Of a stretch of DNA of 64,000 bases, positions 1-64,000 are shown in pieces. The notes beneath the pieces are model-generated. The model searched no databases, was not told the DNA's origin, and saw only the letters and a list, made by a program, of their open reading frames with translations. Position 1 is the first letter of the stretch. Each line of letters begins with the position of its first letter. Both the position numbers and the translations under genes were made by a program. Source of the DNA: Ruminococcus sp. (GTDB lineage Bacteria > Bacillota > Clostridia > Oscillospirales > Ruminococcaceae); contig JAJBTZ010000085.1 in NCBI GenBank assembly GCA_020860605.1, positions 1 through 64,000 of the forward strand, read 5' to 3'.

Positions 1-46
1 GGGCGCGAGCCCCGAAGGGGCGAGCGGTGTCCTCGCAGAGGACACA
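1..46. repeat. End of a hairpin repeat element
   Basis: GC-rich stem-loops (GCGAGCCCC/GGGGCGAGC-like, then GTGTCCTC/GAGGACAC) resemble the outer modules of the element between the ACT-domain gene and homoserine dehydrogenase. The window apparently begins inside such an element. Confidence 0.6.
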
Positions 47-92
47 CAAAAAACTCCCGCCACCTATTACAGGTGGCGGGTTTTTAAGAGTT
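47..92. terminator. Bidirectional intrinsic terminator
   Basis: Perfect 10-bp stem CCCGCCACCT/AGGTGGCGGG with a 5-nt loop. It is followed by a T run on the plus strand and by T residues on the minus strand. It ends the minus-strand surface-protein gene. Confidence 0.85.
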
Positions 93-117
93 ATCATCTA
101 TCGATGGCTAATCGATA

Positions 118-1839
118 TTACTTCTTCTTTTTCTTGCCGGTGACGACTACTACGACGACAACGACAACGATTACTACGATAACAATGATGATTCCAACGA
201 TAACGCCGGTGGAGCTTGAGCTCGAGCTGGAGCTTGAAGATGAGCTGGAATCAGAAGATGAAGTTGTATCTTCCTCAACAACCTCTTCAGCGGGCTCAGC
301 AGCTGCCTGAGCAGCCTCAACTGTAGCGGTGAGCTCGGTTACTCTGTCCTGAAGTTCCTGAGCAGCAGCTTCTGCCTTCGGATAATCCTCAGCAGCCTTG
401 GTTGCACGGTTAGCAGCCTTCTTGGCATCGTCAAGAGCATCTTCCATCTCTTCGAGAGTGGACTCGGAATTGTTGATGATTTCTTCAGCAGCGTCAACTC
501 TGTCTATGTATTCCTGGAGGGAAGCCAAGACCTCTTCGTCCTCAGCATCGAGTTCAACCAAGAATGCATCGATATCCTCAGGATATACGAGCTCGAAAGC
601 GTCGAAGCTAAGACTGAAGGAAACATTGGTCATAGCAGGAAGATACTGCTCAACTACGCCCTGAAGGTCAAGACCTGTTGCTTCCATGATAGGAGCGAGG
701 ATATCGATAGCCTTGGAAGTACCAGAAGTCCAACCGCCCTCATCCTTGATGGTCCATCTTGTGGTTACAGTGTCGCCAGAGATTACGATATCATCATAGC
801 CTTCAGCGGTGATGGTGATGTCGGAATAGGTGAATGTGAATCTTGCACTGTCACCAGTGTCGCCGGCCTGTGAATCTTCAGGAAGAGTAAGATATCCGTC
901 GTCCTGAATCTGAATTGCGAGTGCAGGGTTTACAGTCCATCCGCTGGTATTCTCTTCGGTGAAGAGTCCATCGAAGGTGTAAGCATCATAATCCCAGCTT
1001 ACATCTACGGATTCGCCGTAGCCAACAGATGTGTAGGAACCAACAGAGGTCCAGTTAGACCAGGTTACGTTTTCCTGACCATAAGCCTGTGCACCGATCT
1101 TCAGTCCCTGAATGGTCTGATAGTTGCTAGCGTCGAGCTCCATGGGGAGATCAGCAGTCTCAACTCTGGTGTCTTCGAACCCGCCAGCGAGGGTGAGGGT
1201 CCACCAAACATCGTAATCGGTGTCACGGCTGGTTCTCTGATAAGCGTTATCAGCGTCGTCATTGCCGAGGATGTAGCAGGTGTAGTCACGGCTACCGTCG
1301 GTGCAGGCGTTGATCTGCAAGGTCATTTCAATCTGGTTGTCCTTGACGTCGGTGATCGGGAACTTAGCTTCTACAGCGAAACCGTTGTCGGTCTCAACTG
1401 CTACGAACTCAGCACCCTTGTCAGCCCAGTCGGAGCCGGTATCAGCAGAGATGGAGCCGTCGTAACGGACACGGAGCTGATACTTGGAGTTGTTATCCAT
1501 CCAGAAGAACTCAACAGAGTCCTGCTCATAGGTGTTAGCTGAGCCCTGATCAAGAGAGTCGTCATAGACCTCAAACCAGACGTATACCCACTCAGCGTCG
1601 TTAATGATGTAAGCGCGTCCTATCGGTTCGCTGAGAACTTCGCTTCCGCCGTTGCTTGAGCCCTTCTGAACGAATTCGAGAGCGGTAGCAGCGTCATAAG
1701 CCTCGTCCTTTGTACCGTCAACAGTGGCGGTTCCTTCAACAGACTCGTTAACGATGTCTGCTGTAGCGGCGAATGAGATAGCTGTCATAGCCATGGTCAT
1801 AGCCAGGACTACGCAGATAATACCAATTAGCCTCTTCAT
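118..1839 (-). CDS. Secreted CBM9-like surface protein with C-terminal membrane anchor
   Basis: About 573 residues. The start is the ATG of MKRLIGIICVV, preceded by GGAGG at good spacing; the open frame runs 37 codons further upstream without support. A signal peptide (residues 1-25, ending near SFAA) is followed by a region resembling CBM9/DOMON-like sugar-binding domains (VNESVEGTATVDG, EPIGRAYIINDAEWVYVWFEV, YDGSISADTG), the pattern found at the ends of bacterial surface glycanases. A second beta-rich part and a coiled-coil-prone Ala/Glu segment follow. The C terminus has a run of about 15 Ser, a Val/Ile-only membrane helix and five Lys, so it is probably a sugar-binding protein held in the cytoplasmic membrane. 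No catalytic domain is recognised. The family call is from sequence pattern only. Confidence 0.6.
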   Translation of the reverse strand: MKRLIGIICVVLAMTMAMTAISFAATADIVNESVEGTATVDGTKDEAYDAATALEFVQKGSSNGGSEVLSEPIGRAYIINDAEWVYVWFEVYDDSLDQGSANTYEQDSVEFFWMDNNSKYQLRVRYDGSISADTGSDWADKGAEFVAVETDNGFAVEAKFPITDVKDNQIEMTLQINACTDGSRDYTCYILGNDDADNAYQRTSRDTDYDVWWTLTLAGGFEDTRVETADLPMELDASNYQTIQGLKIGAQAYGQENVTWSNWTSVGSYTSVGYGESVDVSWDYDAYTFDGLFTEENTSGWTVNPALAIQIQDDGYLTLPEDSQAGDTGDSARFTFTYSDITITAEGYDDIVISGDTVTTRWTIKDEGGWTSGTSKAIDILAPIMEATGLDLQGVVEQYLPAMTNVSFSLSFDAFELVYPEDIDAFLVELDAEDEEVLASLQEYIDRVDAAEEIINNSESTLEEMEDALDDAKKAANRATKAAEDYPKAEAAAQELQDRVTELTATVEAAQAAAEPAEEVVEEDTTSSSDSSSSSSSSSSSSSTGVIVGIIIVIVVIVVVVVVVVVTGKKKKK

Positions 1840-1875
1840 TATTATAATACCTCCTAAAAGTATTTGGCGAGATAT

Positions 1876-1954
1876 ATTATAACACAAATCGTCGGGATAT
1901 TCCATTGACAACTTGCACAAATAAAAAGACGTTTTTTGTGCACTTTGCACAAAA
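1876..1954 (-). promoter_or_regulatory. Promoter -10 and upstream 21-bp palindrome
   Basis: On the minus strand an extended -10 (TGTTATAAT, TATAAT at 1876-1881) lies ahead of the surface-protein gene. About 53 bp further upstream, at 1934-1954, is a perfect 9-bp inverted repeat TTTTGTGCA-CTT-TGCACAAAA, with an extra half site TTGCACAAA at 1913-1921. The position suits an activator site. The same palindrome occurs at 32550-32570. Confidence 0.55.
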
Positions 1955-1987
1955 CACTGATTTGGTTAAACAGAGTTGTCGGTGGTA

Positions 1988-2030
1988 TTTAAAAAATCCG
2001 CCGTCCCCTGAGTTCAGGTGACGGCGGATT
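1988..2030 (-). terminator. Intrinsic terminator of groESL
   Basis: Stem AATCCGCCGTC/GACGGCGGATT followed on the minus strand by a T run, just beyond the groEL stop codon. Confidence 0.85.
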
Positions 2031-2065
2031 ATATATGGCGGTTTGCTTGCTATCTGAGGTTCTGA

Positions 2066-4016
<1,951 letters not shown>

Positions 4017-4059
4017 GAATGTTTCCTCCTTTATGGATTATAATTTAAAAATCTTAGAT

Positions 4060-4118
4060 TTGGCACTCTTCGCTCCCGAGTGCTAAATCTATTGTACCAC
4101 GCCTTGCAGAAAAATCAA
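4060..4118 (-). promoter_or_regulatory. groESL promoter with CIRCE operator
   Basis: The CIRCE inverted repeat is at 4060-4086: TTGGCACTC, 9-nt spacer, GAGTGCTAA, one mismatch from the consensus TTAGCACTC-N9-GAGTGCTAA. It overlaps the predicted transcription start of a minus-strand promoter with -35 TTGATT (4113-4118), 16-bp spacer and -10 TACAAT (4091-4096). HrcA repression is inferred; hrcA is not in the window. Confidence 0.93.
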
Positions 4119-4310
4119 GCGATATTTGGATGAAATCTCGATTTTCGGCGGTTTGCACAACAAATCAGCCTTTCTCACAATTAAAAACTCCCAACTTGCA
4201 CCATCAAAATCCGAAAAAGCGTTTAAATTATGGCTAAGACGTTAAAACTCTGTCTGTGAACCCGATTTTAGCTTTTATTAATCTTTTGGCAACAAAAATC
4301 ACAGAAACTC

Positions 4311-4339
4311 TTGAAAAAGAGCGAATTATAGTCTATAAT
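4311..4339 (+). promoter_or_regulatory. Promoter of the response regulator-HtrA operon
   Basis: -35 TTGAAA, 17-bp spacer, -10 TATAAT, about 45 bp before the start codon. The roughly 190 bp between this and the groES promoter show no gene. Confidence 0.8.
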
Positions 4340-4385
4340 ATAGGATAGATATTTTGGGGACTCAGACTCGGAGGGAGTGGTATTT

Positions 4386-5105
4386 GTGAGCGGAAGAGTT
4401 CTTATAATAGACAGTGACAGAAATATTTGCGAATTAGTCCGGCTTTGCCTCGAGAAAGAGGGCTACAGCGTTATGATCGCCCTTGACGGCGAAGAAGGGC
4501 TTGTGCAGTTCTCCGCTCTCAAGCCAGACCTGGTGCTCCTCGAAGTGACGCTCCCCTCAGTTGACGGCTGGCAGGTCTGCCGGGAGATTCGAAAGAAATC
4601 CGACATTCCTATTATATTCATAACCTCGAAATCTGAGATTTTTGATAAAGTTCTGGGGCTCGAGCTTGGAGCGGACGACTACATCGTGAAGCCGTTCGAC
4701 ACCCGTGAGGTCGCTGCAAGAGTGAAGGCAGTTTTAAGACGCTATGGCCTCTCGAAGCCGACTTCGCAGTCAAAAAAGATTCACTACGAAGGCCTTGACA
4801 TTAACATGAACCGCTATGAGCTCAAGGTGAACGGGGAGATCATCCCGACTCCCCCGAAGGAGCTCGAGCTGCTATACTATATGGCGTCGCACCCGAACAC
4901 GGTGTTCAACCGCGACCAGCTTCTTGACGAGGTCTGGGGGTACGACTACTACGGAAGTTCAAGGACAATTGACGTCCACATAAAGAGGCTCCGCAAGAAG
5001 ATTGACGGAGTTTCAGCACATTGGAAGCTTACGACGGTTTGGAGCGTCGGATATAAGTTCGAGCTTGACAGCCCGGGCGCCGGTGACATAAAGGAAAGGA
5101 AATAG
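4386..5105 (+). CDS. OmpR/PhoB-type response regulator with Glu at the phosphorylation site
   Basis: About 239 residues: receiver domain (1-120) plus winged-helix DNA-binding domain (about 135-232; [28 protein letters not shown]). GTG at 4386 is preferred because GGAGGG lies 9 bp ahead; the in-frame GTG at 4377 is too close. The conserved Asp after beta-3 is Glu53 (codon GAA at 4542) in LVLLEVTLP, where PhoB has Asp53. The second residue of the acidic pair is Ser10 (IIDSD). Thr of FITSK and Lys of VKPFD are kept. No histidine kinase is adjacent, so it may act without phosphorylation or be locked in an active-like state. It heads an operon with an acidic membrane protein and HtrA, which suggests envelope-stress control. 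Function beyond DNA binding is inference. Confidence 0.9.
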
Positions 5106-5107
5106 CC

Positions 5108-6022
5108 ATGATAGATTTCTTTGACGAAGATTTCCCTTTGACCAAGAAGCAGGAAGAGCTTCAGAAAAAGCTTGAGGAAGAGAAAAAGGCGCTCGAAGCG
5201 ATGGCTTCAGGTGAGCCTGAGCCTGAGGAGGTTGCTCCCGAAGAATCAGCCCCTGAAGAAGCAGCTCCCGAAGAGGTGCCGATTGATTTTCCTGAAACTG
5301 TTGCGCCTGAGCCGGAGCCTGTAATCGAGATAACCGTTGCCGGCGAGCCGGAATCGGTGTTTGTTCCTGAGCCTCAGCCGGTTGCAGAAGAGGAGCCGGA
5401 GGCTCCCGAAGAGATTCCAGAGCCGGAAGTCGTGGAAGAGCCAGAGCCTGAGGTTGAAGCTGAGCCAGAGGCAACTCCTGAGCCTGAGGCAGCTCCTGAG
5501 CCTGAGCCGATTCCTGAACCCGTTCCAGAACCAGAGCCAGAGCCTGCTCCTGTGGAGGAGCATTTGCCTGATGTCAATATTTCCTTCTCGGATGAGAGCG
5601 TTGACGACGAGGCGGTTATTCTCCCCTTGGAGGAGCATGAGGTTCCTGAAGAAGAAGCCCCTGTCGAGGAGGACAATTCCCTTCACGAAGAGCTTCAGAG
5701 GCTGCTCGAGAAGCTCGACAACATGGAAAAGGCGGTCGATTCTCTCGAGCAGGCAAGAGCGAGCGAATCGGAGAGCGAAACGGGATTCAACTATGAATAT
5801 GACGAGAGATATTTTGCCGAGGAGGAGACTCCTGCCTACAAATATCCTGAGTTATACAAGAAAACGCCGAAAACCACAACCGTCAAGAAAACCGTCAGTA
5901 AGAAAAAGAAGAAGGACGACCACACTGTCAGTCTGAACACCCGAACACTTCTTCAGGTCGGAGCCATCGTCGCAGCCACCGCTGCTGCCGTCAAGCTGCT
6001 CGACAGGAAGGACGACGATTAA
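5108..6022 (+). CDS. Acidic Pro-Glu-rich protein with C-terminal hydrophobic segment
   Basis: 304 residues, not recognised as a known family. It starts 2 bp after the response-regulator stop, so translation is probably coupled. A short coiled coil ([20 protein letters not shown]) opens the protein. Residues about 35-150 are a low-complexity run of Pro-Glu, Ala-Pro-Glu and Glu-Pro repeats, followed by another coiled coil ([21 protein letters not shown]), a Lys-rich patch and a short Ala/Val-rich hydrophobic helix ([15 protein letters not shown]) before KDDD. The repeat could be a spacer through the cell wall or an extended cytosolic tether. Its neighbours point to envelope stress. The long antisense frames here are artefacts of the GAG/CCT repeats. 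Confidence 0.75.
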
Positions 6023-6048
6023 TCGAACCCGAAAGGCGCAATACCATT

Positions 6049-7437
6049 ATGAACGAATTTAACCAAGAGAATGAAACTTTGGACGAGGCTACAGAGACCG
6101 CTGTAGAGGCTGAACCCACTGTGGAAGAGGCTGTGGCGGAGGCTCCTGCTCCCGAAGAGAAGCCCAAAAAGAAGAAAAGGAAGAATGAGCAGTCGGTTGA
6201 GGAGGAGCTAAGGGAGCTCGCCTATATGGAGGCAGCCGACCTCGACTATCTGCCGAAGCCGATTACAAAGGTCAGAAGGAACGGTCACCCGTTCTTAGGA
6301 AGCTTCTGCTTCTTCCTCGTACTATTTATAATAGTCTTCTTCGTCACCGCTCACTATGTTTTCGGCTCCGGCTGGATAAAGAACATGATTGACGGAACAG
6401 GGAATTTCCAGACCTTCACCATCCCGACAGTTCAGCACGAAGAGCTCGAAGAAAAGTATTATCAGGAGGACGGCAGATACACCGTCGAAGGCGTTGCGAA
6501 GACCTGCCTTCCTTCAATCGTCACCATCGAGTCCTACACCGGGAGCTCAATCTTCGCGTCCTATTCGCAGGGCTCCGGCATCATCATGACCTCCGACGGC
6601 TACATCATCACAAACGCTCACGTCATTGAGGACGCCGACCTTACGATCGTCGTCAGACTTTATGATGGCACCGAGTATAACGCCACCGTTGTCGGCAGCG
6701 ACACGAGGACCGACCTTGCGATTATCAAGATCAACGCCACCGACCTCACTCCCGCTCAGTTCGGCGATTCCGACCAGCTTGAGCTCGGCGAGCAGGTTGT
6801 CACTCTCGGCTCCCCTGCTGGTCTCGAATCAACCGTCACCACCGGCATCGTCTCAGGCCTCAACCGAATGATCAACGTCGAGTCGGACAACATCAGCATG
6901 GAATGCATCCAGATTGACGCTGCAATCAACCCTGGAAACTCTGGTGGAGCGCTCATCAACATGTGGGGGCAGGTCGTCGGCATCACCTCCTCGAAGCTCG
7001 AGTCGGTCGCCTACGACAACATCGGCTTTGCGATCTCTATAAACGCTGCAATTCCGATTTTGGAGGAGCTCATCGAGAACGGCGCCATCTTAGGACGCCC
7101 CAAGGTCGGCATCAGCTTCTATTCAATTTCTGAAACGATGTCCTCCGTCTACGGTCTCCCTGCCGGTCTCTACATCGCCTCAATCGACGAGACCTGCGAC
7201 ATTTCAAACACCGACCTCCAGATCGACGACGTCATCACAACGATGAACGGAGTGGCTGTCGACTCCGCCGAGGACGTCTACGCAATAATCTTCCAACTCG
7301 ACCCCGGCGACGAAGTCACCGCAACGGTCCTAAGAATGGATGACGCTGGCAACTGGGATGAGTTTGAGATTACGTTTAAGCTCGAAGCGGATGAGACGAG
7401 TGCGATTCAGGCGGTGGATGAGAGCGAAAGCGAATAA
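6049..7437 (+). CDS. HtrA/DegP-like membrane-anchored serine protease with PDZ domain
   Basis: 462 residues. An acidic/basic cytosolic N terminus (1-80) precedes one membrane helix (about 84-106). An S1C trypsin-like domain carries the triad His191 (TNAHVIE), Asp222 (TRTDLAII) and Ser298 (NPGNSGGAL). A PDZ domain follows at about 345-445 (IDDVITTMNGVAVDSAEDV). Such proteases degrade misfolded proteins outside the membrane. The gene is third in the operon with the response regulator and acidic protein, which may control it. All catalytic residues are intact, and a terminator follows. Confidence 0.95.
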   Translation: MNEFNQENETLDEATETAVEAEPTVEEAVAEAPAPEEKPKKKKRKNEQSVEEELRELAYMEAADLDYLPKPITKVRRNGHPFLGSFCFFLVLFIIVFFVTAHYVFGSGWIKNMIDGTGNFQTFTIPTVQHEELEEKYYQEDGRYTVEGVAKTCLPSIVTIESYTGSSIFASYSQGSGIIMTSDGYIITNAHVIEDADLTIVVRLYDGTEYNATVVGSDTRTDLAIIKINATDLTPAQFGDSDQLELGEQVVTLGSPAGLESTVTTGIVSGLNRMINVESDNISMECIQIDAAINPGNSGGALINMWGQVVGITSSKLESVAYDNIGFAISINAAIPILEELIENGAILGRPKVGISFYSISETMSSVYGLPAGLYIASIDETCDISNTDLQIDDVITTMNGVAVDSAEDVYAIIFQLDPGDEVTATVLRMDDAGNWDEFEITFKLEADETSAIQAVDESESE

Positions 7438-7466
7438 GGCGAAAGCAATAGGATTTGAATAAGAAT

Positions 7467-7502
7467 AACTCCCCAAACCTCACGGTTTGGGGAGTTCTAT
7501 TT
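7467..7502. terminator. Terminator after htrA, between convergent genes
   Basis: Perfect stem ACTCCCCAAACC/GGTTTGGGGAGT with a short loop and flanking T-rich sequence. It is nearly identical to the hairpin at 9440-9474 on the other side of the M23 gene. Confidence 0.85.
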
Positions 7503-7524
7503 CACAGCATTGGTATTCAGGATT

Positions 7525-9261
7525 TTACCAATCCCTCACCTCATGATTACTATACCCGCCAAGGACATAGATTGGGTCGAAGCGGTCGTCGTCATAGCGC
7601 ATTTCGAAGTGGAGGTGGTTGCCGGAGGCGGAGCCGGTCATGCCGACGTGGCCGATAACGTCGCCTTTTTCGACGATGTCGCCTTCGCTCACGTCAATCG
7701 ACGAGAGGTGGCCGTAGTAGGCCTCGTAGCCGTGGCCACAGTCGATTATGACGAGCTTTCCGTATGCCCCATAGGTGCTCGCGAAGACGACCTCTCCTGA
7801 GCAAGCAGCATAGACGTCGGTGCCGTAGTCGGCAGCGATGTCGATAGCGTAGTGGGTCGACCAGTCCCATGAGCGCCAGCCATAGGTCGAGCTGACGTAT
7901 CCTCCGTCACCGCCAACTGGCCAGCAGAAGGTTCCCAAAAGATCGATAATACTCGTGTCGTCGATGGTCGTGTTCTCGGCAGTGCCGACCTGGAAGATTC
8001 TCGGGACCATCTCGATGATGGTGTAGCTTGCGGTGATGGTTCTGTCTGTCTCGACGCCGTTCGTCTCGGTGACGAGCGCCGTGACGTTCTCATAGCCGTC
8101 AGAGCCGGACTGAATGAGAATCTCGTTATACTCCTCCATCGAGCTGTCATAGACAAACCTCGTGACCCTGTCGACGACCTGATTGTAAGTTTCATAATGG
8201 GTAGTGACAACCGAGAGATTCGGCTCAGTGTAGTGATATGTGACGATATCTCCAACGTTTACACCGTCCGAAAGGAACGGATTCTCATCGAGAAGGTCGG
8301 AAGTAGTGTAATCGAGGGCGTCGGCGATCGAGGAGAGCGTGTCCCCGTCCTCCACAATATAGTAGGCCTCAACGGTGACGCTGCCGTTGATGTAGGCGAC
8401 GGCAATGTCAGAAAGCGTCAGGTTGTCCTCGATATATCTTCCCTCGACGATCTCAACATCGTCGACGAACTCAGTTGAAACGGCGTTGGAGGTGTAGTAC
8501 TCCGCAAGTCTCGACTCGAGAGCGGTCTTGACCTTGAGCATCTCCTCCTCGTTATAAACGCCTATAAGCGTGTCGTTAACATAGAAGCCATAGGCATCGA
8601 CGACGTTGACGTCTGCCGACTCGAGCATCAGCTCGGAAAGGCTGTCGATGTCGATCGTGTCGTCATCCTCACTGGCGACCTTTATTGTGAATGTCGGTGT
8701 CTGGAGGACGGCATCGTCGTTTGAGGTGTATGTAATCTTGTCCTGGACAAGCGCCTGAGCCTCGTTGTAGTCAGCCTCGCTCGAGATTACTCCCAGCTCA
8801 CTGCCGTTATACTCGACAGAAACTGAGTAGGTGATCGAGCTAGCATACCTGACAAGCGTCACGAAGAAAGCGATACAGATGACGGGGGCAGCGTAGTTGA
8901 AAAGCGACACGAGCGCCCTTCCAAGCCACCTGAAGAAGGTTCCGAGTGCCGTGAAGACGACAGATGCAGCATGTTTCCAGCTGATTCTCTTCGCTTTCTT
9001 AAACTGAATCTTCGTGTGATCGAGTCGCCCGAATGCATGGGCAAACGGCGTCAGAACGAAGCACCATATATCATATAACGGCTGTTTGAACTTTTTTGAG
9101 AGCCAACCGCCGATTCTTTTAAATAATCTCGACAAGACAGTCCCGAGAAGCCCGAAAACGGCGGTCAATATTCTTTTTATAATACCAGCCACTGTGCGAC
9201 CGACAAACTGCAAAAAGTTAAAAATCGCCCACAGCCCCGCCCGGATATGTGCCCAAAACAT
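7525..9261 (-). CDS. Membrane-anchored LysM/G5 M23 peptidoglycan endopeptidase
   Basis: 578 residues. The start ATG has AGAAAGGAGAAG ahead of it. A basic N terminus of about 120 residues leads into a membrane helix (AAPVICIAFFVTLVRYASS). A LysM domain follows (YYIVEDGDTLSSIADALDYTTSDLL), then a G5-like stretch (YETYNQVVDRVTR to TITASYTI). The C-terminal M23 (lysostaphin-like) domain has the zinc ligands HYAIDIA and HLHFEM. It is expected to cut peptide cross-links outside the cell, with LysM binding glycan strands. The domain order is common in clostridial cell-wall and sporulation hydrolases. No active-site residue is missing. Confidence 0.93.
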   Translation of the reverse strand: MFWAHIRAGLWAIFNFLQFVGRTVAGIIKRILTAVFGLLGTVLSRLFKRIGGWLSKKFKQPLYDIWCFVLTPFAHAFGRLDHTKIQFKKAKRISWKHAASVVFTALGTFFRWLGRALVSLFNYAAPVICIAFFVTLVRYASSITYSVSVEYNGSELGVISSEADYNEAQALVQDKITYTSNDDAVLQTPTFTIKVASEDDDTIDIDSLSELMLESADVNVVDAYGFYVNDTLIGVYNEEEMLKVKTALESRLAEYYTSNAVSTEFVDDVEIVEGRYIEDNLTLSDIAVAYINGSVTVEAYYIVEDGDTLSSIADALDYTTSDLLDENPFLSDGVNVGDIVTYHYTEPNLSVVTTHYETYNQVVDRVTRFVYDSSMEEYNEILIQSGSDGYENVTALVTETNGVETDRTITASYTIIEMVPRIFQVGTAENTTIDDTSIIDLLGTFCWPVGGDGGYVSSTYGWRSWDWSTHYAIDIAADYGTDVYAACSGEVVFASTYGAYGKLVIIDCGHGYEAYYGHLSSIDVSEGDIVEKGDVIGHVGMTGSASGNHLHFEMRYDDDRFDPIYVLGGYSNHEVRDW

Positions 9262-9310
9262 AGCTTCTCCTTTCTGAATTATTACAAAAGGGTTACAAAC
9301 TTGCTATTCT

Positions 9311-9394
9311 ATTATACCAGAGAAGCTGAAAAAATCAACCGTTATTTTTTGGAGAAGCAGTGAAAGCGGGATTTTTTGTGGAAAGTGCACAAGG
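9311..9394 (-). promoter_or_regulatory. M23 gene promoter and imperfect upstream palindrome
   Basis: -10 TATAAT (9311-9316), 16-bp spacer, -35 TTGATT (9333-9338) on the minus strand. About 58 bp upstream of the -10 is an imperfect copy (9374-9394) of the TTTTGTGCA-N3-TGCACAAAA palindrome also found near 1934 and 32550. Confidence 0.6.
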
Positions 9395-9401
9395 AATATG
9401 G

Positions 9402-9422
9402 CTCGGCTAACGCCAAGCCGAG
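9402..9422. repeat. Short inverted repeat
   Basis: CTCGGCT/AGCCGAG with a 7-nt loop. It lacks a clear T run and its role is unknown. Confidence 0.45.
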
Positions 9423-9439
9423 GGCTTTGTCGCCAGATT

Positions 9440-9474
9440 GAAACTCCCCAAGCCTTGCGGTTTGGGGAGCTCTA
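9440..9474 (-). terminator. Terminator after the type III toxin gene
   Basis: Stem CTCCCCAA/TTGGGGAG with an inner CC/GG, then TTT on the minus strand. It lies about 57 bp past the toxin stop. Confidence 0.75.
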
Positions 9475-9530
9475 TTATCACAAAGTTTTCATCTATTGCC
9501 ACAGGCTCATATTCCCATAATATCATGAAA

Positions 9531-9983
9531 TTACGGCAGGGTCGAAAATTGATATCTTCTTGCGAATTCTCTCGGGTGAAGAGGCTTTTTGCCAGTGACA
9601 TGGTTTATGTAGGTGTCGACGTAGCTTACGGCGGATTCGACTATTGTCGGGAGATTCCGTTTCATCTCAGCATATTCGTCCTGATCGACAATTGCGTTTT
9701 CGTCGTCAAAATAGCTCGTATCTTTAATAATGACAATCTTCGAGAAGTCGAGACCTGAACGGGAGCGCTTTGAGCGTTCGGTGTTTGTGAAGAGAAATGC
9801 ATTTTTGTGGTGAATGTCCGAACGGAACGGGACACAGATGAAGTAATCATCGTGAGTATCTATGAGAAGGCAGGTATAGGGCCTGCCATGCTTGTGCATG
9901 AGCTCAGGAAACCTCTCCGGCGGATAGTCCTCCGTGAATTTTGGGGACAGCAAGTATAAATCAGCGTCAAATTCCAACTCCAT
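9531..9983 (-). CDS. Type III toxin-antitoxin toxin, TenpN/CptN-like endoribonuclease
   Basis: 150 residues from ATG (a GTG one codon earlier is also possible). The motif set matches the ToxN/CptN/TenpN superfamily of type III toxins: RPY (34-36), VPFRS (51-55) with downstream His59-Lys60, GLDFSK (77-82), a Gln-Asp-Glu segment near 101-103 and the C-terminal RYQFSTL (143-149). These enzymes cut RNA, including their own repeat RNA, and are held inactive by the resulting RNA pseudoknots. The locus fits: immediately upstream, in order away from the gene, lie an intrinsic terminator, two 52-53-nt repeats and a strong promoter. The ribosome site (GTAGGTG) is weak and close, consistent with low toxin translation. 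The exact subfamily is uncertain. Confidence 0.82.
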   Translation of the reverse strand: MELEFDADLYLLSPKFTEDYPPERFPELMHKHGRPYTCLLIDTHDDYFICVPFRSDIHHKNAFLFTNTERSKRSRSGLDFSKIVIIKDTSYFDDENAIVDQDEYAEMKRNLPTIVESAVSYVDTYINHVTGKKPLHPREFARRYQFSTLP

Positions 9984-9990
9984 CACCTAC

Positions 9991-10022
9991 AAAAAACGAG
10001 GATGCCCAAACGGCCATCCTCG
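9991..10022 (-). terminator. Attenuating terminator between antitoxin RNA and toxin gene
   Basis: Stem CGAGGATG/CATCCTCG with a CC/GG inner pair and six T on the minus strand, ending 7 nt before the toxin start codon. Type III systems use such a leaky terminator to make much antitoxin RNA and little toxin mRNA. Confidence 0.92.
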
Positions 10023-10031
10023 CGGATTTTC

Positions 10032-10136
10032 TTCGCTCGGTCAGTTTTATTTTACCGATGTGTCAGAACCGTCACACATCATCTTCGCACGGTCAGTTTT
10101 TATTTTACCGACGAGTCGGAACCGTCACTCGTCATC
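10032..10136 (-). repeat. Two tandem antitoxin repeats
   Basis: Units 10136-10084 (53 nt) and 10083-10032 (52 nt) share GTGACGGTTC, ATCGGTAAAATA or TCGGTAAAATA, and ACTGACCG. They differ mostly in paired stem positions and one A in the linker. Confidence 0.9.
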
Positions 10137-10171
10137 GTTTAGCGAAGCAGAGGAATCAATCCTCTACTTAT

Positions 10172-10199
10172 ATTATACACGAAATTCCGGGAAATGCAA
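10172..10199 (-). promoter_or_regulatory. Promoter of the type III toxin-antitoxin locus
   Basis: -35 TTGCAT, 16-bp spacer, perfect -10 TATAAT on the minus strand. The transcript would start close to 10165. Confidence 0.82.
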
Positions 10200-10246
10200 G
10201 CCCTGTCGGGCAGGAAAACTGAAATTTTTTCAGACTGAGGGCTCAA

Positions 10247-11497
10247 TTAGAGCAGCCTAATCTTCTTCATCAGCTTGCACTTTTCCGTCAGCTTCTTAAG
10301 CCTTTCGTCAATCTCGCTCTCGACCATTGTTGGGGTGATGAAGGCGAGTTCGTGCTGGGAGCGCTGTTTTCTCGGAATGAAGTCGACATAGCCGAAGAGG
10401 TTTGTGATTTCGGACTTGAGAGCATCGGCATCCTGGTTTTCGGTGCGGATTCTTGCGTAGATGCTCACTTCGGCGGTCTTGTAGGGGCGGATGAAGTCGT
10501 TCGACTCACTCTCTTCCCAATTGAGGGAGACGATATCCTTGCCCTCATGCTTGGCAGCGTCGATGATGTCTCCGACAACTGCCGAGGCGGTCGGGAACTT
10601 GCCGGCACCTCTGCCGTAGAAGAGGCAGTCGCCGACGGCATCGCCAGTCACCATGATGGCGTTGTAGACGTCGTTCACGCTCGAAAGCGGGTTGTTGACG
10701 CTGACGAGACGTGGGCAGACGGTCGCGACGATTCCGCTGTCGGTGTTCTCGATAAGGCCGATGAGCTTTATAGCATAGCCGGCGCTCTCGGCATACTCGA
10801 CGTCGTCGAGAGAGATTTCTCGGATGCCGGAGCAGTGGACATATTCGGGATAGATATGCTTGCCGAAGGCGAGCGAGCCCAAGATGCAGAGCTTTCTCGT
10901 TGCGTCGTGGCCATCGACATCGGCAGAGGGGTCCTTCTCGGCATAACCAAGCTGCTGAGCCTGGGAGAGAGCCTGGTCGAAGGAACGCTGGTCGTAAATC
11001 ATCTTCGTTAAAATATAGTTGGTGGTGCCGTTGAGAATTCCCGCAATTCTTGAGAAGCGGTTCGCAGCGAGGCACTGGTGAAGAGGCCTGATAATAGGAA
11101 TTCCGCCACCGACACTCGCCTCGAAGAGGTAGTTGCAGTTATTCGCCTTCGCGATTTTGAGGAGCTCAGCGCCATGGGTGGCAACAAGCTCTTTATTTGA
11201 GGTGACGACGCTGACACCTTTCTGGAGGAGTCGCTTAGTGTAGTCGTAGGCAAACGTCTTCCCGCCCATGACCTCGGCGACGACCTTGATTTCAGGGTCG
11301 TTTAAGATATCGTCAAAGTTCTTCGTGAATTTGTCCTGGAACGGACTGTCCGGGAAGTCTCTCAGATCGAGAATATACTTGATGTCGAGCTCCCGCCCGC
11401 ACCGCTTCTCGATGATGTCCTTATTCTGATAAAAAAGCTCAACGGTCCCAGAGCCGACGACTCCAAAACCCATAACGGCAATTTTTGTTGATGGCAT
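10247..11497 (-). CDS. hom: Homoserine dehydrogenase
   Basis: 416 residues. It reduces aspartate semialdehyde to homoserine for threonine and methionine synthesis in the cytosol. The Rossmann motif GFGVVGSGT lies at residues 10-18. Catalytic-domain signatures include AEVMGG, SNKELVATHG, EASVGGGIPI, LNGTTNYILT and KDPSADVDGHDATRKL. The C-terminal 80 residues look like the ACT domain that gives threonine feedback. GGAGG lies before the ATG. It follows the ACT/HTH gene on the same strand, with a repeat element between them. Confidence 0.97.
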   Translation of the reverse strand: MPSTKIAVMGFGVVGSGTVELFYQNKDIIEKRCGRELDIKYILDLRDFPDSPFQDKFTKNFDDILNDPEIKVVAEVMGGKTFAYDYTKRLLQKGVSVVTSNKELVATHGAELLKIAKANNCNYLFEASVGGGIPIIRPLHQCLAANRFSRIAGILNGTTNYILTKMIYDQRSFDQALSQAQQLGYAEKDPSADVDGHDATRKLCILGSLAFGKHIYPEYVHCSGIREISLDDVEYAESAGYAIKLIGLIENTDSGIVATVCPRLVSVNNPLSSVNDVYNAIMVTGDAVGDCLFYGRGAGKFPTASAVVGDIIDAAKHEGKDIVSLNWEESESNDFIRPYKTAEVSIYARIRTENQDADALKSEITNLFGYVDFIPRKQRSQHELAFITPTMVESEIDERLKKLTEKCKLMKKIRLL

Positions 11498-11521
11498 TGT
11501 TTTTTCCTCCGAAAATTTTAT

Positions 11522-11737
11522 TGTCGGCTTCGCCGACCGCGCTCGCCTTCGGCTCGCGCGCCCTCTCAGTCAGCCACTTCGTGGCTGCCAGCTCTCCCAA
11601 AGGGAGAGCCGAGTTATTGCCTCTGGAAGGCTTTGTACAAGCGGAATTCTTGGCTCCCCCCTCTGGGGGAGCTGTCACGCGAAGCGTGACTGAGAGGGCG
11701 CGAGCCCGCAGGGCGAGCGGTCGCGCGAAGCGCGACA
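11522..11737. repeat. Symmetrical hairpin-repeat element (CTCTCAGTCA family)
   Basis: About 216 bp of nested inverted symmetry. The arms CCTCTCAGTCA...GGGAGAGCC and GGCTCCCCC...TGACTGAGAGG flank a roughly 40-bp core; outer hairpins are GTCGGCTTCGCCGAC and GTCGCGCGAAGCGCGAC. It ends two bases from the ACT-gene stop codon. There is no open frame of note. Confidence 0.85.
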
Positions 11738-11738
11738 A

Positions 11739-12185
11739 TTATCTCCCATACGACGTCCCCGCCCTTATCACCCCGTCAATCTGTGAAAGCTCTTCGCAGA
11801 TGGAGGCGGCGTTGTAGTCGCCGTCGTCGAAACGGACGGTGACGGTGGCGGTGGCGGCGGAGTCGATGGGGATGTTCTGATTCATGGTCAAAATATTCGC
11901 GCCGTGGCTATAAAGGCAGCGAAGAACTTCGCTGAAGACCCCTGCACGGTCGCAAAGAGTGAGATAATAGGTGACGATCCGGGAGCCGAAGCCGTCGCTG
12001 TACATGAAAGCTGTGTCCTTATATTTATAGAAAGCACTCCTCGAGATTCCGGCAGCCTGGCAGGCCTCAGATGAGGTCTTGCACTCGCCGGTCGCGAGAA
12101 GCTTCTTCGCCTCTATTACCTTTAAAATAACATCAGGCAGCACATCTGCCCTCACAACGACATATTTTTCGTCCACAATAATCAC
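11739..12185 (-). CDS. PheB-like ACT domain protein with N-terminal HTH
   Basis: 148 residues, matching the PheB/UPF0735 family. The N-terminal helix-turn-helix-like region (SSEACQAAGISRSAFYKYKD, about 38-57) precedes an ACT domain (about 70-146; DRAGVFSEVLRCLYSHGANILTMNQ), a fold that binds amino acids. Such genes commonly sit before hom, as here, so a regulatory role in aspartate-family synthesis is likely but unproven. A 7-bp palindrome just downstream of its -10 could be its own operator. Confidence 0.85.
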   Translation of the reverse strand: MIIVDEKYVVVRADVLPDVILKVIEAKKLLATGECKTSSEACQAAGISRSAFYKYKDTAFMYSDGFGSRIVTYYLTLCDRAGVFSEVLRCLYSHGANILTMNQNIPIDSAATATVTVRFDDGDYNAASICEELSQIDGVIRAGTSYGR

Positions 12186-12211
12186 CTTCTTAGCCTAAAA
12201 GTTTGCAGCAT

Positions 12212-12265
12212 GAGTACAACTGTACTCAGCATGAATACAATAGCATATTTTGAGGGGTTTGTCAA
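12212..12265 (-). promoter_or_regulatory. Promoter and palindromic operator of the ACT/hom operon
   Basis: -35 TTGACA (12260-12265), 17-bp spacer, -10 TATTGT (12237-12242) on the minus strand. Immediately downstream is the inverted repeat GAGTACA-GT-TGTACTC (12212-12227), with CATGCTG-like repeats on both sides. Its place over the transcription start suits a repressor. Confidence 0.75.
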
Positions 12266-12299
12266 GCCTGAATATTAAGAATTATCGATAGTTATAAAA

Positions 12300-12440
12300 T
12301 TGGCTCCCCTACGCTTAGGGGAGCTGGCACGCGAAGCGTGACTGAGGGGTGCACAGAAGTTCGCAAGCGAACTTCCAAAGTCGGCGCCACCACTCCACCA
12401 TGCTTCGCATGGTCCCCCTCTCCTAAGCGTAGGAGAGGCT
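12300..12440. repeat. Hairpin-repeat element between convergent promoters and tatD end
   Basis: Begins GGCTCCCC...GGGGAGC, then the CACGCGAAGCGTG and GAAGTTCGC/GCGAACTTC hairpins and CCATGCTTCGCATGG. It ends CTCTCC/GGAGAGG followed by TTTTT four bases before the TatD stop, so it may terminate that gene. Confidence 0.85.
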
Positions 12441-12443
12441 TTT

Positions 12444-13208
12444 TCACACTTCGAACAATGCCCTGGCGTTCTCTTCAGTCTTCACAACCAAGTCTTCATA
12501 GCTCATGCCGAGAACCTCCGCTGCTTTGCGGGCGGTGTACTTGATCATCGCGCTGTCGCAGATTTTGCCTCGGTGGGGTTCGGGGGACATGTAGGGGCAG
12601 TCGGTCTCTAAGAGATAGCGATCTATCGGGATCGACTTCAGAACCTCGATCGACTTTTTTGCGTTCTTGAACGTGAGAACTCCCGTGAAGCTGATGTACA
12701 TGCCGAGATCGATGACTTCCCTTGCCGTCTCGACCGAGCCGGAGAAGCAGTGCATCACGCCTTGGGGTCGGAGCTCTCTCAGAATCTCCATGCAGTCGCC
12801 TGTTGCGTCACGGGAGTGGACGATTACGGGAAGATGGAGAAAGTTTGCGAGCTCGATCTGTTCCCTGAAAGCTTTTATCTGAGCCTCTCGGTCGTAGCCC
12901 TCGTAGTGATAATCAAGCCCGATTTCGCCGATTGCCTTCACTTTGCTGTCAGTTGCAAGCTCTCGGAGGCGGTCGAGATAATCGCCAGTCGCGTCATAGA
13001 GATTCTCGGGATGAACCCCGACGGCGGTGTAGTATTTAGGGTATTTTTTAGCCATTGCGACTCCGAATTCGGAGGACTTAAGGTCGGTCGCAGCGTGCAT
13101 TATTCCAGAAATATTGAGCTCGAAAAGGGCCGGAATGAGATAGTCCCTCAACCCGTCAAACTTCGGGTCGTCATAGTGGGAATGGGTGTCGAAGATGTGG
13201 GATAACAT
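12444..13208 (-). CDS. TatD family metal-dependent hydrolase
   Basis: 254 residues. A TIM-barrel amidohydrolase-like nuclease; relatives have 3'-5' DNase activity, but the physiological role is unsettled. Metal-site motifs are FDTHSHYDD near the start, GEIGLDYHY, VIVHSRDA, GVMHCFSGS and LLETDCPYMSPEPHRG. Length and motifs are complete. Confidence 0.95.
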   Translation of the reverse strand: MLSHIFDTHSHYDDPKFDGLRDYLIPALFELNISGIMHAATDLKSSEFGVAMAKKYPKYYTAVGVHPENLYDATGDYLDRLRELATDSKVKAIGEIGLDYHYEGYDREAQIKAFREQIELANFLHLPVIVHSRDATGDCMEILRELRPQGVMHCFSGSVETAREVIDLGMYISFTGVLTFKNAKKSIEVLKSIPIDRYLLETDCPYMSPEPHRGKICDSAMIKYTARKAAEVLGMSYEDLVVKTEENARALFEV

Positions 13209-13240
13209 AATTGCCTCTCGAAAAAAGTTTTGATGCTGAT

Positions 13241-13269
13241 ATTATAGATGAAACTCGGGAGCATGTCAA
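13241..13269 (-). promoter_or_regulatory. tatD promoter
   Basis: Consensus TTGACA, 17-bp spacer, TATAAT on the minus strand, about 33 bp before the start codon. Confidence 0.9.
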
Positions 13270-13283
13270 GCTCAGAGATTTTT

Positions 13284-13346
13284 CGATAAAAATTTATCGT
13301 TTCTCAATAAAAATCTATTGACAAACGAGTTGGAGTGTGATATACT
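13284..13346 (+). promoter_or_regulatory. DUF2975/XRE promoter with two palindromes
   Basis: -35 TTGACA (13318-13323), 17-bp spacer, extended -10 TGATATACT (TATACT at 13341). Two AT-rich inverted repeats precede or overlap the -35: CGATAAA-AA-TTTATCG (13284-13299) and TCAATA-N6-TATTGA (13304-13321). They are candidate sites for the XRE regulator of the same operon. Confidence 0.75.
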
Positions 13347-13378
13347 GGGGTCACAAAAGAAAGAAGGAGAGTTAGAAA

Positions 13379-13858
13379 ATGGATCTTAAAGTATTGGTTC
13401 GGTGGCTGCGGGCGGTTATAATCGGCGTGGCGGTTTGCGGAGCGGTCGCTTATGGCGTCGTCTGCCCGGTTTGTGGGATGAAAATTATCGAGGATCACCC
13501 GGATGTGTCGGGGTGGTTCTGGCCCTGGCTGGGGTTCATCCTCATAACCGCAATCCCCTGCTACGTGGTGCTCTTCTACTGCTGGAAGATTGTCGGAAAT
13601 ATTGCTAGTGGCAGGGCGTTCTCGTATAATAACGCCAGGTATTTCAGCGTGATGTCCTATCTCGCTCTCGGCGATGTGGCGTTTTTCTTCGTCGGGAACG
13701 TGGTGCTGCTGCTCGTGAACATGAATCACCCGTCAGTGATCGTGGCGTCACTTTTAATAGTGTTTGTCGGAATTGCCGTGGCGGTGGTGTTTGCGACGCT
13801 TTCCCACCTTGTGAAGAAGGCAGCGGACCTGCAGCAGGAAAACGATCTGACCGTTTGA
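13379..13858 (+). CDS. DUF2975 membrane protein
   Basis: 159 residues with four hydrophobic helices (about 8-28, 45-70, 97-117, 122-145) and the pattern GRAFSYNNARYFSVMSYLAL, typical of DUF2975 proteins. These are nearly always paired with a small XRE repressor, as here, 9 bp away. Function is unknown; regulation by the partner is inferred. AAGGAGAG lies ahead of the ATG. Confidence 0.85.
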   Translation: MDLKVLVRWLRAVIIGVAVCGAVAYGVVCPVCGMKIIEDHPDVSGWFWPWLGFILITAIPCYVVLFYCWKIVGNIASGRAFSYNNARYFSVMSYLALGDVAFFFVGNVVLLLVNMNHPSVIVASLLIVFVGIAVAVVFATLSHLVKKAADLQQENDLTV

Positions 13859-13867
13859 GGTGAAATT

Positions 13868-14095
13868 ATGGGCGAAATAATTATAAATATTGACGTTATG
13901 CTTGCCAAGCGGAAGATGAGTGTGACAGAACTTTCCGAGAAGGTCGGCATCACGATGGCAAATATCTCTATCCTGAAGAACGGCCACGCGAAGGCGATCA
14001 AGTTCTCGACCCTCGCTGCTCTTTGCGAAGCCCTCGACTGCCAGCCTGGGGATATTTTGGAGTATCGGAGGGGTGAAGATGAGGGTAATTCTTAG
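13868..14095 (+). CDS. Small XRE/Cro-type regulator (YozG-like)
   Basis: 75 residues. One helix-turn-helix domain (VTELSEKVGITMANISILKNGHAKAIKFSTLAALCEALDCQPGDILEY) fills almost the whole protein, in the form of the short regulators linked to DUF2975 genes. It probably controls its own operon through the palindromes by the promoter. Its 3' end overlaps the next gene by 17 bp. Confidence 0.93.
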   Translation: MGEIIINIDVMLAKRKMSVTELSEKVGITMANISILKNGHAKAIKFSTLAALCEALDCQPGDILEYRRGEDEGNS

Positions 14096-14528
14096 GCTTA
14101 TAGCGCTTGTAGTAGTTTTGGTAGTGGCAGTCTTCGGTGATGCTATTTCTTACATTTTCCCGCAGACCTACTGCGACGTTATCGAAAACAACTGGGGAAT
14201 CGTCATCCCGACCGACAGGGCCTACTCCGAGGAGTTCTCCGCCGACTCCGGCGCCAGCTTCCATGGCGACGGGACGAGGTACCATGTCATGTACTTCGAT
14301 GATGCCGAGAGAATCAGCGTCCTCCTCGGCTGGAGCGACGATATCCCCGAAAGCGTTGTCGACTACTCGGAGCAGCTCCTCGACGAGCTTGAAATCGACA
14401 ACTCCTACCACCGACCGAATTACGAGAGCTGCGTTTACTATATGCAGAGTAAAGACGACGGCAGCGTCATCATGATTTTCTGGGATGAAAACAGACAGGA
14501 GATGTATGTGGTGGAGGAGTTCTTGTGA
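14079..14528 (+). CDS. Hypothetical secreted or membrane-anchored protein
   Basis: About 149 residues. ATG at 14079 is chosen over the in-frame GTG at 14073 because GGAGGG sits 6 bp before it. A hydrophobic N-terminal helix (LIALVVVLVVAVFGDAISYIF) is followed by an acidic, Asp/Tyr-rich domain with no family recognised. It overlaps the XRE gene, so it is probably the third gene of that operon. A repeat element starts right after the stop. Confidence 0.75.
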   Translation: MRVILRLIALVVVLVVAVFGDAISYIFPQTYCDVIENNWGIVIPTDRAYSEEFSADSGASFHGDGTRYHVMYFDDAERISVLLGWSDDIPESVVDYSEQLLDELEIDNSYHRPNYESCVYYMQSKDDGSVIMIFWDENRQEMYVVEEFL

Positions 14529-14529
14529 A

Positions 14530-14650
14530 TCCCAGCCGGCTTCGCCGGTAGCGACCCCCTTCGGGAGTCGCACCCCTCCACCACCACGCTTCGCGTGGCG
14601 GTCCCCCTCCCCCTTCGGGGGAGGCTATAATTGCCTCAGGAAAGGGTTTT
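14530..14650 (+). repeat. Hairpin-repeat element (CCCCCTCCACC family) ending in TATAAT
   Basis: Tandem hairpins (GCCGGCTTCGCCGG, GCGACCCCCTTCGGGAGTCGC, CCACGCTTCGCGTGG, CCTCCCCCTTCGGGGGAGG) end in GGCTATAATTGCCTCAGGAAAGG. That last part supplies a perfect -10 hexamer and a purine-rich ribosome site to the next gene. The same end occurs at 15309-15335. Confidence 0.85.
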
Positions 14651-14654
14651 AGGT

Positions 14655-15095
14655 ATGACCAAAAGAAGAATATTCGCAATTATTATCGCCGTGGTGCTGG
14701 GCACCGTTTGCTTGGTGGGGATAAGGCTTGGGATGAATCCTAAGGTGCAGGCTTGGGTGTTTGTGGCGAGGTATGGCGACTATATCGAGGAGAAGTATGA
14801 GCAGCACATTATTATCACCGACGGTGTTCCCTGCATTTCGGCGACCTACTTCAATGCGGGATATCGGCACGAGATGATCGACTATTCCCTCTCCGGCTTC
14901 GGCATCGCCCCGTCGAGCACCTACTACGGCGTCTACTACTCGCCAGACGATTTGCCGATGGCGTATGCTCAGATGAATTACCACCTCGTCAAGCAAAGCG
15001 AGGGGTATTGGACGTGGGAAGAAAAGGGCGGAGATAATCATGGGGAGGTTGCAAAAATTCGGGAAGGGTGGTATTATTATAGTGCGAGTTTTTGA
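14655..15095 (+). CDS. Hypothetical membrane-anchored protein
   Basis: About 146 residues from MTKRRIFAII, with AGGAAAGGG 7 bp ahead; an ATG eight codons earlier has no ribosome site. One N-terminal membrane helix (IFAIIIAVVLGTVCLVGIRL) is followed by an extracellular Tyr-rich domain ending WYYYSASF. No family is recognised. It is bounded on both sides by hairpin repeats, so it may be transcribed alone. Confidence 0.7.
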   Translation: MTKRRIFAIIIAVVLGTVCLVGIRLGMNPKVQAWVFVARYGDYIEEKYEQHIIITDGVPCISATYFNAGYRHEMIDYSLSGFGIAPSSTYYGVYYSPDDLPMAYAQMNYHLVKQSEGYWTWEEKGGDNHGEVAKIREGWYYYSASF

Positions 15096-15136
15096 GGGTG
15101 CCTGAAATCAGGCTTCTAAGAGCACTGGTGCCCGAT

Positions 15137-15208
15137 TGTAGGGGCGGATATTATCCGCCCGAACCCAAGTACCTGCACAACCACGGGCGGATGATATCCG
15201 CCCCTACA
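15137..15208. repeat. Inverted pair of GGGCGGATATTATCCGCCC modules
   Basis: GTAGGGGCGGATATTATCCGCCCG and its inverted partner CGGGCGGATGATATCCGCCCCTAC, about 22 bp apart. Each unit is palindromic and the pair is inverted. The same module occurs at 18782, 18829, 30723, 30782 and 34353. Confidence 0.9.
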
Positions 15209-15209
15209 C

Positions 15210-15335
15210 AATTCGGCTACGGCGACTGGAGTCGCCTCCGCCGAAGCGCCTCCTTCGGAGGCGCACCCCTCCACCGTCGCCTTCGGCGACGGTCCCCCTC
15301 CCCGAAGGGGGAGGCTATAATCACCTCAGGAAAGG
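15210..15335 (+). repeat. Hairpin-repeat element ending in TATAAT and AGGAAAGG
   Basis: Contains TCGGCTAC, a GGCGACTGGAGTCGCC hairpin, CCGCCGAAGCG, GCCTCCTTCGGAGGC, CCGTCGCCTTCGGCGACGG and the final CCTCCCCGAAGGGGGAGG stem, then GCTATAAT. It runs directly into the hicB-like gene and seems to give it a -10 box. Confidence 0.85.
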
Positions 15336-15344
15336 TATGAGATA

Positions 15345-15572
15345 ATGAACAATCTTACTATTGAAGACTACATGAAAATCCCCTACCCGATGGTTGTCGA
15401 GGAGGACACCGTTGAAGGCGGGTATACGATCTTCTTTCCCGACCTCAAAGGCTGTGTGACTTGCACCGAAAGTCGGGACGAAATCAGTTCTATGGCAGAA
15501 GACGCAAAAAGGGCATGGCTCGAAGCCTCGCTTGAAAGCGGGTTTGAACCACCGCTGCCGTCAAATAATTAA
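15345..15572 (+). CDS. Solitary HicB-like protein
   Basis: 75 residues with the HicB antitoxin fold pattern: YPMVVEEDTVEGGYTIFFPDLKGCVTCTESRDEISSMAEDAKRAWLEASLESG. It stops right after the PPLP segment, so the usual C-terminal DNA-binding part is absent. No HicA-like gene lies on either side, so this is either an orphan antitoxin or a HicB-fold protein of other function. The neighbour 28 bp downstream is a deacetylase. An ATG at 15336 opens only two codons. Confidence 0.85.
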   Translation: MNNLTIEDYMKIPYPMVVEEDTVEGGYTIFFPDLKGCVTCTESRDEISSMAEDAKRAWLEASLESGFEPPLPSNN

Positions 15573-15600
15573 TACTATATAAGAAGTAGGAGGAACCACT

Positions 15601-16428
15601 ATGCAAAAAATTCTATTCCCGAACGGCCTGAAGAAGGCGTTTACGACCAGTTATGATGACGGGTGTTATGATGACATTCGGCTCATGGAGATGATGGAGG
15701 AGTATGGCATCAAGGGAACGTTTAACATCAGTTCCCAGATTTACCGTGAAGAGGGCACCAAGCCTTATGGGGTCTGGCCAAGAGTCACGCTTTCGGAAGC
15801 TCTGGAAGAATATCCGAAGCACGGGGTTGAGGTTGCCGTTCATGGGCTCCACCACAGGGACTTTACGAAGATCACCGAGCCTGAGCTCTACTGCGAGATC
15901 GCCTGCGACAAGGCGAACCTTGAGATGCAGTATGGCGGGGTTGTCAGGGGCGCTGCTTACCCCTATGGCTCCTACAACGACAAGGCGGTTGAGGCGCTCC
16001 GCAAGTGCGGGATCAAGTACTGCCGTACCGTCTGCACTCGGGACGACTTTGCCATGCCTGAGGACTGGCTGAGGCTCTTCGCCACCTGCCATCACGGCGA
16101 CAAGAGGCTGCCTGAGCTCCTCGACAGGTTTATTTCGACCGATTTTGAGGACTGCCGGATGTTCTACCTCTGGGGTCACACTGCTGAATTCAGGCGCGAC
16201 GACAACTGGGACGTCATCGAGAACGCTTTCAAGAAAGTGAGCGGTCGCGACGACATCTGGTTCGCCACCAACATCGAAATCTGCGAGTACCACAAGGCCT
16301 ACCAGGCCCTCGAATACTCCACCGACCCACGCTCCCACGCGATCTACAACCCCACCGCTAAGGACATCTGGGTTGAGGTTGACGGGAAGGCGGTTGTGGT
16401 GCATAGTGGGGAAATTATTAATTCGTAA
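15601..16428 (+). CDS. NodB-type polysaccharide deacetylase family protein
   Basis: 275 residues with the carbohydrate esterase 4 fold: TTSYDDGCYDD (general base and metal Asp), the metal-binding HGLHH, the KGTFNISSQIY strand and RGAAYPYGSYND. These enzymes remove acetyl groups from N-acetyl sugars. No signal peptide is seen, so it probably acts in the cytosol on soluble oligosaccharides. GGAGGAACC precedes the ATG. The substrate is unknown. Confidence 0.85.
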   Translation: MQKILFPNGLKKAFTTSYDDGCYDDIRLMEMMEEYGIKGTFNISSQIYREEGTKPYGVWPRVTLSEALEEYPKHGVEVAVHGLHHRDFTKITEPELYCEIACDKANLEMQYGGVVRGAAYPYGSYNDKAVEALRKCGIKYCRTVCTRDDFAMPEDWLRLFATCHHGDKRLPELLDRFISTDFEDCRMFYLWGHTAEFRRDDNWDVIENAFKKVSGRDDIWFATNIEICEYHKAYQALEYSTDPRSHAIYNPTAKDIWVEVDGKAVVVHSGEIINS

Positions 16429-16440
16429 TTGTGACGTAAA

Positions 16441-16588
16441 AAAGGCTCCCCTACACTTAGGGGAGCTGGCAGCTGCGAAGCAGCTGACTGAGGGGTGCGC
16501 CACCGAAGGTGGCGCCGGCTCCCCTTCGGGGAGCCACCACTCCACCATGCTTCGCATGGTCCCCCTCTCCTAAGCTTAGGAGAGGCAA
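16441..16588. repeat. Hairpin-repeat element after the deacetylase gene
   Basis: GGCTCCCC/GGGGAGC, a CAGCTGCGAAGCAGCTG hairpin, GGCGCCACC/GGTGGCGCC, GGCTCCCC/GGGGAGCC, CCATGCTTCGCATGG and CTCTCC/GGAGAGG. It begins 12 bp after the stop codon. Confidence 0.85.
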
Positions 16589-16593
16589 AAATA

Positions 16594-16624
16594 AAAAATC
16601 CTCCCCTTCCAGGGGAGGAAAACT
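16594..16624 (-). terminator. Terminator of the DUF4956 operon
   Basis: Stem TCCTCCCC/GGGGAGGA with a TTCCA-type loop and a T run on the minus strand, about 22 bp past the last gene. Confidence 0.85.
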
Positions 16625-16645
16625 TGCGAATTCGGTGAAGGGGCT

Positions 16646-17308
16646 TCACTGCCCCGTGTACTCAACCATCACCGCGCTGATGACTCCATCCACTTCGTAA
16701 AGCTTGTCTACGAGGCGGGTGTTTTTCTTTTTCAGGCGGATGTTGGCGGTGAGCTCGGTTTCGCCCTGATAACGGGAGTGGCCGAGGGTCTTGGCTTTCA
16801 GAGCCTTCATTATTTCGGAGATGTTCTCCTCAGCGGAGGATTCGTACCTGATGACGAGGACATAGGTCCGCTTGCCTCTGGCGATGAGGGTGAAAACGAT
16901 GTAGACGAGGGCGATGCCGAGGGTCGCGATCAGCGCGAAGGGATAAAGTCCAGCACCAGAAGTGATTCCAGAGGCTATTCCCCAGAAGAGGAAGCCGACA
17001 TCGAGGGGATCCTTCACAGCCGAGCGGAACCTCACTATCGACAGCGCTCCGACCATTCCCAGAGACAGAACGAGGTTCGAGCCGATTACGAGGACAATGA
17101 ACGCCGTGATGATTGTCACCATGACTATAAGGACGGCGAAGTTTTCGCTGTAAACGGCGCCACGGTAGAAGTTCCGATAGACGAGATAAATAACGATTCC
17201 GCAAAGAAGCGCGCAAACGAGGGTTACGAGTATGTATGAGACGGTCAGGTGCTCGACGAGGCCCAACTGCTCGATGCTTTCCTGCAATACTGCTCTGATG
17301 CTGCTCAT
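16646..17308 (-). CDS. DUF4956 membrane protein
   Basis: 220 residues with four predicted membrane helices in the first 150 residues and the family signature GMVGALSIVRFRSAVKDPLDVGFLFWGIASGI. A cytosolic C-terminal ferredoxin-like part of about 70 residues follows. DUF4956 proteins are commonly paired with VTC-type polymerases, as here 22 bp downstream of one, and may be the membrane partner of that enzyme. Confidence 0.9.
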   Translation of the reverse strand: MSSIRAVLQESIEQLGLVEHLTVSYILVTLVCALLCGIVIYLVYRNFYRGAVYSENFAVLIVMVTIITAFIVLVIGSNLVLSLGMVGALSIVRFRSAVKDPLDVGFLFWGIASGITSGAGLYPFALIATLGIALVYIVFTLIARGKRTYVLVIRYESSAEENISEIMKALKAKTLGHSRYQGETELTANIRLKKKNTRLVDKLYEVDGVISAVMVEYTGQ

Positions 17309-17330
17309 ATTTTAACTTCCTTTCTTAATC

Positions 17331-18083
17331 TTAAAGACTGATTGCCTGGGGCTTGTAATTGTTGAGAACGTCCTGGCAGGTGGTGAACTTCGAGACGGCG
17401 ATCTTCTCACCACCGACACTCGAAACGAGCATCGAGAGGTGTTTTGGGATGAAGTCGTCGTACTTCACCTCCATGATGACCATGCCGTTCGGATAGACGG
17501 GAACCATCAGAAGATTATCGTCGAACATATCGACGCCTGAAATTCCTGCCCGAAGGGATTTGTCAAACGTGATTCGGACGTTTCCGAGAGGCTCGACATA
17601 GGCCTCTCTCACGTAGTCGACCACGACCGAAGGCCTGAGGCCTTTTCCTCCCCAGAGTGAAAGGAACTCCGCTGTGACGAAGCTCGAGTCAGCCTTGAGA
17701 AGCGAGCTGTCGCCGTTTATGAGAGCCTTAGCGCAATCGAGCGAGATGCTGGTGCCGGTTTTCCGAATCCTGTCGCCGTTTTTCTCCTTGCACTCGAGGC
17801 GGATGACATCGGTTGAAAAGTTGTAGGTCCGAATACGGAACTTTTTTCTGTGAGAAACTCCCGCAATCTTGTCCCAATAGGACGAGTGACTGAGGTCGTC
17901 GAAGTAGAGGCTCCTGATAAAATAGTCGCCGTTTCTGAGCGAATGCGAATCCCGCTTCATGATCGCCGAAATCCGTGTACGAGCCGTGACATACTCAGCT
18001 TTTGACATGAGAAGCTTGATTTCGTGCCTATACTTTCCAGAATTATTCTCTTTTAAAACCGTCACGCCCGCACCCACTTTCAT
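17331..18083 (-). CDS. VTC-domain polyphosphate polymerase-like protein
   Basis: About 250 residues. The VTC tunnel fold is visible as KYRHEIKLLMS, IRSLYFDD, KFRIRTYN, RLECKEKNGDRIRKTG, VVVDYVREAYV, VRITFDKSLR and the C-terminal VIMEVKYDDFIPKHL, with the alternating basic and acidic residues that bind the triphosphate chain. Yeast relatives make polyphosphate from ATP. The ATG at 18083 lacks a close ribosome site, so the start is uncertain. The gene lies 16 bp after the YdbC gene and before the DUF4956 membrane protein. Confidence 0.87.
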   Translation of the reverse strand: MKVGAGVTVLKENNSGKYRHEIKLLMSKAEYVTARTRISAIMKRDSHSLRNGDYFIRSLYFDDLSHSSYWDKIAGVSHRKKFRIRTYNFSTDVIRLECKEKNGDRIRKTGTSISLDCAKALINGDSSLLKADSSFVTAEFLSLWGGKGLRPSVVVDYVREAYVEPLGNVRITFDKSLRAGISGVDMFDDNLLMVPVYPNGMVIMEVKYDDFIPKHLSMLVSSVGGEKIAVSKFTTCQDVLNNYKPQAISL

Positions 18084-18099
18084 TGTACATTGTACATTT

Positions 18100-18360
18100 T
18101 TACAGTATCTTCTCCTCATCAACATCATCCCCGCCGAGGTCGACGTCTTCGCCTTTGATCAGGTGGGCGAGGTTTTCGAATTCAGCTTCGGTGAGGGTGA
18201 CGCCTTTGCTCATGCGGGTGTGGTCAGGCGACCAGTCGCGGATATCATACTTCGGAACGCCTTCGTTCCAGCTGACCTTATTGAGCTCCTTCGTCCAGCC
18301 CCTGGCTGTCTCCGAAAGTATGCCGATGTGTTCTTTGATTTCATAGGTTACTTCTGCCAT
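18100..18360 (-). CDS. YdbC/PC4-like single-stranded nucleic acid-binding protein
   Basis: 86 residues from MAEVTYEIKEHIG, with AAAGGAA ahead; an ATG nine codons earlier lacks one. Family pattern: GWTKELNKVSWNEGVPKYDIRDWSPDHTRMSKGVTLTEAEFENL, the PC4-like beta sheet of B. subtilis/L. lactis YdbC, which binds ssDNA. It heads the operon with VTC and DUF4956; a functional link with them is not known. Confidence 0.92.
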   Translation of the reverse strand: MAEVTYEIKEHIGILSETARGWTKELNKVSWNEGVPKYDIRDWSPDHTRMSKGVTLTEAEFENLAHLIKGEDVDLGGDDVDEEKIL

Positions 18361-18424
18361 GGTGAGTTCCTTTCTGCCGGTTGGCAAGGTATTTTATTCT
18401 AAGGTTGGTCAAGCACAGTTTCTC

Positions 18425-18590
18425 TTCGTGTCGCGACGACTTGCCTTCGCGCAAGTACAGTTTCCCGAAGGGAAACTGGCAAGTTCGGCTTCGCCGAACT
18501 TGCAGCGCTCGCCCCTTCGGGGCTCGCGCACCCCTCCACCGCGCTTCGCGCGGTCCCCCTCCCCCTTCGGGGGAGGCTTTAATCAGCACT
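18425..18590. repeat. Hairpin-repeat array upstream of ydbC
   Basis: A run of adjacent hairpins (CAGTTTCCCGAAGGGAAACTG, AAGTTCGGCTTCGCCGAACTT, GCGCTTCGCGC and CCTCCCCCTTCGGGGGAGG). It fills the ORF-free stretch between the ydbC promoter region and the next array. Confidence 0.82.
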
Positions 18591-18659
18591 CTCAAGGGTT
18601 CGAGTTGAGGGATTAAGTTGCAATTTGAAAGTTGTGCATTAGCCAGAAGCTATCCTTCA

Positions 18660-18853
18660 GCAGTCATAGCCTCCCCCGAAGGGGGAGGGGGACCGTCGCC
18701 TTCGGCGACGGTGGAGGGGTGCAATTTTCGCCTTCGGCGAAAATCGCTCGGCGGAGACGACGAAGTCGTCGCAGCCGACTATGTAGGGGCGGATATTATC
18801 CGCCCGGGGTTCTCTGGCGTTTGGGGTTCGGGCGGATATTATCCGCCCCTACA
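18660..18853. repeat. Inverted hairpin-repeat array plus GGGCGGATATTATCCGCCC pair
   Basis: The CCCCCTCCACC module in the opposite orientation to its neighbour, then ATTTTCGCCTTCGGCGAAAAT, a CGACGACTTCGTCG-type hairpin, and two palindromic modules at 18782-18806 and 18829-18853 facing each other. It ends about 30 bp past the flippase stop. No gene is seen between 18361 and 18881. Confidence 0.88.
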
Positions 18854-18881
18854 ATTCGTAGGTACAGCATCTCCGCGAGGA

Positions 18882-20324
18882 TTAATTCTTCACAAACTTC
18901 GCCTTCAACTTCTCCGGCATCAGCATCATAAGCGCTTGCCAGAGGTCTTTGATATTCAGCGCAAACGAGATCGCAAACAGCACACCGAGTATCAGGTAGA
19001 GCATCCACCAGTATGGGAAGGTTATCTGGTTCACGATTACCATCGCTGCCATGATGACGGTGTTGATTATGATTTTTGACATCGAAAAGTCGTAGTGGAT
19101 GAGGCGACGGGTGTCGTAGAGGCGGTAGAAGAATACCACAAAGTAGGCCACGAAGGTGGCGAAGGCTGCGCCATATATTCCGAAGGACGGAATCAGGGCG
19201 AAGTTGAGGATGATATTGATTATTCCCGCAACAAGGGAGGTATAAAACGAGTGCTTCGTCTTCTTCTCGGCTATGTAGACGGAGCCCAAGAAGGTGTTAA
19301 AGCAGGTGAAGACGGTCGCAAGGGTCAGGAGCGGTGAGTAGAGATACGACTCGAAGTACTGCTCGTTGATCCAGACCTGCGTTATCGGCTTGATGAGAAG
19401 GAGGATTCCACACGCCAGAACATACATGAACGCCGAACACATTCTGAAGACGTCGGTGTAGAACTTCTCACGCTCTGCCGAGTTGTTCTCTGTAATTGCG
19501 GACATGTTCCACGCCTGCGAGAACATTGTGAATATCGTCGTTAAGATTGTCGGGATCTTGTAGGCGATGGCGTTGATGCCCGTCAGGTATTCTCCGTGGA
19601 AGATCCTGATAATAAATCTGTCCGAAATGCTCGTGATGAGCCAGAGGAGGTTTGTCGACATGAGTGGCGCTGCATATTTTACCATGCTCTTCGCGAGCTC
19701 TTTGTCGAAACTCTTCGGGCTGACGAACCGCCAGAGGCGTCCAGCTGTGAACAGGAAGATGCTCGAAATCAGGTCAGAGAGAATTATTGCGAGGAGATAT
19801 CCAGTAATCCCCATATCGAATCCAACAAGGAAGAGGATATCTAAAAGAAGCATCACAAGGGTGCAGATGATTCCGTCCACGGCGAACAGAGTGACCTTCC
19901 CGCGTCCTCTGGTGAAGAACATGTTTATCTGCCGAAGCGACGAGGTGCAGACGTAGATATAGAGAATCACGGTGTAGCCGTCGACATAGTCAAAGAGCGA
20001 AATTATCGGGAAGATGAGCGCCATCGCTGCCATTCCCAGAACATAGACGCTCAGGCAGACGGTGTAGACCTGCTTGTAGTCTTTGATTTCTTTTGAATCG
20101 AGCCCGAACCGAAGCGCTGCCTCTGAAATCGAAATTGTGAAAATCGGGATAAGGATGTTGGCGGTCTGGGCAATGAGGTCGACCGTGCCGTACTCCTCAG
20201 GAGTCAGGCAGGCGGTATACAGTGGCACCAGAATCAGCACCAGAATCTTCGAGCCGAAGGAACCTATGGCGAAAATCAGAGTGTTTGCCATCAGTTTTTT
20301 GAAGTTTTTATTTTCGCTCGCCAA
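18882..20324 (-). CDS. Wzx-like polysaccharide flippase (MATE/MOP superfamily)
   Basis: 480 residues with about 12-14 membrane helices. The N-terminal family pattern is NTLIFAIGSFGSKILVLILVPLYTACLTPEEYGTVDL. It is expected to flip lipid-linked sugars across the membrane. A consensus promoter (TTGATT-17-TATAAT, 20358-20386) sits just upstream on its own strand. No glycosyltransferases are adjacent, so the substrate cannot be guessed. Confidence 0.92.
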   Translation of the reverse strand: MASENKNFKKLMANTLIFAIGSFGSKILVLILVPLYTACLTPEEYGTVDLIAQTANILIPIFTISISEAALRFGLDSKEIKDYKQVYTVCLSVYVLGMAAMALIFPIISLFDYVDGYTVILYIYVCTSSLRQINMFFTRGRGKVTLFAVDGIICTLVMLLLDILFLVGFDMGITGYLLAIILSDLISSIFLFTAGRLWRFVSPKSFDKELAKSMVKYAAPLMSTNLLWLITSISDRFIIRIFHGEYLTGINAIAYKIPTILTTIFTMFSQAWNMSAITENNSAEREKFYTDVFRMCSAFMYVLACGILLLIKPITQVWINEQYFESYLYSPLLTLATVFTCFNTFLGSVYIAEKKTKHSFYTSLVAGIINIILNFALIPSFGIYGAAFATFVAYFVVFFYRLYDTRRLIHYDFSMSKIIINTVIMAAMVIVNQITFPYWWMLYLILGVLFAISFALNIKDLWQALMMLMPEKLKAKFVKN

Positions 20325-20357
20325 GGGCAGCCTTCCTTTCTAAAAAACAATACCTTT

Positions 20358-20386
20358 ATTATAATAGTCTCCCGTAAAAAAATCAA
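20358..20386 (-). promoter_or_regulatory. Flippase promoter
   Basis: -35 TTGATT, 17-bp spacer, -10 TATAAT on the minus strand, 34 bp before the ATG. Confidence 0.82.
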
Positions 20387-20423
20387 GAAAAATCGCAAAA
20401 AGGGCTATGAAAACCTCTCAATT

Positions 20424-20434
20424 TGTGATATACT
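20424..20434 (+). promoter_or_regulatory. Extended -10 promoter of the small membrane peptide
   Basis: TGTGATATACT, the same extended -10 seen at 13336 and 22336. No good -35 is visible. Confidence 0.55.
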
Positions 20435-20509
20435 TAAGGTGGCCGCTTAAATCTGGCGTCGAAACCGCCCGGATTGTTGCTTTTTGAACTTAAAAAGGAG
20501 TATAACACT

Positions 20510-20644
20510 ATGAATAGAGAAAAAGTTTTGAAGACCCTCGTAATCCTCTCCGCCCTGACCTGCATTTTGGGAATAATCAAACTCACCGCCGAAGCGCTGA
20601 GCCTGGGGACACATAAGTATTTTGATGTTAGCAGTGAGGAATAA
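20510..20644 (+). CDS. 44-residue single-pass membrane peptide
   Basis: A small ORF starting MNREKVLKTLVILSALTCIL and ending KYFDVSSEE. It has a strong ribosome site (AAAAAGGAG, 9 bp ahead), its own extended -10 and a downstream terminator, so it is probably expressed. A basic N terminus precedes one hydrophobic helix (about 8-30) and an acidic C terminus outside. No family is recognised; it could be a small regulatory membrane protein. Confidence 0.65.
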   Translation: MNREKVLKTLVILSALTCILGIIKLTAEALSLGTHKYFDVSSEE

Positions 20645-20667
20645 AAAGTACGTAGAAAAGTTCTCAA

Positions 20668-20704
20668 CCTAAAAATCGCCTTGCTTGTGCAGGGCGATTT
20701 TTGA
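20668..20704. terminator. Bidirectional terminator
   Basis: Stem AAAAATCGCC/GGCGATTTTT with a loop of about 12 nt. It serves both the small peptide gene and the convergent phosphoesterase gene. Confidence 0.85.
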
Positions 20705-20705
20705 T

Positions 20706-21530
20706 TTACTGCTTCCGCTTTAAAGTACACCCCACTACCTCCGGCAGATTATTGATCCTCGTCGGGATGAGGCTGTTGCCGAGACCTCGGCTGATTATGG
20801 TGGCGCTATTTCCAAAATAGTGGATTCCTTCGGAGTACTTCGGGAAGAAGCCTTGGCCGGGGGCGATGAGACTGCCGAGTTTACCTAACCTCATCTGGCC
20901 ACCGTGGGCGTGGCCGGAGAAGGTCAGGTCGGCGCCACATTCGGAATAGAGCTTGCCGTACTGTGGACGATGGGAAATTAAGATTGTGAAGGTGTCGGAA
21001 GAGCCTTTCATAAGCGTTCTCAGATTCTCTCGGCTTCGGTACTTATCGGCAAGGCCACAGAGGCGGATTTTGTCGGTGCCGATCGTGAGGGTCACGGTGT
21101 CTTGGGTGAGGACTGTGGCGCCAGCCTGCTCGGCGTCTTTCAGAAAATCAGCCATCTCGTCCTCATGGAACCTGTCCTCGTGGTTGCCGGTGGTGTAGAA
21201 TGTGGGGGCGATTTTCGAGACTTTACGAAGGAAATCGAGTGCTACCGCCTTATTCGTGTGGCGGGAGTCGAGGAGGTCGCCTGAAATCACGATGATGTCG
21301 GGGCTCTCGAGCGAAATCAGCTCGAGAAGGCGGTGGTTTCCTCTTCCAAAGGACTTGTTGTGGAGGTCGGAAAGGTGGACTATTTTAAAGCCGTCGAAGC
21401 TGGCGGGGAGTTTTTTGCTCTCAAAAGTATAATCTGAAACGGTGAGGCGGTTGTTTTCATATAAAAAATATGCAAGTGCTGCCGGCACTGCTATGGCTGA
21501 TAGAGCGAAAAGGGATCTTGATTTACTCAT
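20706..21530 (-). CDS. Membrane-anchored metallophosphoesterase (YkuE/YaeI-like)
   Basis: 274 residues. An N-terminal membrane helix is followed by the calcineurin-like dimetal site: HLSDLHN, ISGDLLDSR, TTGNHEDR, ISHRPQ and FSGHAHGGQMRLG. Relatives such as B. subtilis YkuE and E. coli YaeI act on membrane or lipid-linked phosphates. The promoter is TTGAAA-17-TACAAT (21561-21589), divergent from upp. Confidence 0.95.
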   Translation of the reverse strand: MSKSRSLFALSAIAVPAALAYFLYENNRLTVSDYTFESKKLPASFDGFKIVHLSDLHNKSFGRGNHRLLELISLESPDIIVISGDLLDSRHTNKAVALDFLRKVSKIAPTFYTTGNHEDRFHEDEMADFLKDAEQAGATVLTQDTVTLTIGTDKIRLCGLADKYRSRENLRTLMKGSSDTFTILISHRPQYGKLYSECGADLTFSGHAHGGQMRLGKLGSLIAPGQGFFPKYSEGIHYFGNSATIISRGLGNSLIPTRINNLPEVVGCTLKRKQ

Positions 21531-21560
21531 TGTGGGCTCCTCTCAAAATTCTATAGAAAG

Positions 21561-21589
21561 ATTGTAGCATAAACTTCCCCACTTTTCAA
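21561..21589 (-). promoter_or_regulatory. Metallophosphoesterase promoter
   Basis: -35 TTGAAA, 17-bp spacer, -10 TACAAT on the minus strand. Confidence 0.82.
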
Positions 21590-21609
21590 CGAATTTTTGG
21601 TTGCCGGTA

Positions 21610-21638
21610 TTGTGTTTTTACAAAAAAAGTGCTACAAT
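21610..21638 (+). promoter_or_regulatory. upp promoter
   Basis: -35 TTGTGT, 17-bp spacer, -10 TACAAT. The leader is short and shows no PyrR-type structure. Confidence 0.72.
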
Positions 21639-21671
21639 AGCCTTGAATAAAATTCATGGAGGAGAGATACC

Positions 21672-22301
21672 ATGGCAAATATAACTATTTTCGATCATCC
21701 ACTTATCAAGCACAAGATTACCCTTCTTCGGGACAAGTCCACCGGCACCAAGGACTTCAGAACCCTCATCGAAGAGATCGCAATGCTCATGGGCTATGAG
21801 GCATTAAGAGACCTTCCTCTTGAGGAAATCGAGGTCGAGACCCCTATCTGCACGACCAAGGCTCCTGTCGTTTCTGGCAAGAAGCTGGCTGTCGTCCCGA
21901 TACTTCGTGCTGGTTTAGGCATGGTCAGCGGAATCTTGGCGCTCGTTCCGTCTGCAAAGGTTGGCCACATCGGAATGTATCGTGACGAAGTCACCCACAT
22001 TCCCCACGAATACTACTGCAAGCTCCCTGACAACATCGGCGACAGAACCATCATCGTTCTTGACCCCATGCTCGCTACCGGCGGTTCGGCTGTTGACGCT
22101 ATCAATCTTATCAAAGAGCGTGGCGGAAAGCATATCAAGTTCATGTCCATCATCGCTGCTCCTGAAGGCCTGAAGGCTCTTTCTGAGGCTCACCCGGACG
22201 TTGAAATCTACTGCGGAAACCTTGACGAAAAGCTCAACGACGACTGCTACATCGTTCCTGGTCTCGGCGACGCTGGCGACAGAATCTTCGGCACAAAGTA
22301 A
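21672..22301 (+). CDS. upp: Uracil phosphoribosyltransferase
   Basis: 209 residues, the full family length. It makes UMP from uracil and PRPP (pyrimidine salvage). Motifs: [22 protein letters not shown] at the start, [12 protein letters not shown], the PRPP loop [15 protein letters not shown], and the C-terminal uracil-site [24 protein letters not shown] stands ahead of the ATG. It is monocistronic. Confidence 0.98.
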
Positions 22302-22317
22302 AATTTCTAAAAAAGGC

Positions 22318-22346
22318 TTGCAATCATCACAAAGCTGTGATATACT
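22318..22346 (+). promoter_or_regulatory. Promoter of the cysE-cysS transcript
   Basis: -35 TTGCAA, 17-bp spacer, extended -10 TGATATACT, immediately after upp. Confidence 0.85.
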
Positions 22347-22352
22347 GCATAG

Positions 22353-22592
22353 AGTGAATAAAAGCGTTGAGCGGAAAGAGTAGCGAAGCTGAGCCCGCAA
22401 AGAGAGGAGACGGCGGTGGAAAGTCTCCCAGGAAGGTTTTGTGAAGTGCATCCGTGAGCTTGGGAGCGGAAGCTGAGTATGTTCCCACGTATTGCTGCGT
22501 TAAAGCGTCTAAAGTTACAAATCGGAGTGGAACCGCGATTTTACACCGCCTCCCGTTTAGCGTTATGCTATTCGGCAGGCGGTTTTTGTTTT
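22353..22592 (+). promoter_or_regulatory. T-box leader, probable tRNA-Cys sensor
   Basis: The T-box sequence GAGTGGAACCGCG (22525-22537) contains the TGGAACC bulge that pairs with the tRNA acceptor end. Stem I has the AGAGAGGAGAC base, and the specifier loop GAAGTGCATCCGTGAGC gives TGC (Cys) at 22447-22449. The terminator ACCGCCT/AGGCGGT plus T run lies at 22545-22592. Low charged tRNA-Cys would let transcription go on into cysE-cysS. Confidence 0.93.
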
Positions 22593-22619
22593 CCCAAATA
22601 ATATATCAGGAGTGATTTT

Positions 22620-23264
22620 ATGCACTATATCTTAAAGGCTTTATCGGAGGACGTTCAGGCAATTAAGGACAGAGACCCGGCAGCGAGGAGCACGGTTGAG
22701 ATTCTTCTAACCTCCTCAGGCCTTCACGCCATCGCAGCCTATAGGGTCGCCCATGCCCTTCACAAAAAGAAATATTATCTCTCGGCAAGGGTGATTTCGA
22801 CGTTGGCTCGATTCTTAACAGGAATCGAGATTCATCCGGGCGCAACCATTGGCAAGAGGCTTGTTATTGACCACGGCTCGGGAGTCGTCATCGGAGAAAC
22901 CACTGAGATCGGCGACGATTGCCTCCTCTATCAGGGCGTCACCCTCGGCGGTAACGGCAGGAGCAAAGGCAAGAGGCACCCGACACTTGGAAACAACGTC
23001 ATGGTCGGCTGCGGTGCCAAGGTTCTGGGGCCGTTCAGGATCGGCGACAACGTCAAGGTTGCTGCGAATGCGGTTGTTTTATCAGAGATTCCCGACAACT
23101 GTACAGCGGTTGGAGCACCCGCAAGAATTGCAAGAAGAAATGGCGTCAGGGTTACTCAGGATCTCGATCAGATTCATATTCCCGACCCTGTCGCTGCGGA
23201 GTTTGCGAAGCAGAACGAGCGAATCGCTGAGCTCGAAAATAAACTCGAAGAAATCAAGAAATAG
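22620..23264 (+). CDS. cysE: Serine O-acetyltransferase
   Basis: 214 residues. It transfers acetyl from acetyl-CoA to serine, the first step of cysteine synthesis. Left-handed beta-helix signatures: GIEIHPGATIGKRLVIDHGSGVVIGETTEIGDDC, YQGVTLGG, RHPTLGNNVMVGCGAKVLG. The His in DHGSG and the GRSKGKRHP segment are in place. The C terminus is a short coiled coil. It is first in the T-box operon, 11 bp before cysS. Confidence 0.97.
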   Translation: MHYILKALSEDVQAIKDRDPAARSTVEILLTSSGLHAIAAYRVAHALHKKKYYLSARVISTLARFLTGIEIHPGATIGKRLVIDHGSGVVIGETTEIGDDCLLYQGVTLGGNGRSKGKRHPTLGNNVMVGCGAKVLGPFRIGDNVKVAANAVVLSEIPDNCTAVGAPARIARRNGVRVTQDLDQIHIPDPVAAEFAKQNERIAELENKLEEIKK

Positions 23265-23275
23265 GAGACTTTAAA

Positions 23276-24682
23276 ATGAAGCTGTATAACTCTCTCACGA
23301 GGACAAAAGACGAATTTGTGACACACGAGCCCGGCAAAGTCGAGATGTACACCTGTGGGCCGACTGTCTATCACTATGCCCATATTGGAAATCTCCGCTC
23401 TTATATCATGGAGGACGTTCTGGAGAAGTATCTCTCCTACTCGGGCTACAAGGTCAACAGAGTCATGAATATCACCGACGTTGGACATCTCACAAGCGAC
23501 GGCGACACTGGCGACGACAAGATGCTCAAAGGCGCCAAGCGTGAGCACAAGACGGTTATGGAGATAGCTAAGTTCTACACCGACGCTTTCTTCAAGGACT
23601 GCGAGAAGCTCAATATCAAGATTCCCGACACTGTCGTTCCGGCAACCTCCTGCATTGACGAATTTATCAGGGTTATCGGAGTCCTCATCGACAAGGGCTA
23701 TGCCTACCTTTCTGGCGGGAACGTCTACTTCGACACCTCGAAGTTAGAAAAGTACTATGTCTTCAACGATTTCGATGAGGAGGACTTAGCCGTCGGGGTA
23801 CGTGAGGGAGTTGAGGCTGACCTCGCAAAGAGAAACAAGACCGACTTTGCTTTATGGTTCACAAAATCCAAATTTGAGGATCAGGAGCTCAAGTGGGATT
23901 CGCCTTGGGGAGTTGGATATCCTGGCTGGCACATCGAGTGCTCCTGCATCAGTATGAAAAATAACGGCGAATATCTCGACCTACACTGCGGTGGAATCGA
24001 CAACGCTTTCCCCCACCACACTAACGAAATCGCCCAGTCGGAGTCGTATCTGGGGCATCCTTGGTGCCCTCAGTGGTTCCACGTGAGGCACCTTAACACC
24101 GAAGGCGGGAAGATGTCGAAGTCGAAGGGCGAATTCCTGACAGTTTCGCTTCTCGAAGAGAAGGGCTACGACCCGATTGTTTATCGGTTCTATTGCCTTC
24201 AGTCCCACTACCGCAGAGCTTTAGTCTTCTCCTATCCGAATCTTGACAACGCAGCGCTGGCGTTCACGAAGCTTGTCCAGAGGATTGTTCCCCTTCTCAA
24301 GGCAACTGGTGACGTTGACGAAACTGCTTTCGCAGAGCTCAAAAAGTCCTTCACAGACGCTATGGACAACGATTTGAACACCTCTTTGGCTGTTACGGCG
24401 CTCTATGACGTTCTGAAGGCTGATACGAATGATGCTACAAAATTGGCTCTTATCAAAGACTTCGACAGAGTGCTCTCTTTGGGACTTGTTGAACATGCTG
24501 AGAAGATGACTGCTGGCGAGAGTGAGGAGCTTCCTGCGGAGGTCACTGAACTGCTCGAACAGAGAAAGGCTGCAAGGAAGGAGAAAAACTTCCAGCTTGC
24601 GGATGAATTAAGAGCGAAGATTGTTAGCTTAGGTTACTCAGTTGAAGAGACAAGGCAGGGCACTGTTGTCAAGAAAATCTGA
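23276..24682 (+). CDS. cysS: Cysteinyl-tRNA synthetase
   Basis: 468 residues, class I synthetase: zinc Cys in YTCGPTVYHYAHIGN (HIGH motif as HIGN), WHIECSCIS and HCGGIDNAFPHHTNE zinc ligands, KMSKSKGEF (KMSKS). It charges tRNA-Cys, the RNA sensed by the shared T-box. The pairing cysE-cysS is common in Firmicutes. Confidence 0.98.
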   Translation: MKLYNSLTRTKDEFVTHEPGKVEMYTCGPTVYHYAHIGNLRSYIMEDVLEKYLSYSGYKVNRVMNITDVGHLTSDGDTGDDKMLKGAKREHKTVMEIAKFYTDAFFKDCEKLNIKIPDTVVPATSCIDEFIRVIGVLIDKGYAYLSGGNVYFDTSKLEKYYVFNDFDEEDLAVGVREGVEADLAKRNKTDFALWFTKSKFEDQELKWDSPWGVGYPGWHIECSCISMKNNGEYLDLHCGGIDNAFPHHTNEIAQSESYLGHPWCPQWFHVRHLNTEGGKMSKSKGEFLTVSLLEEKGYDPIVYRFYCLQSHYRRALVFSYPNLDNAALAFTKLVQRIVPLLKATGDVDETAFAELKKSFTDAMDNDLNTSLAVTALYDVLKADTNDATKLALIKDFDRVLSLGLVEHAEKMTAGESEELPAEVTELLEQRKAARKEKNFQLADELRAKIVSLGYSVEETRQGTVVKKI

Positions 24683-24730
24683 ACCTGCAATATTCAATCG
24701 CAAAGTTTGATGAAAATTTATCCTCGGCAC

Positions 24731-24759
24731 TTGACTTTATGACTCTTTGGGGGTAATAT
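24731..24759 (+). promoter_or_regulatory. Promoter of the cyclophilin-like gene
   Basis: -35 TTGACT, 17-bp spacer, -10 TAATAT. Confidence 0.8.
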
Positions 24760-24808
24760 TTCTAATAGAATATTTTGTGACAAACACCCTCATGGAAAGG
24801 AAAGATAA

Positions 24809-25672
24809 ATGCCATCTGATTACGAAAACTACGAAAACCCTAAAAAAAAGAATCCGCTGACCTCCCCTGCTTTCAGGAAGTATTTCAGAGTTTCCATGGT
24901 CGCGATTATCGTCATCCTGGTCTTCATGCTTCTTATCTGGCTTGCAGGAGCAAGGCAGTCGAATATTCCCGACGATATCGACTTCATCCAGCTTGAGGAG
25001 CCTGATGATGACAACCCGGTTGTCATCTTTGAGACGAGTATCGGCACTATGTCGGCTGTCCTCTACCCTGACGAAGCGCCTGAATACTGCGAATATTTCA
25101 TGGCGCTTGTCGACTCTGGCTACTATGACGGAAGCTATGTCTGCGCTGTTGTCGACGGGGTTTATGCCTTGGGAGGTACACTCGATCCCGACCCGAATGT
25201 CGAGGCGGAAGGCTCCGACCTCAGTGGAATCGAGGCGGAAATCTCCGACAACCTCTGGCCACTGAAGGGCTCTATGGCGTCGTTTGTCGGGACAACGGGA
25301 ATCTGGCCGTTCCAGAAGAACTGTGCCGGCTCGACCTTCTTCTTCATCAACGACATTGCTGACGCCTATATGGACGAGGACGCGCTCAGGCGGAGCTATG
25401 GCGACGAGTTGGGTTCTGTTTACGCCGAATACGGCGGAATCCCGAACTTCTCAAGAAAATACACGATATTTGCCCAGATTTACGACGGCTGGGACGTCTA
25501 TGAAGCGCTGATGGCCACTGAAGTACTCGACACCTATCAGCCGGCAGAGGACATCGTTCTCGAGCGGGTTTACATCACCACCTATGGCGAAGCTCCTGCT
25601 GAGGTTTACGGTATTCCTGTGGATGAAACCTCTGAAGAGGAAACAGTCAGTGAAGAAACTGATGCAGAATAA
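24809..25672 (+). CDS. Membrane-anchored cyclophilin-like peptidyl-prolyl isomerase
   Basis: 287 residues. A short cytosolic part and a membrane helix (about 29-47) lead to a cyclophilin-like domain: VVIFETSIGTMSAVLYPDEAPEYCEYFMALVDSGYYDG, GSTFFFIND and FSRKYTIFAQIYDGWDVYEAL. The usual RxxFMxQGGD catalytic stretch is replaced (VVDGVYALGGT), so isomerase activity is doubtful; a chaperone role outside the membrane is likely. The tail is Glu-rich. It is followed by a PrsA-like lipoprotein with its own promoter. Confidence 0.83.
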   Translation: MPSDYENYENPKKKNPLTSPAFRKYFRVSMVAIIVILVFMLLIWLAGARQSNIPDDIDFIQLEEPDDDNPVVIFETSIGTMSAVLYPDEAPEYCEYFMALVDSGYYDGSYVCAVVDGVYALGGTLDPDPNVEAEGSDLSGIEAEISDNLWPLKGSMASFVGTTGIWPFQKNCAGSTFFFINDIADAYMDEDALRRSYGDELGSVYAEYGGIPNFSRKYTIFAQIYDGWDVYEALMATEVLDTYQPAEDIVLERVYITTYGEAPAEVYGIPVDETSEEETVSEETDAE

Positions 25673-25684
25673 TGAAATTTGGTA

Positions 25685-25713
25685 TGGACAAATCCTCGGA
25701 AATGTTGTATACT
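25685..25713 (+). promoter_or_regulatory. Promoter of the PrsA-like lipoprotein gene
   Basis: -35 TGGACA, 17-bp spacer, -10 TATACT. Confidence 0.78.
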
Positions 25714-25767
25714 ATATTAGTTATCGGCGTTTTTGCCGAATCTCCCATTTGAAAGGACATCTTTAAA

Positions 25768-26898
25768 ATGAACAAGTTGTTAAGAAAAGCTCTCGTCTTT
25801 CTGACGATTTTTGCGGTTGTATTCTCCATGGCTGGATGCGGAGACACCTCCTGGATAGTCAAGGTTGACGACGTTACCGTCAATGCTGGCATGTATATCT
25901 ACTATCAGGGTGCTGGCTATACTGCGGGGGTTTACGAACTTTCCGAAGAAGATTCGACCTATTATTATTACTATTTATTCGGATATTCCCTGCTGGATGA
26001 AACCGTTAACGGTCAGTCTATGTCCGACTATATGAGCGACTACGCTGTTGACATGTGCAAGCAGTATGTCGTAATCCAGAAGCTCTTTGAAGAATTGGGG
26101 CTCGAGCTCACCGAGACTGAGCTTGCAAACATCGAGACCTCCGTTGCTAACACATGGGAATCCTACAGCGAGACCTATGAGGCTGCCGGTATTTCTGAGG
26201 ACACCGTGAGAAAGGTTGCAGAAATCACCATGATGGAGGAGGACGTCTTCAACGCCTACTATGAGGTTGGCGGACTTAACGGCACCACCGAAGACGACAT
26301 CAAGGACTATCTTGAGGACAACTACGCAAGAATCAAGTATATCACTTTTGAATTCTCCGAGAGCGCTGACGACGCTATCGACGAGGACTACAAGGCTGAG
26401 ATGCTCGAAATCGCTAACTCTTACCTCGAAAGAGCTGAGGCTGGCGAGTCTATGGACGATCTCATAGCCGAGTACGACGAAATCCTTGCAGCTGCTGAGG
26501 CTGAGGAAGAGGAAGACTCCGAGGACGAGACTGAAGATACTGAAGAAGAAGTCGAAGAAGTTGAAGTCGAAGAAGAAGTCGACGAGTACGCCAACGAGTA
26601 CATCATCTCAATCGAGGGCACTTCTCCGAGCGAGAAGTTTGTAAACTACGTCTTCACCGTCTGCAACGTTGGCGAGTACACCGTTATCCAGGACGACACC
26701 TGCTTCTATCTTGTCGAGAGACTCGACATCCTTGAGCGCGACGACCTCTATGAGGCTAACAGAGATTCTTATCTCGAGGCTCTCTTCGATGAGGATTACA
26801 CCACTCTCATCAATGAGAAGCTTGCAACCTATGAGGTTGAAGTCAATGAGAACTCCATCAAGCGCTACACTGCTGAGAGAGCTCTTGGTATGGACTGA
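25768..26898 (+). CDS. PrsA/SurA-like foldase lipoprotein with acidic insert
   Basis: 376 residues. The lipoprotein signal peptide ends FSMAGC, with lipid-modified Cys near residue 24. The N-terminal chaperone part follows PrsA/SurA logic: VDDVTVNAGMYIYY, then helices ELGLELTETELANIE and MMEEDVFNAYYE, and the DIKDYLEDNYARIKYITF entry into a parvulin-like domain. That domain is split by about 35 mostly acidic residues (EAEEEEDSEDETED and following) and keeps a recognisable end (VGEYTVIQDDTCFYLVER). It probably helps secreted proteins fold; isomerase activity is uncertain. Confidence 0.8.
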   Translation: MNKLLRKALVFLTIFAVVFSMAGCGDTSWIVKVDDVTVNAGMYIYYQGAGYTAGVYELSEEDSTYYYYYLFGYSLLDETVNGQSMSDYMSDYAVDMCKQYVVIQKLFEELGLELTETELANIETSVANTWESYSETYEAAGISEDTVRKVAEITMMEEDVFNAYYEVGGLNGTTEDDIKDYLEDNYARIKYITFEFSESADDAIDEDYKAEMLEIANSYLERAEAGESMDDLIAEYDEILAAAEAEEEEDSEDETEDTEEEVEEVEVEEEVDEYANEYIISIEGTSPSEKFVNYVFTVCNVGEYTVIQDDTCFYLVERLDILERDDLYEANRDSYLEALFDEDYTTLINEKLATYEVEVNENSIKRYTAERALGMD

Positions 26899-26912
26899 TA
26901 AGTCAAAAGTAA

Positions 26913-26952
26913 TCAAAGCGTTCACAGCTTCGGCTGTGAGCGCTTTTTTAAT
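26913..26952 (+). terminator. Intrinsic terminator
   Basis: Stem AAAGCGTTCACAGC/GCTGTGAGCGCTTT with a TTCG loop and a T run, after the PrsA-like gene. Confidence 0.92.
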
Positions 26953-27111
26953 ATAAAGTTTGCAAAAAAATCTCGCTCAATGCACAATTTCCTCTTTACT
27001 AATCGGACAGATTGTGATAAAATATACTGTGTACAGTTATGGTTCACTCTAACATTTGCTTACACCGTAACACTTATTCAAAACTATCCTATCAATCAAG
27101 GAGGATTTTTA

Positions 27112-30100
27112 ATGGCAAGAAAAATGAAAACAATGGATGGCAATAATGCTGCTGCATGGGCGTCATACCCGTTCACTGAAGTAGCTGCCATCTATCCCAT
27201 CACCCCTTCTTCTGTTATGGCAGAGGTAACCGACTCATGGTCGGCTAAGGGACAGACCAACCTCTTCGGAACTCCCGTAAGAGTTGCCGAAATGCAATCT
27301 GAAGCAGGTGCTGCTGGTACAGTTCACGGCTCTCTGACAGCCGGTGCCCTCACCACCACCTACACTGCATCTCAGGGCCTTCTTCTGATGATCCCGAACA
27401 TGTATAAGATTGCTGGTGAACTTCTCCCCTGCGTTATCCATGTTTCGGCAAGATGCGTTGCATCCCACGCTCTTAACATCTTCGGCGACCACTCAGACAT
27501 CTATGCCTGCCGTCAGACCGGATTTGCTATGCTCTGCTCCACCAACCCTCAGGAGGTTATGGACTTAGGAACTGTCGCTCACCTTGCAACCATCAAGTCA
27601 AGAGTACCTTTCCTTCACTTCTTCGACGGCTTCAGAACCTCTCACGAGATTCAGAAGATCGAAGTCTGGGACAAGGCTGACGTTGCTGAGATGGTAGACT
27701 GGGAAGCTCTCGAGGAATTCAGAAACCGTTCTATCAACCCTGAGCACCCTGTACTCAGAGGCTCCGCTCAGAACCCCGACATCTTCTTCCAGGCAAGAGA
27801 AGCCTGCAACCCTTACTATGATGCTGTTCCTGGCGTTGTAGAGGAGTATATGGACAAGGTCAACGCTAAGATCGGCACCAACTACAAGCTCTTCAACTAC
27901 TATGGCGCTCCTGATGCTGAAAAGGTCATCATCGCTATGGGCTCTGTCTGCGACACCATCGAAGAGACTATCGACTACCTCAATGCTAAGGGCGAAAAGC
28001 TCGGTCTTGTCAAGGTAAGACTCTACAGACCGTTCGTAGCTGACAAGCTCGTTGAGGCTATTCCTGACACTGTCAAGATGATTTCCGTCCTCGACAGAAC
28101 CAAGGAGCCTGGCTCTTTAGGCGAGCCTCTTTACCTCGACGTTGTTGCTGCTCTTAAGAATTCTAAGTTCTGTGACGTTCCTGTTGCAGGCGGTAGATAT
28201 GGCTTAGGCTCGAAGGATACAACTCCTGACCAGATCAAGGCTGTTTATGATAACTGCCCGGGCACGGATGATTACAAGCCGAGATTCACTATAGGCATCG
28301 ACGACGATGTTACTCATCTTTCACTCAAGTCTCAGGGCAAACTCGACTCCGCTCCTAAGGGAACCATCTCCTGCAAGTTCTGGGGTCTCGGTTCCGATGG
28401 TACCGTCGGCGCTAACAAGAACTCAATCAAGATCATCGGCGACCACACCGACAAGTATGCTCAGGCTTACTTCTCCTATGACTCGAAGAAGTCAGGCGGT
28501 GTCACCGTTTCTCACCTTCGCTTCGGCGATACTCCGATAAAGTCAACTTACCTCATCAACCAGGCTGACTTTGTCGCTTGCCATAACGAATCCTACATCA
28601 ATAAGTACGATATAGTTCAGGACGTAAAGCCCGGTGGAACCTTCCTTCTCAACTGCCAGTGGAGCGTTGATGAACTCGATGAGAAGCTTCCCGGACAGGT
28701 CAAGAGATATATCGCTGACAACAATATCAAGTTCTACATCATCAACGGTATCGAAATCGGCAAGAAGATAGGCCTCGGCTCAAGAATCAACACTGTTTTG
28801 CAGTCTGCATTCTTCAAGCTTGCCAACATCATCCCGATCGACGAGGCTATCCAGTACATGAAGGATGCTGCTACCGCTTCTTACTCTAAGAAGGGCGATG
28901 CTATCGTCAAGATGAACCACGACGCTATCGACGCTGGCTGTGAGCAGGTTGTCGAGGTTAAGGTTCCTGAGTCCTGGAAGTCCTGCGCTGACACCGCTAT
29001 CGGTATGCCAGCTGCTACCGGCGACAACGAGACGTTAGTCAACTTCGTAAACGACATCCTCATTCCTTGCAACGCTCAGCAGGGCGACAAGCTTCCCGTT
29101 TCCACATTCGTCAAGAATGCTGACGGTACCTTCCCGCAGGGCTCCGCTGCTTACGAGAAGAGAGGAATCGCTATCGACGTTCCTTCATGGAACTCCGACA
29201 ACTGCATCCAGTGCAACTTCTGCTCTTATGTCTGCCCGCATGCTGTTATCCGTCCTTCCATCATGACTGAGGAAGAGCTCGCTAACGCTCCTGAGGCTGC
29301 TAAGGCTAAGGCAAAGCCCGCAACTGGTATGCCTGGCTACTACTTCGTAATGACAATGTCTGCTCTCGACTGCACCGGCTGTGGCTCTTGCGTCAACGTT
29401 TGCCCGGGCAAGAAGGGCGAGAAGGCACTCTCTATGAAGTCGCTTGACAGCCAGCTCGGTGAGCAGGAAGTCTTCGACTATGCACGTTCACTCGACGACA
29501 AGCCTGAGGTTCACGCTAAGTTTAAGGATACCACCGTCAAGGGCTCTCAGTTCAAGCAGCCGATGCTCGAATTCTCTGGCGCTTGCGCTGGATGTGGCGA
29601 AACTCCTTATGCTAAGCTCGTTACTCAGCTCTTCGGCGACAGAATGTATATCGCTAACGCAACAGGATGCTCCTCTATCTGGGGCGGTTCTGCACCTTCA
29701 ACTCCTTACACCACCAACAGAGCTGGCAAGGGTCCCGCTTGGGCTAACTCCCTCTTCGAGGACAACGCTGAGTTCGGCTATGGTATGTATCTCGCTCAGA
29801 ACACCATCCGTGAGAGAAACATCGCAAAGCTTAAGAAGATTTCCGAGACTCTCGAGTGCCCTGAGTGCAAGGCTGTTGTAGATGAATACCTCGCAACAGT
29901 TGACGACGGTCAGGCTAACAGCGCTGCTACCGACAAGCTCGTCGAGGTTCTCCCGAAGATTGGTACTCCTGAGGCTCTCGAAGTTCTCAAGGAGAAGGAC
30001 TTCCTTAGAAAGAAGTCTATGTGGATCTTCGGTGGCGACGGCTGGGCTTATGATATCGGCTTCGGTGGCTTAGATCACGTCATCGCTCAGAACATCGACG

Positions 30101-30663
30101 TCAACATCTTCGTATTCGACACCGAGGTTTACTCCAACACTGGCGGACAGGCCTCCAAGGCAACTCCTACTGGCGCTATCGCTCAGTTCGCTGCTGCTGG
30201 TAAGGCTATCAAGAAGAAGGATCTCGCAGGCATCGCAATGACCTATGGCTACGTTTACGTCGCTCACGTTGCAATGGGCGCTGACTACAACCAGTGCATC
30301 AAGGCTATTGCTGAGGCTGAGAGCTACCACGGACCTTCCATCATCATCGGTTATGCTCCTTGTATCAACCACGGTATCAAGGGTGGCATGAGCATCGCTC
30401 AGACCGAGGAGAAGAAGGCTGTTGACGCTGGTTACTGGCACCTCTACAGATACGATCCGAGACTCGCTGCCGAGGGCAAGAATCCGTTCCACCTCGACTC
30501 CAAGGCTCCGACCGCTGAGTACAAGGACTTCCTCATGGGTGAGGTCAGATACAACTCCCTCGCCAGATCCAACCCCGACAGAGCCGAAAAGCTCTTCGAT
30601 TCCGCAGTCGACAACGCTAAGCAGAGATATGATTATCTCGTTGAGCTGTCGAATCAGGAATGA
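27112..30663 (+). CDS. nifJ: Pyruvate:ferredoxin (flavodoxin) oxidoreductase
   Basis: 1183 residues from MARKMKTMDGNNAAAWASYPFTEVAAIYPITPSS, with AAGGAGG ahead. The open frame runs 44 codons further up without a ribosome site. The single-chain enzyme turns pyruvate and CoA into acetyl-CoA, CO2 and reduced ferredoxin. Domains in order: pyrimidine-binding domain I (YPITPSS), transketolase C-like, the gamma domain, two 4Fe-4S motifs (CIQCNFCSYVCPH and CTGCGSCVNVCPG), then the TPP domain with CAGCGETPY and GGDGWAYDIGFGGLDH...SNTGGQ. Codon use is strongly biased, as in highly expressed genes. It is central to clostridial fermentation. Confidence 0.98.
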   Translation: MARKMKTMDGNNAAAWASYPFTEVAAIYPITPSSVMAEVTDSWSAKGQTNLFGTPVRVAEMQSEAGAAGTVHGSLTAGALTTTYTASQGLLLMIPNMYKIAGELLPCVIHVSARCVASHALNIFGDHSDIYACRQTGFAMLCSTNPQEVMDLGTVAHLATIKSRVPFLHFFDGFRTSHEIQKIEVWDKADVAEMVDWEALEEFRNRSINPEHPVLRGSAQNPDIFFQAREACNPYYDAVPGVVEEYMDKVNAKIGTNYKLFNYYGAPDAEKVIIAMGSVCDTIEETIDYLNAKGEKLGLVKVRLYRPFVADKLVEAIPDTVKMISVLDRTKEPGSLGEPLYLDVVAALKNSKFCDVPVAGGRYGLGSKDTTPDQIKAVYDNCPGTDDYKPRFTIGIDDDVTHLSLKSQGKLDSAPKGTISCKFWGLGSDGTVGANKNSIKIIGDHTDKYAQAYFSYDSKKSGGVTVSHLRFGDTPIKSTYLINQADFVACHNESYINKYDIVQDVKPGGTFLLNCQWSVDELDEKLPGQVKRYIADNNIKFYIINGIEIGKKIGLGSRINTVLQSAFFKLANIIPIDEAIQYMKDAATASYSKKGDAIVKMNHDAIDAGCEQVVEVKVPESWKSCADTAIGMPAATGDNETLVNFVNDILIPCNAQQGDKLPVSTFVKNADGTFPQGSAAYEKRGIAIDVPSWNSDNCIQCNFCSYVCPHAVIRPSIMTEEELANAPEAAKAKAKPATGMPGYYFVMTMSALDCTGCGSCVNVCPGKKGEKALSMKSLDSQLGEQEVFDYARSLDDKPEVHAKFKDTTVKGSQFKQPMLEFSGACAGCGETPYAKLVTQLFGDRMYIANATGCSSIWGGSAPSTPYTTNRAGKGPAWANSLFEDNAEFGYGMYLAQNTIRERNIAKLKKISETLECPECKAVVDEYLATVDDGQANSAATDKLVEVLPKIGTPEALEVLKEKDFLRKKSMWIFGGDGWAYDIGFGGLDHVIAQNIDVNIFVFDTEVYSNTGGQASKATPTGAIAQFAAAGKAIKKKDLAGIAMTYGYVYVAHVAMGADYNQCIKAIAEAESYHGPSIIIGYAPCINHGIKGGMSIAQTEEKKAVDAGYWHLYRYDPRLAAEGKNPFHLDSKAPTAEYKDFLMGEVRYNSLARSNPDRAEKLFDSAVDNAKQRYDYLVELSNQE

Positions 30664-30686
30664 TCGGTTGAAAATCTGATATAATT

Positions 30687-30719
30687 TAACCCTCCCCGGG
30701 AAAATCCCAGGGAGGGTTT
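30687..30719 (+). terminator. Terminator of nifJ
   Basis: Stem AACCCTCCC/GGGAGGGTT followed by TTTTC, 25 bp after the stop. Confidence 0.9.
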
Positions 30720-30722
30720 TCA

Positions 30723-30992
30723 TGTAGGGGCGGATATTATCCGCCCGAATTACCAAAGGATATGTGAGCTGCCACAAAAAACGGGCGGATGATATCCGCC
30801 CCTACTTGTTCGGCTACGACGACTTCGTCGTCTCCGCCGAAGCGATTTCGCCGAAGGCGACGATCCCCCTCCCCCTTCGGGGAGGCTTTCTCTGCCTAGA
30901 GGATAAGCTCTGCTGAAGGAAAAAAGCGCTCGCTTCGCTCGCGCCCTCTCAGTCACGCTTCGCGTGACAGCTCCCCCAGAAGGGGAGCCAAG
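30723..30992. repeat. Composite of three hairpin-repeat modules
   Basis: In order: an inverted pair of GGGCGGATATTATCCGCCC modules (30723-30747, 30782-30805); TCGGCTAC, the CGACGACTTCGTCG hairpin and CCGCCGAAGCG; the CCCTCCCCCTTCGGGGAGG stem; and a CCCTCTCAGTCACGC...GGGGAGCC half element (about 30938-30992). It fills the space between nifJ and the type I toxin-antitoxin promoter. No gene is seen. Confidence 0.88.
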
Positions 30993-31040
30993 TTGTTGCC
31001 TTGAGGAGAGGGTCTGCTCAAACAAAATTTTCCGAATCGA

Positions 31041-31069
31041 TTGACAGCATGTTCTTTTTATGCTACAAT
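31041..31069 (+). promoter_or_regulatory. Toxin mRNA promoter (candidate type I system)
   Basis: Consensus -35 TTGACA, 17-bp spacer, -10 TACAAT. A start 7 bp on falls at the A of AGCGAGAGG (31076). Confidence 0.88.
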
Positions 31070-31119
31070 ATATTCAGCGAGAGGCGGTCACCTTTTCCGA
31101 ACGGAAAGGAGTGATGCTC

Positions 31120-31209
31120 ATGGACGTTGAAACCATTATTCTGCTACTTGGTTTGCTGATATCGGCTGTTAATTTGGGCATTACCATCGGTAATAACTCA
31201 AAGAAATAG
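31120..31209 (+). CDS. Candidate type I toxin: 29-residue membrane peptide
   Basis: The ORF begins MDVETIILLLGLLISAVNLG and ends GNNSKK: an acidic start, one hydrophobic helix of about 20 residues and a polar, basic tail. This is the build of Fst/TxpA/holin-like type I toxins. GGAG lies 8 bp before the ATG; an in-frame ATG two codons earlier (31114) is too close to it. The ribosome site is partly buried in a hairpin CCTTTTCC/GGAAAGG. A convergent consensus promoter, a shared terminator and a direct repeat of the start region complete the locus. Toxicity is inferred, not shown. Confidence 0.7.
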   Translation: MDVETIILLLGLLISAVNLGITIGNNSKK

Positions 31210-31314
31210 CTGACCCTTGACCCATTCGTCAAAAACCAGCTACGCTTTTTCCTAACTCATTAGTTCGGAGAGTGACCATGTTGTCTGAATTGGCGTTCAG
31301 GCAACCCTCTCGCT
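31200..31314 (-). ncRNA. Candidate antitoxin RNA II, convergent to the toxin mRNA
   Basis: Predicted RNA of about 115 nt from a perfect minus-strand promoter to the shared hairpin. It would begin AGCGAGAGGG, the same 9 nt with which the toxin mRNA begins. It overlaps the 3' end of the toxin mRNA over the terminator and carries CATGGTCACTCTCC against the toxin start region. Confidence 0.65.
31207..31250. terminator. Shared bidirectional terminator of the type I locus
   Basis: Nested stems TAGCTG/CAGCTA and TTGAC/GTCAA with loop CCATTC. TTTTT follows on the plus strand and TTTCTTT on the minus strand. The toxin stop codon forms the first base of the stem. Confidence 0.78.
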
Positions 31315-31320
31315 ACTTTT

Positions 31321-31349
31321 ATTATATACTTCTCTTCCCTCTTTGTCAA
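31321..31349 (-). promoter_or_regulatory. Antisense RNA promoter
   Basis: Perfect consensus on the minus strand: TTGACA (31344-31349), 17-bp spacer, TATAAT (31321-31326). It is stronger than the toxin promoter, as expected for an unstable antitoxin RNA. Confidence 0.9.
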
Positions 31350-31374
31350 GAGGGAAATTTTGATTATATCACAT

Positions 31375-31402
31375 CGCCCCGAGATGGATTGGTCTCGGGG
31401 CG
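31375..31402 (-). terminator. Terminator-like hairpin after the NPTTG surface protein
   Basis: 10-bp stem CGCCCCGAGA/TCTCGGGGCG with an 8-nt loop. The T run is poor, so efficiency is uncertain. Confidence 0.6.
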
Positions 31403-31426
31403 GGAATAATCTTTAGGATTTTAGGA

Positions 31427-32287
31427 TTATCTTCTCTTGGAAGCTACTACTGCCAAGCCTGCGATTGCCATCGGGACGAGGGCGAGAACAGCACCAGTAG
31501 TCGGGTTGGTCTCAGCAGGGGTCTCGGGCTCGCTGTCGTCAACAGTAAGATCTTCGCCATCATCCTCGCTGTCGGTCTCGCCGGATTCCTGAGGATCAGA
31601 AACTTCGACTTCCTCAACTGATACAGCATCAGCAGGAACGAGAACCTTTACACTTGTGATAGTGTAGGAAGCGGAAGAGTTGGAGATAAGGCTGTAAGAA
31701 GAGCTGCCTTCGATGCCGGCTGCTTCCATAGCTGCATAAACGGTTGCGCCGTCGTAAACTACAGTGAGTCCGTCATCGCTTACGAATGCTACAACATCCT
31801 CATCCTCAGCGGTTGTACCGTTGGTTCCGAGCTGGACGTTGGAGCTTGCGGAAATGATGAACTTATCCCAAACCTGGCCATCAACGTAGGAAAGTACTGT
31901 CTCGGTGTCTCTCTCGATTACGAGATATGAGCCTTCAACGCTAAGTGCAGCTGCGAAGCTCGAATCACCAAGAGTGTAAGAATTCCAGTTGCCAGAAGCA
32001 GCGTTCAAATCATTAGAGAAGACTACAGCATACTCAACGTCGCCAACAGTAACAGTCTCATAAGCTACGCCTTCAGATTCAACTTCAGCCTTGCAAACAT
32101 CACAAACGCCGTCGCCGTCATCATCTACGTGAGCACTACTAATGAAATTGCCGTTTATTATCAACGCATGATAATCCTCGTTAACGTATATTACGCCTGA
32201 TGCGCTTCCCTCAGCTGCAAAAACAAACACGCAAAGAGAGCTTATTGCGAGGACTAGAGCCGTCGCAACAGCTAAAATTTTCTTCAT
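31427..32287 (-). CDS. Secreted surface protein with NPTTG C-terminal sorting-like signal
   Basis: 286 residues from MKKILAVATALVLA, with TTGGAGGAA ahead; seven upstream codons are discounted. A signal peptide ends near FAAEG. Residues about 49-66 hold DDDGDGVCDVCKAE, a calcium-loop-like Asp-rich motif with two Cys. A beta-rich middle part matches no family I recognise, and an acidic linker follows. The C terminus is NPTTG, a hydrophobic helix and KRR, the form of a sortase signal (NPxTG type). No sortase gene is nearby. Its leader is long and its promoter region carries the 21-bp palindrome shared with the CBM9-like gene. Confidence 0.75.
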   Translation of the reverse strand: MKKILAVATALVLAISSLCVFVFAAEGSASGVIYVNEDYHALIINGNFISSAHVDDDGDGVCDVCKAEVESEGVAYETVTVGDVEYAVVFSNDLNAASGNWNSYTLGDSSFAAALSVEGSYLVIERDTETVLSYVDGQVWDKFIISASSNVQLGTNGTTAEDEDVVAFVSDDGLTVVYDGATVYAAMEAAGIEGSSSYSLISNSSASYTITSVKVLVPADAVSVEEVEVSDPQESGETDSEDDGEDLTVDDSEPETPAETNPTTGAVLALVPMAIAGLAVVASKRR

Positions 32288-32473
32288 GTTTTTTCCTCCA
32301 AATATCAAATTAAATTGGGCGTCACAAGCCTGGTCGGCGCACTGAGCGGGTCATCCACTCCCTCTCAGCCAAATCCGAACATCCTTGAAACTATCCCTTT
32401 TGCCGCCTCCATCGCTCGTCATAGGCTTCATACCATCCCACGAAACCATAAAAAAACGACTTAAGCTGTACAT
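32288..32473 (-). other. Long structured 5' leader of the NPTTG surface gene
   Basis: About 186 nt between the predicted start and the ATG. It includes the hairpin CTGAGAGGG/CCCGCTCAG and paired segments around GTGCGCC and GTGACGCC. It matches no riboswitch or T-box consensus that I know, and no ORF is seen. Confidence 0.45.
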
Positions 32474-32479
32474 ATACAT

Positions 32480-32570
32480 AGTATATCACATTCTTAAGCC
32501 AAAGTCCAACAAAACTTTATCGGAATATTGTACAAAAATATATAGGGATTTTTGTGCAGGGTGCACAAAA
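32480..32570 (-). promoter_or_regulatory. NPTTG gene promoter and 21-bp palindrome
   Basis: Extended -10 TGATATACT (TATACT at 32480-32485), 18-bp spacer, -35 TTGGAC (32504-32509) on the minus strand. A perfect TTTTGTGCA-N3-TGCACAAAA lies at 32550-32570, 65 bp upstream of the -10. Confidence 0.6.
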
Positions 32571-32574
32571 CGGT

Positions 32575-32770
32575 AAAACCTCTCAGTCGCTTGCGGGGCC
32601 TCTCTGTCGCCTTCGGAACCTCTCAGTCTCGCTTCGCTCGACAGCTCCCCTTAAAAAGGGGAGCCATAACTGCGAGAGGCAAATTTGTGCATTAACAGAA
32701 GTGTTTGAGAAACGACTACTGGCTCCCCTTATCAAGGGGAGCTGTCAGCCGAAGGCTGACTGAGAGGTTC
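32575..32770. repeat. Element with long inverted ends (CTCTCAGTCA family)
   Basis: Left arm CCTCTCAGTC...GACAGCTCCCCTTAAAAAGGGGAGCC and right arm GGCTCCCCTTATCAAGGGGAGCTGTCAGCC...CTGACTGAGAGG face each other around a core of about 55 bp. The layout is like the element at 11522-11737 and resembles a MITE. The right end is about 24 bp from the GH13 stop. Confidence 0.85.
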
Positions 32771-32793
32771 CGCATGCCAATGGTGACTGACCG

Positions 32794-34332
32794 TCACTTA
32801 AATATCGCAAACGAGTACATCGGCAACGTGAGCACGCCATCTTCATAGGTCGCGTTGCCTTCAACGGCTAGCTCGGCCTGGAGTTCGCCGAGGTCCATTT
32901 CTACCGTCTTCTCCTCTGTCGAGAAGTTCACGACGATTGTGATGGTGCTGTCCTCCCACGTCTTCGAAAAGATCAGGACGTCCATGTCGCTGTAGTAGGT
33001 CATCTTCATCTCGCCACGGGCGATTTCAGGGAAGGCGTTGCGGATGTTGTTGCAGCGCTTGTAGTAGTTGAGAATTGAGGTCTCGTCGGCGTACTGCTCC
33101 TCGACACCGTCAAAGGCATAGCTTGCAGAAGTGGTTCCGGGAGGATTGTCGGTGAGGTTTTCGCCGGAGTTGTCCCAGAGCATTGCGATTCGCTTGTTCG
33201 GGTCGTCGCCGGAGCCGACCATTCCAATCTCGTCGCCGTAGTAGGTAAACGTTGTGCCGTTGAGAAGCGACAGCATCCCGTAGGCGAATTTGACCTTATT
33301 CTCGTCCCTGCCGACCGAGCCTGCGATTCGTCCTGTATCGTGATTGTCAAGGAACGGCGCTGCGATCGACTCACCGCTGTTGGCGGTCTTGTAGACGGTA
33401 TTCGCGTAGCTCCAGAAGTAGTTCGCAGGGTAGGCGTTCGAGAAGGTCATGTTGACATAGCCCTCCTGCTGTGAGACGGAGAAGGCGAAGAATGAGGTTT
33501 CGGGAGCGATTTCGTAGTAGGTCTTGACGATCGAGTCGGACTCCCAGACCTCGCCGACAACGAAGGCATCAGGATTATACTCCTGAACGACGTCTGTGAG
33601 CCAGGCACAGAACTCGGCGCTCTTGTTATAGTCGCCAGTGTAGAAGCTGGTGCAGGCGTCGAGGCGGAAGCCGTCTACTCCCTTGCCGATCCAGAATTCG
33701 ATTATGTTCTCGATTTCGGCTCTGACATTTTCGCTGTCAAGGTTCAGGTCGGGCATACTATATGTAAATCTCGCCTCGTAGTAGATGCCGTCATAGTAGC
33801 TATAGCCGTCGAGAGCGGTGTCGGAAAAGTTGTAGTAGTCGTAGTACTCCCCTTCCGTGTCGCCGTCCCAGGCGCTCTGGATTGCGGATTTGAACCAAGG
33901 ATGCTCGCTCGAAGTGTGGTTGACGACGAGGTCGATTATAATCTTGATTCCCCTCGCGTGGGCCTCCTCGACAAGATTCTCGAAGTCCTCCATCGTTCCG
34001 AACTGTGAGTCGACGTTATAATAATCCGTCACGTCGTACTTATGGTAGGAGTAGCCCTCCGTGATCGGCATAAACCAGATGCCAGTGTAACCGAGGTCGC
34101 GGATATAGTCTAACTTCGATGTGACTCCATTAAAGTCGCCGATTCCGTCTCCGTCAGAATCACAGAAGGAATAGACGAAAATTTCATAGTAGTTGCCATA
34201 ATTATCGTCCGGGATGTTCTCTTCTAAGAGAGTAACCTCCGCCATGGTATAACCGCTGACAGTTTCAGCCGAGCTTCCGCAGGCGGTCAGCAAAATCATA
34301 AACCCGAGCAGAAACGCAATAAGTCTTTTCAT
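32794..34332 (-). CDS. GH13 alpha-amylase family lipoprotein
   Basis: 512 residues. The lipobox LLTAC places it on the outer face of the membrane. The TIM barrel carries the four conserved regions: DLVVNHTSSEHPW, GFRLDACTSF (nucleophile Asp), VVGEVWE (acid/base Glu) and FLDNHDTGR. A beta-sandwich C domain ends the protein. It probably cuts alpha-1,4-glucans into short sugars for the ABC importer upstream. The subfamily looks like cyclomaltodextrinase/neopullulanase-type enzymes, but exact specificity is not clear. Confidence 0.95.
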   Translation of the reverse strand: MKRLIAFLLGFMILLTACGSSAETVSGYTMAEVTLLEENIPDDNYGNYYEIFVYSFCDSDGDGIGDFNGVTSKLDYIRDLGYTGIWFMPITEGYSYHKYDVTDYYNVDSQFGTMEDFENLVEEAHARGIKIIIDLVVNHTSSEHPWFKSAIQSAWDGDTEGEYYDYYNFSDTALDGYSYYDGIYYEARFTYSMPDLNLDSENVRAEIENIIEFWIGKGVDGFRLDACTSFYTGDYNKSAEFCAWLTDVVQEYNPDAFVVGEVWESDSIVKTYYEIAPETSFFAFSVSQQEGYVNMTFSNAYPANYFWSYANTVYKTANSGESIAAPFLDNHDTGRIAGSVGRDENKVKFAYGMLSLLNGTTFTYYGDEIGMVGSGDDPNKRIAMLWDNSGENLTDNPPGTTSASYAFDGVEEQYADETSILNYYKRCNNIRNAFPEIARGEMKMTYYSDMDVLIFSKTWEDSTITIVVNFSTEEKTVEMDLGELQAELAVEGNATYEDGVLTLPMYSFAIFK

Positions 34333-34352
34333 AAATTCTTAACCTCCATTAT

Positions 34353-34480
34353 TGTAGGGGCGGATATTATCCGCCCGTTGTAGTGCTACCACCTGGGGTT
34401 CGGGCTGAATGTAGAAGTTCGCTTGCGAACTTCGGAAGTTTGGCTTTGCCAAACTTCTCCGCCCCTGCAAATTGTGGAGT
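34353..34480. repeat. GGGCGGATATTATCCGCCC module pair interrupted by another hairpin element
   Basis: An intact module (34353-34377) faces a partner split into CGGGCTGAATG and TCCGCCCCTGC by about 48 bp of hairpins (GAAGTTCGC/GCGAACTTC and GAAGTTTGG/CCAAACTTC). This appears to be one repeat inserted into another. The rest of the gap to 34538 holds only short imperfect repeats. Confidence 0.75.
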
Positions 34481-34538
34481 GCAGGGAGCAACTTCACTCT
34501 CCACACTCCACTCTTCACGCTCAGTTGCGAAGCAACTG

Positions 34539-34799
34539 TTAAAGTTCGCCCTTTTTGTAGGTATGATACTCGAGGTCTCCGGCATCGTCGCCGAAGGAGT
34601 CGATACGAGCCATGATGAGGCCATATTTGTCCTTGATCTGCTCGTTCATCCGAAGGATTTTCTCCTCGCTTCCTCTGAAGCAGCAGCGAAGGCAATAGTA
34701 CTCGTCCTTCTTCTCGTCATAGAAGAGGTCCATGTCTATGTCGCGCTGGAAGCACTGTGGGCAGCGGTAGTTCAGTTTGCCTTTTTTAGCCTGAGACAT
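34539..34799 (-). CDS. Small zinc-ribbon protein
   Basis: 86 residues with two Cys pairs (CPQC at 13-16 and CLRC at 36-39) forming a zinc ribbon, then a charged helix. No family is recognised. The start overlaps the end of the preceding 606-residue gene by 28 bp, with GGAGG inside that gene 9 bp before the ATG, so the two are translationally linked. Confidence 0.75.
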   Translation of the reverse strand: MSQAKKGKLNYRCPQCFQRDIDMDLFYDEKKDEYYCLRCCFRGSEEKILRMNEQIKDKYGLIMARIDSFGDDAGDLEYHTYKKGEL

Positions 34800-36592
34800 G
34801 TTCTCATACCTCCACTCTTAAGCTTCTTCTTGAGCGAAATACGGTACGAAGGCGAGAAGGCGTGGCCTTCCTCGAACTCTCCGATATCGTTGTCGCCAGT
34901 CATTTCAACGATGGTCTCGACATCCGGGATGACTACTCTTACAGAAGTGGTGTTAGGAACATCCACTATTCTGCACTTGTAGTTGAAGTCGACAGTCTGG
35001 GACTCCGACTCGCTCTCGCAGATGAGCTTGGCCTTTGTCATATCCGACTGATACTCGGTGGTGCCGAAGGCGCCGGTGAAGTACTCATCGAACGTTACCT
35101 CGTGGTCGCCGATATCGTTTAAGATATTTCTCTCGATGATGATTTCGCCTGTGCCACGCTTGAATGTGAACTTCGACTGAAGCTCCATCGTGAAGTCAGC
35201 GAATTCGATCTCGACAGGTGTGGTCGTGATGACGGTATCGTCGCCATCCTTGGACCATGTCGCCTTGCATCTTACCAACGCCAGGTCGATTTCCTCACTA
35301 CCACAGGAGACCTTGAGGGACTTTACGGTTCCTGCTCCCGCATAGTGGGTGAAATAACCGGCACGGTAGTTAGCCTGAATGAGGTATGGGTAGGAAGCGT
35401 CATAGACGTGGTCGGTCCCGATTCCACACTTCCAGTCGAGCTGGGCAACGTAAGGACGAAGGTCAATCATGGCACCGCCCTGATTGAAGTCGAGGCAGGC
35501 TCTCATATACGGGTCGCAATACCAGAAGTACTGCTTCTGTGAGCCGTAGAGGATATCCTTCCAGAGTGCTACCTCCGGCTCGTCGTAGCTCTTCACGGAG
35601 CGGTAGTAGTCAGCGAATTCGCTCATGGTCATGTCGTCGCACTTGCCCTCTTTTTTGAGCTTGCCGTAGTAGGCCATTCCGTCCTCATAGGACTTCTTTA
35701 AGAGCTCGTAAGGTGCTTCCCATCTTCCAGCCTTATTCAGCCAGCCTGGTCCGACGAAGACCATGTTATAACTGAGGCCATTATTATACTTTCCAAGGTG
35801 TCTGTATTGGTCGACGAGGTTAAAGAAGTACGGAAGCTCTTTGTCTTTGTAGACGAGGCCTCTCAGTACATTCTGAGGATGGGTTCCGAAGTTCGAGCCG
35901 TTGCCGTCGAAGCAGGCGATCAGGTCTCTTGAGAGGTGCGGGATCGCGACAATTCCGCTGTCGTCAGCCTTGTTCATTGCAGGGCAATGGGTGTTATGCT
36001 TCGAGGGGATCCAAGGTGCCCAAGGTCCGCCATCCATGAAGGTGTACCAGCTGTTGTTGCAGGTGTGATAGGCCTTCGGGCCCTCTTCCCAGCAGGTTGC
36101 AACGGCACATTTGACAGAAGGGTACTTCTCCTTGATGTAGTTTATGCAGAAGGCATCGAGGTAGTAGGAGCCGGTTGACTGCGGATAGAATCCGAACTTC
36201 TCATAGAAGAGTGAGAAGCAGTCGTCGATGATGGCCATCTTGTCCTCTTCTGAGAACATCCAGATGCAGAAGTCCTTGGTCTTGTACTTCTCCTTGAACT
36301 GCTTGCAGGGGAGTCCCAGAAGGCTCAGAGCGATTTCGTCACCATAAACCTCGTGGTCGCGCTTCGCCATGTCGATGATTATGTCGTTGAAGAGCGAAGC
36401 ATAGGTTATCTGAATTGTGGTTTTCAAACCGTTTGCGTGTGCTGTTTCCTGCTGGAAGATGAATATGTCAAGCGATTCATCATGCAGGTCATCAGCACCC
36501 ACGTTTTCTTTCTTTCCTCTGCCCGTAACCTTCTCCGCATATTCGGGAGAAAGCTCGGGGCGGTGGATTATATTTACTATGAACTTATCCAT
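34772..36592 (-). CDS. Large uncharacterised protein of the glycan locus
   Basis: 606 residues, no signal peptide, function not recognised. The first half has a pattern that could be a (beta/alpha) barrel of the NodB/GH57-like kind (HANGLKTTIQITYASLFNDIIIDMAKRDHEVYGDEIALSLLG; GFYPQSTGSYYLDAFCINYIKE). Many Trp/His/Asp residues follow (WAPWIPSKHNTHCPAMNKADD), and the last 200 residues look like beta-sandwiches. It sits between the MsmK-like ATPase and the GH13 gene on the same strand, so it may process imported oligosaccharides. This resembles DUF3863/DUF3864-type proteins in layout, but that is a guess. Confidence 0.6.
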   Translation of the reverse strand: MDKFIVNIIHRPELSPEYAEKVTGRGKKENVGADDLHDESLDIFIFQQETAHANGLKTTIQITYASLFNDIIIDMAKRDHEVYGDEIALSLLGLPCKQFKEKYKTKDFCIWMFSEEDKMAIIDDCFSLFYEKFGFYPQSTGSYYLDAFCINYIKEKYPSVKCAVATCWEEGPKAYHTCNNSWYTFMDGGPWAPWIPSKHNTHCPAMNKADDSGIVAIPHLSRDLIACFDGNGSNFGTHPQNVLRGLVYKDKELPYFFNLVDQYRHLGKYNNGLSYNMVFVGPGWLNKAGRWEAPYELLKKSYEDGMAYYGKLKKEGKCDDMTMSEFADYYRSVKSYDEPEVALWKDILYGSQKQYFWYCDPYMRACLDFNQGGAMIDLRPYVAQLDWKCGIGTDHVYDASYPYLIQANYRAGYFTHYAGAGTVKSLKVSCGSEEIDLALVRCKATWSKDGDDTVITTTPVEIEFADFTMELQSKFTFKRGTGEIIIERNILNDIGDHEVTFDEYFTGAFGTTEYQSDMTKAKLICESESESQTVDFNYKCRIVDVPNTTSVRVVIPDVETIVEMTGDNDIGEFEEGHAFSPSYRISLKKKLKSGGMRTCLRLKKAN

Positions 36593-36610
36593 CAGTTACA
36601 CTCCTGGGAA

Positions 36611-37738
36611 TCAGTCTGTCAAGAGATTTCTCTCGGTTTCGGGATCGAAGAGATGCATTGCCTCGCCACCGAAGGTGATATTGATTTCGTGTCCAGCGGT
36701 GAGAGCAGCACGCTGATCGTGGTCGATCTTAAGAGTAGGAATTCTTACGATGCACTCTGAATCGTCAGGGCAGGTGGTGTGGAGATGGAACTCCGAACCC
36801 ATCATTTCGTTGACGACGATCTTCGCGGTGAAGGAATCGCTTGCACCTGGAGTTCCCTGAGTGATATGCTCGGGTCTAACGCCCAGGACGATGCTCTGGG
36901 AGCCAACGCCCTTTTCACGGAGGCCTTCAGCCTTCTTGTCGCTGACCTTCATCTTGGTTCCGAAAGGTGTGACATAGTAGTCGTTGCCTTCCTTGACAAG
37001 GTCGGTATTATAGAAGTTCATCTGAGGAGCTCCGATGAAGCCTGCAACGAAGAGGTTAACCGGCATATCGAACACCTCTTCGGGAGTTCCGACCTGCTGG
37101 ATGAAGCCGTCCTTCATGATAACTATACGATCACCAAGGGTCATAGCTTCGGTCTGGTCGTGGGTTACATAGATGAATGTCGAGTTGATTCTCTGTCTGA
37201 GAAGGATGATCTCGGCTCTCATCTGGTTACGGAGCTTCGCATCGAGGTTTGAAAGCGGTTCGTCCATGAGGAGGACCTTTGCGTCTCTTACCATTGCACG
37301 GCCTATTGCAACTCTCTGGCGCTGACCACCTGACAAAGCTCTCGGCTTTCTCATAAGGTAGTCTGTAATGCCTAAGATTTCAGCGACTTCGGTTACTTTC
37401 TTGTAAACGGTGTCGTTATCGACTTTCTTGAGTCTTAATGGGAACGCGATGTTCTCAAATACCGAAAGATGCGGGTAAAGAGCATAGTTCTGGAAGACCA
37501 TTGCAATGTCTCTGTCTCTTGGTTCAAGGTCATTGACGACTACGCCGTCGATCTCGACTGTACCCTCTGAGATGTCCTCAAGACCTGCTATCATTCTGAG
37601 TGTAGTGGACTTTCCGCAGCCGGAAGGTCCTACAAATACGACAAACTCCTTGTCGGCGATGTCAAGGTTGAAGTCCTGAACTGCGACGACGTTTTTATCG
37701 TAAATCTTTTTAACATTTGTAAGTTTAACTGTTGCCAT
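36611..37738 (-). CDS. MsmK/UgpC-type sugar ABC transporter ATPase
   Basis: 375 residues. Walker A GPSGCGKST, Q-loop FQNYALYPHL, signature LSGGQRQRVAIGRA, Walker B VLLMDEPLSNLD, H-loop YVTHDQTEAM, then the C-terminal MalK-like regulatory domain (VLGVRPEHI). It powers the adjacent permeases; such ATPases can serve several sugar importers. Confidence 0.97.
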   Translation of the reverse strand: MATVKLTNVKKIYDKNVVAVQDFNLDIADKEFVVFVGPSGCGKSTTLRMIAGLEDISEGTVEIDGVVVNDLEPRDRDIAMVFQNYALYPHLSVFENIAFPLRLKKVDNDTVYKKVTEVAEILGITDYLMRKPRALSGGQRQRVAIGRAMVRDAKVLLMDEPLSNLDAKLRNQMRAEIILLRQRINSTFIYVTHDQTEAMTLGDRIVIMKDGFIQQVGTPEEVFDMPVNLFVAGFIGAPQMNFYNTDLVKEGNDYYVTPFGTKMKVSDKKAEGLREKGVGSQSIVLGVRPEHITQGTPGASDSFTAKIVVNEMMGSEFHLHTTCPDDSECIVRIPTLKIDHDQRAALTAGHEINITFGGEAMHLFDPETERNLLTD

Positions 37739-37753
37739 ATTACTTCCCTCCTA

Positions 37754-38611
37754 TTATCCTTTGACAGCGCCACCGGTGACGCCTTCAACATAGTATTTCT
37801 GCAGGCACATAAACAGAATCGTTATCGGAATCGCTATGCAAACGCCTCCGGCGCAGAACAGCGTGTAGTTCGAGTTGATCATGTCCTTCGTCAGCCACGA
37901 ATAAAGTCCGACGGCCACGTTATAACCGCTCGACGTGCCGAACGCGATGTACGAAGCGAAGATGTAGTCAGCCCAAGGCGCCATGAAGGCGGTCAAGACT
38001 GTGTAGATAACAATCGGCTTTGAAAGCGGAAGGACGACCTTTCGCATAACCTGGAATCTGGTCGCACCGTCAACTCTTGCTGCTTCGTCAAGGCTCTTAG
38101 GAATCGTATCGAGGAAGCCCTTGAATACGTAGTAGCCCATACCTGAGGAAGCGAAGTAAACTAAGATAAGTCCGGGAACTGCGCCTTCCTGAGTGAGGCC
38201 CATGCCCTTCAAAACGTAGTAAAGAATGATCATCGTTAAGAAGCCAGGGAACATTCCGAGAACCAGCATTGCGTTCATGAGGAACTTTCTGCCCTTGAAG
38301 CGGAGTCTTGAGAGAGCGTAGGACATCATCATGACCATCAGGGTCTGCAAAACTGCGTTGAAGCAGGCGATGATGAGGGTGTTTCCATACCACTGAAGGA
38401 AGGAGGTTTCTTTAAACAGATTGACATAGTTGTCCCAGCCCCACTGCTGAGGAATGACATATCCTACCATCCATGTGTTCTCACAACGGAAGGACTGGAG
38501 AAGTATGAATACGAACGGTATCAGCCAGACTATTGACATAACGACAAGGATTATGTAGATAGCGGTATTTGACAGTATTCTGTTTCTGCGGATACTTGAA
38601 GCCTTTTTCAT
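37754..38611 (-). CDS. Sugar ABC transporter permease, MalG type
   Basis: 285 residues, six membrane helices. The EAA loop that contacts the ATPase reads DEAARVDGATRFQVMRKVVLPLSKP. It pairs with the MalF-type permease, whose stop overlaps its start by one base. Confidence 0.95.
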   Translation of the reverse strand: MKKASSIRRNRILSNTAIYIILVVMSIVWLIPFVFILLQSFRCENTWMVGYVIPQQWGWDNYVNLFKETSFLQWYGNTLIIACFNAVLQTLMVMMMSYALSRLRFKGRKFLMNAMLVLGMFPGFLTMIILYYVLKGMGLTQEGAVPGLILVYFASSGMGYYVFKGFLDTIPKSLDEAARVDGATRFQVMRKVVLPLSKPIVIYTVLTAFMAPWADYIFASYIAFGTSSGYNVAVGLYSWLTKDMINSNYTLFCAGGVCIAIPITILFMCLQKYYVEGVTGGAVKG

Positions 38612-40146
38612 TACTGGAAGTCCTCCTCATTCTTCATAGACGGCAAGACGTTGTATACAACAAGCGAAATTACCGCCACGACTACGAATACCATGATACC
38701 AATGACTGCCGCTGTCTTGTAGTCGTTGTTAGTTACGGTCAGTCGGTAGAGCCACGTTATCAGAAGGTCGGTCTTGCCTGCACTGTCTGAAAGCGTGTAG
38801 GGGGCGCCACCTGTCAGGAGATAGATAACGTTGAAGTTGTTCATGTTGCTGGTGAAGCTTGTGAGAAGATACGGACCAGTAACGAAGAACATGTATGGAA
38901 GAGTGATCTTGAAGTACTGCTGAACGGGGTTTGCACCGTCGATTCTTGCAGACTCATAGAGGTCAGACGGGATATTCATAAGAACACCAGTTGTGATGAG
39001 CATCAGGTACGGAACACCGACCCAGACGTTTATGATAATTACCATAACTCGAGCCATCGTCGGGTCTGTCCAGAACGGAATTGCCGTCTGAACTATTCCG
39101 TTATTGATAAGGAATCTGTTGACAAGGCCTTCGTCGGAGAACATCTTCGAAACATAGAGAAGCGAGATGAACTGAGGAATTGCGATTGTAAGTACTAAAA
39201 TTCCTCTCCAGAGCTTCTTGAGTTTTATGCCCTTCTTATTGATCATCATTGCTACGAGCATTCCCAAGAAGTAGTTAGTGAATGTTGCGAAGAACGCCCA
39301 GATGAGTGTCCACGAGAGGAGTTCGCCAAACGTTGCTGAGAAGGTGGAGGTTCCGTTGCCCCATGTGAAGAGTTGGTTGAAGTTGGACCATCCTACCCAC
39401 TCAAAGAGGTTTACAGGAGGAGTGTGGTTATAATCGTAGTTGGTGAAGGCGATCATAATCATAAGTATAATCGGGATTACCGTGAAGATTACGATACCTA
39501 AAACAGGAAGTGCCAGAACGGTCTTGTAGAACTGATCGTCAACCAAGGACTTTAAGTCGTCCTTTCCTGACTTCAGCTTCTTGCCCTTGGCGAGGATTGC
39601 CTGAGCATCCCTGTTCTGTCTAACATTGAGCCTCCAGGTGTAGATGAAGCAGAGAATGAAGACGATGGAGAGAACTCCATAAATCAGAATCTGCAATGTA
39701 TTGTCGCCGTAAATGGTGGTTTCAACCTCCATCTCAATGCCAGCGACGGTGGTTGTGACCATCTGTGTGGTTGTAGCGGTGAGGTTCTTGAGCGAAAGCT
39801 TAGCTATCCATGCTCCACCCCAGAGAACCATGTATACAATAAACACGACCTCGAACAGTAAGAAGAGGATTCCTCTCATAACCTGTCCCCTTGCTATCGA
39901 GCCGAAGCCCATAACTACGAATGAAATCCTCGTCTTCCAGTCGCCGTTCTTGAATGTCAGGAATATGTCCTGGAACTGGTGTGCAACTGCAAGGCCGAAG
40001 CTCTTGAATGCCCTGCCTATAGCGCAGATAAGATGCCAAAGCTTATTCGGAATGTCCAAAATGAAATTCCAGATGGAAAAGAGCAGTCTCATCGGTTTGC
40101 TATAATGCAGATATTTCAGTTCTTTTGCGGTTATTTTGTCAGCCAT
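38611..40146 (-). CDS. Sugar ABC transporter permease, MalF type with long N terminus
   Basis: 511 residues. The extra 200 N-terminal residues contain two or three helices and a loop, as in clostridial MalF/GanP-like proteins. The C-terminal core has the EAA loop YESARIDGANPVQQYFKITLPYMF. GGAGG lies ahead of the ATG. It is separated from the binding-protein gene by an attenuating terminator. Confidence 0.95.
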   Translation of the reverse strand: MADKITAKELKYLHYSKPMRLLFSIWNFILDIPNKLWHLICAIGRAFKSFGLAVAHQFQDIFLTFKNGDWKTRISFVVMGFGSIARGQVMRGILFLLFEVVFIVYMVLWGGAWIAKLSLKNLTATTTQMVTTTVAGIEMEVETTIYGDNTLQILIYGVLSIVFILCFIYTWRLNVRQNRDAQAILAKGKKLKSGKDDLKSLVDDQFYKTVLALPVLGIVIFTVIPIILMIMIAFTNYDYNHTPPVNLFEWVGWSNFNQLFTWGNGTSTFSATFGELLSWTLIWAFFATFTNYFLGMLVAMMINKKGIKLKKLWRGILVLTIAIPQFISLLYVSKMFSDEGLVNRFLINNGIVQTAIPFWTDPTMARVMVIIINVWVGVPYLMLITTGVLMNIPSDLYESARIDGANPVQQYFKITLPYMFFVTGPYLLTSFTSNMNNFNVIYLLTGGAPYTLSDSAGKTDLLITWLYRLTVTNNDYKTAAVIGIMVFVVVAVISLVVYNVLPSMKNEEDFQ

Positions 40147-40235
40147 TTCAATCCTCCTATAGATATTACCCTTACATCAGGCGGGCTGCCCTTTTCCATA
40201 TGGAAATTCCCCGTTCGGAAGTCCCCTTGGAATGA

Positions 40236-40276
40236 AAAAACAAAAGGAGGTCGGGGATAACCCCAACCCCCTTCGG
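40236..40276 (-). terminator. Attenuating terminator inside the importer operon
   Basis: Imperfect stem AAGGGGGTTGGGG/CCCCGACCTCCTT with loop TTAT, followed by TTTTGTTTTTT on the minus strand. It probably lowers permease relative to binding-protein mRNA. Confidence 0.82.
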
Positions 40277-40311
40277 TTGATGTTAAACTAGGTTTTCAGT
40301 TATCCTGAAAA

Positions 40312-41964
40312 TCAGTTAGCAACTACGGTGATGACGGGAGTATCGCCAGTAGTGTCGAGGGTTACATGGTAAGAACCTGGGTCAACAACGATATTGTTGT
40401 CGGAGCCTTCGGTTCCAACAGAACCTTCAGCAAGGTGAGTGTAGCCGATACCAGAAGCATCGTAATCGCCTGCATCCCAAGCACCGTACATAACTACTCT
40501 GAATCCAGACTCGCCGGTAACGGTGATATCATATTCCCAGATACCAACGTAAGGATCGTCGGACTCAACCTGGTTGTCAGTGAGGACATATTCGCCGTTC
40601 TCGCCACCAGTGCAGCTCCAGCTTACGTCCATGTCACCAACGATAACCCAGCCTTCGTTAGCAGCATTGGAGAGGATGCTCTCGATGCCAGCGGTGTAGG
40701 TGTCGAGGATAGCCTGGAGGTCAGAATCACTAGGATCAGTGGTTCCGAGAGCCTGGATGGAAGCGCCGATTGCCTTGGAAGTATCCCACCAAGAGTTAGG
40801 ATACTGGCCCTGAGGAGTGCCGTATTCGTTCTGAGCAGCGAGTGCAGCGAGAGCAATGTTCTCCTGAACAGCTTCACTAGCCTGAACATTTACGTTAGAG
40901 GGACCCCAAGCGAGGGTGTCAAATCTTTCCTGCTGGCACTCTTCGCTGGCGAGGTAAGCAGCTACGGACTGGCAGTAAGCAGCCTTGGTAGCATCGGTCT
41001 GAGGCTTTACACCAAGAAGCTTGTTACCAGAGTAAGAGCCCAAGTGGTAGGTCTCGCCGTCAACGGTGAAGCTCCAGAGGTCGGTGCAACCTAAGTTGTC
41101 GCCCAAAGCTTCAGAAGCGGTGGTGTAGTCCCAAGTACCAGTAACAACTACTGCAGCGTCACTTGAGAAGGAAGCAGCAGAAGAAGAGTTGACGAATACT
41201 GAGCTGTTAACGAGTTCAGCCATTCCCTTTGCAGCTACGATACCTGCTGCAGAATTGAAGGTGTCGGTGTAGCCGGTGAAGGTTCCGTCGTCATCAGTTG
41301 ACCAGTCGGATACACAGCCGGTTGCGAAGAAGTAAGCTGCAGCATACCAGCCAGAGTCAGTGAGCTCGAAAGCGATGGTCTTACCAGCTGCAGCAACAGC
41401 TTCGATAAGAGCGGTCTGGTCTTCGAGAACGGACTCGTCGGTGATAACGCTCTTGTCATAGTATACGAAATAGCCGTTATCAGAAGTGAGCGGGAATGCA
41501 TAGATACCGCCAGAAACGGTTGCAGCTGCTACAGCTCCTGAATCGTTCTCAGAGGTGATGGTGTCAACCAAAGAGCTGGAAACCTGAGTGAGAGCGCCAG
41601 CCTGAACAAGTCTTGCGAGCTGGTCCTGAGCGAAGAAGTAGATATCTGCGCCAGCGGTAACGTCGGTGATCATGTTGGTTGCAGCTTCGCCTTCGCCAAC
41701 TGCCTCAACAGTGAACTGGATGGAAGTGCCGTTAGCTTCGTTATAAGCTGCGAGCTGAGATGTAGTGAGGTCAACAGCTGCCTCGGGGCACCATACGGTG
41801 ATGGAGATAGAGCTGGTATCAACATCGCTGTCAGTGTTTGCAGAATTGTCGCTGCTGCTATTGCTGCTTGAATCGTCGGTTGAGCTATCGCCACAAGCAA
41901 CGAGGGAAAGAAGCATGATGCAAGAAAGAAGGACAGCAAGAATTCTGCGCCAATTTGTTTTCAT
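40312..41964 (-). CDS. Sugar-binding lipoprotein with extra C-terminal beta domain
   Basis: 550 residues from MKTNWRRILAVLL, with AAGGAGGAAAC ahead. Lipobox SLVAC24, a Ser/Asp linker, then a family 1 solute-binding fold (SITVWCPEAAVDLT, YFVYYDKSVI, SSDAAVVVTGTWDY, GVKPQTDATKAAYCQSVAAYLASEECQ). Residues about 445-550 form a separate domain (GIWEYDITVTGESGFRVVMYG, SYHVTLDTTGDTPVITVV) that resembles SusE/SusF-type starch-binding modules, unusual on a binding protein. It is probably the substrate receptor for the two permeases; galacto- or malto-oligosaccharides are both plausible from the neighbours. Confidence 0.88.
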   Translation of the reverse strand: MKTNWRRILAVLLSCIMLLSLVACGDSSTDDSSSNSSSDNSANTDSDVDTSSISITVWCPEAAVDLTTSQLAAYNEANGTSIQFTVEAVGEGEAATNMITDVTAGADIYFFAQDQLARLVQAGALTQVSSSLVDTITSENDSGAVAAATVSGGIYAFPLTSDNGYFVYYDKSVITDESVLEDQTALIEAVAAAGKTIAFELTDSGWYAAAYFFATGCVSDWSTDDDGTFTGYTDTFNSAAGIVAAKGMAELVNSSVFVNSSSAASFSSDAAVVVTGTWDYTTASEALGDNLGCTDLWSFTVDGETYHLGSYSGNKLLGVKPQTDATKAAYCQSVAAYLASEECQQERFDTLAWGPSNVNVQASEAVQENIALAALAAQNEYGTPQGQYPNSWWDTSKAIGASIQALGTTDPSDSDLQAILDTYTAGIESILSNAANEGWVIVGDMDVSWSCTGGENGEYVLTDNQVESDDPYVGIWEYDITVTGESGFRVVMYGAWDAGDYDASGIGYTHLAEGSVGTEGSDNNIVVDPGSYHVTLDTTGDTPVITVVAN

Positions 41965-42065
41965 GGTAGTTTCCTCCTTGGAAAGAAGTATTTTTGAGTT
42001 ATGCCCCACAGTCGCAAGTGATGTGCAAATTTCAAAAGGGGCATTTATGTACTTTGCACAAGCTT

Positions 42066-42094
42066 ATTTTATACCTTTTGCACGAAAAAGTCAA
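42066..42094 (-). promoter_or_regulatory. Promoter of the sugar importer operon
   Basis: -35 TTGACT, 17-bp spacer, -10 TAAAAT on the minus strand. Two half sites related to TTTTGTGCA/TGCACAAAA lie in the spacer (about 42076-42084) and just after the -10 (42054-42062). The leader is about 95 nt. Confidence 0.78.
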
Positions 42095-42286
42095 CACAAA
42101 ATCCGAAAAATTATTGAGGATTTTCACACAATTATTACGAAACCGCTTGGGAAGCGGGTTTGTGGGGGTAAATAAATATTTGAAGCCCAACAAAATCCAG
42201 ATTTTTGGCGGTAAACTATTATTGAGGTTTTCGAATGGGAAGAAGTGGGTTTGAAAATTATGGTATTATGACTTCGCCCGATAAAA

Positions 42287-42314
42287 AGCAGGCGATGATA
42301 TCACCGCCTGCATT
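42287..42314 (-). terminator. Terminator of the GH53 transcript
   Basis: Stem GCAGGCG/CGCCTGC with extra pairing, then TTTTT on the minus strand. It separates the GH53 pair from the importer operon, which has its own promoter. Confidence 0.88.
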
Positions 42315-42319
42315 TCATG

Positions 42320-43456
42320 TTAATTGTTTCGATCGGCGAAGGATTTGAATTCGTTTAGCGCCGGCAGAGCGTTTCCTTCGTAATCAAACAAGCACTGGTT
42401 TGCCCATTCATTGCCGTCGGTTTTGTTCTCCTCGTGGATATACTTTCGAGCGCCTTCGCTGGCCCAGGTGCCTTTGGGGCTGGGGATCCAGGCGGGTTCC
42501 CAATAGTAGATACCCTTGAAGTTCTTGACGCTTTCCATGAGCTCTAAGAGCTTATGGATGAACTGGCGCTGGCCTTCGATGCTGATTGGGTACGGGAGAG
42601 GCTGGCCGTCTTCGGGGACGTAGCTGTGGTCGACGACAAGGTGCTGGCCAACGCCAGACTTGTCGAAGTGCTCGAGGGTGAAGGCATAGGATGTCTCGGC
42701 GATGTAGAGCTCTTTTCCGTAGCGCTCGGCCATGTCGTTCATGTTGGCGACGAGCTCATCAAAGCCGTGGTGCCAGTAGGGGTAGTAGCTGAAGCCGATG
42801 GCGTCGAAATCGACGTCGTGGGAGACGAGATTGTCGAAGAATTCGCGGTATCTCGGATTATCGAAGCTTCTTTCAAGGTGGATGACTACTTTAGCGGAGG
42901 TTGTACTTCTGACGCCACTGACGCCTGCTTTTAAGAGTTCACAAAGATTGTCATAGCCTTCATGGCAGCCCTTTTCCTCGTTCCAGGTGAGCCTGCCGTA
43001 CTCCCAGAGCATTCCGCCAGTGATCTCGTTTCCGACCTGAACCATGTCTGGCTCGCAGCCGTTAGCCTTGAGATGCTCGATGACCTCAACGGTGTAATCG
43101 TGAACGGCGGTTTTGAGCTCTTCGAAGCTAAGGCTCTTCCAGGCCTTCGGGAGAGTCTGCTTCGAAGGGTCGCACCAGAAATCGCTGTAGTGGATGTCGA
43201 GTAGAAAGCTCATTCCGGCAGCTTTTACGCGTTTTGCAAGAGAGGTGACTCTCTTCAGGTCGCAGGTTCCGGCACCATAGGTCTCGCCGTTTTCGTCAAA
43301 CGGGTTGTGCCAGAGCCTCAGGCGAACAGAGTTCACGCCATAGCTCCCTAAAATCGCTATGAGGTCGCCCTCTTTGCCGTTATCATATAACTTTATCCCC
43401 TCTTCTTCGAGGTCGTAAAGGGTTGAAATGTCCATTCCAATCTGGTATTTACTCAT
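42320..43456 (-). CDS. Cytosolic GH53 endo-beta-1,4-galactanase
   Basis: 378 residues without a signal peptide. GH53 signatures: SVRLRLWHNPFDENG, LLDIHYSDFWCDPSKQTLPKAW, QVGNEITGGMLW (acid/base Glu) and LYIAETSYAF (nucleophile Glu). It would cut imported galacto-oligosaccharides from type I galactan side chains of pectin. The start lies 3 bp after the secreted paralogue. Confidence 0.95.
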   Translation of the reverse strand: MSKYQIGMDISTLYDLEEEGIKLYDNGKEGDLIAILGSYGVNSVRLRLWHNPFDENGETYGAGTCDLKRVTSLAKRVKAAGMSFLLDIHYSDFWCDPSKQTLPKAWKSLSFEELKTAVHDYTVEVIEHLKANGCEPDMVQVGNEITGGMLWEYGRLTWNEEKGCHEGYDNLCELLKAGVSGVRSTTSAKVVIHLERSFDNPRYREFFDNLVSHDVDFDAIGFSYYPYWHHGFDELVANMNDMAERYGKELYIAETSYAFTLEHFDKSGVGQHLVVDHSYVPEDGQPLPYPISIEGQRQFIHKLLELMESVKNFKGIYYWEPAWIPSPKGTWASEGARKYIHEENKTDGNEWANQCLFDYEGNALPALNEFKSFADRNN

Positions 43457-43459
43457 GGC

Positions 43460-45400
43460 TTAATCCTTTCTCGCAAGAGCGAAATCGTCAAAGTGAGCCC
43501 AGGTTGCAGCTGCGCCAGTCGACTTGATTCCGACAGTGATGTCGGTGGTTTCGGTGACGGTGAACTCAATAGTCGTCTGAACCCAGTCGCTCCAGGTGTT
43601 GCCCCAGGTGATCTCCGCCTCGTAGGTCTCGTCGCCGACGGTCACGTAGAGGGTGCACTCGGGATAGAGGTAGTTCTCCATCGCGCTTCTTCCATAGACT
43701 GAGAAGACATAGGTGCCGGCAGTGAGGTTATAGATGTCCTGACTGAGGACGTTCTCAAAAGCGGACGAGCACCAAATGTTGAGGTTGTTGCTGCCCGTTC
43801 TCGCGTTCTTCGACTCAACTCTATAGGAGTTGTCGGTGCCGGACATGTCCCAAGCGGTGATGGTCGAGAAGTCCTTGACATCAGAGGAAACGCTGTCGTC
43901 GTCGAAGCTGCCGTTCTTCAGGTAGTCGTAGTATGTCAGAACATCGGCGGTGATCTCGTAGTCGGTGCCACCGCAGGTGACGGTTCCAGTGACTGTGTAT
44001 TCGCCTTCGCCACTGATGGCTGCGACCTCATCCTCGTTCCAAGTTATCTCGAGCTCAACCCAGCGGTCGAGGTCTGTCAGAGCTGTCGCGGTTTCGGGAA
44101 GAGCTATCTCCTCAGATGAGGATAGGTCAATCATACAGCTGATTTCGGTATTGATTTCAAGAATGTTTTCCTCAGCCGTTCCAGAGTCACGCATCAGCTT
44201 GAAGGCATTCAGGCTGTCAAGCGGGTTTCCGTCAAAGTCGAAGAGAGCCTGATTTGCCCATGAAACGGTTCCTTCTCCCCCGCCGTCGCCCTGAGAGACG
44301 AGGTAGTCGTGAGCATATTCCGAAGCCCAAGAGGTTCCCGCAAGCGGAAGCCAGGCGGGTTCCCAATAGAAACTGCCGATGCCGGTGTCAACCGAGGCGA
44401 TGACCTCGTTTACGTCGTGGATATACGAAGCCTGACCCTGAACGGTGGCCTTGTAACCGCCTGCCTCTTCAAGGTCGGAGCTGAAAATGTTGCCGGTGTA
44501 TTCGTTAGAGTCGTCGCCGTAGCCGTAGGAGTACTCCATGACGCAGATTTTCTGGTCATACTTTTCGGCTAACTTCTCAACACAGTCCTGGAAGTCTGCC
44601 ATCGAGCCGTGCCAGTAGGAGTAGTAGCTGAGGCCGATAACGTCGAACTCGACTCCTGCTTCGATCAGGGTATCGAGCTTGCCAGAAATTGTCGAGTATG
44701 TTGCGCCTTCGGCAAGGTGGACGACTGTCAGGATATCCTCATCAATCGCCTTGACGGCAGACATTGCAGCCGACATATAGATTGCCTGATAGGTTGCGGA
44801 CTTGCCGTTAGGATACATGATGCCGTTGTTGACCTCGTTGCCCGTCTGAACCATCGAAGGAAGGCAACCTGCCTCCTCGAAGGCCTCAAGGACGCTATAA
44901 GTATAGTCATAGACTACTTGTCTCAATTCTTCACTTGTGTAGCCTTCCCACTCGCGTGGAAGAGTCTGCTTTGAGGGATCAGCCCAGAAATCGCTGTAGT
45001 GGAAGTCGAGGCAGACCTTCATTCCGGCTGCAACGGCACGCTTCGCGATTTCGATGTCGGTTTCGAGGTCGTTTCCGCCTCCGCCGAAGCTGTTGCCGTC
45101 CTCGTCATAGGGGTCGTTCCAGAGTCGGATTCTGACGTTGTTGACGCCATAGTCGGCCAAGAGTTCGAAGATATCGGTCTCATTGCCATCCTCGTCATAG
45201 AACTTTCCGCCAGCGTTCTCAACCTCGATAATCGAGGACAGGTCGACGCCGAAGATGAAGTCGTCCGAAAGCCCTTCAATCTCGCTGACCTGAATTCCGT
45301 ATTCAGAATAGTCAAACGCGCTGTCGCCACAGCTTGTCAGGAGCGTGAGCGCCATCGTGAGAGCAAGGATTATGCTTAGTGTTCGTCTGAAAATTTTCAT
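43460..45400 (-). CDS. Secreted GH53 galactanase lipoprotein with CBM61-like domain
   Basis: 646 residues. The lipobox LLTSC puts it on the cell surface. The GH53 domain (about 40-395) shows NNVRIRLWNDPYDEDG, FHYSDFWADPSKQTLP, QTGNEVNNGI and CVMEYSYGYG with both catalytic Glu. A short bacterial Ig-like segment (SGEGEYTVTGTVTC) and a C-terminal beta-sandwich of about 150 residues follow (NGSFDDDS, WGNTWSDWVQTTIEF, WAHFDDFAL), like the galactan-binding CBM61 often joined to GH53. It starts the galactan pathway outside the cell. Confidence 0.95.
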   Translation of the reverse strand: MKIFRRTLSIILALTMALTLLTSCGDSAFDYSEYGIQVSEIEGLSDDFIFGVDLSSIIEVENAGGKFYDEDGNETDIFELLADYGVNNVRIRLWNDPYDEDGNSFGGGGNDLETDIEIAKRAVAAGMKVCLDFHYSDFWADPSKQTLPREWEGYTSEELRQVVYDYTYSVLEAFEEAGCLPSMVQTGNEVNNGIMYPNGKSATYQAIYMSAAMSAVKAIDEDILTVVHLAEGATYSTISGKLDTLIEAGVEFDVIGLSYYSYWHGSMADFQDCVEKLAEKYDQKICVMEYSYGYGDDSNEYTGNIFSSDLEEAGGYKATVQGQASYIHDVNEVIASVDTGIGSFYWEPAWLPLAGTSWASEYAHDYLVSQGDGGGEGTVSWANQALFDFDGNPLDSLNAFKLMRDSGTAEENILEINTEISCMIDLSSSEEIALPETATALTDLDRWVELEITWNEDEVAAISGEGEYTVTGTVTCGGTDYEITADVLTYYDYLKNGSFDDDSVSSDVKDFSTITAWDMSGTDNSYRVESKNARTGSNNLNIWCSSAFENVLSQDIYNLTAGTYVFSVYGRSAMENYLYPECTLYVTVGDETYEAEITWGNTWSDWVQTTIEFTVTETTDITVGIKSTGAAATWAHFDDFALARKD

Positions 45401-45428
45401 ATTATCACCTCAAGATATTGTACCTTTA

Positions 45429-45457
45429 ATGATATTGCAAAATTTCCAAATTGTCAA
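45429..45457 (-). promoter_or_regulatory. Promoter of the GH53 transcript
   Basis: -35 TTGACA, 17-bp spacer, -10 TATCAT on the minus strand, about 29 bp before the ATG. Confidence 0.85.
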
Positions 45458-45508
45458 GCCTCAATCAAAAAGAATTTATGCAAACTGTCGTCTTGTGAGT
45501 ATAAAATA

Positions 45509-45535
45509 ACCGCAAAGCCTGTGGCAATGCGGTTT
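45509..45535 (-). terminator. Terminator of the acyltransferase gene
   Basis: Stem AACCGCA/TGCGGTT with further inner pairing, followed by ATTTTAT on the minus strand. Confidence 0.78.
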
Positions 45536-45540
45536 GAAAA

Positions 45541-46743
45541 CTATTCGGATTTTAGGAACTTGTCGTATGTCCACTTGTATCTCACAGCGTGGAAGCTGTC
45601 TCCCGTGACGCCATAGTGGCGACCCTGATGGGTGAAGAGGAGCGTCTTGCCGTAGTAGAGCATGTCCATGCCGGTCATTTCGGAGAATTCGAACTTGTTG
45701 TAGCCGATCTCGAGGCGGTCGATGTAACCGTGGATTTCGGTCTCGGGAAGGGTTATCCTCTCGTGGTCGGGAGCAATTTCGAAGAACTTGATGCCGGAAT
45801 CGGTGAAGAGGAGCTCGTCGGGAGTCTTGCCCTCTAAGTCCGAAGCAAGCTTATTTTCGACCCACTTGCCCCAGTCGTAGACGCTGTCAAAAGGCAGGTC
45901 CTCTCCCTCCAAAAAGCCGTACTCATTGTACTTACCGCTCATTCCGCAGTGGGGGCACCTGAAGGTGTCGCCAGAGGTTTCAAGTGAATTGTATTCGCCA
46001 CACTTGGGGCAGATGACGAGGTAGTTCTCAAGGCCTTCCGCAAGGCGGTCGCCCTTGTATCTGTTCATCTCAACACGCTGAACTTCGTAGGCGTTTTCGT
46101 GAATGTCGCGGTTGATGACTTCGGTTATCTCATGAGGGGTCATCTTCGAGACCTCCTCGGCAGTGAGATAGGATTTTATCTCGCCCCAGAGCTTGCCCTT
46201 GCGGGCGGTATAAGCCCATCTCGGCTCACGGAAGTAGCCTCCGCCGATATGATATGTAACGAGTCCGCACTTGCCGGATTTGCAGAGCTTTCCTATGCTG
46301 TCGGGCAGGGTTTCGGTCTCGCCGTTGAAGGAACGGCTGCCTTCGGCGAAGAGCATGATGCTGTGACCGTTTCGAAGATATCTTATAATTTCCTTGATCG
46401 CAGCCGTATCGGCGTCGCCCTTATACATTGTAAGCGGATGGAAGAAGAAATCGAGCACTGGGTAGCTCTTTCTTGTGGTTATATGCTCCCCTCCGACGAT
46501 ATACATCTGGTGTGGGAAGGCGCATCCGACCATTATCATGTCTACCTCAGTCAGGTGGTTCGCGACGACAAGACAGGGCTCCTTGAGGTTTAAATGCTTC
46601 GTTTTGAAGCCGTATCTTATCAGCATATACGGCTGTGCCAGAACCCATAGGAATGTCCAGACGAATCTGTGGAGGAGGTTACGCTTGACCTTGTTTCTCG
46701 AAGATTTTTTCTTTGTATTTTCGCCTTCTGCCACTTTGATCAC
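45541..46743 (-). CDS. PlsC-type acyltransferase with C-terminal zinc ribbon
   Basis: 400 residues, twice the usual PlsC length. Residues 1-215 hold the 1-acylglycerol-3-phosphate acyltransferase motifs NHLTEVD (catalytic His-X4-Asp) and FAEGSRSF, and a hydrophobic N-terminal helix. A zinc ribbon (CPKCGEYNSLETSGDTFRCPHCG, about 249-271) and a final domain of unknown role follow. The start is GTG and overlaps the stop of the TSUP gene by 4 bp. It probably makes phosphatidic acid or a related lipid; the ribbon part is unexplained. Confidence 0.85.
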   Translation of the reverse strand: MIKVAEGENTKKKSSRNKVKRNLLHRFVWTFLWVLAQPYMLIRYGFKTKHLNLKEPCLVVANHLTEVDMIMVGCAFPHQMYIVGGEHITTRKSYPVLDFFFHPLTMYKGDADTAAIKEIIRYLRNGHSIMLFAEGSRSFNGETETLPDSIGKLCKSGKCGLVTYHIGGGYFREPRWAYTARKGKLWGEIKSYLTAEEVSKMTPHEITEVINRDIHENAYEVQRVEMNRYKGDRLAEGLENYLVICPKCGEYNSLETSGDTFRCPHCGMSGKYNEYGFLEGEDLPFDSVYDWGKWVENKLASDLEGKTPDELLFTDSGIKFFEIAPDHERITLPETEIHGYIDRLEIGYNKFEFSEMTGMDMLYYGKTLLFTHQGRHYGVTGDSFHAVRYKWTYDKFLKSE

Positions 46744-47636
46744 TCTTTCCCCTCTTTATTCTTCAAACGTTTTATTTCAATCAGAACTAGTAATACTATC
46801 ACCACAACCGCGCCAGCGCCGATTCCTACAAGAGCGCCTGTTGAGATAAACGAAATCCCCGATTCATAAAGATTTATTAAAAGCATTATGACTCCCGAAA
46901 CTGCCAATAGTACTCCGATTATCAGGTTGCAGCTCGAGACCTTAATCTTATTCGCAAGGCTTGCGGAAATCTGGGCTGCCACGAGGGTGAAGACTATGCA
47001 GATTATGAGCCTCCGAAGGTCCGGCATACCGTTTATTGCAAAGTGAGAAATCGCTCCTATAAACGCTGTGAAGGTCATGATGAAGACGCTCGTGCCGACT
47101 GCGGTTTTCAAGGCATAGCCCATCACGAGGGTGAGGATGAAGAGCATCATCATTCCTCCACCTGTCCCCTGGAACCCGCAGAGGAAGCCGGTGTATGCTC
47201 CCAAGAGTACAGCTGCGATTGTCCTTATCTTCTCGGAGAAAACGTGCCCTGGTTTGCTGTCGACTGGCTTTATTAAGAACCATAGGCCCAGTCCCAGAGA
47301 GATTATCACCGTCCAGTAGGTCATGGCGGTGTCGCCGATTTCGGTTGAGGAGACGAAGAAGCCGATTACGCTTCCGATTATCGTGAAGCTGATTACCGAT
47401 GTCAGGAGCGGTATGCAGCGCTTTATGTCAATATTGCCATGGCGGTAGTATGTCAAAGAGCTTGCCCCTGATGCCAAGACATCCGAAGCAAGTGCTATTC
47501 CTATCGCCTCATAGGAGGGTATTCCCAAAAAAGTTACAAGTATCGGCGCGATATAGACAGCTGCCGACAGCCCCGCAAACCCGGTGGCCACTCCTGCCCC
47601 TATCCCTGCAAGAGCACAGATTAGAAATTCAAACAT
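46740..47636 (-). CDS. TauE/SafE (TSUP) family membrane transporter
   Basis: 298 residues with eight or so helices and the family repeats (GFAGLSAAVYIAPILVTFLGIPSYEAIG; GFQGTGGGMMMLFIL). Relatives move sulfite, sulfonates or other organic anions; the substrate here is unknown. Confidence 0.92.
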   Translation of the reverse strand: MFEFLICALAGIGAGVATGFAGLSAAVYIAPILVTFLGIPSYEAIGIALASDVLASGASSLTYYRHGNIDIKRCIPLLTSVISFTIIGSVIGFFVSSTEIGDTAMTYWTVIISLGLGLWFLIKPVDSKPGHVFSEKIRTIAAVLLGAYTGFLCGFQGTGGGMMMLFILTLVMGYALKTAVGTSVFIMTFTAFIGAISHFAINGMPDLRRLIICIVFTLVAAQISASLANKIKVSSCNLIIGVLLAVSGVIMLLINLYESGISFISTGALVGIGAGAVVVIVLLVLIEIKRLKNKEGKE

Positions 47637-47666
47637 GGTTCTCCAAAATATATCTTTAAACTATCA

Positions 47667-47700
47667 TGCGGTTACAGACAACTGCGTCTCTGTAACCGCA
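47667..47700. repeat. 12-bp inverted repeat after the AAA ATPase gene
   Basis: TGCGGTTACAGA/TCTGTAACCGCA with a 10-nt loop, in the gap between the DUF815 gene end and the TSUP gene start. It probably ends the leucine operon transcript, though the T run is weak. Confidence 0.65.
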
Positions 47701-47755
47701 GACATAGCTATTATAGCAAAGTGAGCCCTGCCGTTCAATCGAATTCATCAAAACT

Positions 47756-48955
47756 TCACTTTTCTTCGTCAATTTTCATCTGCTCGGCAGCGCAGAAGTC
47801 GACAAACTGCTCGGCAGCTCTCGGGGTGAATCCGCCTTTTCTTAGAGCGAAAGCACAGGCCTTCACTTCGACGTCGTCCGACCACTCGAGCTTCATCTCG
47901 TCGAACAGTCCCCTGACTATCTCCAAGTACCCTTGCTTTGAAGGCTTTGTGAAGAGGATTACGAGCCCAAAACGTTCGGACATGGAGATCTGCTCCTGCA
48001 TGGTGTCGCCACGGTGGACTTCGTCACCGTCGCGGTCGGAGAAGCTCTCCTTCACGAGGTGCCGACGGTTGCTCGTAACATAGATTACCGTGTTCGGAGA
48101 CTGAACCGAAGCCGAGCCCTCTAAAATCGCCTTCAAGGCGCTGAAATTGTCGTCGTCAGCGTTGAAGGAGAGGTCGTCGATGAAGATGATGAACTTTAGC
48201 GGATTGTCGCAGACAGACTCCATCACGTGAGGGATATCTCTTAGCTGCTCCTTGCGGATTTCTATGAGCCTCAGGCCCTTCGGAGCAAAGTAGTTCGCAA
48301 CCGCCTTGACACTTGAGGACTTGCCGGTTCCGGCATCGCCATAAAGAAGGGTGTTGGCACAGGGTCTCCCCTCCAAGAACGCAAGTGTGTTGCCGATAAG
48401 CTGCTCGCGCTGGCTCTCGTAGCCGATGAGATGGCTGAGCTTCGTCTTGTCGGGAGACCTTAGAGGCGTGATTTCGCCGTCAACGACACGGAACATGACG
48501 TTTTTCGCGTAGATTCCGTAGCCAGTGGAGCCGACATTGAGGGCTCTTCTTTCGTATTCAGATACGAAGTCGTATGTGGTCGTTTCGAATTCGGGGAGAT
48601 AACCATTGTAGCCGGTGAACTCTTTCAGTTCTGCCGAAGTGATTTCCGAAAGCTCACCGAAGATTTTGAGCTCCTCCTTGGCACAGTCCTCTAAAACCGC
48701 AGGAATTTCGAGCTTCTCGGAACGGAGCTTGATATAGTCGTTCTCGTCCTCCGAGACGGCATCCATGAGATATGAGCCAAAATCGTAGCCATGCTTGAAA
48801 AGCTCGCTCACGAAATCGGCGTAGAGAGCAATTCTATTCTCCCCTTCGGGACTGCTCAAGAGGCAACGGAGCGAGGACAAGACCTCGCCACGTGAGACGC
48901 CTCTGAAAAGGACTATTGAATCGAGCTTCGATAAAAGCCCGCTGAAATCGTGCAT
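47756..48955 (-). CDS. DUF815 AAA+ family ATPase
   Basis: 399 residues. Walker A GDAGTGKSS, Walker B KFIIFIDDLSF, sensor-1 YVTSNRRHLV, and the family segment FSDRDGDEVHRGDTMQEQISMSERFGL. An N-terminal region of about 190 residues precedes the ATPase core. DUF815 proteins occur in many bacteria; their role is unknown. It lies 20 bp after leuB, so it may be read with the leucine operon. Confidence 0.92.
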   Translation of the reverse strand: MHDFSGLLSKLDSIVLFRGVSRGEVLSSLRCLLSSPEGENRIALYADFVSELFKHGYDFGSYLMDAVSEDENDYIKLRSEKLEIPAVLEDCAKEELKIFGELSEITSAELKEFTGYNGYLPEFETTTYDFVSEYERRALNVGSTGYGIYAKNVMFRVVDGEITPLRSPDKTKLSHLIGYESQREQLIGNTLAFLEGRPCANTLLYGDAGTGKSSSVKAVANYFAPKGLRLIEIRKEQLRDIPHVMESVCDNPLKFIIFIDDLSFNADDDNFSALKAILEGSASVQSPNTVIYVTSNRRHLVKESFSDRDGDEVHRGDTMQEQISMSERFGLVILFTKPSKQGYLEIVRGLFDEMKLEWSDDVEVKACAFALRKGGFTPRAAEQFVDFCAAEQMKIDEEK

Positions 48956-48975
48956 TTTCAGTCACTTCCTAAAGA

Positions 48976-50049
48976 TTACAATCTCTCAATGATCGCGTCG
49001 GTCATTTCGGTGGTTGTAAGAGGCTTAACGCCACTTTCGCCAGCGATATCGGCGGTTCTCAGGCCGTCGTTCAAGACTTTATCGACTGCTGCTTCGATGC
49101 AGTCGGCTTCTTCTGCCAAAGAGAACGAGTAGCGGAGCATCATTGCTGCCGAAAGAATCGTAGCGATCGGGTTTGCGATTCCCTTTCCTGCGATGTCGGG
49201 AGCGGAGCCGTGAATCGGCTCGTACATGCCTCTCGTGTTGTCGCCCAAGGACGCTGACGGTAACATTCCGATCGAGCCAGTCAGCTGCGAAGCCTCGTCA
49301 GAGAGGATGTCGCCGAACATGTTCGAAGTCACGATGACGTCGAACTGGGAAGGATTGCGGACGAGCTGCATTGCAGCGTTGTCGACGAGCATATCCGAGC
49401 ATGTTACGCCTTCGTACTCTTTCTCGATTTCGTGGATGGTCTTTCTCCAGAGGCGAGAGGTCTCGAGGACGTTTGCCTTGTCGATGCTGGTGACTTTGCC
49501 CTTTCTCTTCTGAGCGGTCTCGAATGCAACACGGGAGATTCTCTCGATTTCGAAACGGGAGTAGCACTCGGTGTCGAAGGCTTCCTCGCCGTATTTTCCT
49601 TCGCGATAGCCTCTGTCGCCAAAGTAGATTCCGCCAGTGAGTTCCCTTACGATCATGATATCAAAACCGCCAGAGGCGATGTCTTCACGAAGAGGGCAGT
49701 CGCCCTTGAGGGCAGGATAGAGCTTGGCGGGACGAAGGTTTGTGAAGAGGCCAAGAGCTGCCCTGATTCCTAAGAGCGCCTTCTCAGGGCGCTTGTCGCC
49801 TGAGAGATTGTCCCACTTGGGGCCACCGACTGCTCCCAGAAGGACGCTGTCGGAAGCGAGGCAGCCGTCGACGGTCTCCTGTGGCAACGGTTCCCCACAT
49901 TCGTCAATTGCAGCACCGCCAATGAGGTAAGGCGTAAACCTGAATTCATGCCCGAACTTCTCGCCGATAGCCTCTAAAACTCTCACAGCACTGTCGACAA
50001 TCTCAGGCCCGATTCCGTCGCCTCTTAAAAGAGCTATATTGTATGTCAT
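48976..50049 (-). CDS. leuB: 3-Isopropylmalate dehydrogenase
   Basis: 357 residues. NAD-dependent oxidation and decarboxylation of 3-isopropylmalate. Motifs: [70 protein letters not shown], and [18 protein letters not shown]. It is the last leucine gene of the operon, after a repeat element that separates it from leuD. Confidence 0.98.
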
Positions 50050-50084
50050 TCTTTTATCTCCTAACTGCTTTAATAGAAGGTCTT

Positions 50085-50137
50085 ATGGCTCCCCTACGCT
50101 TAGGGGAGCTGTCAGCCGAAGGCTGACTGAGGGGTTC
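50085..50137. repeat. Half hairpin-repeat inside the leucine operon
   Basis: GGCTCCCC/GGGGAGC and CAGCCGAAGGCTG hairpins followed by ACTGAGGGGTTC, abutting the leuD stop codon. It could reduce leuB expression or protect the upstream mRNA. Confidence 0.85.
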
Positions 50138-50630
50138 ACCCAATTACGCCTTTCTTTACTGCCTCAACGAGTCCTCCGGCAGAGATTATATTCTGGATAA
50201 ACTCCGGGAAGGGCTCAGACTGGTACTCCTTGCCGGTGGTTTTGTCTGTGATGACGCCGGTGGAGAGGTTCACGGAGACTTCGTCGCCGTCCTGAATCTC
50301 CTCAGCAGCTGTCGGGCACTCAACTATTGCGAGGCCGATATTGATTGAGTTGCGGTAGAAGATTCTTGCGAAGCTCTTCGCGATTACCACCGAGATTCCG
50401 CTCGCCTTGATGGCAGCGGGAGCGTGCTCTCTCGACGAGCCACAGCCGAAGTTCTCACCGGCGACGATGATGTCGCCAGGCTTGACCTTCTCGTGGAAAT
50501 GGCTGTCGAGATCCTCCATGCAGTGAGCTGCTAAGAACTCGGGCTCACTGGAATTTAAGTATCTTGCGGGGATGATGACGTCGGTGTCGACGTTGTTGCC
50601 ATACTTGATGACGCTTCCTGAACTAATCAT
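50136..50630 (-). CDS. leuD: Isopropylmalate isomerase small subunit
   Basis: 164 residues, the short LeuD form that pairs with the leuC type seen here. Motifs: [31 protein letters not shown] (substrate loop) and RNSINIGL. It overlaps leuC by 4 bp (ATGA). Confidence 0.98.
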
Positions 50631-51892
50631 TTTGTCGCCTCCCTCGGGTCGGTGATTACTCCTGTCAATGCGCTTGCTGCTGCGGTTGCAGGGCTTGCCA
50701 AGTATACTTCGGAAGTGGGGTCGCCCATTCTTCCGACGAAGTTACGGTTGGTTGTCGAGACACACCTCTCGCCATGGGCTAATACTCCCATATATCCTCC
50801 AAGGCAGGGCCCACAGGTAGGAGTCGAGACGATGCAGCCAGCTTCGATGAAGTCCTTGATGAAGCCCTCTTCGAGGCATCTTAAGTACACTTTCTGAGTG
50901 GCTGGGATGATGATTACTCTCAGGCCGTCTGCAACCTTGTGTCCCTTGATAATCTCCCAAGCGGTCTTGATGTCGTCGTAGAGACCATTGGTGCAGGAGC
51001 CGATGACGACCTGATCGATCTTCACCTCGCCGATTTCGTCGACAGGATGGGTGTTCTCAGGAAGATGTGGGAATGCGACTGTCGGCTTGATAGTCGACAA
51101 ATCAATCTTGATTACCTCGTCATACTCAGCGTCCGGGTCGGCGTGGAAAATCTTAGGCTCACGCTTGGCGTGTTCTTTCTCATACTCGAGGGTCTTGTCG
51201 TCGACCTCAAAGATGCCGTTCTTGGCACCGGCTTCTATAGCCATGTTGCAGATGGTGAAGCGGTCGCTCATCGAGAGGTTGTGGGCTCCTTCGCCGGTGA
51301 ATTCCATCGAGCGGTAGAGCGCTCCGTCAACGCCGATCATGCCGATGATGTGGAGGATTACGTCCTTGCCACTGACTGAGGGCGAAAGCGAGCCCGTAAG
51401 TTCAAATTTGATTGCAGAAGGCACCTTGAACCAGGCCTTGCCAGTTGCCATTCCGAAGGCCATATCGGTCGAGCCGACACCTGTCGAGAAGGCTCCGAGT
51501 GCTCCATAGGTGCAGGTGTGGGAGTCGGCGCCGATTGTGACGTCGCCACTGACTACGAGGCCGCTTTCAGGTAAGAGAGCGTGCTCGATTCCCATCTTAC
51601 CGACATCGTAGAAGCCGTCCATGGCGTGCTCATTGCAGAAATCACGGCAAATCTTGCACTGCTCGGCAGCCTTGATGTCCTTGTTCGGGACGAAGTGGTC
51701 CATGACCATGGTTACTTTGTCCTTGTCGAAGACATTATCCAAGCCCATTTTATTGAATTCTCTGATGGCAGGAGGGCATGTAACATCATTGCCATGAACC
51801 CGGTCGAGATTGCACAGGACGAGCTGACCCGCTTCGAGCTTGTCCGCTCCACAGTGAGCAGCTAATATCTTTTGTGAGAGTGTCATTCCCAT
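50627..51892 (-). CDS. leuC: Isopropylmalate isomerase large subunit
   Basis: 421 residues, aconitase fold. 4Fe-4S Cys ligands in [11 protein letters not shown] and [12 protein letters not shown], plus [36 protein letters not shown] sits 10 bp before the ATG. With leuD it moves the hydroxyl of isopropylmalate. Confidence 0.98.
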
Positions 51893-51906
51893 GTAGTCTT
51901 AGCCTC

Positions 51907-53571
51907 CTATTTTATGTTGATAATCGCGCCCTTGTCGGCGGATGAAACCATCTTCGAGTATCTCTTCAAGTATCCGCTGAGATTGTCGTTAGTCTTGAGA
52001 GTGTCGGTCTTGCGTCTCTCCTCGAGCTCTTCATCACTTACTTCGAGATGAATCTTGTGCTCGGGGATGTTTATAGAAATCATGTCGCCTTCGTGGATAT
52101 AGGCGATGGTGCCACCGTTTGCAGCTTCGGGAGAAACGTGGCCTATGGCAGCGCCTCTTGTAGCGCCAGAGAATCTGCCGTCGGTGATGAGGGCGACCTC
52201 CTTGTCGAGGCCAGCACCAGCAATAGCAGAAGTCGGCGAGAGCATTTCTCTCATGCCGGGACCACCTGCGGGGCCTTCATAGCGGATGACGACAACGTCG
52301 CCAGCCTTGATGCCACCCTGATAGATAACCTTGATGCACTCTTCCTCTCTGTTGAAGACTCTTGCGGGTCCGCGGTGGACGAGCATTTCAGGTGCAACTG
52401 CACTTCTCTTGACGACACAGCCGTTTTCGGCGACGTTTCCGAAGAGAACAGCGATTCCACCAGTCTGAGAATAAGGATTGTCGATGTCACGGATGACCGT
52501 GTTGTCGAGATTCTCAACATCTGCTATATTCTCACCCAAGGTCTTGCCTGTGCAGGTCATGACATCGGTGGTGATTAAATTCTTCTTTGCGAGCTCCTTG
52601 AGGACTGCATAGACGCCTCCGGCCTCGTTCAGGTCTTCCATGTAGGTGGGGCCTGCAGGCGCCAAGTGGCAGAGGTTCGGAGTTCTCTCGCTGATTTCGT
52701 TTACGAGAGGGAGATTGAATTCGACGTCGCACTCGTTGGCGATTGCGGGAAGATGGAGCATCGAGTTGGTGGAGCAGCCGAGAGCCATATCAGCGGTGAG
52801 GGCGTTGTATATTGCCTCTTTTGTCATAATATCTCTTGCACGGATATTCTTTCTCACGAGCTCCATAACCTGCATTCCGGCACGCTTTGCAAGGTCGATT
52901 CTTGCTGAATAAGCAGCAGGAATTGTGCCGTTGCCTCTTAGGCCCATGCCCATGACTTCTGTTAAGCAGTTCATAGAGTTAGCGGTGTACATTCCAGAGC
53001 AGGAACCGCATGAAGGGCAGGCCTTCATCTCGTATTCACGGAGCTTTTCAGCGGTCATCTTTCCTGCCGAATAGGCTCCGACAGCCTCAAACATGCTGGA
53101 AAGGCTGGTCTTGTGGCCGTCAACGTGGCCAGCAAGCATTGGGCCTCCTGAAACGAAAATAGTCGGCAGATTCAGTCTTGCAGCTGCCATGAGAAGTCCC
53201 GGGACGTTCTTGTCGCAGTTGGGGATCATGACGAGTCCGTCAAAGCCGTGAGCCTTGACCATTGCTTCTGTTGAATCGGCGATGAGGTCTCTTGTAACGA
53301 GGGAGTACTTCATGCCCTCGTGACCCATCGCAATGCCGTCGCAGACAGCGATTGCAGGGAATACAATAGGAGTTCCTCCCGCCATTGCAACGCCAATCTT
53401 GACAGCCTCTGTAATCTTATCCAAATTCATATGCCCCGGGACAATTTCATTATAGGAGCTTACTATACCGATAAGAGGGCGACTAAGTTCCTCCTCGGTG
53501 AGTCCCAGAGCGTTATAAAGGGAGCGGTGAGGAGCATTCTCAAACCCGTCCACAATTCTATCCTTAACCAT
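51907..53571 (-). CDS. ilvD: Dihydroxy-acid dehydratase
   Basis: About 554 residues. It makes the 2-oxo acids of valine and isoleucine synthesis. Two ATGs in tandem (53574 and 53571) follow AAGGAG; the second has the better 7-bp spacing. The longer open frame adds 12 unsupported residues. Motifs: [40 protein letters not shown] (cluster ligands) and [22 protein letters not shown]. Confidence 0.97.
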
Positions 53572-53655
53572 CATGAATCTCCTTACATCATAATATAGAG
53601 GCGACTCCACTGCTCCTTTTAGAGCAATGGAGCCGTCAGAAATTTTAACCGAAAA

Positions 53656-55250
<1,595 letters not shown>

Positions 55251-55252
55251 GA

Positions 55253-56929
55253 TTACTCCCCCTTTGCCTTAGCTTCTACAATGATGTCTTCGATTGCTCC
55301 TCCGGGAGGAAGCATAGGAAGAACGAATTCGTCCATGTCGATTCTGCAATCTATAAGCGTTACGCAGTCGCTGTCGTAAGCCTTCTGGAATTCGCGCCTG
55401 AACTTCTCAGGAGTGTCACACATAACGCCCTTCGCTCCGAACGCCTCTGCAAGCTTTACAAAATCGGTCTTGCGATCGAGAGTCGTGTTCGAATAGTGGT
55501 GATTATAGAATAGCGTCTGCCACTGGCGGACCATTCCGAGAGTACCGTTATTCATGAGGACAATAGTCAGAGGCACATGAGTGTTGACAGCGGTGCAGAG
55601 CTCGTTTAAGTTCATTCCGAAGCTTCCGTCGCCGGTGATAAGAACCGTCTTGTTGCCGGTGCCGACACATGCTCCGATTGCAGCTCCCATTCCGAAGCCC
55701 ATCGTTCCGAGGCCACCGCTTGAGACTATCTTACGGGGCTTCTGGAAGTTGATATACTGGCAGGCCCACATCTGATGCTGGCCAACGTCGGTTGCGATGA
55801 TGGTGTCGGCGTCCTTGATGTCGTTTATGGTCTCCATGACTACGTGAGGAGTGAGGCCCTTGTCTTCGGGCATGTAGGACTTCTCAAGTCTTTTGAGCTC
55901 CCTTATGTGTGCCATCCAGTCAGGGTTCCTTCTCGGCTCAACTCCGTCGATAATCTTACGGAGTGAGACTGAAATGTCTCCGCAAACGCCTACATTGGCG
56001 GGAATATTCTTGTTGATCTCGGCAAAGTCGAGGTCGATGTGGATAATCGAGGCGCCTTTTGCGAATCTCGACTTGTCGCCTGTCGCTCTGTCACTGAAAC
56101 GTGTGCCGATAGCTATGATAACGTCGGCATCGTTGCTGGCAACGGAGGAGGCGTAGTGGCCATGCATTCCCTGCATACCTAAAAATCTTTCGTAATCAGT
56201 AGGGATTGCAGCAAGTCCCATCAGCGAGCAGCCGATGACTGCATCGATCTTTTCGGCAAGCTCACGAACCAGATCGTAGGTCTTCGAGCCGATGACACCG
56301 CCACCGATGTGGATATAGGGGCGGGATTTTGTGTTCAAGAGCTTGATAGCTGCCTCGATGTCCTCCTCCGGCGGAAGAGGATTCGGGAACTTCTCGACGA
56401 CTGGCTGGGGCTCATACTCAGCGACAGCCGTCTGGATATCCTTCGGGATATCGATGAGGACAGGGCCGGGTCTACCAGACTTTGCAATCTTGAAAGCCAA
56501 TCTTATCTGGTCTGCAAGCTGATTTACGTTATGAACAAAGAAATTGTGCTTTGTAATCGGGAGAGTGATGCCGGTGATGTCGATCTCCTGGAAGCTGTCT
56601 CTGCCGATAAGGTTCTGGGGAACGTTGCCTGTGATTGCAACCATCGGAACAGAGTCGAGCATTGCGGTTGCGATTCCTGTTACCAGGTTAGTGGCACCGG
56701 GACCAGAGGTGGCGATTACAACTCCTACTTTTCCTGTAGCTCTTGAGTAGCCATCGGCTGCATGGGAAGCTCCCTGCTCGTGAGCTGTGAGGATGTGGTT
56801 GATTCTGCCCTTGGCATCGTAGATGGCGTCGTAGATATTCAAAACCTGTCCGCCAGGATAGCCAAAGACATCGGTGACCCCCTGCTCAATCAGGGTTTCT
56901 ATTACAATCTGTGCTCCTGTTAATTTCAT
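55253..56929 (-). CDS. ilvB: Acetolactate synthase catalytic subunit
   Basis: 558 residues, TPP-dependent. Catalytic Glu in LTAHEQGASHAADGYSRATGKVGV, GPGATNLVTGIATA, the FAD segment SRPYIHIGGGV, and the TPP site GDGSFGMNLNELCTA...NNGTLGMVRQWQ. It is second in the operon, 18 bp after leuA. Confidence 0.98.
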   Translation of the reverse strand: MKLTGAQIVIETLIEQGVTDVFGYPGGQVLNIYDAIYDAKGRINHILTAHEQGASHAADGYSRATGKVGVVIATSGPGATNLVTGIATAMLDSVPMVAITGNVPQNLIGRDSFQEIDITGITLPITKHNFFVHNVNQLADQIRLAFKIAKSGRPGPVLIDIPKDIQTAVAEYEPQPVVEKFPNPLPPEEDIEAAIKLLNTKSRPYIHIGGGVIGSKTYDLVRELAEKIDAVIGCSLMGLAAIPTDYERFLGMQGMHGHYASSVASNDADVIIAIGTRFSDRATGDKSRFAKGASIIHIDLDFAEINKNIPANVGVCGDISVSLRKIIDGVEPRRNPDWMAHIRELKRLEKSYMPEDKGLTPHVVMETINDIKDADTIIATDVGQHQMWACQYINFQKPRKIVSSGGLGTMGFGMGAAIGACVGTGNKTVLITGDGSFGMNLNELCTAVNTHVPLTIVLMNNGTLGMVRQWQTLFYNHHYSNTTLDRKTDFVKLAEAFGAKGVMCDTPEKFRREFQKAYDSDCVTLIDCRIDMDEFVLPMLPPGGAIEDIIVEAKAKGE

Positions 56930-56947
56930 ATAGTCTAAACTCCTCCC

Positions 56948-58630
56948 TTACTTTTCGTTTTCTTTATAGTGAGCCAAAAGCCTGTTAACTGCACTTACAA
57001 GCGCGTAGATGGACGAAACGATGATATCGCTGTCGATTCCTGCGCCCCACTCGAGCTTGCCGTCCTTGTCCTTGATTCCGACATATGAGGCAGCCTTTGC
57101 ATTTGAGCTTACCTCGAGAGCGTGCTCGGTGTATGTATCTAGTATATAGATATCTCCCAAGGCGTTCTTGATAGCGTTGCTGACAGCATCGAGTCGGCCG
57201 TTGCCGAAGGCGGTTTCTACACGCCTCTCACCGTCGATTTCCATCGTGACGGTGGCGGTGATGCCGTTGGGCTCCTGCTTGAAGTGAGCCTCCGGGACCT
57301 TAAGATGGGTTTCGATGTTGACGAAATCGTCCATGAATATCTTATAGACCTCATCCGGCTGAAGCTCCTTGTGAGCGTGGTCGGAAATGCTCTTGACGTG
57401 GTAGGCAAACGCTGCCCGCATCTTCGGAGGGAGAATGTGGGAGTATCTCGTCTCGAGTACATACCCGATTCCTCCGCCACCAGACTGGGAATTGATTCTT
57501 ATAACGTCTGCCTCGTAGACTCTGCCGACGTCTGTCGGATCTATCGGAAGATACGGAACCGTCCAGACTCCGCAGTTATGTTCTTCACGATACTTCATGC
57601 CCTTTGCGATGGCGTCCTGATGAGAACCGCTGAAGGCTGCGAAGACGAGCTGGCCTGAATAAGGCTGCCTCTCGTAAACATGCATCCTCGTGACCCTCTC
57701 GTACACTTCAGTAATTGCCGGTAAATCCGAGAAATCGAGCTCAGGGTCGACGCCCTGGGAGTACATATTTAGTGAAAGTGTGATGATATCGACATTGCCG
57801 GTTCTCTCGCCGTTGCCGAAGAGAGTTCCTTCGATCCTGTCGGCACCTGCAAGAAGTCCCATCTCGCTATCTGCAATGGCGCAGCCACGGTCGTTATGCG
57901 GGTGAAGAGAGACTATAATATTTTCTCTGTAGTCGAGATTTTTGCACATGTATTCGATCTGGCTTGCATAGATGTGGGGCATCGAGTGCGAAACCGTCAC
58001 AGGGAAGTTGTAGATGACCTTGTTGTCGGGCGACGGCTTCCATACTTCTGAAACTGCGTTGCAGACCTCAAGCGAGAATTCCGGCTCGGCACCTGTGAAG
58101 CTCTCGGGTGAATACTCGAACATGATGTTTCCACCCATTTTCTCCTTATACTCAAGGCAGAGCTTTGCGCCTGAAACGGCGATTTCTTTGATTTCTTCCT
58201 TGCTTCTCTTGAAGACCTGCTCGCGCTGGGCCACAGACACTGAATTATAAAGATGCACTATTGCGTTCTTTGCGCCATCGATAGCCTCGAAGGTCTTCTT
58301 GATGATGTGTTCACGCGACTGGGTGAGAACCTGGATCGTCACGTCATCAGGTATTAAATTATTCTCGATAAGGGCACGGCAGAAGTCATATTCCGTCTCG
58401 CTCGCTGCCGGGAAACCGATTTCGATTTCCTTGAAGCCGATCTTGACTAAAAGATCGAAGAACTCGAGCTTCTCCTCAAGGCTCATCGGAACTATGAGCG
58501 CCTGATTGCCATCTCTTAGGTCGACGCTGCACCATATCGGCGCCTTGTCGACATATTCCTTGTTAATCCAGTCGTTTGTCGCATTCTTCGGCACAAAATA
58601 CTGCCGAATGTACTTTTCGTATCCCTTCAT
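56948..58630 (-). CDS. leuA: 2-Isopropylmalate synthase, long (type 2) form
   Basis: 560 residues from MKGYEKYIRQYFVPKNA, with AAGGAG ahead; 16 more upstream codons are open. It joins acetyl-CoA to 2-oxoisovalerate. TIM-barrel motifs: SVDLRDGNQAL, EIEIGFPAAS, SLHPHNDRGCAIADSEMGLLAGADRIEGTLFGNGERTGN. The C-terminal LeuA dimer domain for leucine feedback is present. It is the first gene of an eight-gene leucine/valine operon after a Leu T-box. Confidence 0.98.
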   Translation of the reverse strand: MKGYEKYIRQYFVPKNATNDWINKEYVDKAPIWCSVDLRDGNQALIVPMSLEEKLEFFDLLVKIGFKEIEIGFPAASETEYDFCRALIENNLIPDDVTIQVLTQSREHIIKKTFEAIDGAKNAIVHLYNSVSVAQREQVFKRSKEEIKEIAVSGAKLCLEYKEKMGGNIMFEYSPESFTGAEPEFSLEVCNAVSEVWKPSPDNKVIYNFPVTVSHSMPHIYASQIEYMCKNLDYRENIIVSLHPHNDRGCAIADSEMGLLAGADRIEGTLFGNGERTGNVDIITLSLNMYSQGVDPELDFSDLPAITEVYERVTRMHVYERQPYSGQLVFAAFSGSHQDAIAKGMKYREEHNCGVWTVPYLPIDPTDVGRVYEADVIRINSQSGGGGIGYVLETRYSHILPPKMRAAFAYHVKSISDHAHKELQPDEVYKIFMDDFVNIETHLKVPEAHFKQEPNGITATVTMEIDGERRVETAFGNGRLDAVSNAIKNALGDIYILDTYTEHALEVSSNAKAASYVGIKDKDGKLEWGAGIDSDIIVSSIYALVSAVNRLLAHYKENEK

Positions 58631-58689
58631 AAAACTCCTTCCTGCGTTTGGGTATAAAAAATCTTTCACCCAAAACAACTCTTGTTTAG

Positions 58690-58939
58690 GATAAAAGAGA
58701 CGAAGTCATAATATCTCCGCGGTACCACTCTTTTTGATTCGATTTTGTAAAAATCAAACCCGCTCATTTCGCGTCAACCAACGCGACCGCCCTTTAACGG
58801 GAGCACCCGTTCAAACCTACTCGTTGCCTTTCAGCCGAAAGCTCAGGGATGAGTTATACCAAAGACCCGTTACCACCTTTCACCATCCGGCAGCTCTCTT
58901 AAAACGGAAGAGGTTGGCTTTGTTCCCGTCAACGCCTTT
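58690..58939 (-). promoter_or_regulatory. T-box leader, probable tRNA-Leu sensor
   Basis: The T-box sequence AGTGGTACCGCGG lies at 58717-58730 on the minus strand. Stem I contains AGAGAGC and GGTGAAAGG. The specifier loop ATAACTCATCCCTGAGC gives CTC (Leu) at 58853-58851. The terminator ends at TCTCTTTT near 58690, paired with AAAAGAG ahead of the T-box sequence. It should switch on the whole leuA-leuB operon when charged tRNA-Leu is low. Confidence 0.93.
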
Positions 58940-58945
58940 TCAATT

Positions 58946-58974
58946 ATAATAACCTATCTTTGAGCAAATGTCAA
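58946..58974 (-). promoter_or_regulatory. Promoter of the leucine operon
   Basis: -35 TTGACA (58969-58974), 17-bp spacer, -10 TATTAT (58946-58951) on the minus strand. Confidence 0.85.
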
Positions 58975-59019
58975 GTGCTTTTTTTAAATTTTTCAGAAGC
59001 CTTACTGAGGCTTGAAATA

Positions 59020-59048
59020 TTGACTTTGGCAAGAAGTCGCGGTATAAT
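59020..59048 (+). promoter_or_regulatory. Promoter of the PHP-glycosyltransferase-YfhO operon
   Basis: -35 TTGACT, 17-bp spacer, -10 TATAAT, divergent from the leucine promoter. Confidence 0.9.
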
Positions 59049-59091
59049 GTACTCTGTTATATTATGAAAACAAGATGAGGGTATGAGTAAT

Positions 59092-59901
59092 ATGGAACTT
59101 TATAAATACGAAACTCACCTGCACACCTCTCAGGGCTCGCTTTGCTCCTGCTCGAGTGGGGCTGAACAGGCGGAGAATTTGAAAAGATGCGGTTATGCTG
59201 GCATGTTTGTGACAGATCACTTCTTCGGTGGAAACACTGCCGTCGACAGAAGGCTTCCTTGGGACGTGAAGATTCATCTCTTCTGCCAGGGGTACGAGGA
59301 CGCGAAGAAGAAAGGCGACGAGATTGGGCTGCAGGTCTTCTTCGGCTGGGAATATGCCTACAGAGGGACTGAGCTACTGACATACGGCCTTGACAAGCAG
59401 TTTTTACTCGATCACCCGGAGCTTGACCATATGGAGCTTCCGGCATACTGCGACCTCGTTCACTCCTGCGGAGGCTTCGTCGTTCACGCTCACCCGTTCA
59501 GAGAGGCTGGGTATCTCGACACGATAAGGCTGTTCCCCCGTAAAGTCGACGGAGTTGAGGCGGTCAACGCTTCACACCGCGATCCTGAATTCGACCGCAG
59601 GGCAACAATCTATGCCGAAGCCTATAATCTCCCGATAACAGGAGGCTCCGACACCCACACGACATGGAGCTATCCTGGCGGTGGAATAGTCCTCGAAAAG
59701 CCTCTCAAGGACGACCATGACTATTTAAAACGGCTTCAGAACGACGAAATCACGGCGATTCTGGAGGCCACCAACAAATACATGTTCAGTCAGCCTGACG
59801 GAGACGTCTGGCACACCTGCAAGAGGCCTGACATCTCGCTCTTACCAGAAGAGCAGAGGAAAAAGGCTGAAGAATTCTACGCCGGCCATCCTGAGACTTA
59901 A
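59092..59901 (+). CDS. PHP-domain metal-dependent phosphoesterase
   Basis: 269 residues from MELYKYETHLHTSQG; an ATG three codons earlier is almost on top of the GAGGG ribosome site. The PHP fold shows ETHLHT, VTDHFFGG, FFGWEYAYRG, VVHAHPFRE and GGSDTHTTWSYPGG, all metal ligands in place. Relatives are histidinol phosphatases and nucleoside-phosphate phosphoesterases; the substrate here is unknown. It lies 14 bp before the glycosyltransferase gene. Confidence 0.9.
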   Translation: MELYKYETHLHTSQGSLCSCSSGAEQAENLKRCGYAGMFVTDHFFGGNTAVDRRLPWDVKIHLFCQGYEDAKKKGDEIGLQVFFGWEYAYRGTELLTYGLDKQFLLDHPELDHMELPAYCDLVHSCGGFVVHAHPFREAGYLDTIRLFPRKVDGVEAVNASHRDPEFDRRATIYAEAYNLPITGGSDTHTTWSYPGGGIVLEKPLKDDHDYLKRLQNDEITAILEATNKYMFSQPDGDVWHTCKRPDISLLPEEQRKKAEEFYAGHPET

Positions 59902-59915
59902 GAAAGGAGCGAGCC

Positions 59916-60836
59916 ATGCTCTCAGTCATAATTCCCTCGTTTAACGAGGAGCCTAATATTCAGAATACAGCAAGCGTTATCTCAGGGGTTTTGGACGAGA
60001 ACGGCATTGATTTTGAGATTATCTTCTCCGACGACGGCTCCCGTGACAACACCTGGCGGGAGATTACTCTTGCCCACGAGAAGGACCCGAGAGTTTCTGG
60101 CCTTCGCTTCTCCCGGAACTTCGGCAAGGAAAGCGCCATCTGGGCTGGGCTCGAGGCAGCAAAGGGCGACTGTGCAGTCGTCATCGACTGCGACTTGCAG
60201 CACCCGCCGAAGGTGATCCCTGAAATGTATAAGCTCTGGCAGAACGGAGCTGAGGTCGTCGAGGGGAAAAAGTCCTCAAGAGGCAAGGAAAACGGCATCT
60301 ACAAGGCGTTTTCGAAGCTTTTCTACAAGCTGATCGCTTCGGCATCTGGGATTGACATGGCAGATACTTCCGATTTCAAGCTTTTAGACCGCAAGGTCAT
60401 CGATGCGATTCTTTCAATGCAGGAGAGGACGACCTTCTTCAGAGCCCTTTCCGGCTGGGTTGGGTTCAGGTCTGAGACGATCACCTACGACGTTGAGGAG
60501 AGGGCATTTGGCGAAAGAAAATGGACTCCGAAGATGCTCATCAAGTATGCGATCAAGAACCTCATGGCATTCACGTCTGTACCGCTCTATCTGTCGGGAG
60601 TTTTAGGCGGAATTATCTCGGTGGCTTCGGTGATTCTGTTTATCCTGAAATGGTGCGGAGTAAGCATGGGGAGCTTTGGTGGCTCACAGATACTACTTCT
60701 CTTGACTGGCGGGCTGATTCTCATATGCCTTTCGATTATTGGGAGATATTTAGCCCAGATTTACGAAGAAATCAAACACCGACCGAAATATATTATTTCC
60801 GACTCTATCAAATCTCAGGGAGGTCAAAATGACTGA
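59916..60836 (+). CDS. GT2 polyprenyl-phosphate-type glycosyltransferase (DPM1/GtrB-like)
   Basis: 306 residues. GT-A domain with VIIPSFNEEPNI, FSDDGSRDNT, the FSRNFGKESAIWAGLEAAKGD signature and the DxD-like VIDCDLQHPP. Two C-terminal membrane helices (about 226-250 and 260-284) match GtrB/dolichol-phosphate mannose synthase relatives. It would load a sugar onto undecaprenyl phosphate for use outside the membrane, plausibly by the YfhO protein, whose gene overlaps its end by 8 bp. Confidence 0.93.
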   Translation: MLSVIIPSFNEEPNIQNTASVISGVLDENGIDFEIIFSDDGSRDNTWREITLAHEKDPRVSGLRFSRNFGKESAIWAGLEAAKGDCAVVIDCDLQHPPKVIPEMYKLWQNGAEVVEGKKSSRGKENGIYKAFSKLFYKLIASASGIDMADTSDFKLLDRKVIDAILSMQERTTFFRALSGWVGFRSETITYDVEERAFGERKWTPKMLIKYAIKNLMAFTSVPLYLSGVLGGIISVASVILFILKWCGVSMGSFGGSQILLLLTGGLILICLSIIGRYLAQIYEEIKHRPKYIISDSIKSQGGQND

Positions 60837-63684
60837 TACTATCGAAAATATTACGCCAGAAACGGTTGAAGACGCAGAGACCACAGCCGAAGTGGTGGAG
60901 GAAGCAGTGGTCTTAGAAACTCCTGCTCCTGAAGATCCCGAAGCGGAGGCTCCTAAGAGGCAAAGAAAGAAAATCTGGGACAATCCTGTCGGCAGATGGT
61001 TCTATAGAAACCGCTGGAATCTTCTTATCTTCTTCCTGCCGGTTGCAATTATGTATATCGTCTACGCCTGCTTCGGAGTTCACCCGTTTGGGGAGAATTC
61101 GGTGCTGGTTCTGGACTTAAACGGCCAGTATGTCTCCTACTACGAGGCGTTGAGGGATGCTATCTGGGGCGACGGTTCGCTCATGTACAGCTGGTCGCGA
61201 AACTTAAGCGGTGAGATGTTCGGAATCTTTGCCTATTATCTTGCAAGCCCATTCATGTGGATTATAATCTTACTTCCGAGGACGATGATGTGTGGCGCTA
61301 TCGAGATTATGGAATTGGCAAAGATCGGCTGCTGCGGTCTTGCGTTTGCATATTATCTCAGAAAATCCAAGGGTGCCAACGAATACTGCCAGGTTATCTT
61401 CTCCGTCAGCTATGCACTGATGACCTACATTGTCGTCGAACTGATGAACCCGATGTGGATCGACGGAATGATATGGCTGCCGATAATCCTCTTGGGCATC
61501 GAGAGGCTTGTCGATCACGGGAAGATGCTCGGATTCGTCCTCCCGCTAACGATCATGTTCATCTCACATTTCTACATTGGGTACATGATCGGGTTCTTCT
61601 GCGCTCTATACTTCGTTTATTATATCTTCTCCCGTCCGGGACACGCTATAGCTCCGCACTGGTTCAAGGCTGGGCTCAAGTTTGCTGCTTCGGCAATAAT
61701 CGCTGTTCTCGGAGCAGCGGTTGTGCTGATTCCGACATACTACTCTCTGAGTCTCGGCAAGCTCGACTTCTCCGACCCGGACTTCACCCCGACAACTCAG
61801 TTTGACATCTTCGAGTTCATCTCGAAGCTCTTCTCGAATTCCTACGACACGGTTCGCCCTGAAGGCCTTCCGATGATCGCCTGTGGAACCGTCATAATCA
61901 TGCTGATTCCGCTCTTCTTCCTCAACAGGAATATTTCCGTCAAGGAAAAGGTCGCCAACGGCTCTCTGATGTTTGCGATATTCGGGAGCATGTATGTCTC
62001 GACAATCGACATCGCATGGCATGGCTTCCAGGTCCCGAACTGGCTCCCCTATCGCTACTCCTTCACATTCTCCTTCATGATGATCATCTGCGCCTACAGA
62101 GCGTTTGAGAACCTCTCGGGAGTGTCGTTCAGGGAGATAGTCCTCACGGCATTCGCATGGATTGTGGTGCTCGCATATCTCAACCAGCAGGATTACGAGA
62201 CGTTTTATCTCTTCGAAACCGTCTGGTTCGGGATTCTCTGTGTGGTCGTCTTCTGTATACTCCTGTTCCTTATGAAGAAATACCCGACAAGGGTTATGTG
62301 TATAGTCCTTGCGGTGTTTATCTGTCTTGAAATTTTCGAAAATTCGCTCTACACCGTCTATTCGATCGACTGTGACGTCGTCTACTCGACCTACGATTCC
62401 TATCAGGACTACTTCATCGACGGCAGAAGCGTTGTTGACCAGGTTGAGGAATATGACGACGGCCTTTACAGAATGGAATCTACATTTAAGAGAACCGTCA
62501 ACGACCCGATCGGAATGGGCTACAAGGGCATTTCACACTCAAGCTCTACTATGAACTCCGCTGCCCTTGAGCTTCTCGATTCGCTCGGCTTCGGCGTTTC
62601 GGGACACTATTCGAAGTACACCGGCGCGACGGTTCTTACAGACTCACTCTTAGGCATCAAGTACTTAATGTACAAGCCGGATGAGAAATCGTTATCGGTC
62701 GACCCGAAGGAGATAAACCGCCAGAACTACGAAAACTGGCTCGAGATGCCATATGAAGGGTATGAGCTCATCATGACCGAAGAGGACACCGGCACCGATA
62801 TCTCCGTTTACGAGAACCCATATGCCCTCTCGATCGGCTACATGTCGAGCTATGATATCTTAGATTTAGAGCTCGACTCCGACGACCCGATCAAGAATCA
62901 GGAGAACCTGCTTCAATGCCTCCTTGGCGACCGCTCGATCAAGGTTTTCAGCCGAATCTACAGCTACACCACCGACACCTACAACGTCTCCACCGCCACG
63001 ACAGGCGACCACATCTGGTACACCACCGTCGTCGACGGCAGCGACAGCTATGTCGAGTTCACGATAAACGTCGACAGCGATAACCCGATTTACGCCTTCT
63101 TCCCGACTATCTATCAGAGGCAGTGCAACATGTGGATAAAGGCGGACTCGTGGGATGTCTCGAACTACGCTTTCTTAGATTACTTCTTCACAAGCGAGTA
63201 CTACAGCATCTTGGATCTTGGCACTTATGAAGACGGCGAAACCATTCACTTAAGAATGACCCTTGCAAACGGCGAAGCGCTCTTCTCGGCAGTTCTCTTC
63301 TATGAGCTTGATATCGAAGCGATGGAAGTCTATCTCGATGAGCTCAGAGAGAATCAGTGGGAGATCGAAGAGTACACCGACACCTACCTCTCGGGCACCG
63401 TCACCGCTGACGAGGACGGAATCCTCTTCACGACTATCCCCTATGAGTCCGGCTGGACGATTACAGTCGATGGCGAAGAGGTTGAGCCTGTGAAGGTCCT
63501 TGATTCGCTTATCGGCATCGAGGTCTCTGAGGGCACCCACACCGTCACCATGAAGTTCTTCCCTGACTACTTCAAGCTTGGCATTGCGGTCTCGATCTTG
63601 GGCCTCTCGCTTATCCTCATAATCTTCATAGTCGAGTTTAAGAACGGCTGGCTCTTCAAAAAAATTCTCGCAAAGACGAAATAA
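60829..63684 (+). CDS. YfhO family membrane glycosyltransferase-like protein
   Basis: 951 residues. An acidic cytosolic start of about 55 residues is followed by about 12 membrane helices up to residue 500, a large outside domain and a last helix (LGIAVSILGLSLILIIFIVEF) with a basic end. YfhO marks: PFGENSVLVLDLNGQYVSYY, YSWSRNLSGEMFG, NPMWIDGMIWLPIILLGIERL and the late SGWTITVDGEEVEPVKV. In Listeria and Bacillus, YfhO proteins decorate teichoic acids using lipid-linked sugars, which fits the glycosyltransferase before it. Confidence 0.93.
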   Translation: MTDTIENITPETVEDAETTAEVVEEAVVLETPAPEDPEAEAPKRQRKKIWDNPVGRWFYRNRWNLLIFFLPVAIMYIVYACFGVHPFGENSVLVLDLNGQYVSYYEALRDAIWGDGSLMYSWSRNLSGEMFGIFAYYLASPFMWIIILLPRTMMCGAIEIMELAKIGCCGLAFAYYLRKSKGANEYCQVIFSVSYALMTYIVVELMNPMWIDGMIWLPIILLGIERLVDHGKMLGFVLPLTIMFISHFYIGYMIGFFCALYFVYYIFSRPGHAIAPHWFKAGLKFAASAIIAVLGAAVVLIPTYYSLSLGKLDFSDPDFTPTTQFDIFEFISKLFSNSYDTVRPEGLPMIACGTVIIMLIPLFFLNRNISVKEKVANGSLMFAIFGSMYVSTIDIAWHGFQVPNWLPYRYSFTFSFMMIICAYRAFENLSGVSFREIVLTAFAWIVVLAYLNQQDYETFYLFETVWFGILCVVVFCILLFLMKKYPTRVMCIVLAVFICLEIFENSLYTVYSIDCDVVYSTYDSYQDYFIDGRSVVDQVEEYDDGLYRMESTFKRTVNDPIGMGYKGISHSSSTMNSAALELLDSLGFGVSGHYSKYTGATVLTDSLLGIKYLMYKPDEKSLSVDPKEINRQNYENWLEMPYEGYELIMTEEDTGTDISVYENPYALSIGYMSSYDILDLELDSDDPIKNQENLLQCLLGDRSIKVFSRIYSYTTDTYNVSTATTGDHIWYTTVVDGSDSYVEFTINVDSDNPIYAFFPTIYQRQCNMWIKADSWDVSNYAFLDYFFTSEYYSILDLGTYEDGETIHLRMTLANGEALFSAVLFYELDIEAMEVYLDELRENQWEIEEYTDTYLSGTVTADEDGILFTTIPYESGWTITVDGEEVEPVKVLDSLIGIEVSEGTHTVTMKFFPDYFKLGIAVSILGLSLILIIFIVEFKNGWLFKKILAKTK

Positions 63685-63687
63685 CTC

Positions 63688-63716
63688 TTGACGTTTTCCA
63701 AATTGCGGAGTAAACT
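63688..63716 (+). promoter_or_regulatory. pduL promoter
   Basis: -35 TTGACG, 17-bp spacer, -10 TAAACT, just after the YfhO gene stop. Confidence 0.78.
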
Positions 63717-63778
63717 TATTAGTGGGAAATATCCGCTTGCCCGAATGGCGAGCTAAAACAAATATGGAGGACACAGAA

Positions 63779-64000
63779 ATGAAGTTTATAGTTGAAACAT
63801 CAGCCCGTCACGTTCATGTGACTCAGGAAGCTCTCGAAGTTCTCTTCGGAGCTGGCGCTACCCTTACTAAGAAGAAGGACCTCTCCCAGCCTGGCCAGTT
63901 CGCCAGCGAGCAGAGAGTCACCATCGTAGGCCCGAAGAAGGAGCTCCCGAACGTCTCCATCCTCGGTCCCTGCAGAAATGCAGTTCAGGTTGAGCTTTCC
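63779..64000 (+). CDS. pduL: PduL-type phosphotransacylase (partial, runs off the window)
   Basis: The first 74 residues are seen: MKFIVETSARHVHVTQEALEVLFG, then LTKKKDLSQPGQFASEQRVTIVGPK and SILGPCRNAVQVELS. These are the zinc-binding and CoA-site motifs of PduL phosphate acyltransferases. With its own promoter and not in a microcompartment cluster here, it probably serves as the acetate-forming phosphotransacetylase of fermentation, downstream of PFOR. ATGGAGG precedes the ATG. Confidence 0.93.
   Translation, partial: MKFIVETSARHVHVTQEALEVLFGAGATLTKKKDLSQPGQFASEQRVTIVGPKKELPNVSILGPCRNAVQVELS

Follow-up and report, generated by a model that had tools for sequence, protein, structure and literature searches.

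The analysed window is a 64,000-nucleotide stretch of a Ruminococcus sp. contig. On its minus strand lie, in order of reading, a promoter, a leader hairpin, two tandem RNA repeats, an intrinsic terminator and a small protein gene. An earlier note had described this arrangement as a complete type III toxin-antitoxin locus, and every element that it listed (TATAAT, two tandem repeats, a terminator with T6 and a small protein on one strand) was found. The promoter, read from the sequence, spans 10172–10199 and comprises TTGCAT (10199–10194), a 16-nt spacer and TATAAT (10177–10172). The TATAAT position is matched in close relatives, some of which have the consensus TTGACA as the −35 element (locus L004). 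The −35 element of the window is weak, thus the promoter was not listed by a consensus scan. Directly 3′ of the promoter, RNA folding predicts a 5′ leader hairpin, AAGTAGAGGA / TCCTCTGCTT (10145–10169), at −14.3 kcal/mol, a value equalled by 1 of 200 shuffles. This hairpin is retained in most relatives despite differing sequences.

The two repeats, unit 1 (53 nt, 10083–10135) and unit 2 (52 nt, 10031–10082), are preceded by CTTCGCT (10141–10147), the 5′ half of a closing stem whose 3′ half, AGCGAAG (10037–10031), constitutes the last 7 nt of unit 2. TRF assigned the repeats a period of 53, 2.0 copies and a score of 163, and the units score 84.0 and 79.3 bits, respectively, with the covariance model. 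The terminator between the antitoxin and the toxin (9991–10022) was identified from sequence and fold; its stem, CGAGGATG...CATCCTCG (10022–9997), is followed by T6 (9996–9991), the fold amounts to −18.7 kcal/mol, and relatives have equivalents. It is absent from the consensus scan output because its loop exceeds 8 nt. The whole transcript region folds with z = −4.3. The toxin gene (9531–9983) begins with ATG, with GTG 9986 and TTG 9977 as alternative starts, and encodes 150 amino acids that contain the RPY, PFRS, GLDFSK and FSTL motifs pointed out earlier.

The toxin matches the NCBIfam TenpIN model NF047358 with 158.6 bits (cut-off 90, E 1e-46), the sole NCBIfam report up to E 1, such that CptIN (NF047359) is not matched. 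No Pfam family was matched, including ToxN_toxin (PF13958), and thus membership of ToxIN is not supported. The proposed search against the type III toxin families therefore strongly supports the toxin-antitoxin reading and allows the family to be named as TenpIN. PADLOC returned one weak, unrelated match. Sequence searches of solved structures, with the single sequence and with a profile, identified no type III toxin and no TenpN chain. An AlphaFold model built from eight sequences (pLDDT 82) was compared with solved structures using VIA-align, and the top five matches were all five solved type III toxins: ToxN of B. thuringiensis (Z score of 10.2), AbiQ (9.7), CptN (8.9), ToxN of E. coli (8.8) and ToxN of Pectobacterium (8.8), corresponding to entries 4ato, 4glk, 4rmo, 7d8o and 2xd0. 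The next match was MazF, with a Z score of 6.2. Foldseek alone ranked CptN first with a weak E-value of 0.015. The predicted model thus places the toxin in the type III toxin fold.

The repeat units are predicted to fold as H-type pseudoknots, and covariation supports this fold. Stem S1 comprises 7 bp (10133–10127/10116–10110 in unit 1 and 10080–10074/10063–10057 in unit 2) and stem S2, joined through an A-rich linker, comprises 5 bp (10124–10120/10094–10090 and 10071–10067/10042–10038). The loop CGGT had been proposed to pair with ACCG; this pairing is borne out and extends to CGGTT/GACCG. Likewise, the change of S1 from GACGAGT/ACTCGTC to GATGTGT/ACACATC between the two units indeed comprises two double changes that keep the pairing. 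The covariation is wider than had been claimed, as S2 and the 7-bp closing stem co-vary as well. In a set of 19 distinct units drawn from 12 loci, all 228 cells of the 12 pairs are paired. Three S1 pairs and one S2 pair changed on both sides, against 0–1 for slid partners, and the covariation score was reached by none of 500 shuffles. Adding three units from toxinless bacterial loci yielded a second S2 pair with changes on both sides (slid controls 0–2), and here too no shuffle of 500 attained the score. For each window unit alone, no dinucleotide shuffle of 300 attained the pseudoknot score. Unit 1 is identical in sequence to that of L009, and unit 2 to those of L008, L010 and L011, although synonymous sites of the neighbouring toxin gene are saturated. 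A GAAG-AT boundary is repeated across many TenpI arrays and may mark the cutting site.

The closing match CTTCGCT/AGCGAAG, to which the earlier note had drawn attention, co-varies across bacterial and phage loci. In most bacterial loci it is invariant or shows wobble changes only, and this near-invariance by itself proves little. The phage loci described below have closing stems that are rewritten on both sides, as CTGTCC/GGACAG and CTACCC/GGGTAG, and further as CTTCACCA/TGGTGAAG, GGATAGTTTC/GAAGCTATCC and TATCAATCA/TGATTGGTA; one phage locus, L118, has no clear closing stem. When the 3′ sides were re-dealt among loci, the observed sum was reached in 0 of 400 trials with all loci and in 0 of 2000 with the phages alone. 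This constitutes strong rather than exact support for the stem, because the loci are not all independent.

The unit length of 52–53 nt had been taken as a sign of a variant RNA class, against 36–45 nt in well-known types. Reviewed unit lengths are 34–36 nt for ToxI and antiQ and 45 nt for CptI (PMC5086642, PMC4627078). The length argument fails, since TenpI units elsewhere measure 45–57 nt: in front of other TenpN genes, TRF gives periods of 45 nt (L019), 50 nt (a Vibrio harveyi plasmid), 51 nt (L023), 52 nt (L020), 53 nt (Fusobacterium vincentii) and 57 nt (Leptotrichia). Three such arrays upstream of TenpN, at L020:1330–1433, L023:267–419 and L030:1043–1148, consist of units that match the 52 positions of Rfam RF02925, "6A RNA", end to end with 58–68 bits (gathering threshold 41.2). 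In an unbiased scan of 398 genomes with this model, the sole match above the cut-off was the L023 array beside TenpN. The RF02925 model draws the hairpin (S1) only, without a pseudoknot, and the Rfam listing says just "Gene; sRNA". By sequence correspondence, 6A RNA is probably a TenpIN antitoxin, its model missing the pseudoknot. The window units do not match RF02925 even at E 10, and the other Rfam matches in the region are chance only. Elsewhere in the window, two T-box leaders (RF00230) are found at 22358–22556 on the plus strand (112.7 bits) and at 58693–58941 on the minus strand (110.4 bits).

Genomes with a TenpIN toxin above the cut-off are sparse: 5 out of 198 in the family, 7 out of 394 in the order and 2 out of 398 in the phylum. 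Units like those of the window likewise occur in 7 of the 394 genomes of the order. Exactly two units lie upstream of the gene in all 12 close toxin-bearing loci (L003, L004, L008–L014, L016, L017 and the phage locus L119), and the terminator is present in all 11 bacterial ones. Close relatives of the gene lacking upstream repeats, which the earlier note had named as evidence against its reading, were searched for and none was found. The reverse, repeats without the gene, exists. Two units in genome G401 (L049, 1501–1604) and one in G510 (L048, 1501–1553) are followed by a terminator, with no TenpN nearby or in a family search of the whole genomes, and L049 has one S2 pair with both sides altered. 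Within the genus, the locus lies 3′ of hom in the window and in L008; in G044, G148, G485 and G512, no such locus follows hom. Other genomes with a 95–97% identical hom have it next to rplL (L009, L010) or to different genes. A search for insertion boundaries found that cassette neighbourhoods differ among close relatives; the surrounding gene order is rearranged too, so that these differences may reflect either movement of the cassette by itself or wider rearrangement. A small RelE/YafQ-like toxin gene lies directly downstream of the same-genus TenpIN locus, at L008:5896–6174.

The description of the locus as complete holds for the presence of all elements and does not hold for the toxin, which is not full length and lacks a conserved C-terminal helix. 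An in-frame stop ends it at STLP, eight residues short of the end of close relatives, which at 88–91% identity terminate in STLPYFHD(I/V)MGI or nearly so. The former C-terminal codons persist 3′ of the stop (9507–9530) and read FHDIMGI followed by a stop. An aromatic pair (YF or similar) follows STL in nearly all of 26 aligned TenpN-like proteins spanning Firmicutes, Fusobacteria and Proteobacteria. In a model of the intact relative L008 from the same alignment, C-terminal residues 148–155 form a helix with pLDDT above 90, and in the window toxin model the last 20 residues drop to pLDDT 54–59. By sequence and model, the window toxin may be weak or dead; toxicity of this copy is probably reduced or lost, with the RNA part intact. 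The truncation weakens the claim of an active copy and leaves the TenpIN assignment unaffected.

It is possible, as a tentative reading, that the locus is decaying, the toxin having died by truncation and the RNA persisting either as a leftover or in an anti-addiction role towards incoming TenpIN elements. The early stop deprives the toxin of a helix that all intact relatives conserve, and the toxinless arrays of L048 and L049 occur in two related genomes, as such decay would have it. However, constraint on the remainder of the gene is not relaxed: dN/dS relative to the relatives is ~ 0.02–0.04 with saturated dS, which indicates strong purifying selection on the gene apart from its stop. Therefore, loss, if any, must have happened very recently, or else the stop is tolerated or an assembly error; the latter may be the case, as the window copy is known from one sequence of a draft genome.

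A second, unclassified type III-like locus is present in the same genome (L002, genome G000, contig C75, 2951–3292), and its group also includes L021 and L024–L029. The toxins of this group score ~ 42 bits with TenpIN and reach at most E 7e-5 with CptIN, both below the cut-off; profile-to-profile alignment with TenpN gives 98%. In their RNA, a stem CUCCG/CGGGG carries a loop that pairs with downstream sequence, and the L002 units contain inserted hairpins. S1 is near-constant, with one pair in which U-G alternates with C-A, and S2 is hypervariable and co-varies: across 12 units, 70 of the 72 S2 pairs form, versus 59 when re-dealt, and none of 5000 re-dealings reached the observed value. Another genome contains a ToxN-like locus (L022:270–400) with 36-nt repeats in 3.4 copies and no Rfam match.

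Units like those of the window are also carried by phages. Searching with an exact degenerate pattern that covers 31 positions of the unit core identified them in 23 IMG/VR contigs, 22 of which have no detectable toxin; the TenpN profile found a toxin in L119 alone, a whole TenpIN with two units. A protein scan of the viral contigs missed the phage copies, because the others have no toxin and that of L119 is too divergent for peptide patterns. L125 has two units followed by an apparent decayed toxin start, and L118 and L126 have toxinless two-unit arrays, one unit of L118 being partial. In L104, L105, L106, L108, L111 and L122, a single unit is flanked by tRNA-Phe and tRNA-Lys genes of the same strand; the arrays comprise as many as 22 tRNAs and, in L104 and L106, a tmRNA. 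In L110, L123 and L114, the unit adjoins other tRNAs. Examples of these units are L106:3432–3484, L108:5302–5354 and L114:11368–11419. PHROGs identified terminase and portal proteins on L104, L105, L118 and L126, and the tested L114 protein matches a phage family of unknown function. A weaker relative of the unit occurs in INPHARED record MT835481. A wider 6A-like DNA pattern in viral contigs is short enough for chance matches.

The fold is kept in the phage units, where 99.5% of cells pair, five S1 pairs changed on both sides and the covariation was matched by 0 of 500 shuffles. It is rather probable that gut-type phages carry full, toxinless TenpI units, often single in tRNA arrays, as RNA counter-defence against TenpIN. 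The units would act as decoys that keep TenpN neutralised once the host array is shut off. That tRNA-processing enzymes, and not the toxin, release the units from the tRNA arrays is a guess. A precedent exists in pseudo-ToxI of phage PhiTE, an RNA mimic of a type III antitoxin by which the phage suppresses abortive infection; wild-type PhiTE carries 1.5 pseudo-ToxI repeats and no full antitoxin RNA, and escape arises via expansion or recombination (PMC3475682). In contrast, the wild phages described here already carry full, structurally maintained units, often single and within tRNA arrays, of the TenpI type.

Alternatively, the phage units could be functionless, passive remnants of captured TenpIN loci, in keeping with the whole TenpIN of L119, the apparent decayed toxin start of L125 and the partial unit of L118. 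This is unlikely, because the phage S1 forms GACGTGT and GTTGTGT lie outside the bacterial set yet are fully paired, the rewritten closing stems pair, and the unit holds the same tRNA-array position in divergent phages. Moreover, ten whole phage records have no TenpIN match, although the records may be fragments and a toxin elsewhere in the phage is possible. It is highly improbable that the repeats are a cis-regulatory leader of the downstream gene, attenuator or riboswitch-like, rather than a trans-acting antitoxin: the structured RNA does lie immediately upstream of a terminator and gene, but it consists of tandem identical units with a TenpIN toxin downstream, and both phage tRNA arrays and solo bacterial loci contain the unit by itself, with no toxin after it.

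The locus is thus very probably a chromosomal type III toxin-antitoxin locus of the TenpIN family, whose TenpI RNA of two units is distinct and highly conserved. Sequence and covariation indicate that one promoter reads through the two pseudoknot units, the attenuating terminator and tenpN, and that CTTCGCT/AGCGAAG closes the array. By analogy with ToxIN and CptIN, the terminator would keep the RNA in excess of the toxin mRNA, and TenpN, an endoribonuclease with a MazF-like fold, would cut the precursor near GAAGAU into 52–53-nt units, which would remain on the toxin and occlude its active site. On the same analogy, transcription shut-off or RNA decay upon phage infection would free the toxin, leading to RNA cutting and abortion of the infection. 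The single toxinless phage units, most simply explained as decoys, would neutralise TenpN during infection.

The locus shares with Photorhabdus luminescens TenpIN_Pl (NF047358) the toxin family, above the cut-off, the order of repeats, terminator and toxin and, in the window's relatives, the C-terminal YFH..LGI motif. It differs from TenpIN_Pl by its own repeat sequence, which Rfam does not reach, two units per close locus, the closing stem and the truncated toxin of the window. With ToxIN/AbiQ and CptIN, it shares the locus plan, an H-type pseudoknot with an A-rich loop and the RNase toxin fold class (PMC5086642, PMC4627078), whereas their units are 34–36 nt (ToxI, antiQ) or 45 nt (CptI) and the toxin has no sequence match to theirs. 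The locus is a variant within the known TenpIN kind, itself of moderate interest, which is raised by the phage units.

Of the three type III families, TenpIN has, to our knowledge, received the least attention. The covariation-supported pseudoknot and closing stem provide a concrete RNA model to probe, and tying 6A RNA to TenpIN gives that Rfam family a likely function. The toxinless TenpI units of phages make a natural anti-toxin-antitoxin RNA directly testable, and they raise the possibility of counter-defence elements among the other unannotated RNAs of such phage arrays.
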